Positions 1-34,951 of a DNA stretch of 34,951 nucleotides are shown piece after piece (the stretch's first letter is position 1; each line of letters begins with the position of its first letter). The DNA comes from an uncultured Pseudomonadota bacterium. Lineage in GTDB: Bacteria; Myxococcota_A; UBA9160; UBA4427. A model generated the notes under the pieces. That model worked only from the letters and a program-made list of their open reading frames with translations. It was not told the DNA's origin and ran no database searches. Location of the stretch: NCBI GenBank assembly GCA_913054385.1, contig CAJXIC010000002.1, forward strand, positions 1-34,951, read 5' to 3'. Made by a program: the position numbers and the translations under genes.

Positions 1-1359
1 GGCCTTGGGCTGACGATCGGTCTGGCGCTGGGCTGGTTTCTCTTTGCCCCGTCGACGTCGGTCGCTCCCGGAGACGAAGCGCTTCTGGCAGCCATGCCGG
101 TAGCCCTCGGAGATTCCGACGCCGGGGTCGATGGCGGCGCGTCCAAAGCCGGCATGGGCGGCCCGCTGGGCCCTTCGTTGCCGCCGGGCTGGGCGCACGA
201 TCTCGCCGCCTCGATCGTGGCGAAAAGTGGCGAGTCGAAGAGCGCCGTCCTCTCGGGGCGACTCGAGCGAGGCGAATCGCTGACGCGGGCCCTGGGCCGC
301 TACGGCGTGCCCCAGTCGACCGTCACGCTGATCGCCAACGAGCTGCGCTCGCTCTTCGATTTCCGCGACTCACGCCCCGGCGACTACTACCGGGTCGAGC
401 TCGACCAAGACGGGCGCGTCCAGGATTTCGTCTACGTGAATGGCAATGAGGGGCCGCTGCACCTCTATTGGGACGGCGCGCGCTACCACGCGGAAGTCGA
501 AAAGCGCGAGGTAGAGATCCGCACCGAGCGCATTGCCGGGGTCGTCGAAAACACGCTCTACGAGGCGATCCTCGCCCTCGGCGAGGATCCCCAACTCGCC
601 AACGCCTTCTCCGAGGTCTTCACCTGGGAAATCGATTTCCGGCGCGGCGTGCGCCCGGGCGACAGCTTCAGCGCGGTTTACGAACGCGCCTACGAAAAGA
701 CTTCCGACGGGGGCGAACGCTACGTCGGTCTGGGCCGCATCCTGGCCGCGACCTACGTGGGTACCGCCGGCGACTACACCGCCTACCACTACAAGGCGAA
801 GAACAAGCCGAGCGGCTATTACCGCGCCGACGGCACTTCGCTCGAAGGCCGCTTTCTCTTCCGCCCGGTCGAAACCGGGCGTATCAGCTCGGGCTATAGC
901 AACGCGCGACGCCACCCGATCCTCAAGGTCACCCGACCCCACCACGGGATCGACTGGGCCGCCCCGCGCGGCTCGCCGGTCTGGGCGGTGGCGAGCGGCG
1001 AAATCATCTTCCGCGGCCGCAACGGGAGCTTCGGCAACCTGGTCAAGATCCGCCACGAGAACGGCTACGTCTCCTATTACGGCCACCTCGAGGGCTTCCC
1101 GGGCAGTCTGCGCGTGGGCGATCACGTGCGCCAGAAGCAGGTGATCGGCTTCGTCGGGTCGACCGGACTCTCCACCGGGCCGCACGTAGATTTCCGCATG
1201 AAGAAGGGCGGGCGTTTCGTCAATCCGCGGAAAGTCAAAAGCTCGGCGGGGCCGTCGGTCGCGAAGGAAGATTGGAGCGACTTCCAACTGAGGCGCGACG
1301 AATTGACCGCCCGGTTGCTCGGCTCGCGACTTGCTGCGAACGAAAAACCCTCGACTTAG
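1..1359 (+). CDS. M23-family murein endopeptidase, membrane-anchored (5' partial)
   Basis: The frame is open from base 1, so the true start lies upstream; the internal ATG at 94 is not the start. The first visible residues (bases 1-57) form a hydrophobic stretch with GLALGWFLF, read as an N-terminal membrane anchor. A middle part (bases about 240-800) resembles the OapA/LysM-like and beta domains that precede the catalytic domain in MepM/Csd3-type peptidases. The C-terminal peptidase domain has the zinc motif HxxxD (HHGID, His at 940, Asp at 952), YYGHL, and GPHVDFR at 1177-1197. The usual GPHxH there is HxD, so the second His of HxH is Asp. Known role of the family: cleaving peptidoglycan cross-links in the periplasm. 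Family assignment is secure; exact bond specificity cannot be read. Confidence 0.88.
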   Translation, partial: GLGLTIGLALGWFLFAPSTSVAPGDEALLAAMPVALGDSDAGVDGGASKAGMGGPLGPSLPPGWAHDLAASIVAKSGESKSAVLSGRLERGESLTRALGRYGVPQSTVTLIANELRSLFDFRDSRPGDYYRVELDQDGRVQDFVYVNGNEGPLHLYWDGARYHAEVEKREVEIRTERIAGVVENTLYEAILALGEDPQLANAFSEVFTWEIDFRRGVRPGDSFSAVYERAYEKTSDGGERYVGLGRILAATYVGTAGDYTAYHYKAKNKPSGYYRADGTSLEGRFLFRPVETGRISSGYSNARRHPILKVTRPHHGIDWAAPRGSPVWAVASGEIIFRGRNGSFGNLVKIRHENGYVSYYGHLEGFPGSLRVGDHVRQKQVIGFVGSTGLSTGPHVDFRMKKGGRFVNPRKVKSSAGPSVAKEDWSDFQLRRDELTARLLGSRLAANEKPST

Positions 1360-1368
1360 CGGGAACCG

Positions 1369-1486
1369 CCGAAAAACGGGGACGGGTTTTCTTTTTTTCC
1401 TTTTTTCTTTTTCTCCTCGCCCCTCGCGTCAGCTTGCGCGTAGAAAAAGACAAAAGGAAAAAAGAAAACCCGTCCCCGTTTTTCGG
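1369..1486. repeat. Long near-perfect inverted repeat (REP/MITE-like element)
   Basis: The left arm is 1369-1414 and the right arm 1442-1486, around a 27-base spacer. The reverse complement of the right arm matches the left arm except for one T insertion and one T/G difference. The outer half of each arm reads CCGAAAAACGGGGACGGG, and the inner half is a pyrimidine tract (TTTTC repeats). It lies between the M23 gene stop and the Shine-Dalgarno of the next gene (AGGAGG at 1501-1506). As RNA it would fold into a stem of about 45 bp. It resembles small palindromic elements mobilised by REP-associated or IS200-like transposases, but no transposase is nearby, so that origin is an inference. The AT-rich arms contrast with the GC-rich flanks. 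Confidence 0.85.
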
Positions 1487-1511
1487 TCCGCGTTTTTCGC
1501 AGGAGGCGCTG

Positions 1512-1934
1512 GTGGGACTCGAATCACGGATCGCCCGCCTGGGACGCGAACTCGGAGAGCGCGAGTCGTCCCACGCTGCGGCCCTCGAAACAGCGCGCGA
1601 GCGCGCGACCGAGCTGCATGCGCAGGTCGAAGCGGCGATGGAGGGGTTCCACGCAGCGGCAGCGACCGCCGGGTCGCCGCACCTGCGCATCGAAGTCGGC
1701 CGCCCGAGGCTCGACGAGAAACACGTTCGCGCGGTCGAATTCGAGGTGCAGCGCGGGCGCACGCGGGGCCTCTTCGTGGTGAAGGCCCGCGGCGACGTCA
1801 CGCTGGTGGGTCCGTTCGCCACGGGCAAGGCCGAGGGGCCCTGCCAGAGCATCGACTTCGAGGATTCGACCGCGCTGGCAGTGGCCGTCGAGGATTTCCT
1901 GTGTCGGTTTCTCGAAGCCGCGGCCCAGCCCTGA
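1512..1934 (+). CDS. Conserved hypothetical protein with N-terminal coiled coil
   Basis: A 140-residue protein. The GTG start at 1512 is chosen because AGGAGG ends 5 bases upstream (1501-1506); longer readings run back through the inverted repeat and overlap the M23 gene. Residues about 1-45 are charged and helical (RELGERESSHAAALE), consistent with a short coiled coil. Residues about 60-140 form a compact part with alternating hydrophobic residues (RAVEFEVQRGRTRGLFVVK, then VTLVGPFATGKAEGPC) and a helical C-terminus. No signal peptide or membrane segment is seen. The stop overlaps the next ATG as TGATG, so it is probably co-translated with the YjjX-type gene. I do not recognise a characterised family and assign no function. 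Confidence 0.7.
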   Translation: MGLESRIARLGRELGERESSHAAALETARERATELHAQVEAAMEGFHAAAATAGSPHLRIEVGRPRLDEKHVRAVEFEVQRGRTRGLFVVKARGDVTLVGPFATGKAEGPCQSIDFEDSTALAVAVEDFLCRFLEAAAQP

Positions 1935-2617
1935 TGGCAGGGGCGCCGCAGTCTGAACGATCGGGCGTCCCGGTAGGCAGCGTTGCGACCTGGCGTCGCG
2001 TGCGCGTGGGCTCGATGCAGCCGGCGAAGCTCGGCGCGGTGCGTGAAGCGCTCGCTGCCTTTGCTGATGACGTCGACGTTACGGGCGTGGTGGTCGAAAG
2101 TGGGGTCGCCGAACAGCCGCTGGGCTTTTCGGAAATCGTTCGCGGGGCGCGCAACCGGGCGCACGCGGCGCGCGCCAGCGGCGACTGCGATCTCGCTGTC
2201 GGGATCGAGGACGGGCTCGTGGTGATCGACTCGCTGGGCGGAGCGGTGCTCAACATTGGCTGCGCCTGGCTGTGCAACGCCGAGCGCGATTCGTTTGGAT
2301 TTTCGTCGGGGTTTTCCTACCCACCCGCTTGCGAGGGCGCAGCGGTGGATCGACGCGAGCCCATTGGAGAACTCTTCGACGCCCTCTGGCGAGATCGTCA
2401 AAAAACCAGTCCCGGGGGCTCGTCCTTGGCTGGCCCTTCGGGTTCTGGTGAGGGCAACATCGGACGTCTCACCGGGGGCGTGTTGACACGCACCGAGTAC
2501 GGAAAGCAGGCGGTGCTCTGCGCTCTGGTGCGGTTTCTACACCCCGACCTGTATCCCGCCGAGCCGGGTGCGATGCTCCCGGAATGTCCGAAATCGGTGT
2601 TGGAGGAACCTCGTTGA
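1934..2617 (+). CDS. yjjX: Inosine/xanthosine triphosphatase, YjjX/DUF84 family
   Basis: A 227-residue protein resembling the YjjX (NTPase_I-T) family, which hydrolyses damaged purine triphosphates such as ITP and XTP and keeps them out of nucleic acids. Visible family features are the N-terminal VGSMQPAKLGAVREAL (phosphate-binding start with 'NPAK'-like spacing), GVAEQPLGFSEIVRGARNRA, AVGIEDGLV, and a C-terminal NIGRLTGGVLTRTEYGKQAV. It is somewhat longer than typical members (about 170-180), partly because of an N-terminal extension and a Ser/Gly-rich insertion before NIGRLTGG. The ATG overlaps the previous stop (TGATG), and its own TGA overlaps the TTG of gshA. Confidence 0.8.
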   Translation: MAGAPQSERSGVPVGSVATWRRVRVGSMQPAKLGAVREALAAFADDVDVTGVVVESGVAEQPLGFSEIVRGARNRAHAARASGDCDLAVGIEDGLVVIDSLGGAVLNIGCAWLCNAERDSFGFSSGFSYPPACEGAAVDRREPIGELFDALWRDRQKTSPGGSSLAGPSGSGEGNIGRLTGGVLTRTEYGKQAVLCALVRFLHPDLYPAEPGAMLPECPKSVLEEPR

Positions 2618-3969
2618 GCACCTCCCAGGACCCCGCCCAGAGCCGGCCGCTCGACTCAGTCGACGAGCTCGTCGACTACTTCCGTTCGGGTGAAAAACCA
2701 CCGTCGGAATGGAAGGTCGGCACCGAGCACGAGAAGATCGGCGTGTACGAGGACACCGGGGAGCGCGTTCCCTACGAGGGGGAGCGCGGCATTGGTGTCC
2801 TGCTCGAACGCATTGCTTCGAGCGATGGTTGGGAACGGATTCGAGAAGACGGGAACACCGTGGCACTGGTGAAGCAAGGTGCCAGCATCACCCTCGAACC
2901 GGGGGGGCAGCTCGAACTCTCCGGCGCGCCGCTTCGAACATCCCGGGAAACTTGTTCCGAGTTTACCAGGCACGTAGAACTGGTGAAGCGCGAATCGCGC
3001 GATCTCGGGATTGTCTGGCTCGCCCTCGGTATCGATCCGATACACCGCATCGACGCGATCCCGAAGATGCCGAAGGGGCGCTACGAGATCATGGCCTCGT
3101 ACCTGCCGCAGCGGGGGGCGCGGGCGCTTCACATGATGTTCGCCACCGCCACGGTCCAGGCGAATTTCGACTACGAGAACGAAGCCGACATGGCGCGGAA
3201 GATGCGCGCCGCCATGGGCTGCACGCCGATCACGTCGGCGCTCTTTGCAAACGCAGCGATCTCAGAGGGCGGCCCGAACGGCCGGGCCTCCCTGCGCGTG
3301 GCGATCTGGAGAGAGGTCGATCCCGACCGCTGCGGTTTTCTCGACTTCGTGTTTCGCGACGACTTCGGCTACCGCACCTACGCCGAGTGGGCGCTCGACG
3401 TGCCGATGTTCTTCGTGGTTCGGGACGGAACCTATCGCTTCGCCCGGGGCACCACCTTCCGCCAGTTCATGCAATCGGGCTTCGAGGGCGAAGCGGCCAC
3501 CCTGGCGGACTGGGATCTCCACCTCACCACCCTCTTCCCGGAAATCCGCCTCAAGCGCTTCATCGAAGTCCGCGGAACCGACTGCGTTCCTCCCGAGCTG
3601 ATCTGCGGAGTGCCGGCGCTGTGGAAGGGGTTGCTCTACGACAGCGCTGCCTGCGCGGAGGTGACGGAACTGGTGTCGAGTTGGGGGCGCGAGGAACGCG
3701 AAGCCTGCCTCGAAAGCGCCTCCTTGCACGGACTCGCCGGCGACGTCGCCGGCCGACCGATGCTCGCCTGGGCGACCGACCTGGTATCCATCGCGCGGCA
3801 GGGCCTCGGCCGATTGGCGACCACCGAGGAGGGCGACGAGCGCTCCTTCCTCGAGCCGGTCGAGGCGCTTCTCGCGGCTGGGCGCAGCCCCGGAGAGTTG
3901 CTCCTCCAGCGCTGGCAGGCGGACCCTGCAAGCGGGATGCAGCGCCTCTTGAAATTCGCGCGCTACTGA
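2614..3969 (+). CDS. gshA: Glutamate-cysteine ligase, plant/proteobacterial type (GCS2)
   Basis: Catalyses ATP-dependent joining of L-glutamate and L-cysteine, the first step of glutathione synthesis. Family marks include KVGTEHEKIGVY near the N-terminus, SITLEPGGQLELSGAP, MPKGRYEIMASYLP, TATVQANFDYENEADMARK and IEVRGTDCVPPEL. The length (451 residues) fits the proteobacterial/plant clade. I prefer TTG at 2614: GGAGG at 2602-2606 is 7 bases upstream and the codon overlaps the YjjX stop as TTGA. An in-frame ATG at 2584 lacks a good ribosome site and would add ten residues. No glutathione synthetase gene is in the window. The adjacent thioredoxin reductase makes this a small thiol-redox neighbourhood, but a 129-base gap separates them and they may not be co-transcribed. 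Confidence 0.9.
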   Translation: MSTSQDPAQSRPLDSVDELVDYFRSGEKPPSEWKVGTEHEKIGVYEDTGERVPYEGERGIGVLLERIASSDGWERIREDGNTVALVKQGASITLEPGGQLELSGAPLRTSRETCSEFTRHVELVKRESRDLGIVWLALGIDPIHRIDAIPKMPKGRYEIMASYLPQRGARALHMMFATATVQANFDYENEADMARKMRAAMGCTPITSALFANAAISEGGPNGRASLRVAIWREVDPDRCGFLDFVFRDDFGYRTYAEWALDVPMFFVVRDGTYRFARGTTFRQFMQSGFEGEAATLADWDLHLTTLFPEIRLKRFIEVRGTDCVPPELICGVPALWKGLLYDSAACAEVTELVSSWGREEREACLESASLHGLAGDVAGRPMLAWATDLVSIARQGLGRLATTEEGDERSFLEPVEALLAAGRSPGELLLQRWQADPASGMQRLLKFARY

Positions 3970-4098
3970 GCGCCGCGCTGCTGGCAACCGGGGGAACCCG
4001 TCCGTACCATCCGCGCTTCCAAATTCCGATCGCATCCGGCAGCTTGCGGCATTCCCGGGGTTCGCGGTCGCAGTGACCTTTAGAAGGAGCGAAGCGGT

Positions 4099-5046
4099 AT
4101 GGGTGTCGATGCCTCGGGTGGCCACACCCGGGTTCTGATCGTGGGCAGTGGGCCGGCGGGTTATACCGCGGCGGTCTATGCCGCAAGGGCGGGGCTCGAG
4201 CCCGTCGTCATCGCCGGCCTGGTTTCGGGCGGCCAACTGATGATCACCACCGACGTCGAGAACTATCCCGGCTTTCCCGAGGGCATCACCGGGCCCGACG
4301 TGATGGAGCGTTTTCAGAAGCAGGCCGAGCGCTTTGGGACCACGGTGATCGCCGAAGATGCCACGGAAATCGATCTTTCGAAGCGCCCTTTTCGGGTCCG
4401 GACCGATAGCGGTGTCTTCACCGGTGACTGCCTGATCCTCGCCACCGGAGCGTCCGCCCGCTGGATGGGTCTCGAATCCGAGGAGCGGTTGCAGAACCGC
4501 GGAGTGTCGGCGTGCGCGACCTGTGATGGCGCGCTCTTTCGCGACAAGCCGATGGCGGTGGTGGGCGGTGGGGATACCGCCATGGAAGAAGCGCTCTTCC
4601 TGACGCGCTTTGCAACCAGGGTGACGGTGGTCCATCGCCGCGGCGAGTTGCGCGCCTCGAAGATCATGCAGCAGCGTGCCCTCGACTCGGAGAAGATCGA
4701 TTTCGCCTGGAACTCGGTGGTCGAAGAGGTACTCGGAGACGACTCTGTTTCCGGGGTCACGCTACGCAACGTCCTCACCGGCGATCGCTCGGAACTCGCG
4801 GTGGAGGCGGTCTTCGTCGCGATCGGACACCAGCCGAATACCGAACTCCTCGCTGGCCAACTCGACCTCGACGAAGCCGGCTATATCGCGACCGATGGAA
4901 CATCGACGCGAACCTCGGTCGAGGGCGTATTTGCTTGTGGCGACGTGATGGATCCCGTGTACCGTCAAGCCGTGACGGCGGCGGGAAGCGGGTGCATGTC
5001 GGCGATCGACGCGGAGCGCTGGTTGGCCGAGGCGGGAGTCGCCTAG
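4099..5046 (+). CDS. trxB: Thioredoxin reductase (NADPH)
   Basis: A 315-residue low-molecular-weight thioredoxin reductase that passes electrons from NADPH through FAD and a redox disulfide to thioredoxin in the cytoplasm. Visible motifs are the N-terminal FAD Rossmann glycine motif [36 protein letters not shown], the redox centre CATCDG, the NADPH-site [12 protein letters not shown] with VHRR, and the C-terminal FAD motif [18 protein letters not shown] at 4082-4088 precedes the ATG by about ten bases. The gene follows gshA after 129 bases in which I see no gene. The active site is the ordinary Cys/Cys pair, so this is not a selenocysteine variant despite selA in the window. Confidence 0.95.
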
Positions 5047-5075
5047 CGACGGACGGCTGCTGCGCGGGGGTCCTT

Positions 5076-6152
5076 TTGACGCTGTCGAAGGCAAAGCTCG
5101 AGACGCTCACCGATCATTCCACGGATATCGTGGTGGGCACCGATCGCAAGGGGATCGTCGTCTACTACAACGACGGAGCGACTCGCAGCCTCGGTTACAC
5201 GCCGGACCAGATTCTCGGCTCCCACGTTGGGAAGCTCTACCCCAGCGTCGACGAAGCGCGCAATGTGATGAACGGCTTGCGCGCCCAGCGCGGCGAAGAA
5301 TCCGTTGCCCCGGCGGCTGTCCGCACCACCTTCGTTGCAAGAGACGGCACCGAGATCCCGGTGGCGATTTCGGGGACGGTCCTCTACGACGACGACGGAG
5401 AGGAAGACGGCAGCATCGGCTACGCAAAGGATCTCCGGGAGATCCTGCGCAAGGATCAACTAGCGATCCTCGGCGAAGTCGCGATCGGTCTCTCGCATGA
5501 GATCAACAACCCGCTCGCGGTGATCCTCAACCAGGCCGAGTTACTCGAGCGCGACGTGGATCGCCTGGCGGGCGAAGGCGATATCTCGGTCGAATCCGAA
5601 CGTCTCGACGCCATTCGTCGCGAGGTCGTCCGGGTATCGGAGATTCTCGCCCGTCTCGGAAAAATCGCGGAAGGCGACCCCTACGAAACCGTCGAGTACC
5701 AGGGCCCCGCTCGCATGATCGATCTCCGCAGCCATCGCGAAGAAGTGCGCGACCCGCTCCTGGAAGGGCTTCGCGTGCTGGTGGTTGACGACGACCTGGG
5801 CATCCGAACGACCCTGAAGGAGATTCTCGAGGGTTGGGGTTGTTCGGTCGAGACCGCGGCAGACGGCCTCGAGGCCCTCGCCTGCGTCGATGCATCGGAT
5901 CTCGACCTGGTCCTGTCCGACGTGGTGATGCCGAACATGGATGGCCACGATCTCTTTCTCGCGATTCGCGAGCGTCGCCCCGGGCTGCCGGTACTGATGA
6001 TGACCGCATTCCACTACGACAAGGATCACATCTTGAAGCGCAGCCGCCTCGAGGGCCTTCCCGGGGTGATTTTCAAGAAACCCGTCGATCCCGCCCGTCT
6101 GCGCGAAGTCATGATCGAGACGATCGCGGAAGCGGGTCGCGAACCCGTTTGA
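5076..6152 (+). CDS. PAS-HisKA-receiver protein without a HATPase domain
   Basis: A 358-residue signalling protein. Residues about 8-115 are a PAS sensor (DHSTDIVVGTDRKGIVVYYN, then ATRSLGYTPDQILG). Residues about 130-195 are a HisKA-type dimerisation helix pair with the H-box GLSHEINNPLAVILNQ (His141). Residues about 232-350 are a receiver domain with VLVVDDD, phospho-acceptor Asp282 (LSDVVMPNMDG), MMTAF and the FKKP lysine. Only about 90 residues separate His141 from the receiver, which leaves no room for the N, G1 and G2 boxes of an ATPase domain. The protein therefore probably cannot phosphorylate its own His and may act as a receiver-controlled dimer or phosphotransfer partner (inference). 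I take TTG at 5076 behind a GGGGG stretch; an ATG at 4935 would overlap trxB by 112 bases. It converges on comF. Confidence 0.82.
   Translation: MTLSKAKLETLTDHSTDIVVGTDRKGIVVYYNDGATRSLGYTPDQILGSHVGKLYPSVDEARNVMNGLRAQRGEESVAPAAVRTTFVARDGTEIPVAISGTVLYDDDGEEDGSIGYAKDLREILRKDQLAILGEVAIGLSHEINNPLAVILNQAELLERDVDRLAGEGDISVESERLDAIRREVVRVSEILARLGKIAEGDPYETVEYQGPARMIDLRSHREEVRDPLLEGLRVLVVDDDLGIRTTLKEILEGWGCSVETAADGLEALACVDASDLDLVLSDVVMPNMDGHDLFLAIRERRPGLPVLMMTAFHYDKDHILKRSRLEGLPGVIFKKPVDPARLREVMIETIAEAGREPV
6133..6150 (+). terminator. Weak candidate terminator hairpin at the end of the PAS-HisKA-REC gene
   Basis: CGGGT (6133-6137) pairs with ACCCG (6143-6147) around a 5-base loop and is followed by TTT. 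The hairpin lies inside the last codons of the gene, before the convergent comF end. The stem is short and the T run minimal, so this is only a possibility. Confidence 0.22.
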
Positions 6153-6165
6153 GGTTGCGATTGAG

Positions 6166-6220
6166 TTCGCGTTCCGATTCGCGTTCCGATTAGGGATTCG
6201 ATTCGCGTTCCGATTCGCGA
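6166..6220. repeat. 12-bp tandem repeat at a convergent gene junction
   Basis: The unit TTCGCGTTCCGA occurs at 6166-6177, 6178-6189 and 6202-6213. A diverged copy (TTAGGGATTCGA) lies at 6190-6201 and a partial copy at 6214-6220. The array fills the space after the sensor gene and forms the last codons of comF, giving the Arg-Glu-Ser-Glu repeat at its C-terminus. Copy number is likely to vary between strains (inference). Confidence 0.8.
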
Positions 6221-6960
6221 TGGAGCCCGGTGCGCGCGGCGCACACCGCGTCGACCCCGGAGGCGCCCGCGCGCAGCAATTCGCGCGCGGCCTCACGCAG
6301 CGTTGCGCCGGTGGTCGCGATGTCGTCCACCAACAAAATTTGACGCCCCTGTAGCTGTTCGCATCGCCGGGCGGCGAAGGCGCCGGCCACGTTGCGCCGA
6401 CGTTCGCCGCGATCGAGCCGGGTCTGGCTGGGGGTGTCGCGCTGGCGCACCAGCAGGGAAAGCCGCGGTACAAAGCTGCCGGTCGCATGCGCAGCGGCAC
6501 GCGCCAGCAGCGTCGACGGGTTGAAGCCGCGCTGGCGCAATCTTCGCGCGTGCAGGGGGACGGGAAGCACCCAGTCGGGAGGCGGCCCCGGACGGCGCGC
6601 GGCGGCGAGCGTGATGAATCGCCGGGCCACTACGGTGGGGCGCGGGTCGAGTCCCGCAAGGCCGCTTCTCGGGTATTTGAAGCGTCGCAGCCAGGCCTCG
6701 GCCCCGCTCGCGTAGTCGACCGCGGCACGACAGTGGGTGACCTCGCTCCCATATCCGTGGCAGGCGTCGCAGGGGGAGCTGGTCGCGTCGCATCTGCAGG
6801 CGAGCCACGAAAGCTTCGCGCGGCAGCGCCAACAGAAGGGGTCTTTCTCCTGCACGGACTGGTCAAGGGGTGCGTCGCAATCGACGCAGCGCGGCGGCGC
6901 GATCAGATCCAGCACGCCGCGCAAGAGCAGCGTGACATCGGCGAGCAGGTCGCTGGCCAT
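6190..6960 (-). CDS. comF: ComF family phosphoribosyltransferase-like protein
   Basis: A 256-residue ComF-type protein. The N-terminal part has paired cysteines for a zinc finger (PPRCVDC, FCWRC, CRC, CDAC). The C-terminal part is a type I phosphoribosyltransferase fold with the PRPP loop LLVDDIATTGAT preceded by LPVPLHARRLRQRGFNPS. Relatives in competent bacteria (ComFC/GntX) take part in DNA uptake or single-strand handling; whether this organism is competent cannot be told here. ATG is preceded by GGGAG. It is the last gene of the minus-strand group, 29 bases after gpmI. Its C-terminus runs into the 12-bp repeat array, so the final residues are probably not functionally constrained. Confidence 0.88.
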   Translation of the reverse strand: MASDLLADVTLLLRGVLDLIAPPRCVDCDAPLDQSVQEKDPFCWRCRAKLSWLACRCDATSSPCDACHGYGSEVTHCRAAVDYASGAEAWLRRFKYPRSGLAGLDPRPTVVARRFITLAAARRPGPPPDWVLPVPLHARRLRQRGFNPSTLLARAAAHATGSFVPRLSLLVRQRDTPSQTRLDRGERRRNVAGAFAARRCEQLQGRQILLVDDIATTGATLREAARELLRAGASGVDAVCAARTGLHRESERESNP

Positions 6961-6989
6961 GCCGACTCCCGGGACCGGGAGCCCGCAGC

Positions 6990-8531
6990 CTAGCGAAGCA
7001 GCGAGCGCCCCGTCATCTCGGGGGGGATCGGAAGCCCGATCAATTCGAGCACCGTCGGGGCCAGGTCGGCGAGGCCGCCGTTGGCGAGGGCCGTTTTCGG
7101 ATTCGGTGTCGTCGACGGGCCCCGGATCCAGTAGAGGGGAACCGGGTTGGTGGTGTGCGCGGTGTGGGGATCACCGGTTTCGGGGTCGACCATTTGTTCG
7201 CAGTTTCCGTGGTCCGCGGTGATCAGGATCTGCCCTTCGAGCTCGAGAACGGCCCGGGTGAGTTCCTCGAGGCACGAGTCGATGGTTTCGACGGCCTTGA
7301 CTGCCGCGTCGAGAACGCCGGTGTGTCCGACCATGTCCGGGTTCGCAAAGTTGACGAGGACGAAGGCGTAGTCGCCGTCGGAAAGTTTCGCCAGGATTGA
7401 TTTCGTGAGCGGTTGGGCGCTCATTTCGGGTCGGTGGTCGTAGGTCGGGACCTCGCGCGGGGAGGGCACCAGCACGCGGTCTTCGCCGGGGAAGGGTTCC
7501 TCTGCGCCCGCGTTGAAGAAGAAGGTGACGTGGGCGTACTTCTCGGTTTCGGCCATGCGCAACTGCCGCAGGGATGCCTCCGAAACCACTTCGCCGAGGA
7601 CCTTCGCGGGCTGGTCGTTCGCGAAGGCTTCCGGCAACCCGAACGCCCGGTCGTAACGCGTGAGGCAGAGGAAGCTCGCAGTCGCGGGCACGCCAGCCCG
7701 GTCGAGTTGGCCTTCGAAGCGCTCCGGGCAGGCGCCGGTAATCGCGTTGCTGAGCTGGCGAGCCCGGTCCGAGCGAAAGTTGAAGAAGAAGACGCCGTCG
7801 CCCTCCTCGAGCGCGCGGCCGCCCTGGATGACGCAGGGTTCGACGAACTCGTCGCCCTCTTCGCGTGCGTAGGCCATCGCGATGGCCTCGAGGGCATTGG
7901 GCTCCTCGCGCCCGCGACGGTGGACGATGGCGTCGAGGGCCCGCTGGATCCGATCCCAGCGGTTGTCGCGATCCATGGCCCAGTAGCGCCCCATGACGGT
8001 GGCGATGTGTCCACCCGCGGCTTCGACGTGGGGGATCAGGTCGCGCACGAAGCCCTGCCCCGAACGCGGCGGGGTATCGCGTCCATCGAGGAAGACGTGC
8101 ACTGCGGTTTCGATCCCGCGAGCCGCACAGCCACGAAGAATCTCGTAGAGGTGTTGCTGGTGACTGTGGACGCCGCCATCGGAGACGAGCCCGAGGAGGT
8201 GCAGGACCCCGCCGGAGGCCGCCACCGCGTCGAGGGTCTCGAGGATTCGCGGATTTTCGCGCATGGCGCCCTGACGGAAGGCCTCGCCGATACGCGTCAA
8301 GTCCTGAAGGATCACTCGGCCGGCGCCCATCGTCATGTGGCCGACTTCAGAATTCCCCATCTGCCCGGGAGGCAAGCCCACGGCCTCGCCCGAGGTTTCG
8401 AGCTGCGAGTGGGGGTGGGTGGCTGCGGTGCGCTCGAGAAAGGGCGCGTGGGCGAGGGCCGTGGCGTCGCTGGCTCCCCCGTCGCCGATGCCGAAACCAT
8501 CGAGGACACAGAGGAGTACGGGACCGCTCAA
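6990..8531 (-). CDS. gpmI: 2,3-bisphosphoglycerate-independent phosphoglycerate mutase
   Basis: Interconverts 3- and 2-phosphoglycerate in glycolysis/gluconeogenesis; a cytoplasmic, metal (Mn)-dependent enzyme of the alkaline phosphatase superfamily. The start region LLCVLDGFGIGD holds a metal-binding Asp. The catalytic Ser61 lies in GQMGNSEVGHMTMGAGR. VSDGGVHSH, HVFLDGRDTPP, MGRYWAMDRDNRWDR, FFNFRSDRARQL, NFANPDMVGHTG and ITADHGNCEQM are all present. TTG at 8531 is chosen because it gives the usual length (513 residues) and overlaps the rsfS stop as TTGA. Upstream codons would only extend into rsfS. Confidence 0.95.
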   Translation of the reverse strand: MSGPVLLCVLDGFGIGDGGASDATALAHAPFLERTAATHPHSQLETSGEAVGLPPGQMGNSEVGHMTMGAGRVILQDLTRIGEAFRQGAMRENPRILETLDAVAASGGVLHLLGLVSDGGVHSHQQHLYEILRGCAARGIETAVHVFLDGRDTPPRSGQGFVRDLIPHVEAAGGHIATVMGRYWAMDRDNRWDRIQRALDAIVHRRGREEPNALEAIAMAYAREEGDEFVEPCVIQGGRALEEGDGVFFFNFRSDRARQLSNAITGACPERFEGQLDRAGVPATASFLCLTRYDRAFGLPEAFANDQPAKVLGEVVSEASLRQLRMAETEKYAHVTFFFNAGAEEPFPGEDRVLVPSPREVPTYDHRPEMSAQPLTKSILAKLSDGDYAFVLVNFANPDMVGHTGVLDAAVKAVETIDSCLEELTRAVLELEGQILITADHGNCEQMVDPETGDPHTAHTTNPVPLYWIRGPSTTPNPKTALANGGLADLAPTVLELIGLPIPPEMTGRSLLR

Positions 8532-8932
8532 GGGCTCGTCCCGGTGGTTTCGGTGTCCACCGCGATGCCGAGGTCGATGCGCGGCGCGTCGCTCCACAGC
8601 CGTTCGAGGTCGTAGTGCTCGCGCACCTCGCGCTGAAACACGTGCACGATCAGGTCGGTGAAATCCAGCAGCACCCAGCGACCCTCGCGGTAGCCTTCGA
8701 CGCCGAGGGCGCGTTCGCCAGCGCTGCGTAGGCCGGCTTCGACCGCGTCAGCGATCGCGCAGACCTGGCGATCCGAGCGTCCCGTCAGTACGACGAAGGT
8801 GTCCGCGAACGAACTCACCTCGCGGACGTCGAGCACCACCGGGTCTTCGGCCTTCCTCTCGAGCGCGCGAAGCAGGACTTCGCGCGCCTTTTCCAGGCGT
8901 TCCAATTCAGCCATGCCGCTCGTTTCTGCCAT
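8528..8932 (-). CDS. rsfS: Ribosomal silencing factor RsfS (DUF143/Iojap)
   Basis: A 134-residue RsfS family protein. The family binds ribosomal protein L14 on the large subunit and blocks subunit joining under poor growth conditions. Seen: the core DPVVLDVREVSSFADTFVVL, followed by TGRSDRQVCAIADAVE, then GYREGRWVLLDFTDLIVHVF and REHYDLERLW, the classic RsfS end. A second in-frame ATG at 8914 would shorten it by six residues and reduce the overlap with nadD from 26 to 8 bases; neither start has a strong ribosome site. The stop overlaps the gpmI TTG. Position between nadD and gpmI is the usual one. Confidence 0.93.
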   Translation of the reverse strand: MAETSGMAELERLEKAREVLLRALERKAEDPVVLDVREVSSFADTFVVLTGRSDRQVCAIADAVEAGLRSAGERALGVEGYREGRWVLLDFTDLIVHVFQREVREHYDLERLWSDAPRIDLGIAVDTETTGTSP

Positions 8933-9659
8933 GGACGGTCACATTCCCTGCCTCGGCGCATTCGTTCGCGCCCCGATAGTGCCCGCTTTCGATCACCGCG
9001 CAATGGACCGCGGGGGGGAGCCAGGCGGACGCGGGCTCGTTTCTCGCGAGGGCCGCCCTGACTTCCGAGGAGGAAATGTCGAGAGCATCGATTTCGAGCT
9101 GCAGGAGCCTGGTACCGGCGCTGCGATGCAGGGCGCTGCGTCCATCGCTCGAGAAGTCGAAGGCGCAGGCCAGCGCTTCCGGGATCCATTGCGCCAGGGC
9201 GCCGCGATTCGAAGGCGGTCGCGACAGCACCGCGAAATCGGCGAGCGCGAAGAGTGCCTCGGGCTCCCTCCACCCCGCGATCAGCCGGAACGCGTCGCAG
9301 CCGATGATGAAGACCGGGGGCCGCGCCTCGCCCTTGGCAGCGAGCGCTCGCAGCGTATCCACCGAGTACGACGGGCCGGGGCGCGTGAGTTCGATGGCGT
9401 CGACCTCGAATTTCGGATGCGCTTTTACCGCGAGTCGAAGCCACTGCATCCGGTCCACTGCGGGGGCCATCGGTTCGGTTTCCGTTCCGGTTTTGTGGGG
9501 GGGCTCGGCGCTGGGGACGAAGACGATGCGGTCGAGTTGCAGTGCGCGCAGGGTTTCTTCGGCAGCGCGTAGGTGCCCCAGGTGGATCGGGTCAAAGGTG
9601 CCACCGAAGAGTCCGACCCCCCCCGGAGCGCGCAGCGGCTTCGCGCTCGTAGCCGTCAT
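8907..9659 (-). CDS. nadD: Nicotinate-nucleotide adenylyltransferase
   Basis: Makes deamido-NAD from nicotinate mononucleotide and ATP in NAD synthesis. Seen: the nucleotidyltransferase signature GLFGGTFDPIHLGHLRAAEE near the N-terminus, FVPSAEPPHKTG, the substrate region YSVDTLRAL with IIGCDAF, and the C-terminal DISSSEVR, equivalent to the ISSTxxR signature. The length of 250 residues is somewhat above the common 200-220, with a short loosely conserved tail after ESGHYRGA. The ATG overlaps the proA stop (ATGA) and the gene overlaps rsfS, so the three are translationally coupled. Confidence 0.95.
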   Translation of the reverse strand: MTATSAKPLRAPGGVGLFGGTFDPIHLGHLRAAEETLRALQLDRIVFVPSAEPPHKTGTETEPMAPAVDRMQWLRLAVKAHPKFEVDAIELTRPGPSYSVDTLRALAAKGEARPPVFIIGCDAFRLIAGWREPEALFALADFAVLSRPPSNRGALAQWIPEALACAFDFSSDGRSALHRSAGTRLLQLEIDALDISSSEVRAALARNEPASAWLPPAVHCAVIESGHYRGANECAEAGNVTVHGRNERHG

Positions 9660-10936
9660 TCGCGGAGCTGGCCTTCCCCCCGGAGCACGAACTTCCGGCT
9701 GGTGAGATCGTCAAGGCCCATTGGACCGAAGGCGTGAAGCTTCGAAGTCGAGATGCCGATCTCGGCGCCGAGCCCCAGGCGATAACCGTCGGCGAAGGCG
9801 GTCGAGCAGTTCACGCCGACGGTGGAGGAGTTGACGCGGCGCAGCCACTCGTCGGCGTGGTCCTGGCTCGCGGTCACGATGATCTCGGTGTGGTCGGAGC
9901 CCCAGGCCCGGATGTGTTCGATGGCCTCGTCCATTCCCGCGACGACCTTGACCGCGAGGATTGGGGCCAGGTATTCGGCTGCCCAGTCTTCGTCGCTAGC
10001 GGGGCGGGCAGTGGCGAAGGCCTTGCGAGTCTCGGGACAGCCGCGGATCTCGATGCCTTCGGCGTGGAGCGCCTCGAGCACCTGAGGCAGCACCGTGCCC
10101 GCCGCGTCGCGGTGGCAGAGCAGGGTTTCGAGGCCGTTGCACACCGCCATCTGTCGCAGCTTCGAATCGACGGCGATTTCGGTGGCCATTTTTGGGTCTG
10201 CACTGGCATCGAGGTAGACGTGGCAGACGCCGGCGTCGTGCTTGATCACGGGGATGCGCGAGGTCTCGCTCACCTTCTGGATCAGACCCGGACCACCGCG
10301 GGGGATCACGAGGTCGATGTCGCGCTCCGAGCGCAGCAGAAAGTCGATGGCGGCGCGATCCGTGGTGGGGACGACCGTCACCGCATCCTCCGGGATGCCC
10401 ACGTCGCGGGCGGCGGCGCGCAGCACCTCGCCGAGGGCGACGTTGGACTGGATCGCCTCGGAGCCGCCGCGCAGGATTACGGCGTTTCCCGATTTGACGC
10501 AGAGTGCGGCGGCGTCGATGGTGACGTTGGGGCGCGATTCGTAGATGATCGCGATCACGCCGAGCGGAATCCGCATGCGCCCGACCTGCAAGCCATTGGG
10601 ACGCTCGCGCAGGTCCTCGATGCGCCCGACGGGATCGTCGAGAGCGGCGATGTCCGCAAGGCCCTTTAGCATCGTCGTCCAGCGGTCCTCGCCAAGGGCC
10701 AGCCGGTTGAGGAGCGGCTCGGAGATGTTGCGTGCCGCGGCCTGCTCGAGATCGCGGGTATTCGCTGCGAGAATGGTCTCGCGCGCTTCTTTGAGTCGGT
10801 CGGCGACGCGCAGCAGCCAGGCGTTCTTGGTCGCGGTGTCGACTTCGCCGAGCACTACCGACGCGGCTCGGGAACGGGCGGTGAGTTCTCGAATTTGCTG
10901 TTCGAGGCCGGGGGAGGCGAGGTCGGGGGAGGACAT
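9656..10936 (-). CDS. proA: Gamma-glutamyl phosphate reductase
   Basis: The second enzyme of proline synthesis: NADPH-dependent reduction of gamma-glutamyl phosphate to glutamate semialdehyde. It is 426 residues, the normal length. Seen: the aldehyde-dehydrogenase-like fold with MRIPLGVIAIIYESRPNVT, SGNAVILRGGSEA, LVIPRGGPGLI and the catalytic Cys in MAVCNGLETLL (the usual context is SVCNAxETLL). The C-terminus has VNCSTAFADGYRLGLGAEIGIS and FGPMGLDDL. It begins three bases after the proB stop and its own stop overlaps nadD. ProB and ProA act together to limit loss of the labile phosphate intermediate (family knowledge). Confidence 0.96.
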   Translation of the reverse strand: MSSPDLASPGLEQQIRELTARSRAASVVLGEVDTATKNAWLLRVADRLKEARETILAANTRDLEQAAARNISEPLLNRLALGEDRWTTMLKGLADIAALDDPVGRIEDLRERPNGLQVGRMRIPLGVIAIIYESRPNVTIDAAALCVKSGNAVILRGGSEAIQSNVALGEVLRAAARDVGIPEDAVTVVPTTDRAAIDFLLRSERDIDLVIPRGGPGLIQKVSETSRIPVIKHDAGVCHVYLDASADPKMATEIAVDSKLRQMAVCNGLETLLCHRDAAGTVLPQVLEALHAEGIEIRGCPETRKAFATARPASDEDWAAEYLAPILAVKVVAGMDEAIEHIRAWGSDHTEIIVTASQDHADEWLRRVNSSTVGVNCSTAFADGYRLGLGAEIGISTSKLHAFGPMGLDDLTSRKFVLRGEGQLRE

Positions 10937-10939
10937 GGC

Positions 10940-12076
10940 TCAGGTCTCCAGCACGACAAGATCGTCTCGGTGGATTACCTCGTCGCCATTCCACGAGCCT
11001 AGCACCCGCCTGGCGTCGCGAGCTTTCAGGCCTTTGACCTTCTCGAGATCGCCGGAGGAATAGGCGACCAGACCGCGCGCAAACTCGCGACCGCGACTGT
11101 CGAGACAGGACACGGAGTCGCCCACGCGAAAGCGACCGTGAACGGCCTTGATGCCGGCCGCGAGCAGGCTCTTGCCCCGGGCCGTCAGGGCGTTGCGGGC
11201 ACCTTCGTCGAGTACCAGTTCTCCGCGCGATCGGGTCGCGAAGGCGATCCAGTGCTTGCGGCTGGTCATACGCTCGGTCGGGTGGAAGAGTGTTCCAATC
11301 GCTTCCCCCGAAAGCACGCGCTGCAATACGAAGCGGCTGCGTCCGGAGCAGATTACCGTGGTGGCGCCCGTACGCGAAGCCATTTCGGCGGCCTCGAGTT
11401 TTGTGACCATGCCGCCGCTGCCGAGCTTTGACCCGGCACTCCCCGCGGCTCTCCGTAAGGCGGGCGTGATGGCTTTGACCTCATCGAGGATCGGGGGAGT
11501 GGCCTCGCCTGCGACGGGCTTTCGCTCGTAGACACCGCCGACATCGGTGAGGATCACAAGGGCGTCGGCGTCGACGAGGTTGACCAGGATCGCGGACAGA
11601 CGGTCGTTGTCTCCGAAGAGAATCTCCTCGGTGGCGACGGTGTCGTTTTCGTTCACCACCGGGACCACGCCGAAGCGAAGCAACTCGAGGAGCGTATGCC
11701 GTGCGTTCAGGAAGCGCTCCCGGTCGGCCAGGCCCGAACGCGTGACGAGAACCTGGCCGACGAGGCGCTCGCGTCGCGAGAAGCGTCGCCGGTAGAGTTC
11801 CGCCAGCCCGATCTGGCCGACCGCGGCCGCGGCTTGTTTTTCTCGCGTCGAGCGTTCGCGCGGCCCCCAGCCGAGTTCGAAGCTGCCCACGGCGATGGCT
11901 CCGGAAGACACGAGCACCACCTCGATCCCCGAGTCCATGAGGTCGGCGATCTGGCCCACCAGTTCGCTCACCTTTCGGGTCCGCAGTCGCCCGTCGCGCG
12001 TGAGTGTGCTGCTGCCGACCTTTACGACGATCCGCCGAGCCCGGGTGAGCCGCTTGCGTGCAGGCGAGGCGCTCAT
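10940..12076 (-). CDS. proB: Glutamate 5-kinase with C-terminal PUA domain
   Basis: The first enzyme of proline synthesis, phosphorylating glutamate; usually feedback-inhibited by proline. Residues about 10-265 form the amino-acid kinase domain (RIVVKVGSSTLTRDG, VLVSSGAIAVG, VPVVNENDTVATEE, FGDNDRLSAILVNLVDADAL, LTDVGGVY, GSGGMVTKLEAAEMA). Residues about 285-370 form a PUA domain (ARNALTARGKSLLAAGIKAV, VSCLDSRGREFARGLVAYSS). The 378-residue length is that of the long, PUA-containing form. ATG overlaps the obgE stop (ATGA). Placing proBA between obgE and nadD is a known arrangement in delta-type proteobacteria (recalled). Confidence 0.96.
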   Translation of the reverse strand: MSASPARKRLTRARRIVVKVGSSTLTRDGRLRTRKVSELVGQIADLMDSGIEVVLVSSGAIAVGSFELGWGPRERSTREKQAAAAVGQIGLAELYRRRFSRRERLVGQVLVTRSGLADRERFLNARHTLLELLRFGVVPVVNENDTVATEEILFGDNDRLSAILVNLVDADALVILTDVGGVYERKPVAGEATPPILDEVKAITPALRRAAGSAGSKLGSGGMVTKLEAAEMASRTGATTVICSGRSRFVLQRVLSGEAIGTLFHPTERMTSRKHWIAFATRSRGELVLDEGARNALTARGKSLLAAGIKAVHGRFRVGDSVSCLDSRGREFARGLVAYSSGDLEKVKGLKARDARRVLGSWNGDEVIHRDDLVVLET

Positions 12077-13134
12077 GCCGAGGCCTCGTCCTGCTTTGCC
12101 GTGTCGATCTCGGCAGCGGCGTCGATGGTTCGCAAGGTCTCCTGCATCAGCGCGTCGACCCCTTCTCCGGTCGCCCCCGAAATCGCAAAGACGCGACAGC
12201 CCTCGGCCTCGAACCTTTCGCGAAGCGCTGCGAGACGTTGCCGATCCGAAACCAGGTCGACCTTGTTGAGCACCACCACCTCGCTCCGCCCGAGCAGTTC
12301 GGGATCAAAGAGACCGAGTTCATTGCGCAGCGTACGATAGTCGTCGAAGGGGTCTCGATCTTCGAGCCAGGCCCCGCCCACGTCGAGAAGATGCAGCAAT
12401 ACCCGCGTGCGTTCGACGTGGCGCAGGAAGCGATCGCCGAGGCCGACCCCCTCGCTGGCGCCGGCGATGAGGCCGGGCAGGTCCGCGACGATGAAGCGCC
12501 GCTCATCGACTTCGACCACGCCGAGCGCGGGGACCAGGGTCGTGAAGGGATAGTTTGCGACAGCGGGCTTTGCCGCCGAGATGCGACCGAGGAGTGTCGA
12601 CTTGCCGGCATTCGGAAGCCCGAGCAGGCCGACGTCCGCGAGCAGCTTCAGTCGCAGTTCGAGCGTTCGGGTCTCTCCGGCGAGGCCGGGCTTCGCGAAG
12701 TCGGGAGCCTGCCTTGTCGATGTGGCGAAGTGGGGATTGCCCCAGCCCCCGCGTCCCCCGCGCGCGGCATGGAAACGATCCCCATCGCGCCGCAGGTCGG
12801 CGACCGGGGTGTCGGCTTCGGTGTCGGGGGACTCGTAGAAAACGGTCCCTACGGGAACCCGCACTTCGATATCCCGACCTGCTGCGCCGTGCCGGCTGCG
12901 CACTTCGCCAGGGCGTCCTGCCTCGGCTTCGATGTGGCGCCGCCTCGCGAACTCGAGCAGGGTGTTGCGATTGCGGTCGGCGATGAAGATCACATTGCCG
13001 CCGCGTCCGCCGTCGCCCCCGTCCGGTCCCCCACGCGGTTCGAACTTTCCGCGATAGAAGTGGACGCAGCCGTCTCCGCCCCGCCCCGAGGCGATCGTCA
13101 CGCAGACTTCATCGACGAATCCCGACTTCTTCAT
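12073..13134 (-). CDS. obgE: Obg family GTPase (50S assembly / stress)
   Basis: A 353-residue Obg GTPase, essential in most bacteria for late 50S subunit maturation. Residues about 1-158 are the glycine-rich Obg fold (FVDEVCVTIASGRGGDGCVH, GGPDGGDGGRGGNVIF, GWGNPHFATSTRQAPDFAKPG). Residues about 160-330 are the G domain: G1 GLPNAGKST, switch PFTTLVP, G3 DLPGL, G4 NKVD and G5 SGATGEG. The C-terminal tail is short and acidic with no extra domain. A 93-base gap separates it from rpmA; no strong ribosome site precedes the ATG. Confidence 0.96.
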   Translation of the reverse strand: MKKSGFVDEVCVTIASGRGGDGCVHFYRGKFEPRGGPDGGDGGRGGNVIFIADRNRNTLLEFARRRHIEAEAGRPGEVRSRHGAAGRDIEVRVPVGTVFYESPDTEADTPVADLRRDGDRFHAARGGRGGWGNPHFATSTRQAPDFAKPGLAGETRTLELRLKLLADVGLLGLPNAGKSTLLGRISAAKPAVANYPFTTLVPALGVVEVDERRFIVADLPGLIAGASEGVGLGDRFLRHVERTRVLLHLLDVGGAWLEDRDPFDDYRTLRNELGLFDPELLGRSEVVVLNKVDLVSDRQRLAALRERFEAEGCRVFAISGATGEGVDALMQETLRTIDAAAEIDTAKQDEASA

Positions 13135-13227
13135 GGGAGGGTCCCCAGAGAGAAGGCATGGCCGAGCCCGCGCTCCTCGTACCAGGGGAAATCGGATCGG
13201 GTAATAGAGCGGGGCTCCGGTCGCTGC

Positions 13228-13479
13228 CTACGGCTGATCGACCGACGCCTGCACCCGACCGCGAGAGCGGCCGTACCGCACCGTGCCGTTGCAGAGCGCA
13301 AAGAGGGTGTAATCCCTGCCGAGGCCGACGTTCTGCCCGGGGTGGATACGGGTGCCAAGCTGCCGCACGAGGATCGCACCCGCTTGCACGGTCTGACCGC
13401 CGAATACCTTCATGCCGCGGCGCTGACCGTTGCTATCTCGGCCGTTCCGCGAACTTCCCTGTCCCTTTTTATGCGCCAT
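13228..13479 (-). CDS. rpmA: 50S ribosomal protein L27
   Basis: An 83-residue L27, whose N-terminus reaches toward the peptidyl transferase centre. Seen: [20 protein letters not shown] at the N-terminus, then [18 protein letters not shown] and the C-terminal core. I take ATG at 13479 (an upstream ATG at 13485 would add two residues that the family lacks). It overlaps the rplU stop as TGATG. No N-terminal extension of the kind cleaved by a Prp protease is present: the protein begins directly with MAHKK. Confidence 0.97.
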
Positions 13480-13790
13480 CAGCAACCCTCGATGGCGTCG
13501 ACCAGGACTTCGGTGTAGTCCTGGCGATGACCGTATTTGCGGCGGTAGCCGGTGCGGCGCTTCATCTTGAAGATCCGCAACTTCGGGCCACGACCCTGCT
13601 CTACGATGGTACCGCGAACGACCGCGCCCTCTACGAGCGGTCTGCCGATCTGGATATTCTCGCCGCCGACGAGCAGGACTTCCGGGAACTCCACCGTGTC
13701 GCCCACCGCGCCTTCCAGCTTCTCGACCCGGACGGCCTCACCGGGCTCGACCCGAACCTGTTTTCCACCGGTCTTGACCACCGCGTACAT
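13479..13790 (-). CDS. rplU: 50S ribosomal protein L21
   Basis: A 103-residue L21, a structural large-subunit protein binding 23S rRNA. Seen: [37 protein letters not shown] and the basic C-terminal [19 protein letters not shown]. The start codon shares a base with the rng stop (TAATG) and the stop overlaps the rpmA start, so rng, rplU and rpmA are tightly coupled. Confidence 0.97.
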
Positions 13791-15652
13791 TAGTTTTCCT
13801 CAGCTTCCGGGACGGGCGGCAGTATCGGCGATTCCGCAGCGTCGTCAAGCGGTTGGGGCACCTCCGCGAGGTCTGGATCAGCTTCCGCATCCCCCTCGGG
13901 GGCCGCGTCGGCCTCGGGGGCGACCGCCGCGTCAGCCTCGGGGGCGACCGCCGCGTCGATTTCGGGCTCGATCTCCGGCATTTCGGGGTCGTCGAGCAGC
14001 TCCAGCGGAGCTTCGATGAGCCCCTCTAGCGTTATTTCCGGCGATTTCTCGGCCTCGATCACCGCTTCTTCCGGGGCCGCTTCGGCCACCTCGGGTTCCG
14101 CAGCGGGTTCGTCGCCGGCTGCCAGCCAGCGCAGCGGGATCACCACCGGCTCGCCGCGGCCCCGTGCCTGCACTTCGAACTGCTCCTGGTGCAGCCCGGG
14201 CCGGGCGCGCACCTCGATCTCGAAGCCGAGGTCGGAGCCGAGGTCGGCAAGGGCCTCGTTCTCGGGTGCGAGCAGTGCCTCGGCCACCGAGGGGTTCACG
14301 CTGATGGCGATCTGGCGGCCGCTGAAGCGCGGGAGATCCTTGCGCACCTCGCGGATGATGCTGAAGGCCACGCTCTCGCTCGAGAGCACGTAGCTGCGTC
14401 CCTCGCAATAGGGGCAGGGCTCGCACAGGGTCTGCACGAGATTCTGGCGGGTGCGCTTGCGGGTCATCTCGACCAGGCCGAGTTCGGAGATCTTGAGGAT
14501 GTTGGTCCGGGCCTTGTCCTGGCGCAGGGCTTCGGCCAGCGCGCGGTAGACGCGGTCTCGATTCGAGGCGGATTCCATGTCGATCAGGTCGAGGATCACG
14601 ATGCCGCCGATGTTGCGAAAGCGCAGCTGGTGGGCGATCTCCTTGACCGCCTCGAGGTTGGTCTTGAGCACCGTTTCTTCGAGGTTGCGCTTACCGACGA
14701 AGCGGCCGGTGTTCACGTCGATCGAGGTCAGCGCTTCGCTCTGGTCGATGATCAGCGAGGCCCCGGACTTGAGAAAGACCCGGCGCTCGAGGTTGGCCTG
14801 GATCTGCGACTCCAGACCGAAGTGGTCGAAGATCGGAGTCTGGCCTTCGTAGTGCTCAAGATGGGGACGCGGCTCTGCGACGAATTCGTCGACGAAGGCG
14901 CGGACCGTGCGGTAGGTCTCCGCGGAATCGATCGCGATGCGCTTCGTGTCCGGGCCGCTGAGGTCGCGGATCATGCGCAGGGCCAGCTCAGGCTCGGCGT
15001 AGAGGACCTTCGGTGCCCGGGCGTTCTGGGCGCTCCTTTGGACCGTCTTCCATACCTTTGTCAGGTAGCGGACATCCGCCTCGAGATCGGCGTCACGCAC
15101 GCCGTCCCCGGCGGTGCGGATGATGAAGCCCAGCTTCTCCGGGCGGATCTTGTCGACGATCTCGCGCAGCCGCCGGCGCTCCCGATCCGAGCCGATGCGG
15201 CGCGAGACGCCGACGCGGCTCGACCCGGGGGTGAGGACGAGGTGCCGTCCTGGGATCGAGATCTGCGAAGTGATGCGCGCACCCTTGGTGCCGATGGGCT
15301 CCTTCGCGATCTGTACCACGATCTCCTGGCCTTCCTTGAGGATCGCGTCGATCTGGATGTGGCTGCGACCGTTGCCCCTGCGCCGCCGCGGGCTGGAGCC
15401 ATCGCCCCCAGAAGTCTGGCTCTTCGTGTCGATGTAGTCGCCGGCGTAGAGGAACGCGGCCTTCTCGAGGCCGATGTCGACAAAGGCAGCCTGCATCCCG
15501 GGGAGGACGCGCGAGACGCGCCCCAGGATCACGCTGCCCATCACGTTGCGATCAGAGCCGCGTTCGATGTGGAGCTCGGTAAAGGAGGAGCCTTCGAGCA
15601 GGGCGACGCGGGTCTCGCCCCGCTCAGCGTTGACGATGATTTCGTTGTTCAT
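13790..15652 (-). CDS. rng: Ribonuclease E/G family endoribonuclease
   Basis: A 620-residue single-strand endoribonuclease acting in mRNA decay and rRNA/tRNA processing. Start MNNEIIVNAERGETRVAL is the usual N-terminus; an upstream ATG at 15706 would add 18 non-family residues. Then an S1 domain (NVMGSVILGRVSRVLPGMQA, AAFVDIG) with a basic insert SPRRRRGNGRS, the 5'-sensor/RNase H-like part, catalytic SIDVNTGRFVG and IVILDLIDM aspartates, and the zinc-link CPYCEG. After about residue 500 comes an acidic, low-complexity tail with two exact copies of DAAVAPEA. The short tail is more RNase G-like than RNase E-like, and no degradosome-binding motif is recognised. Confidence 0.93.
   Translation of the reverse strand: MNNEIIVNAERGETRVALLEGSSFTELHIERGSDRNVMGSVILGRVSRVLPGMQAAFVDIGLEKAAFLYAGDYIDTKSQTSGGDGSSPRRRRGNGRSHIQIDAILKEGQEIVVQIAKEPIGTKGARITSQISIPGRHLVLTPGSSRVGVSRRIGSDRERRRLREIVDKIRPEKLGFIIRTAGDGVRDADLEADVRYLTKVWKTVQRSAQNARAPKVLYAEPELALRMIRDLSGPDTKRIAIDSAETYRTVRAFVDEFVAEPRPHLEHYEGQTPIFDHFGLESQIQANLERRVFLKSGASLIIDQSEALTSIDVNTGRFVGKRNLEETVLKTNLEAVKEIAHQLRFRNIGGIVILDLIDMESASNRDRVYRALAEALRQDKARTNILKISELGLVEMTRKRTRQNLVQTLCEPCPYCEGRSYVLSSESVAFSIIREVRKDLPRFSGRQIAISVNPSVAEALLAPENEALADLGSDLGFEIEVRARPGLHQEQFEVQARGRGEPVVIPLRWLAAGDEPAAEPEVAEAAPEEAVIEAEKSPEITLEGLIEAPLELLDDPEMPEIEPEIDAAVAPEADAAVAPEADAAPEGDAEADPDLAEVPQPLDDAAESPILPPVPEAEEN
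13911..13958. repeat. 24-bp tandem duplication within the rng tail
   Basis: Two adjacent 24-base units (13911-13934 and 13935-13958) differ only at the last base. They encode the octapeptide DAAVAPEA twice in the disordered acidic tail of the RNase E/G protein. The reading frame is kept. Confidence 0.85.
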
Positions 15653-15789
15653 GAATCGTTCCGGTGCAAGAGGAAGCGCAGCTCGGCCGCCTTTGCGACC
15701 GGTCATTTCGCGGGGCCTATAGCCTCGCGATGGCGTTCCTCCGCTGAAAAGGCGAGCTCAGCGTTTCCGGGCGATCGAAGTGTCATGTC

Positions 15790-15848
15790 GTCGCAAAGCG
15801 ACCACGGTGGCGGGACCGCAAGGGGTCACCGGCTCGCAAGGAGTCGGT
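15790..15848 (-). promoter_or_regulatory. Three consecutive hairpins in the probable rng leader
   Basis: Hairpin 1: GTCGC/GCGAC around AAA at 15790-15802. Hairpin 2: GACC/GGTC at 15814-15827. Hairpin 3: ACCGGCTC/GAGTCGGT with one G-T pair at 15828-15848. On the plus strand each loop region reads CGCAAAG or CGCAAGG. The cluster starts 138 bases upstream of the rng start. E. coli rne is autoregulated through hairpins in a long 5' leader, so a similar role is a reasonable inference. The strand actually transcribed is not proven. Confidence 0.4.
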
Positions 15849-16020
15849 GAATGGACGTAGACGGGCTTCGATTCGGCAGCGCCGAAGTGGAAACGGTTGA
15901 TTCGCACGGGGAAAAAGACTCTCGGTCCGGCCGGGTAAAATTCCTCTCGAGTCCCTCGCGGTAGCTCCCGCCACCGTCCATCTCGAAGCGGTTCCCCCGT
16001 GGGAAACATCCGGGTTCCGA

Positions 16021-16155
16021 CGCGCTCTGCAGCGCGGCTTTCAGCCGATATCCTCTACCCGGTATCTTTCGTTCCGGGTGGCTCCACACGGGTGTGGAGT
16101 TCGCAGCTGAAATGATCGCCCTTCTGGGTCCACGGTTCGCGACCCGGCCGGGCCG
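16021..16155. other. Cluster of six hairpins upstream of selA
   Basis: Successive inverted repeats: CGCGCT/AGCGCG (16021-16036), CGGC/GCCG (16035-16047), ACCCGG/CCGGGT (16057-16079), CTCCACAC/GTGTGGAG (16082-16099), GGGTC/GACCC (16126-16145) and CGGCC/GGCCG (16145-16155). It could be a selA leader, the distal rng leader, operator sites or a small RNA. In a GC-rich genome some short stems arise by chance; the 8-bp perfect repeat at 16082-16099 is the most convincing. Confidence 0.35.
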
Positions 16156-16179
16156 CCAAATTTTCTAGCCCCTACCATC

Positions 16180-17604
16180 ATGGATCCGAGACAAGCCGTC
16201 AAGCCGGACCCCCGACGCGGGCTGCCCTCCGTGGATCGTCTGATCCGCGAAGCGAGCGGCGCGGCTTCGGAGCTGCCCAACTGGGCCGTGCGCGCCGCTG
16301 CGCGCGAGGCGGTCGAAGCGCTCCGGGGGGAGTTGGAAGCCCAAGGAGCGGCGGCGGACACCCGCGGGGCGAATGCCGCTGATGGGGACGTCCTGGGGCG
16401 CGCCGTGGCGGACTGCTTGGCACGGGCCGAGCGCCTGGCGAAGCCAAGCCCCCGCCGCGTGCTCAACGCTACGGGCGTCGTACTCCACACCAACCTGGGG
16501 CGGGCTCCGCTTTCTCGGGCGGCGGCCGACGCGGTGCAGGCTGCCGCGCTCTCGTATTCGGACCTCGAGATGGACCTCGAGCAGGGGGGCCGAGGCGATC
16601 GCCTCGCCGGTGTCGCCCAGAAGCTAAGACTGCTCTCGGGGGCCGAATCGGCCCACGTCTCCAACAACAACGCGGCCGCGCTCCTGTTGGTCCTCGACAC
16701 CCTCGCCCGCGACCGCGAGGTGATCGTCTCGCGTGGAGAGTTGGTCGAAATCGGGGGCTCGTTCCGGGTTCCCGAGATCATGCAGCGCGCCGGGGTGCGC
16801 CTGGTCGAGGTGGGGACCACGAACCGTACCCACGCCGAGGACTACGAGAACGCAATCGGTCCCCAGACGGCCCTGCTGCTGAAGGTGCATCGCAGCAATT
16901 TCGAACAGAAGGGGTTCGTCGCCGAAGTGGGGCTTCCGGCACTGGCTGCGATCGGCGCGCGCGCTGGGCTGCCGGTGGTCGATGATCTCGGCAGCGGGAC
17001 CCTCGTCGACCTGTCGGACCGGGGAATTCCCATCGAGGCTTTCGCCCCCTCGCGGCTCACGGCCGGCGCCGACGTGGTGTGTTTTTCCGGGGATAAACTT
17101 CTGGGCGGTCCCCAGGCCGGGATCCTGCTGGGGAAGCAGGAGATCGTGGAGCGTTGCCGACGCAACCCCCTGGCGCGAGCTCTGCGTCTAGACAAGCTCG
17201 GGATCGCAGCACTCGATGCCACCCTCGAGTGCCTGCTCGATGGGCGCGGCGAAGAGGAGATCCCGGTACTGCGGCGCTTGCTCGAGCCGGTGGCTTCGCT
17301 CGAAGCGCGCGCCCGCAAGCTCGCCGGACGGCTCGCGAAGAATCACCCCGCTCCGCTGCGCTTCGAGGTTGCGAAGGAGAGCGCCCCCGTGGGTGGCGGA
17401 TCGCTGCCGGGCTTCGCACTCGAGACCTGGGTGGTCGAAGTGTCTGGCGCCGGCTCCGCCGAACGCCTCGCGGCCCGGTTGCGCCGGGCGGAAACGCCGG
17501 TCCTCGCGCGGCTTCGAGACGGTCTGCTGAAGATCGACCTGCGCACTCTCGAAGACGACGAGTGCGCCGAAGTCGAGCGCATGCTCGACGCGGCGCTTCG
17601 CTGA
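16180..17604 (+). CDS. selA: L-seryl-tRNA(Sec) selenium transferase
   Basis: Converts Ser-tRNA(Sec) to Sec-tRNA(Sec) using selenophosphate; a PLP enzyme forming large rings. It has 474 residues, close to the usual 460. Seen: the N-terminal tRNA-binding helical part, RRVLNATGVVLHTNLGRAPL, SNNNAAALLLVL, SRGELVEIGGSFRVPEIM, VGTTNRTHAEDYENAI, DDLGSGTLVDL and the PLP lysine Lys306 in CFSGDKLLGGPQAG. The presence of selA implies the organism makes selenoproteins. selB usually follows selA but does not here, and no selD or tRNA-Sec is in the window, so they must be elsewhere. No clear ribosome site precedes the ATG at 16180. Confidence 0.95.
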   Translation: MDPRQAVKPDPRRGLPSVDRLIREASGAASELPNWAVRAAAREAVEALRGELEAQGAAADTRGANAADGDVLGRAVADCLARAERLAKPSPRRVLNATGVVLHTNLGRAPLSRAAADAVQAAALSYSDLEMDLEQGGRGDRLAGVAQKLRLLSGAESAHVSNNNAAALLLVLDTLARDREVIVSRGELVEIGGSFRVPEIMQRAGVRLVEVGTTNRTHAEDYENAIGPQTALLLKVHRSNFEQKGFVAEVGLPALAAIGARAGLPVVDDLGSGTLVDLSDRGIPIEAFAPSRLTAGADVVCFSGDKLLGGPQAGILLGKQEIVERCRRNPLARALRLDKLGIAALDATLECLLDGRGEEEIPVLRRLLEPVASLEARARKLAGRLAKNHPAPLRFEVAKESAPVGGGSLPGFALETWVVEVSGAGSAERLAARLRRAETPVLARLRDGLLKIDLRTLEDDECAEVERMLDAALR

Positions 17605-17644
17605 TGCTGCCCGGGGCAGCGGATCGATTCGAAACGGATCCGTC

Positions 17645-18241
17645 ATGCTGAATTCGAGTGTCCTGGTCCTGAATCGCTCCTTTCTCCCGGTCCACGTGAC
17701 TTCGCTGCGGCGCGCCTTCACGCTGGTTTACGTGGGCGGTGCGCGCGCCGTCGACAGCCGCTACCAGACGTTCGATTTCGAGGAGTGGACCAGCGGCGGC
17801 GCCCCGACGGATGCCGAGGCCGTGGGCTCGACCGCTGGGCCCGTGCCGGTACCCCGGGTCATCCTGTTGACTCATTTCGACGGCGTGCCGAAGCGTCGGG
17901 TGCGCTTCAGTCGCAGCAACGTGTTCGCCCGGGATCGCTTCACCTGCCAGTACTGCGGGGAGCAACGACCTCGCAGCGATCTGAACCTCGACCATGTCGT
18001 GCCCCGAACAATGGGGGGACGCACGACCTGGGAGAACGTCGTTTGCTGCTGTTTATCCTGCAATCGTCGCAAGGGCGGGCGCACCCCCGAGCAGGCGGGG
18101 TTTCGCCTGGGGCGCAAGCCGGCTCGTCCTCGCTGGAGTCCAGTGCTGAGCGTGGCGCCCGCGAAGGTTCGCTACCGCGAATGGCGCCCCTTTCTCTTCT
18201 CCAGCGACGCTTCGGCGGTCTCGCAGGGCGTCGCGGTCTGA
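17645..18241 (+). CDS. HNH endonuclease domain protein
   Basis: A 198-residue protein with an HNH nuclease core near residues 95-150: CQYCG, then NLDHVVPRTMGGRTTWENVV and CLSCNRRKGG, giving two zinc-binding CxxC pairs and the HNH catalytic residues. The N-terminus (VLVLNRSFLPVHVTSLRRAF) is typical of a widely conserved chromosomal HNH family found in many non-enteric bacteria, whose role is unknown. Nothing suggests a mobile intron or restriction system: no methylase or repeat flanks it. It starts 40 bases after selA, behind a small hairpin GCTGCC/GGCAGC (17606-17620). Confidence 0.85.
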   Translation: MLNSSVLVLNRSFLPVHVTSLRRAFTLVYVGGARAVDSRYQTFDFEEWTSGGAPTDAEAVGSTAGPVPVPRVILLTHFDGVPKRRVRFSRSNVFARDRFTCQYCGEQRPRSDLNLDHVVPRTMGGRTTWENVVCCCLSCNRRKGGRTPEQAGFRLGRKPARPRWSPVLSVAPAKVRYREWRPFLFSSDASAVSQGVAV

Positions 18242-18325
18242 ACGCCGGGGGAGCCGCCCGTCGCCCTTCGATTTTGCGAAACGGGGGGTTCCCGAAAGCG
18301 GGGTTTCCGCGGTAGGATTCAAAAG

Positions 18326-19312
18326 GTGGGGGATGGATCCACGGAAGCGACGACTCGGGCGACGGAGATTTCGAGGGCGGCCACTGGTCGCGGGCCGCGA
18401 CTCGTCGCGGTCGGGAGTGGCAAGGGGGGCGTCGGTCGCAGTGTCGTCGCGGCCAACGTTGCCACGGCACTCGCCGACTCGGGCCAGCGCGTCATCGCTG
18501 TCGACACCGATCTCGGATCGGCGAACCTCCACACCCTCCTGGGGGTCGAGCATCCGCGCGAAGGCCTTTCGGATTTCGTCGCGCGCCGCGAAGAGGACCT
18601 TCGGAAGCTGGCGATCGAGACGCCGGTTGCGAACCTGCGGTTGGTGGCGGGTACCGGTGGTCATCTCGATGACGCCCAGCCCGACAACGCGCGCCGGGTT
18701 CGCCTGATCCGGGACCTGCGCCAGCTCGATGCGGATTGGGTGGTTCTCGATCTCGGTGCAGGGGTACACCCAGCGACCCTCGACTATTTCCTCGTCGCCG
18801 ACGACGCCCTGCTCATCCTCTCCCCGGAACCCACCTGCATCGAGAGTGCCTACGCGTTCCTACGGGCGGCGTTCTACCGGCGGCTTTGGCAGTCGATGGT
18901 CAGTCAGAATCTGCGCGATCTCGTCACCGATGCGATGGACCCGCGGAATGAGCGCGGGATCCAGAACCCCCTCGACCTGCTGCGCGAAGTGGAAGCGGCC
19001 GATCCGGCGGAGGGTGCTCGTTTCTTGCGCACGGTGGACGAGTTTCGGCCGAAGATCGTGATCAATGGTGCGCGCAGCGCGGACGATATCCGTCTCGGCT
19101 TCTCCGTCGTGACCGTGTGTCGGCGCTACTTTGGCGCCAACTTCAAATATCTCGGCTACATCAATTATGACGAGGCGGTGCGGCGCTCGGTGATTGCAAA
19201 GGTGCCCCTGGTGCACTTTGCCAAGGAAGCCGATGCGGCGAACTACCTCACGCGGATCGCCCGAAAAATCAGCGAGCCGCCTCCGGCGGTCTCGCTCGGG
19301 CGACACCGATGA
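18326..19312 (+). CDS. MinD/ParA-like (FlhG-like) ATPase with altered Walker A
   Basis: A 328-residue SIMIBI-class ATPase. Seen: deviant Walker A GSGKGGVGRS with signature Lys33, but Arg38 where the phosphate-binding lysine of KGGxGK(T/S) should be. The Walker A' is AVDTDLGSANLHTLLGVEHP, Walker B is WVVLDLGAG, then LSPEPTCIESAYAFLRAAFYRR, a mark of the FlhG/MinD-like group. The N-terminal 20 residues are Ser/Thr-rich and variable. Relatives position cell structures by ATP-driven dimerisation, sometimes on membranes; no clear C-terminal amphipathic targeting helix is seen. GTG at 18326 is chosen. The stop overlaps the next ATG (ATGA). Its partner is probably the J-like/HTH protein. Confidence 0.88.
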   Translation: MGDGSTEATTRATEISRAATGRGPRLVAVGSGKGGVGRSVVAANVATALADSGQRVIAVDTDLGSANLHTLLGVEHPREGLSDFVARREEDLRKLAIETPVANLRLVAGTGGHLDDAQPDNARRVRLIRDLRQLDADWVVLDLGAGVHPATLDYFLVADDALLILSPEPTCIESAYAFLRAAFYRRLWQSMVSQNLRDLVTDAMDPRNERGIQNPLDLLREVEAADPAEGARFLRTVDEFRPKIVINGARSADDIRLGFSVVTVCRRYFGANFKYLGYINYDEAVRRSVIAKVPLVHFAKEADAANYLTRIARKISEPPPAVSLGRHR

Positions 19313-19977
19313 AGGCCGTTTCCGAACTCGACCATTACGAACTTCTAGAGCTGCCCGTAGGCGCCGATCCCGCGCAGATCGAGAAGGCCTACAAGACGCT
19401 GCGTGCGACCTACGCCGCCGATTCGATGGCGGTCTACTCGATTCTCGAGCCCTCCGAAGCCGAGCAGATCCGCGAGCGGATCGAGGGCGCCTACCGGGTG
19501 CTCTCGGACGAGGAGGAGCGACACCGCTACGACGTGATTCGAGCGAAGGGCAGCAGCGGGATGGTCGGGGCGACGCATTCGGCGCTGGAGCAGGCGCTCC
19601 CGAAGAGCGTCGAGGTGCCCGAGGAGGCGCCGACTCCCGAAGGGGCAGCCGCTGGAGAGCCCAGCCCGGGAGCGGCGGCGTCGATTCTCGACGATGCCGA
19701 CGAATGCAACGGCCGAACGCTGCAGCAACTGCGTCTGCAGCGCGGTGTCGCCCTTGACCAACTGGCGGCAACGACGAAGATCAGCCCCAACACCCTTCGC
19801 TGCATCGAGGAGGATCGCTACGACGAACTCCCGGCATTGGTCTACGTGCGCGGCTTCGTGATCGCCTACGCCCGGGCCCTCGGCTTCGACTCCGAGAAGG
19901 TGGCGAACCGCTACATGGAGCATCTCGAGTCGTCGCGCGGGGTGCCGCGTCGGAGTCGGTTTCTCGGACGGGACTGA
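19309..19977 (+). CDS. Degenerate J-domain fused to a RodZ-like HTH
   Basis: A 222-residue protein. Residues about 7-80 follow the J-domain pattern (DHYELLELPVGADPAQIEKA, then YRVLSDEEERHRYD). The HPD tripeptide that stimulates Hsp70 is replaced by Ala36-Ala37-Asp38 (TYAADS). Residues about 85-135 are a Pro/Ala/Glu-rich linker. Residues about 138-207 are a helix-turn-helix of the RodZ/HTH_25 type (LQQLRLQRGVALDQLAATTK, then ALVYVRGFVIAYARALG). There is no membrane segment or periplasmic domain as in real RodZ. It is translationally coupled to the ATPase upstream and lies 3 bases before rluD. Probably an adaptor or regulator rather than an active co-chaperone (inference). Confidence 0.82.
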   Translation: MKAVSELDHYELLELPVGADPAQIEKAYKTLRATYAADSMAVYSILEPSEAEQIRERIEGAYRVLSDEEERHRYDVIRAKGSSGMVGATHSALEQALPKSVEVPEEAPTPEGAAAGEPSPGAAASILDDADECNGRTLQQLRLQRGVALDQLAATTKISPNTLRCIEEDRYDELPALVYVRGFVIAYARALGFDSEKVANRYMEHLESSRGVPRRSRFLGRD

Positions 19978-19980
19978 GCC

Positions 19981-20958
19981 TTGGCGGAGGGTCCCGACCT
20001 GGCGGAAAGTCCCGACGGCCCTCTCGATGAGGAACTGGTGCTGGTCTTCGAGGTTTCCGATGCCGAGGCCGGAGAGCGGGTCGACGTCGCGCTTGCGACC
20101 CTATCGGGGTTGCCGCGCTCTGCGGTGAAACGCTGGATCGCTGCGAAACGTGTTGAAGTCAACGAACAGCCCTGTCGTGCAAGCCGTCGGGTCTCGCTTG
20201 GCGATCGCGTTCGGGCGCGACCGCCGGAACCCGTACAACCGTCGCTTGCCCCAGAGGCGATTCCGCTCGTCGTGCTCTACGAGGATTCGGATCTGATCGT
20301 GATCGACAAGCCGGCGGGGCTCGTCGTGCATCCGGCGCCCGGACATCCGAGCGGCACACTCGTGAATGCGCTGCTCCACCACTGCAATGACCTGGCGGGA
20401 GTCGGTGGTGTGCTGCGCCCCGGAATCGTGCATCGTCTCGATCGCGGAACGTCTGGGGTCATGCTGGCGGCGAAGAACGACACCGCCCACGCGGCGCTTT
20501 CGAAACAGTTCCGCGACCATTCGATCGAGCGCGTCTACCGGGCCGTGGTGCGCGGAAGCCCCGGTGTCGAGGAGGGCGTCGTCGATCGCCCCATTGGTCG
20601 ACACCCGCGAGACCGGAAGCGCATGTCGGTGGCCGCGCGAAACGGACGGCGAGCGGTCACCCGCTATCGGCTCGTGGAACGCTTTGCGGCGTCCGACCGG
20701 AGTGAGCTCGAGATGCACCCCGAAACCGGCCGCACGCACCAGATCCGTGTGCACCTCGCCAGTCTGGGCCTGCCGATCGTGGGAGATCCAGTGTACGGGA
20801 AGGTGCGCAGGGCTGAAATCGATCGGCCAGCCCTGCACGCAGCCAAGCTGGGGTTCGTGCATCCACGGTCGGGCGAGATGCTGCGCTTCGAAGCCGGGTT
20901 GCCCGATGACATGGCGGCATTGATCGAGAAGCTGCGTGCGCGCGAAACGGCCTCGTGA
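19981..20958 (+). CDS. rluD: RluA/RluD family 23S rRNA pseudouridine synthase
   Basis: A 325-residue enzyme isomerising uridines in 23S rRNA. Residues about 25-85 hold an S4 RNA-binding domain (ERVDVALATLSGLPRSAVKR). The catalytic domain follows: VLYEDSDLIVIDKPAGLVVH, catalytic Asp154 in HRLDRGTSGVML, and RTHQIRVHLASLGLPIVGDP. RluD (helix 69 sites) is the closest name but RluC/RluA-type specificity cannot be excluded. TTG at 19981 is used, without a strong ribosome site; GTG at 20038 is an alternative. Stop overlaps the next gene as GTGA. Confidence 0.88.
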   Translation: MAEGPDLAESPDGPLDEELVLVFEVSDAEAGERVDVALATLSGLPRSAVKRWIAAKRVEVNEQPCRASRRVSLGDRVRARPPEPVQPSLAPEAIPLVVLYEDSDLIVIDKPAGLVVHPAPGHPSGTLVNALLHHCNDLAGVGGVLRPGIVHRLDRGTSGVMLAAKNDTAHAALSKQFRDHSIERVYRAVVRGSPGVEEGVVDRPIGRHPRDRKRMSVAARNGRRAVTRYRLVERFAASDRSELEMHPETGRTHQIRVHLASLGLPIVGDPVYGKVRRAEIDRPALHAAKLGFVHPRSGEMLRFEAGLPDDMAALIEKLRARETAS

Positions 20959-21626
20959 CCCGGGGTTTTCTGTGTCACCCGGTGCTCGGTGCACTGGGGG
21001 TCGAACACGGCTTCGGTACCCGTGCAGCCCGGTCCCCGTCGCGAGTGGCTCTGCCCCGCCAGGTTCACGGCACGGTGGTGGCGACGGTCGACTCGAAGGG
21101 CGAAGCGCATCCGGAAGAAGCCGACGCCATCGTCAGCGGGGCGGGAGAGGGGCCGGTGGGCATCGTGACCGCCGACTGCGTTCCGATTCTTGCGGCTAGC
21201 GCTGACGCCTCGAAGGTGGTGGCGATCCACGCGGGCTGGCGTGGTCTGGCGGCCGGTGTCGTCGAGGCGGGAATCGCCGCCCTCGGACCCGGCGATGCAC
21301 ACGAGATCCGCGCGGTGATTGGGCCCGCGATCGGAGTCTGTTGTTACGAAGTGGATGCGCCGGTTCTCGGCGCGCTGCGCCTGCGTTTCGACGGCGGCCT
21401 TGATCGCGCGACCTTCGAGAGTCGTCCCGGGCACGCACGACTCGATCTCTGCGAGTTGGTGCGAACCGAGTTGCACGCACTCGGACTCGCTGCCTCGAAG
21501 ATCGGTGCCATCGAGAACGCATGCACCCGCTGCGACGATCGTCGCTTCCATTCCTATCGCCGTGACGGTGCCGAATCCGGGCGGCTGCTCCACTTCATCG
21601 AGCCCCGTTCGAGCGATCAGGCTTGA
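20955..21626 (+). CDS. pgeF: PgeF/YfiH family (laccase-domain) protein
   Basis: A 223-residue member of the YfiH/Cu-oxidase_4 family. Members have been described as purine nucleoside phosphorylases/deaminases, as polyphenol oxidases, and as a peptidoglycan editing factor (PgeF). Metal-ligand residues are present in RQVHGTVV (His), VTADCVPIL (Cys) and [14 protein letters not shown] (His), with [11 protein letters not shown] and the C-terminal [19 protein letters not shown] start overlaps the rluD stop. The gene often sits next to rluD, and its stop overlaps the probable rho promoter. Confidence 0.92.
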
Positions 21627-21651
21627 CAGTGTCTGGGGGCGGGGATAGCGT
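21623..21651 (+). promoter_or_regulatory. Probable sigma-70 promoter for rho
   Basis: A perfect -35 TTGACA (21623-21628), a 17-base spacer, and TAGCGT (21646-21651) as -10. The -35 overlaps the pgeF stop. TAGNNT-type -10 elements are common in GC-rich bacteria (recalled). Transcription would give a leader of about 310 bases before rho. Confidence 0.5.
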
Positions 21652-21970
21652 CCAAAACGTCCGAAACCCCCGAAAAGTTTCACGAATAGCCTCGAGCTCG
21701 CACGGCCACGGCGGTGTGCCCGGCCGCTGCGAACTCGGACGCGGGGTCACTTCTCCTGCCGATCGACCGATTAGGCCTCTACCCGCCGCACGCCTTCGGC
21801 CTCCCGTTGCTTCAAAGAACGGCTCAGTCAGCGAGCCAAGCAGAGTGCGGAGTGGCTTCTATTGCACATTCGCGAAGTCGATCGCTCCGAACCCACCGAG
21901 CCCTCTAACGAACGCCTGCAGGCGGATGCTGCACCCACAAGAGGGCCGAATCGATGACGGGATTGTGCAC
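21652..21970 (+). promoter_or_regulatory. Long rho leader with a large imperfect hairpin
   Basis: A non-coding stretch of about 320 bases. At 21693-21737 there is a stem: CGAGCTCGCA pairs with TGCGAACTCG (one C/A mismatch), then a bulged C and CGGCC/GGCCG, around a 14-base loop. This gives about 15 pairs in all. A tiny frame at 21954-21974 (six codons) follows AAGAGG and its TGA overlaps the rho ATG. In E. coli rho is autoregulated by attenuation in its leader; the same logic here is inference. Short open frames in the stretch show no coding signal. Confidence 0.4.
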
Positions 21971-23404
21971 ATGAGCCAGCGAACGACCGAATCGAACGGA
22001 TCCGGGGGCAATCGCAATCGACGCGGACGCGGCCGCAGGCCGCGCACATCGGGAAGTTCGCGGGAGGCACACGCTCCGCGGCGTGACTACCTGCCCTCGG
22101 ACGATGAACTCGACGAGGACGGCGCTGCCGCCCAGTCGGACGAATCCGGAGAGCGTGTCGACGTCGCTCTTCTGAAGGCGAAGACGATGGCAGAGCTCGC
22201 GAAGATCGCGGGCGATCTCGGGGTAGAAAACGCGGGAGGCCTGCGGAAGCCGGAGTTGATGTTTTCGATCCTGAAGGGTAAGACCGAGAACTGCGAGCGT
22301 ATCTTTTCCGAGGGCGTGCTCGAGATCCTTCAGGATGGGTTCGGGTTCCTGCGCGCGCCCGACCAGAACTATCTCGCTGGCCCGGACGACATCTACGTGT
22401 CGCCCTCGCAGATCCGGCGCTTCAACCTGCGCACCGGGGACACCGTCACGGGTCAGATCCGGTCTCCGAAGGAGGGCGAGCGCTACTTCGCGCTCCTGAA
22501 GGTCGAAGCAATCAACTTTGACCCGCCGGAGAAGGCCCTCAAGAAGATCCCCTTCGACGATCTGACACCGCTCTACCCCGAGGAGCGATTCGATCTCGAG
22601 GGTGGCGGCGGCGATCTGACGAGTCGCGTCATCGATCTGATCGCACCGCTCGGAAAGGGGCAGCGCGCGCTCATTACCTCTCCGCCCAAGGCGGGAAAAA
22701 CGATGATCCTGAAGGAGATCGCGAACGCCATCGCCCTGCACCATCCCGAGGCCTACCTGATCGTTCTCCTGATCGACGAGCGGCCCGAAGAAGTCACCGA
22801 TATGCGGCGCACCGTGAAGGCCGAAGTGGTTTCTTCGACCTTCGACGAGCCGGCCACGCGTCACGTCCAGGTGGCTGAGATGGTGATCGCAAAGGCGAAG
22901 CGCCTGGTGGAGCACAAGCGCGACGTGGTGATTCTCCTCGATTCGATCACGCGCCTCGCACGGGCCTACAACACCGTGGTGCCCCACTCCGGGAAAATCC
23001 TTTCGGGCGGCGTAGATTCGAATGCGCTCCACAAGCCGAAGCGGTTTTTCGGGGCGGCGCGCAACGTCGAAGAGGGCGGGAGCCTGACCATCGTCGGCAC
23101 CGCGCTGATCGATACCGGCTCGCGGATGGACGAGGTGATTTTCGAGGAATTCAAGGGCACGGGGAACAGCGAACTCGTGCTCGATCGCAAGCTCGCCGAC
23201 CGCAGAACCTACCCGGCCATCGACATCAATCGTTCGGCCACCCGGCGAGAAGAGTTGCTCCTCAGCGAAGCCGCCCTGAACCGCATGTACATCCTGCGAA
23301 AATTGCTGTCCCCGCTCTCGCCGGTGGACTCGATGGAATTCCTGCTCGAGAAGGTGAAGCACACCGAAACGAACGAGGAGTTCCTGGACTCGATGAACTC
23401 CTGA
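21971..23404 (+). CDS. rho: Transcription termination factor Rho
   Basis: A 477-residue hexameric RNA helicase ending transcription. Residues about 1-60 are a variable Arg/Gly/Ser-rich and then acidic extension ([17 protein letters not shown]). Next comes the Rho N-terminal helical domain ([18 protein letters not shown]), an RNA-binding cold-shock-like domain ([20 protein letters not shown]), then the ATPase with Walker [47 protein letters not shown] and the Q/R loops near the C-terminus. ATG at 21971 is chosen; its ribosome site is weak, and GTG at 21965 is an alternative. It is the first gene of a long plus-strand group. Confidence 0.96.
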
Positions 23405-23409
23405 TCGAA

Positions 23410-23430
23410 GCGGGGCTCTTTGCGCCCCGC
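23410..23430 (+). terminator. Hairpin after rho, possible weak terminator
   Basis: GCGGGGC (23410-23416) pairs perfectly with GCCCCGC (23424-23430) around a 7-base loop, six bases after the rho stop. The next T run (TTTT at 23444-23447) lies 13 bases downstream, too far for a standard intrinsic terminator. It may instead protect or attenuate the rho-prfA transcript. Confidence 0.35.
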
Positions 23431-23490
23431 AGCCCGTACCCCCTTTTCGGAATCCCACCTCCACCCGGCCCGCCGTGGGAGAAATGCTCG

Positions 23491-24558
23491 ATGCCCGATT
23501 TTCTGGCCAGAATCGACGAATCGACCGAGCGAACCTCGGCCCTCGAGGCTGACCTCGCCAACCCGGAAATTTCGCGACAGCCCGGGCGCTACCAGAAACT
23601 CGCGAAAGAGTTGGCGCGCCTGCGGCCGGTGGTGGAAACCGGCGCAGCCTACCGCGCGGCCCTCCTGCAGATTACTGAATCCGAGATCATGGCCTCGGAC
23701 GACGACGCGGAGATCGCCGATCTCGCCCGCAGCGAACTCGAAGAGTTGAAGGCGACGAAGGCTTCGCTCGAGAAAAAGCTCCGAGAACTCTTGATTCCAC
23801 GCGATCCCAACGACGATCGAAACGCGATCTTCGAGATCCGGGCGGGCACCGGGGGGGAGGAAGCCTCACTCTTCGCTGCGGACCTCTTCCGCATGTACTC
23901 GCGCTACGCCGAGAACCTGGGCTGGAAGATCGAGGTGCTTTCGCAGTCCGCAACGGATGCCGGCGGGTTCAAGGAAGTGATCGCGATGATCGAAGGCGAA
24001 GAGGTGTTTTCGCGCTTCAAATACGAACGCGGGGTTCACCGTGTACAGCGGGTACCGACCACCGAATCCCAGGGGCGGATCCATACTTCGACGGTAACCG
24101 TCGCGGTGATGCCCGAAGCGGAAGAAGTCGACATCGAGATCGATCCCGCCGATCTGCGCATCGATGTGATGCGGGCCGGGGGGCCTGGCGGACAGAGCGT
24201 CAACACCACCGATTCGGCGGTGCGGATCACTCACGGTCCAACGGGCCTCGTGGTGCAGTGCCAGGACGAGAAATCGCAGCACAAGAACAAGGCCAAGGCG
24301 ATGAAGGTGCTGCGCTCCCGGCTCTACGAGCTCGAGGAGGAGCGCCTGGCCGCCGAGCGTTCCGAGGCGCGTCGCGCGCAGGTGGGGACCGGAGAGCGAA
24401 GCGAAAAAATCCGCACCTACAACTTTCCGCAGAACCGTGTGACCGATCATCGCGCGGGCATCACGCTCCACAAGCTCGATCACGTGATGGAAGGCGAACT
24501 CGCCGAACTCCTCGATGCGGTGGCGACGCACCTCGCTTCCGAAATCGAATTTTCCTGA
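23491..24558 (+). CDS. prfA: Peptide chain release factor 1
   Basis: A 355-residue class I release factor reading UAA/UAG. Seen: N-terminal helical domain, [20 protein letters not shown], and the codon-recognition loop [20 protein letters not shown]. Most RF1 proteins have PAT or PVT here; this one has PTT and keeps the key first Pro and last Thr. The catalytic GGQ is at residues 233-235 in [24 protein letters not shown] precedes the ATG. Its stop overlaps the ATG of prmC, whose product methylates the GGQ glutamine. RF1 rather than RF2 is certain from the PxT-type loop and the absence of an RF2-style frameshift. Confidence 0.96.
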
Positions 24559-25475
24559 TGACGTCGGATCTTCGAAGTGACGAGTCGCTGGTGGCGGCTT
24601 CGGGCGCGGGGACTTCCGGCGAGGCGTGGACGGTGATGGCCCTGCTGCGCTGGACCACCGACTACTTTGCAAAGCAGGGGATCGATTCGCCGCGGCTGGA
24701 CGCCGAGTGCCTGCTGGCCTTTGCTCTCGACTGCGATCGGGTCGCGCTCTATGTCGAATACGAGAAACCGGTGGTCGAAGCCGAGAGAAGTCGCTTTCGC
24801 GAACTGGTTCAGCGTCGTGCGCGCGAGCGGGTGCCGGTCGCGCAGCTTCTGGGTCGTCGCGAGTTCTGGTCGCTCTCCTTCGAGGTGACGAGCGATGTCC
24901 TGACGCCACGCCCCGAAACCGAGACACTGGTCGCCGCGCTCCTCGAACGGATCGCCTCGTCGCCGGAGAGCACGCGGGTGCTCGAACTCGGAACGGGCTC
25001 GGGCTGCATCGCGATCGCGCTGGCCCGGGAGTGTCCGCGACTCGAAATCACGGCCACCGACATTTCCGATGCGGCGCTCTGCGTGGCGAAGCGAAACGCG
25101 GCGCGCCTCGAAGTGGCGGACCGGATCGACTTTCGCCGCGGCGATCTCCTCGCCCCGGTGGCCGGCGAGCACTTCGACTGGATCGTTTCGAACCCGCCCT
25201 ACCTGGCCCGCGACGAGGCCGAAACACTTCCTCCGGAGCTCGCCTCGGAACCCGATGGGGCGCTCTTCGGAGGGGCGGACGGCCTGGAGATCACTCGTCG
25301 AATCTGGCAGGAAGCGCCGGCTGCGCTCGCTGCGGGGGGGCGGATCCTGTTGGAGGTCGGTCTCGGGCAGGCTGATGCAGTTTGCGGTGGCTTTCGGGGG
25401 GTAGGGCTGTCCAATTGCGAGGTGGTGAGCGACCTTTCGCATTGCCCGCGCGTCATCGTGGCGTCGCGGGCGTAG
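24558..25475 (+). CDS. prmC: Release factor glutamine methyltransferase
   Basis: A 305-residue SAM-dependent methyltransferase that N5-methylates the glutamine of the release factor GGQ. Residues about 20-90 are the helical release-factor-binding domain (LLRWTTDYFAKQGIDSPRLD, AECLLAF). The catalytic domain has TPRPETETLV, LELGTGSGCIAIALARECP (SAM site), TDISDAAL and the substrate-binding IVSNPPYLARDE. ATG at 24558 overlaps the prfA stop (TGATG), which couples the enzyme to its substrate gene. The first 20 residues are variable. Confidence 0.95.
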   Translation: MTSDLRSDESLVAASGAGTSGEAWTVMALLRWTTDYFAKQGIDSPRLDAECLLAFALDCDRVALYVEYEKPVVEAERSRFRELVQRRARERVPVAQLLGRREFWSLSFEVTSDVLTPRPETETLVAALLERIASSPESTRVLELGTGSGCIAIALARECPRLEITATDISDAALCVAKRNAARLEVADRIDFRRGDLLAPVAGEHFDWIVSNPPYLARDEAETLPPELASEPDGALFGGADGLEITRRIWQEAPAALAAGGRILLEVGLGQADAVCGGFRGVGLSNCEVVSDLSHCPRVIVASRA

Positions 25476-25496
25476 GCCTTTCGAGGGGGACACCGA

Positions 25497-26756
25497 GTGG
25501 ACCGCATCATCGTGCGCGGAGAAGCGCGACTCGAGGGAACGGTTCGCGTCGCGGGCTCGAAGAACGCCACCCTCAGCCTGATGGCCGCGGCGCTGCTCGG
25601 ACGCGGCGAAACCGTCCTCGAGAATGTTCCGAAGGTGCGCGATGTCGGGCACATGGTCGATCTGCTGCGGGCCCTCGGCGCAAGCGTGGAGTGGGACGCC
25701 GAAGATGATCGCTGCCTGCGGATCGATCCCGAGAGCGTGGCGACGCCGGAGGCCCCCTACGACCTGGTCCGCAAGATGCGCGCCTCGTTCATGGTGCTCG
25801 GGCCGCTTGTCGCGCGCTTTGGTTGCGGACGCGTCTCCGAGCCCGGTGGCTGCGCGATCGGCGTGCGCCCGATCGATCAGCACCTGAAGGGCCTCGCAGC
25901 CCTCGGCGCGAAGATCCGCCTGGACGCGGGCGTCATCGAGGCCTTCGGCGCGCGACTCTGCGGGACGCAGATCCACTTCGACATCACGACGGTCAACGGC
26001 ACCCAGAACGTGATGATGGCTGCGACCCTGGCCCAGGGAGAGACGATTCTCGACAATGCGGCACGCGAGCCCGAGGTGGTCGAACTCGCAGAGATGCTCT
26101 GCCGCATGGGTGCGCGGATTTCGGGTGCCGGTAGCGACCGTATCGTGATTCGCGGCGTATCCGACCTCCGCGGGGTGAGGCACGAAATTTCGGGCGACCG
26201 CATCGAGGCCGGAACCCTGCTCGCCGCCGGCATGATCACCCGCGGCGCGGTACGGGTCGAGGGGATCGATCCCACCAGCATGGATTCGATGGTCGAGAAG
26301 ATGCGAGAGACGGGTGCTGCGATCGAAGTCGAAACGGACGCGATCTCGGTCGTGTCCCAGGGCGCGTCTCGGCCGATCCGCGTGGTGACGGCCCCCTACC
26401 CGGGGTTTCCCACCGACATGCAGGCGCAGTTGACCGCGGTTCTCTGCGTCGGAGAGTCTTCGAGTGTCGTGACCGAGACGATTTTCGAGAATCGCTTCAT
26501 GCATATTCCCGAACTCGTGCGGATGGGTGCGGATATTTCCCTCGACGGACGCTCGGCCCACGTGCGTGGGCGCCCCTTCCTCACCGCCGCCCCGGTGATG
26601 GCAACGGATTTGCGCGCTTCGGCATCGCTGATCCTGGCGGCCCTCGCGGCACGCGGCGAAACGGCCATCAGCCGCGTTTATCACATTGACCGCGGCTACG
26701 AGCGGATCGAAGAGAAGCTTGCGAGCCTCGGCGCCGAGATTCGGCGAGAGACCTGA
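25497..26756 (+). CDS. murA: UDP-N-acetylglucosamine 1-carboxyvinyltransferase
   Basis: The first committed step of peptidoglycan synthesis: transfer of enolpyruvate from PEP to UDP-GlcNAc; the target of fosfomycin. It has 419 residues, the normal length. Seen: VAGSKNATLSLMAAALLG, the flexible active-site loop SEPGGCAIGVRPIDQHLKGL with catalytic Cys119 (so fosfomycin-sensitive by this residue), TTVNGTQNVMMAATLA, PYPGFPTDMQAQLTAVL and RFMHIPELVRMGADI. GTG start at 25497 is preceded by GAGGGGG. It ends four bases before hisD, a common pairing of murA with the his genes in delta-type proteobacteria (recalled). Confidence 0.97.
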   Translation: MDRIIVRGEARLEGTVRVAGSKNATLSLMAAALLGRGETVLENVPKVRDVGHMVDLLRALGASVEWDAEDDRCLRIDPESVATPEAPYDLVRKMRASFMVLGPLVARFGCGRVSEPGGCAIGVRPIDQHLKGLAALGAKIRLDAGVIEAFGARLCGTQIHFDITTVNGTQNVMMAATLAQGETILDNAAREPEVVELAEMLCRMGARISGAGSDRIVIRGVSDLRGVRHEISGDRIEAGTLLAAGMITRGAVRVEGIDPTSMDSMVEKMRETGAAIEVETDAISVVSQGASRPIRVVTAPYPGFPTDMQAQLTAVLCVGESSSVVTETIFENRFMHIPELVRMGADISLDGRSAHVRGRPFLTAAPVMATDLRASASLILAALAARGETAISRVYHIDRGYERIEEKLASLGAEIRRET

Positions 26757-26760
26757 GCCG

Positions 26761-28131
26761 ATGGCCGCGCGCAGTGCATCGGAGCCCTTGAGGGTTCTCA
26801 GAACCCGGGACGAGGGTTTCGCGAAAGTCTGGACGAAGATCCGCCAGCGCCGCGAGGACAGCGTCGAGGACGTTTCGGAGGCTGCGGCGGCGATCATCGC
26901 GAGAGTGCGTCGCGGCGGCGACTCCGAGCTGCGTGCCTGCATCAAAGAATTTGACGGCGCATCGCTGGATGCCATCGAAGTATCCCCCGCCGAGTGGGAT
27001 GCGGCCTGCGACGCGGTGGATCCCGCCGATCGTGCCGTGCTCGGAAAGGCGGCGATGCGGGTGCGCGACTTCCACAAGAAGCGCATCGCATCGAGTTGGG
27101 AGGTGCGCGAAGAGGGGGGTGCGACCCTCGGGCAGAGGGTCCGTCCGCTCGAGCGAGCGGGTCTCTACGTACCCGGCGGCAAGGCCTTCTATCCCTCTTC
27201 GGTGATCATGAACGCGGTCCCGGCTTCGGTGGTGGAAGTTCCCGAGATCACGATGGCTTCGCCGCCCGGTCCCGATGGCTGCCTGCGGCCCGAGGTGCTG
27301 ATGGCCGCTCGTCTCGCGGGGGTGCACCGGGTCTTCAAGATGGGCGGGGCCCACGCGGTGGCGGCTCTCGCCTACGGCACGCAAAGCGTGCCGAAGGTCG
27401 ACAAGATCGTCGGGCCGGGAAGCGTGTGGGTCGCTGCGGCGAAGCGGCTGGTCTACGGCGAGGTTGGGATCGACGCGGAAGCCGGCCCCACCGAAGTCTG
27501 CATTGTTGCCGATTCGAGTGCGACACCGGCCTGGCTGGCCGCCGACCTGATCTCGCAGGCCGAACACGACGAACTCGCCCAGTCCATCCTGATCACCCAC
27601 TTGAAGGGCCTTGCTTCGAAGGTGTCCGCGGAGTTGACGAAGCAGCTCCGGGTGCTCGAACGGAAGGCCATCGCCGAGATCTCGTTGCGTCGGCGCGGCG
27701 CGATCGTGTTGACGCGGAATCTCGCGGAGTCGATCGCTCTCGCGAACGAATACGCCGCCGAGCACCTGGTACTGGCGGTGGACGACCCGGATGCCGCCCT
27801 GGCCCTTGTCACCAACGCAGGGGCGGTCTTCCTGGGCCACTATACGCCGGTTGCGGTGGGGGACTATCTCGCTGGCCCGAATCACGTGCTACCCACCGGC
27901 GGGACCGCGCGTTTCTTCTCGCCCCTGGGCGTGGAGGACTTCCTGAAGCGAACCTCGGTGGTGCGCTTCGAAGCATCGAAGCTGAAGGAGTTGGGGAGCG
28001 ACGTGATTCGGCTGTCCGAGATCGAGGGTCTCGGGGGTCATGGTCGCTCGGTCGCGCTGCGGCTGGAGAAAATCCAGCGCCAGCGGCGTGAACGCGACGC
28101 GGAGCGCGGAAAGGACGAGTCGGAACTCTGA
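26761..28131 (+). CDS. hisD: Histidinol dehydrogenase
   Basis: Oxidises histidinol to histidine in two NAD-dependent steps, the end of the pathway. It has 456 residues, slightly over the usual 430. Seen: ERAGLYVPGGKAFYPSSVIM, FKMGGAHAVAALAYGT, VDKIVGPGSVWVAAAKR, IDAEAGPTEVCIVAD, zinc-site SQAEHDELAQS, VGDYLAGPNHVLPTGGTAR, and the C-terminal His in GLGGHGRSVALR. ATG at 26761 follows the murA stop by four bases and agrees with the family start; a longer frame to 26686 would overlap murA. hisG, which commonly precedes hisD in this gene order, is absent. Confidence 0.95.
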   Translation: MAARSASEPLRVLRTRDEGFAKVWTKIRQRREDSVEDVSEAAAAIIARVRRGGDSELRACIKEFDGASLDAIEVSPAEWDAACDAVDPADRAVLGKAAMRVRDFHKKRIASSWEVREEGGATLGQRVRPLERAGLYVPGGKAFYPSSVIMNAVPASVVEVPEITMASPPGPDGCLRPEVLMAARLAGVHRVFKMGGAHAVAALAYGTQSVPKVDKIVGPGSVWVAAAKRLVYGEVGIDAEAGPTEVCIVADSSATPAWLAADLISQAEHDELAQSILITHLKGLASKVSAELTKQLRVLERKAIAEISLRRRGAIVLTRNLAESIALANEYAAEHLVLAVDDPDAALALVTNAGAVFLGHYTPVAVGDYLAGPNHVLPTGGTARFFSPLGVEDFLKRTSVVRFEASKLKELGSDVIRLSEIEGLGGHGRSVALRLEKIQRQRRERDAERGKDESEL

Positions 28132-28157
28132 GTGGATCGAGCCGGCGGGGGGAGAGC

Positions 28158-28772
28158 ATGAGCGAAAACGACCAGAACAGCTTTAGCAAGCGCAGTGCTT
28201 CGATCGAACGGAATACGAAGGAGACCCAGATCCAGATCGATCTGGATCTCGACGGTCGCGGCGACTATGCGATCGACACCGGCATCCCCTTCTTCGATCA
28301 CATGCTCGAATCGTTTGCGCGGCATGGCCTCTTTGATCTGCGGATCAAGGCTCGAGGCGATCTAGACGTCGATACCCACCACACCGTGGAAGACGTGGGC
28401 ATTGTCCTGGGGATGGCCCTTCGCAAAGCACTCGGCAGCGCCGCGGGCATTCGCCGATTTGGCCAGTGCACCCTTCCGATGGCCGAATCGAAGGTCGACG
28501 TGGCGGTGGACGTGTCGAACCGTCCCTTCCTGGTCTACCGCGTCGAGTTGGTAAACGACCGAATCGGAAACTTCGATGCGACGTTGACTGAAGATTTTTT
28601 GCAGGCGCTGTCCCAGAACGCCGGACTCGACCTGCACATCGAGCAGCGCTACGGACGCAATCCGCACCACCTCGTCGAGGCGGTTTTCAAGGGGCTTGCG
28701 CGCGCGCTTCGGCTTGCCCTTGAGCGGGATCCCCGACAGACGGGACTTCCGACGGTCAAGGGAGCCCTCTGA
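28158..28772 (+). CDS. hisB: Imidazoleglycerol-phosphate dehydratase
   Basis: The seventh step of histidine synthesis, a Mn-dependent dehydration. It has 204 residues, the monofunctional length without the phosphatase domain found in enteric HisB. Seen: [49 protein letters not shown] (metal-ligand histidines), [12 protein letters not shown] and [25 protein letters not shown] precedes the ATG. It follows hisD after 26 bases. Confidence 0.97.
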
Positions 28773-28782
28773 GGAACGACCG

Positions 28783-29430
28783 ATGGCCACCCCCCCGACG
28801 ATCGCGATCGTCGACTACGGAGCCGGCAATCTCCGGAGCGTCGCGCGGGCCCTCGAGCGCTCGCAGTTGCGCCCGCAGGTCACCAGCACGCCCCGGGAAG
28901 TCGTTGCGGCGGACGGCGTCGTGCTGCCCGGTGTCGGGGCCTTTCGCGACGCGATTTTGCGCCTGGAAAAGGCGGGCCTCGACGATGCTCTCCGAGAAGT
29001 TCTTGGGCGCGGCCGTCCCTACCTTGGGCTGTGCCTGGGGTTGCAGGTGCTCTTCGACGAAAGCGATGAGCACGGGCAGACTGCGGGCCTGGGTGTTCTC
29101 GCGGGTCGCGTGGAGCGCTTCCCCGACACCGACTCTGCGGGAGCACGTCTGCGCGTCCCGCAAATCGGCTGGAACGAAGTCCACTTCGAGGGCGACCATC
29201 CAATGCTCGCGGGGCTTCCCGAGCGCGATCACTTCTATTTCGTCCATTCCTACCGCGCGGTTCCCAGCGACCCGTCGTGTGTCGTCGGCACCGCGAACCA
29301 CGGGGGAGACTTCACCGCGGCGGTCGCCACCGAAGGACTTTTCGCGGTTCAATTCCACCCCGAGAAGAGCCAGGCCGCTGGGCGCCGCCTGCTCGATGCC
29401 TTCCGGGACTGGGTGGAGGCACGCCGATGA
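28783..29430 (+). CDS. hisH: Imidazole glycerol phosphate synthase, glutaminase subunit
   Basis: Releases ammonia from glutamine for HisF. A 215-residue class I glutamine amidotransferase with [20 protein letters not shown], the oxyanion strand [10 protein letters not shown], catalytic Cys84 in [12 protein letters not shown] and the C-terminal His/Glu in [14 protein letters not shown] site lies at 28771-28774, just after the hisB stop. It ends overlapping hisA, and hisF follows hisA, so all synthase parts are in one transcript. Confidence 0.96.
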
Positions 29431-30179
29431 CCCCGCGCGGAGAAAAAATGTTCGAGGTCATCCCCGCCATCGATCTTCTCGACGGCCGCTGCGTGCGACT
29501 CTCCCAGGGGCGTTACGACCAGGCCACGGTCTACGACGCCGACCCGGTCGCCGTGGCCGAGCGATTCGTCGCGGAGCCGATCCGGCGCCTCCACGTGGTC
29601 GATCTCGACGGTGCCCGGGCAGGGCGGCCGATCAATTCGGAAATTGTCGCGAAGATCGTGACGGCGGCGAAGGGAGTGCCGGTCCAACTCGGGGGGGGGC
29701 TCCGCGACGCGAATGCCGTCGAAGCGGCTCTCGGGCTGGGAATCGATCGCGCGATCCTCGGGACCGTCGCGCTGCGCGACCCCGCCTTCGTTCGCGAGGT
29801 CGCGGCACGCTTTCCGGGACGGATTGCGGTCGGCCTCGACGCACGCGAGGGGAGGGTGGCGGTGGAAGGTTGGCTCGAAGCCAGCGATGCCCTCGCGCTG
29901 GACGTCGCACGCAGCTTCGAGGATGCCGGGGTGGCGGCGATCATCTACACCGACATCGCGCGCGATGGGATGCTGACCGGACCCAACCTCGAAGCCACCA
30001 TCGAACTCGCCGAAGCGGTTTCGGTCCCGGTGATCGCCTCGGGCGGTGTTGCCTGCGAGGGCGACATCGAGAAGAGCGCGGGCCTTGCCAGCCGCGGGCT
30101 GGCGGGGGTGATCGTCGGGCGAGCCCTTTATACCGGTGCGGTTCAGTTGCCGCGCGCGCTGGAGATCGCGGCGTGCTGA
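29427..30179 (+). CDS. hisA: ProFAR isomerase (phosphoribosylformimino isomerase)
   Basis: A 250-residue (beta-alpha)8 barrel that isomerises ProFAR to PRFAR. Seen: [20 protein letters not shown] with the catalytic Asp, [37 protein letters not shown] with the second catalytic Asp, and [11 protein letters not shown] at 29427 overlaps the hisH stop (ATGA) and GGAGG ends 7 bases upstream. A second ATG at 29448 with CGGAG before it would give the more usual MFEVIPAID start; both are plausible. The last seven bases overlap hisF. Confidence 0.95.
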
Positions 30180-30988
30180 CCAAGCGCATCATTCCCTGCC
30201 TCGACGTGAATGCAGGACGCGTGGTGAAGGGCGTCCGCTATGTCGACCACGTCGATGCCGGCGATCCGGTCGAGGTGGCCCAGCACTACGACGCGCAGGA
30301 GGCGGACGAGATCATCTTTCTCGATATCACCGCGAGTTCGGACGAACGGCGGATCCTGCTCGACGTCGTGACGCGCACGGCCGAAACCGTGTTCATGCCG
30401 CTCACCGTGGGCGGTGGCGTGCGCTCGCTCGACGACGTTCGCGACTTGCTCAACGCGGGGGCGGACAAGGTCTCGATCATGACCGCTGCGGTCGAGAACC
30501 CCGACCTGGTGGCCGAGGCGGCGATCCGGATCGGCAGTGCCAACCTGGTCGTGGCGATCGACGCCCGCCGCGTCGATGGCGATGCGGCCGAGCCGCGTTT
30601 CGAGGTCTACACCCACGGAGGGCGCCGGCCCACGGGGATCGACGCGGTCGAGTGGGCGGGGAAGATGGCCGAGGCCGGTGCCGGCGAGATCCTGCTCACG
30701 AGCATGGACCGCGACGGAACCAAGAGTGGCTACGACCTCGAATTGCTGAGGGCGACCGCCGCGCGGGTATCGATTCCGGTGATCGCATCAGGGGGCGGTG
30801 GCAGTGCCGCAGACCTGGCGGCGGCGCTCTCGGAAGGGCCGGAGGGGGGCCACGCCCAGGCCGCGTTGGCGGCCTCGATCTTCCACTTTGGGGAGGTCAG
30901 CGTCGGCGAGGTGAAACGCGACCTCCTTTCCCGCGGGATCGCAGTGCGTCCCCCGAGCCCCGAGGCCGCGGGAGCGCTGATTTCTTGA
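30173..30988 (+). CDS. hisF: Imidazole glycerol phosphate synthase, cyclase subunit
   Basis: A 271-residue (beta-alpha)8 barrel that takes ammonia from HisH and PRFAR to give imidazole glycerol phosphate and AICAR. Seen: [20 protein letters not shown] with the catalytic Asp11, [38 protein letters not shown], the second Asp in [14 protein letters not shown] and [14 protein letters not shown] at 30173 overlaps the hisA stop by seven bases. The protein has a slightly extended insertion (EGPEGGHAQ). hisI/E does not follow; the histidine group ends here. Confidence 0.96.
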
Positions 30989-31013
30989 TGCGAAAGAGCC
31001 CCTGCGCTAGCTT
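30985..31013 (+). promoter_or_regulatory. Possible promoter for the rpsU-dnaG-rpoD operon
   Basis: TTGATG (30985-30990) with a 17-base spacer to TAGCTT (31008-31013). It overlaps the hisF stop, as the rho promoter overlaps the pgeF stop. The match is modest. It falls inside the folded region described next, so the two readings partly compete. Confidence 0.28.
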
Positions 31014-31061
31014 AGAGATCTAGGCGCGAAAACAGGTTTTCGCTTGAAATTCCGGGGCTCT
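30995..31061 (+). promoter_or_regulatory. Three-way-junction-like RNA fold after hisF
   Basis: An outer stem AGAGCCCC (30995-31002) / GGGGCTCT (31054-31061), eight perfect pairs, encloses two hairpins. Inner hairpin 1: GCGCTAG (31004-31010) with CTAGGCGC (31020-31027), one bulge. Inner hairpin 2: GCGAAAAC (31026-31033) with GTTTTCGC (31036-31043), eight perfect pairs around AG; two bases are shared with hairpin 1. CCTGC (31001-31005) can alternatively pair with GCAGG (31062-31066). No T run follows, so this is not a standard terminator. It may be a processed 3' end of the his transcript, a small RNA or a regulatory leader for rpsU. Confidence 0.4.
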
Positions 31062-31355
31062 GCAGGCGATCTGCGTTGCGCAAAGGCCGTTCCGAACGGC
31101 CCAATTGAGAAATTGAGAGGATGCTGAGAGCCCGGATCCGGGCGGGGCGAGCCGCTGCGCTGCGCCACCCCGCGACGCCCAGAACCAGTCCGTCGGATCG
31201 GTTCGCGGTGCCGACGACACACAATTGGGAAGTGACACCCCCGCGCTGGAGGGCGTCCCCAGGACCCGAGTCCCAAGCGTAAGCCCGGCGCTGTTTCGCG
31301 CCCCACCAAGAACCCGTCGATCAGAAGAATCGAAGACAGAGAAGAAGAGGTTTCG
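31062..31355 (+). other. Rest of the rpsU leader (non-coding)
   Basis: No gene is seen. It holds the perfect hairpin GGCCGTT/AACGGCC (31085-31101), a direct repeat AATTGAG (31103-31109 and 31111-31117), a 12-base palindrome CCCGGATCCGGG (31131-31142), and a GC-rich stem starting near 31140 (GGGCG with CGCCC). A purine-rich stretch with AGAAGAAGAGG (31341-31351) just before the rpsU ATG is the ribosome site. Confidence 0.5.
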
Positions 31356-31553
31356 ATGCCGGTCATCAAGGTCAAGGACAACGAGTCGTTCGAGCAGGCG
31401 ATGAAGCGATTCAAGAAGACCTGCGAGAAGGCCGGGATCCTCACCGAACTCCGCCGCCGCGAGTACTACGACAAGCCCAGCATTCGCCTGAAGAAGAAAG
31501 CTGCGGCCGCACGCAAGCGCGCTCTCAAGAAGATGCGCCGAATGTCCCGATGA
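31356..31553 (+). CDS. rpsU: 30S ribosomal protein S21
   Basis: A 65-residue S21, a small basic protein of the 30S platform that aids mRNA binding. Seen: [39 protein letters not shown] and the Lys/Arg-rich C-terminus [17 protein letters not shown]. The strong purine-rich ribosome site GAAGAAGAGG precedes it. First gene of the rpsU-dnaG-rpoD macromolecular synthesis operon. Confidence 0.97.
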
Positions 31554-31556
31554 ACT

Positions 31557-31575
31557 TCTCGCTCCGTTAGCGAGA
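31557..31575 (+). promoter_or_regulatory. Intercistronic hairpin between rpsU and dnaG
   Basis: TCTCGCT (31557-31563) pairs perfectly with AGCGAGA (31569-31575) around CCGTT. It is not followed by T residues. In E. coli an internal terminator sits at this same place and lowers dnaG expression relative to rpsU; a similar dosage role is inferred. Confidence 0.5.
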
Positions 31576-31595
31576 CCCTGGTAGCCGGGGGGAAG

Positions 31596-33410
31596 ATGGC
31601 CCGTATCCCCGAAGAGACGATCCGCGAGATCCGTGACCGGATCGACATCGTGAGCCTCATCGGGCGCTACGTCGACCTGAGACAGAACGGTCGCAGCCAT
31701 AAGGGCCTGTGTCCGTTTCACGAGGAGAAGACCGCCTCGTTCACGGTCGACGGGGAGAACGGTGTCTACTACTGCCACGGGGCGTGCAAGGAGGGCGGCG
31801 ACGCCTTCGGCTTCCTCGCGCAGAAAGAGAACCTCAATTTCCCCGAAGCCGTGCGCCAGCTTGCACGCGAAGTCGGCGTCGACATCCCGGAAGACCGGGG
31901 CGATGGCGAAGACCGGATCTCTCCCCTGGTAGCGGCCAACGAGCTCGCCCAGCGTTTCTTCCGGGCACAGCTCGATCGCCCGGAGGGCGAAGCGGCTCGC
32001 CGCTACCTGGCTTCGCGTGGCATCGACGCCGAGACGATCGAGAGCGTCGGGATCGGTTTTGCGCCGGATCGCTGGGATGCGCTTTCGGGAGCGTTGCGGG
32101 CGCGCGGCATCGCCGACGACATTGGCCAGAGCGCGGGGCTTCTGGTGCCGCCGAAGCAGGAAGGGCGCGGCGCCTACGACCGCTTTCGCGGTCGCGTCAC
32201 TTTCCCGATCCTCGACGTGGGCCGTCGACCGATCGGTTTTGGCGCGCGTGCCCTCGAGAAGGACCAGCAGCCGAAGTACCTGAACACCCCGGAGACGCCC
32301 CTGTTCCGGAAACGGAAAGTTTTCTACGGGCTCCCCGACGCACTCTCGGCGATTCGCAAAAGCGGGCGTGCGATCCTCTGCGAGGGTTACTTCGATCGCA
32401 TTGCGTTGGCGCGAGCGGGCATGGCAGAAGGGCTCGCAACCTGCGGTACCGCCCTCACCGAGGACCACGCCAACGAGTTGCGTCGGCGTCGGGTAAAGGA
32501 TGTAGTGCTGCTCTTTGACGGGGATGCCGCCGGACACAAAGCCCTCGAGCGCTCGCTCGAGGTATTGCTGCCGAAGGGCCTGCGTGTGCGCGCGGTTTCG
32601 CTGCCGCCCGGTCACGATCCGGATTCGTTTCTCGAGGAGGCGGGTGCCGAGGCCCTCTGCGAAGTGGTCGATTCGGCTCCCGACGCCATTGAGAACCTCG
32701 TCCAGGCAGCCGTGAGCGCGGGCGTGGCTTCTCCCGCCGAGAAGGCCGATCGGGTCGATCACCTGGCGCGCTTCGTCGTGCTCGTCCCGAACCCGGTCGA
32801 ACGGGACGACTACGTCGCGAAGGTGGCTGCGGCACTCGGCGCTCGGATCGAATCGGTCGAGAAAGTCGTATGGAGCACCCGCCGGGGTGCGCGTTCCACC
32901 GACGCCCGGGCCCCCGGCGAGAGCGATCTCGAGGCGCCGCGGATCACTGGTCGTGAGCGCGAGCACGGGTTGCGTATCATCGCTCTCGTGGCAAGGCACC
33001 CCGAGATCCTCGGCACCGCCGAGCGCGCACGACTGAAGGCCACCTTCCCGGACGGCGATCTGGCGATCCTCTTCTCGCGCCTCTTCGAAGGGCCGGTGCG
33101 GGCGGCGTCCGATGGCACGAGCGAAATCGACTGGACGGGTTTCGACGAAGCTGGAGCCGTCCCGAACCAGATGCTTCTCGAGGCGCTGACCCAGGACGCT
33201 TCGGCGGTGGATCCCGAAATCTCGCCGAGCGAAGAGTTGGCGAAGCGTCTCGATTGGTTCGATCGGAAGCGCCAGCGCGACGAGAGCGGCGAGCTGACCC
33301 GGAAGCTTCGAGATCCCGAGGCCGATGCCGAAGCGGTACTGGCCGAGAAGCAGCGATTGATCGAGGACCGCCGCGCCGCACAGCGCAGCAACCCGGGAGC
33401 GCTGGCCTAG
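31596..33410 (+). CDS. dnaG: DNA primase
   Basis: A 604-residue primase making RNA primers at the replication fork. Residues about 35-65 are the zinc-binding domain: Cys39 and His42 in CPFHEEKTASF, and Cys60 and Cys64 in YYCHGACKEGGD. The usual second pair is CxxC (CFGC); here the spacing is CxxxC. The RNA polymerase domain follows, with the TOPRIM fold AILCEGYFDRIALARAGM (catalytic Glu) and VLLFDGDAAGHKALERSL (Asp-x-Asp). The C-terminal part (about 430-604) is the variable helicase-interacting domain. A GGGGGG-rich site precedes ATG at 31596. It lies between rpsU and rpoD as in the classic operon. Confidence 0.95.
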   Translation: MARIPEETIREIRDRIDIVSLIGRYVDLRQNGRSHKGLCPFHEEKTASFTVDGENGVYYCHGACKEGGDAFGFLAQKENLNFPEAVRQLAREVGVDIPEDRGDGEDRISPLVAANELAQRFFRAQLDRPEGEAARRYLASRGIDAETIESVGIGFAPDRWDALSGALRARGIADDIGQSAGLLVPPKQEGRGAYDRFRGRVTFPILDVGRRPIGFGARALEKDQQPKYLNTPETPLFRKRKVFYGLPDALSAIRKSGRAILCEGYFDRIALARAGMAEGLATCGTALTEDHANELRRRRVKDVVLLFDGDAAGHKALERSLEVLLPKGLRVRAVSLPPGHDPDSFLEEAGAEALCEVVDSAPDAIENLVQAAVSAGVASPAEKADRVDHLARFVVLVPNPVERDDYVAKVAAALGARIESVEKVVWSTRRGARSTDARAPGESDLEAPRITGREREHGLRIIALVARHPEILGTAERARLKATFPDGDLAILFSRLFEGPVRAASDGTSEIDWTGFDEAGAVPNQMLLEALTQDASAVDPEISPSEELAKRLDWFDRKRQRDESGELTRKLRDPEADAEAVLAEKQRLIEDRRAAQRSNPGALA

Positions 33411-33429
33411 GAAAGTTGTCAGAGTCAAC

Positions 33430-33458
33430 CGAGGTCGCACAGCCGTGTGCGGACCTCG
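33430..33458 (+). promoter_or_regulatory. Intercistronic hairpin between dnaG and rpoD
   Basis: CGAGGTCGCACA (33430-33441) pairs with TGTGCGGACCTCG (33446-33458), 12 pairs with one bulged G around the loop GCCG. It ends two bases before the rpoD ribosome site GAGGAG (33461-33466). In E. coli the dnaG-rpoD junction is cleaved by RNase E; a processing or stabilising role here is inferred. Confidence 0.55.
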
Positions 33459-33476
33459 AAGAGGAGATCCCCCCCC

Positions 33477-34951
33477 ATGTCCCCCAACGCGCCGTACCCG
33501 CAGGGTTCCGAGGACAATGTTTACTCGCTAGACGAGCATCGCGCCGACGAATCGTCGGAAGCGGCCGCATCGAAAGAAGCCGCCGAGCGCGGACTCGCGG
33601 CCGGCACCGACGCCCTGCTCGATTCCGAGGGCTTTCGGAAATTCACGGAAGAGGCCATGCGTAGGGGCGAAGTCTCTCTCGCTTCCCTGCGTGCGCGGAT
33701 TCGAAAATCCGGAGCGGATGCTCGAAGCGCGGTCGGTCTAGCGGCAGCCCTCGAGGAGCGCGGGGTCTCGGTGATCGATGTCGAGCCGGCGCGGCGGGCA
33801 GTGCGGCGGGAGGCCGGCGACGAGAAGGTCCGCAGTGTCGACCCGGTCAGGGCCTACCTGCGCGAGATGGGCCAGGTTTCGTTGCTGACCCGCGAGGGAG
33901 AGGTCGATCTCGCGAAGCGCATCGAGTCCGGTCTCCACGATCGCTATCGCGCCGTGATGACAACGCCCTTCGGGATCGCTCGGGTCCTGGAGATCGGCGC
34001 ACTCTTTTGTTCGGGAGAAATCGTGCTCCGGAAGATCGTCGACGGTTCCGACGACGAGAGCGCCCCCCCTCGCGAGGCGATCGCCGAACGTCTGCAGCAG
34101 GGGCTCGTGCGGCTTGCGGCCATCGAGGCGCTGGTCGGGCGAAAGCAGAACTCGAAGCACAATCCGCGGACCAAGGTGGCTACGTGCGAGCGCCTGGCAG
34201 ACGAGATCAAGGCGCTCCAGAGGGAAGCTTTCGAGGTGCTGCTCGCTGTGCGCTTCGCCCGGTCCCGGATGGAAGACATCCTCGAGGCCTACGACGAACT
34301 CGGATCCGAGTTTTCGGCGCTGCAGGCCCGGATGCAGTCGGTTTCGCGGTGCTTCGGGCTGCGACCCGCGGAGTTCGAGGAGGCGGCGCTGCTCTCGACC
34401 CGACGCAGCCAGCGTGGACGCACGGCGCTTCGCGAACTCGGGGCAGATGCCGGGCGAATCGCCGCAGCCCGGGACGAACTCGCCGAGTATCGGCGAGTCG
34501 TCGACAAGCTCGAGTCTGCAATCCGGATGACCCGGGATGACGTTTTCGAAGTACGCGCGCGCGTTGCCGAGGCGGGGCAGCGCTACGAGCAGGCGAAGAG
34601 CGAGCTGATCGAGGCGAATCTTCGGCTCGTGGTGTCGATCGCCAAGCGCTACACGAATCGCGGCCTCCAGTTCCTCGATCTGATCCAGGAAGGCAACATT
34701 GGCCTGATGAAGGCCGTCGATAAGTTCGAATACCAGCGCGGCTACAAGTTCTCGACCTACGCCACCTGGTGGATCCGGCAGGCCATCACCCGCGCCATTG
34801 CAGACCAGGCGCGCACGATCCGCGTTCCGGTCCACATGATCGAGACCATCAACCGCCTGGTTCGGGCGACCCGCCACCTGGTGCAGGTGCTCGGTCGCGA
34901 ACCCACCGGCGAGGAGCTCTCGGAGCGTCTCGAACTCCCCCTCGACAAGGT
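33477..34951 (+). CDS. rpoD: Primary sigma factor RpoD (3' partial)
   Basis: The frame is open to the end of the window, with 491 complete codons visible. The main sigma factor directs RNA polymerase to housekeeping promoters. Residues about 50-100 resemble region 1.1 ([20 protein letters not shown]). Region 1.2 begins near 121 ([20 protein letters not shown]). A long non-conserved region of about 220 residues, helical and charged, follows. Region 2 starts near 376 ([59 protein letters not shown]). Region 3 has just begun ([15 protein letters not shown]). The ATG at 33477 follows GAGGAG by ten bases. Regions 4.1-4.2 lie beyond the window. Confidence 0.96.

Follow-up and report, generated by a model that had tools for sequence, protein, structure and literature searches.

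The locus considered here raises the question of what a MinD-like ATPase, in which arginine has taken the place of the P-loop lysine, does together with the gene that overlaps its end, and whether this replacement means anything beyond a single sequence. It lies within the window, that is, the whole 34,951-nucleotide stretch of DNA that was analysed (Table 1). A sequence-only reading had described an ATPase motif GKGGVGRS with Arg38 and with Lys33, Walker A' and Walker B retained, which agrees with the sequence and with an alignment of 66 homologues. It had also described an ATGA overlap with a second gene encoding AAD at the HPD position and a RodZ-type HTH lacking a membrane segment, and this was confirmed by the open reading frames, Pfam and a structural model. 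The pair is probably, and we say so with some reserve, a dedicated switch-and-effector module consisting of a FleN/FlhG-like dimeric ATPase and a J-like/HTH effector (J-HTH), with fast ATP turnover having become dispensable in several lineages.

Table 1. Features of the ATPase/J-HTH locus and of the two genes downstream, in window coordinates.
Feature	Position	Strand	Basis
MinD/FlhG/FleN-like P-loop ATPase, 328 aa, GTG start	18326..19312	+	ORF, Pfam ParA/CbiA, predicted fold
Walker A GSGKGGVGRS; Lys33 kept, Arg38 for the P-loop Lys (CGC, 18437-18439), Gly31 to Ser	18413..18442	+	alignment
Switch I region VDTDLGSANLHTLLG, Asp62 intact	18500..18544	+	alignment
Walker B VVLDLGAG, Asp142 intact	18740..18763	+	alignment
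PEPTCIES loop (relatives: PEPTSVEN); S171C and N174S private to the window	18824..18847	+	alignment
Extra helical insert, residues about 190-240; conserved Asp205, Asn208, Gly211, Pro215	18893..19045	+	model and alignment
J-like/HTH_25 partner (J-HTH), 222 aa, ATG start	19309..19977	+	ORF, Pfam, model
ATGA stop/start overlap of the ATPase and J-HTH genes	19309..19312	+	sequence
J-like domain, residues 8-83	19330..19557	+	Pfam DnaJ 2.2e-9; J fold in model
HPD-motif position, here Ala36-Ala37-Asp38	19414..19422	+	alignment
RodZ-type HTH_25, residues 135-210	19711..19938	+	Pfam 3.7e-21; nearest structures
Tyr179 to Phe183, at the two MreB-contact aromatics of RodZ	19843..19857	+	alignment
RluD-type pseudouridine synthase, directly downstream of J-HTH	19981..20958	+	profile matches
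PgeF/YfiH-type protein	20955..21626	+	profile matches

The model of the ATPase (pLDDT 90.8) has as its nearest solved folds FleN-AMPPNP (E 1.8e-19), FleN-FleQ and FlhG. Asp62 of switch I and Asp142 of Walker B were found to be invariant across the 66 homologues. The insert at residues 190-240 is longer than the corresponding FleN loop, and its 53-residue spacing is constant in all 41 homologues in which it could be measured. At the P-loop, lysine occupies position 38 in all 80 nearest homologues, encoded by AAG (64) or AAA (16), and the arginine codon CGC is three base changes away from either. A sequencing or base-calling error was therefore rejected as the source of Arg38. Its use as a marker of a clade, a possibility raised in the sequence-only reading, was given up as well, with lysine present in all near relatives. 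The fallback of that reading, a recent mutation or a sequencing error, fits poorly with a three-base codon change, a co-accelerated partner and independent losses elsewhere. Besides K38R, the window is changed at G31S, S171C and N174S, each at a position invariant in the 66 homologues, while residue 65, which is Gly in 61 of them and Cys in five, is Ser. In the alignment, residue 174 falls on the Asp of the FleN sequence EPTSITD and presumably corresponds to FlhG D171 and MinD D152. The D171A form of Vibrio FlhG, said to match MinD D152A, showed a sevenfold increase in ATPase activity (PMC7226244).

An ordinary but slower ATPase, in which Arg38 stands in for lysine and the pair cycles like its relatives, is somewhat unlikely. 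Arg38 need not abolish activity, judging by Nostoc Get3d, which has a natural Arg at this Lys and is an active, slower ATPase with a kcat of 0.28 per min and a KM similar to that of the plant form with Lys (PMC10248533). Lys33, Asp62 and Asp142 are also intact, and NCBIfam contains a family of KGGVGR-motif AAA ATPases, NF047398, although the window protein scores 56.9 against it, which is below the curated cut-off of 90. Cycling of the ordinary kind is further opposed by the three additional changes at invariant positions and by the engineered K124R form of V. cholerae ParA2, which had no ATPase activity, bound less nucleotide, kept its DNA affinity and formed immobile foci (PMC10287910). The ATPase-dead FlhG D60A was still largely functional (PMC7226244). 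Set against the active arginine form of Get3d, the two mutants lead us to speak of slow or absent turnover and not of a dead enzyme.

The claim that the two genes form a two-protein module was borne out by their distribution. The ATPase was found in 40 of 41 genomes of the same order, with the J-HTH gene adjoining it in 40 of 40, the latter being cut by a contig end in one of these (G013). The exception, a genome of 2.2 Mb (G035), was without the ATPase and gave a weak J-HTH match. Within the phylum sample, both genes were present in 28 of 30 genomes of the same class and neither in the other two. Among the best 80 named loci a full-length J-HTH neighbour was recovered in 74, and three order-level loci without it have a contig end within 550 bases. 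The same 80 loci include some from Bdellovibrionota, Nitrospirota, Syntrophaceae and SAR324, with the two genes adjacent in the first three, and at least four phyla contain the module. Two observations had been named as counting against the sequence-only reading, namely lysine at position 38 in nearly all homologues and rare adjacency of the two genes; the first was indeed made and the second was not.

Of 49 order-level loci, 35 have the identical 4-base overlap. Other classes of Myxococcota carry the three domains in one protein of about 520 residues with the Pfam architecture ParA-DnaJ-HTH_25. A profile of the fused protein gave matches in 63 of 115 genomes of one Myxococcota class, nearly all of them covering both the ATPase and J-HTH within one frame. 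The two-gene module is thus real, old and conserved. Taken together, the fusion, the overlap and the loss of both genes at once make a physical complex of the ATPase and J-HTH likely. Literature searches found no description of the pair, for which the sequence-only reading had named no known function either, and the sole DnaJ-MinD lead was SflA.

Several variants of the arrangement were also observed. An ATPase relative fused to a PilZ domain (c-di-GMP-binding type) was found at L165:2586-3863, in a Myxococcota genome carrying an ATPase-J-HTH fusion as well. Two genomes from the window's order contain an additional ATPase copy, its P-loop Lys intact, that is fused straight to HTH_25 (L169:4645-6726 and L170:4591-5940). 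No DnaJ domain was detected in these two fusions, which would suggest that the J-like domain can be dispensed with. Two open frames, of 1,529 and 1,312 residues (L172:2149-6735 and L178:1303-5238), begin with an ATPase relative, and no further Pfam domain was found in them.

Among the order-level loci with a J-HTH gene, rluD follows the pair in 45 of 49 and pgeF in 43 of 49. The order rluD-pgeF after the pair also occurs in Bdellovibrionota, so that the linkage noted in the sequence-only reading extends to two phyla. It was not found in the Syntrophaceae locus examined, where a radical SAM gene and others stand instead, nor beside the fused genes examined, whose neighbours are unrelated. The linkage is therefore weak evidence for the envelope role at which the sequence-only reading had hinted. 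The rluD-pgeF cluster is old, yet it is not everywhere tied to the function of the module. Further upstream, the gene for SelA (selenocysteine synthase; 16180-17604) lies two genes before the ATPase and is located close to the pair in the majority of order-level loci. The gene immediately preceding the ATPase, in the same orientation, encodes an HNH_5 protein (17645-18241), conserved in many order-level loci, which gave weak matches to IscB/Cas9 and PtuB models and is probably an ordinary HNH protein. A defence system was considered for the locus and set aside, with only generic partial PADLOC matches, as was viral carriage, with no J-HTH relative in viral contigs.

The model of J-HTH (pLDDT 84) consists of a J fold and a RodZ/YmfM-like HTH separated by a linker of low confidence, with target-normalised TM-scores of up to 0.88 for the J-like domain. 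Of the features of a J-domain co-chaperone the fold is present and the HPD motif absent. This motif is kept in none of the 144 aligned J-like domains of the family, and its loss is an ancestral, family-wide trait. The description of the J-domain as degenerate is thus correct as to the missing HPD, but local decay in the window was rejected, with the motif absent in 144 of 144. The window shares with the family the adjacent ATPase, the HPD-less J-like domain and HTH_25. Hsp70 and MreB are both present in its genome. The family's J-like domain, judging from its sequences, cannot be a normal stimulator of Hsp70.

The nearest solved structures to HTH_25 are RodZ of the MreB complex (2WUS) and YmfM (3FYM). 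No membrane segment was found after the HTH in J-HTH, just a short tail following residue 210. A transcription regulator of the FleN-FleQ type, in which the HTH binds DNA and the ATPase acts as a controlling anti-activator, would agree with the closest folds, FleQ-bound FleN included, and with the place of HTH_25 among XRE-like HTHs. We regard it as unlikely, since no AAA+ partner adjoins the pair and the HTH is nearest to those of RodZ and YmfM, the RodZ HTH binding MreB and not DNA (PMC6946637).

Unlikely to a similar degree is a cytoskeletal adaptor, in which the HTH binds MreB through Tyr179 and Phe183 and the module tunes cell elongation or localises something along MreB. These residues align with T. 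maritima RodZ Tyr53 and Tyr57 (E. coli F60 and Y64), which contact MreB, and are invariant in 26 order members, in addition to the presence of MreB in the genome. However, J-HTH is without the transmembrane anchor of RodZ, and YmfM of S. aureus has aromatics at the same two positions, which may therefore be structural. S. aureus, a coccus, is not known to have MreB. The contact aromatics were not accepted as proof of MreB binding because YmfM keeps both, and MreB remains a candidate target only. The only other HTH_25 protein of the genome (L186:1417-1938, in contig C49) has 173 aa with an HTH and a membrane segment, and is perhaps a reduced RodZ.

The genome to which the window belongs, that of a Myxococcota-like deltaproteobacterium to judge by its named relatives, has been assembled incompletely (91% complete, 455 contigs, 2.54 Mb), relatives being mostly 4-7 Mb. 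Within their respective sets, its ATPase and J-HTH have diverged furthest (z of 3.14 and 3.12, respectively), whereas the RluD, PgeF and SelA that it encodes show average divergence (z of -0.07, -0.20 and -0.29). From this it follows that, in this one lineage, the pair has changed and not the whole genome. A mirror-tree test across the order gave 0.38 for the pair, a value matched or exceeded by several other gene pairs, and a partial correlation of 0.07. Order-wide co-evolution of the pair was thus weak and was set aside. Given the other genes the divergence of the two is uncorrelated, and the co-acceleration rests on one genome.

The P-loop lysine was also found to be missing elsewhere in the family, in 22 of 62 distinct sequences matching the fused profile (T in eight, A in seven, R in three, S in two and V in two) and in three more adjacent forms belonging to other classes than that of the window (Q, R and T). 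About half of those fused-profile sequences have another residue in place of the switch I Asp, and in 14 the signature Lys has become Arg. A tree built without the motif columns indicated that the P-loop Lys was lost or changed at least seven times, five of these being forced by well-supported branches, a count that is approximate given the quick method and several long branches. For close pairs, dN/dS of the ATPase part was 0.09-0.31 for lysine-less and 0.23-0.32 for Lys-bearing forms. The lysine-less domains elsewhere in the family are under purifying selection, and with dN/dS in the Lys-bearing range they are maintained without a normal P-loop. Arg38 is a private change, though probably a genuine one, and belongs with the loss of the ATP site to which the family as a whole is prone. 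Decay of the module under relaxed selection in a small genome, with Arg38 as one step, would suit the divergence of both genes and the 2.2 Mb relative without the pair, and is quite improbable given that both frames are intact, that 75 of 84 ATPase and 27 of 28 J-HTH positions conserved at 95% or more in the others are kept, that Walker B, Asp62 and Lys33 are retained, and that lysine-less versions elsewhere are under purifying selection.

In the switch-and-effector module that we favour, the ATPase, a SIMIBI protein of the MinD/FlhG/FleN fold, would form an ATP-type sandwich dimer, as suggested by this fold together with Lys33, Asp62 and Asp142. J-HTH, made from the same overlapping transcript, would bind the dimer, for which the overlap, co-loss and fusion argue. 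Its J-like fold would act as a docking surface alone and would not drive Hsp70, because HPD is missing throughout the family, and the RodZ-type HTH would carry the output to a target, more likely protein than DNA. In the ordinary members the complex would be turned on by the binding of ATP and off by its hydrolysis, or the reverse. For the window's lineage, Arg38 with G31S, S171C and N174S would result in slow or absent turnover, the complex being held and not cycled. Several fused lineages have gone further and lost the ATP site altogether, with the domain still under selection as shown by dN/dS.

MinD/ParA-type proteins are thought to act via ATP cycling. The repeated loss of the lysine under selection provides natural pairs of probably cycling and probably non-cycling forms with which the need for hydrolysis can be probed. 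We also suggest, tentatively and short of calling it probable, that this is a widespread and undescribed MinD-type switch with an HPD-less J/RodZ-HTH partner, in which the ATPase has repeatedly become a conserved non-cycling scaffold (pseudo-ATPase). The module is present in at least four phyla and fused in many Myxococcota, with no role described in the literature searched.

Among known systems, FleN and FlhG share with the window ATPase the fold, the deviant Walker A, Walker B, the EPT loop and a dedicated partner. The window protein differs in its Arg for the P-loop Lys and in the extra helices at residues 190-240, and the partner is J-HTH instead of FlhF or FleQ. The N-terminal activator motif DQAxxL(R) of FlhG/FleN was found in none of 67 rows, and no FlhF match over the cut-off was obtained in the window's genome (91% complete), the weak best hits presumably being SRP-type GTPases. 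MinD has the deviant Walker A family in common with the ATPase, which scored 67.5 bits against the minD equivalog (cut-off 212.9), and no MinC was found in the window's genome.

On the partner side, J-HTH resembles HPD-less J-like proteins of the Pam16/Tim16 type, which have a J fold without Hsp70 stimulation and are paired with another protein. Pam16 itself is not known to carry HPD. J-HTH differs from them in being bacterial, in the joining of its J-like part to a RodZ-type HTH and in its linkage to a MinD-type ATPase. Pairing of Pam18 with Pam16 is described in PMC3806816. With RodZ and YmfM, J-HTH shares the HTH_25 fold and sequence and both MreB-contact aromatics, a likeness not specific to RodZ; unlike RodZ, it has no transmembrane helix or periplasmic domain, and its HTH is C-terminal, behind the J-like domain. 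SflA of Vibrio contains a DnaJ domain and takes part in the process in which FlhG works, and no direct binding of it to FlhG is described (PMC7226244). Unlike J-HTH, it is a Vibrio-specific transmembrane protein with a TPR/Sel1-like periplasmic part and no HTH.

Conflict systems are known to include MinD/ParA-like domains for which inactivity is predicted (PMC7159879). The KGGVGR motif alone is likewise already known: within this superfamily another residue naturally takes the place of the P-loop Lys in Get3d of some cyanobacteria (PMC10248533) and in NF047398, which may be compared with BcsQ, which reads RGGVGTT (PMC9178275). Those are other families with other partners, whereas here the loss recurs many times within one family whose members adjoin or are fused with J-HTH.
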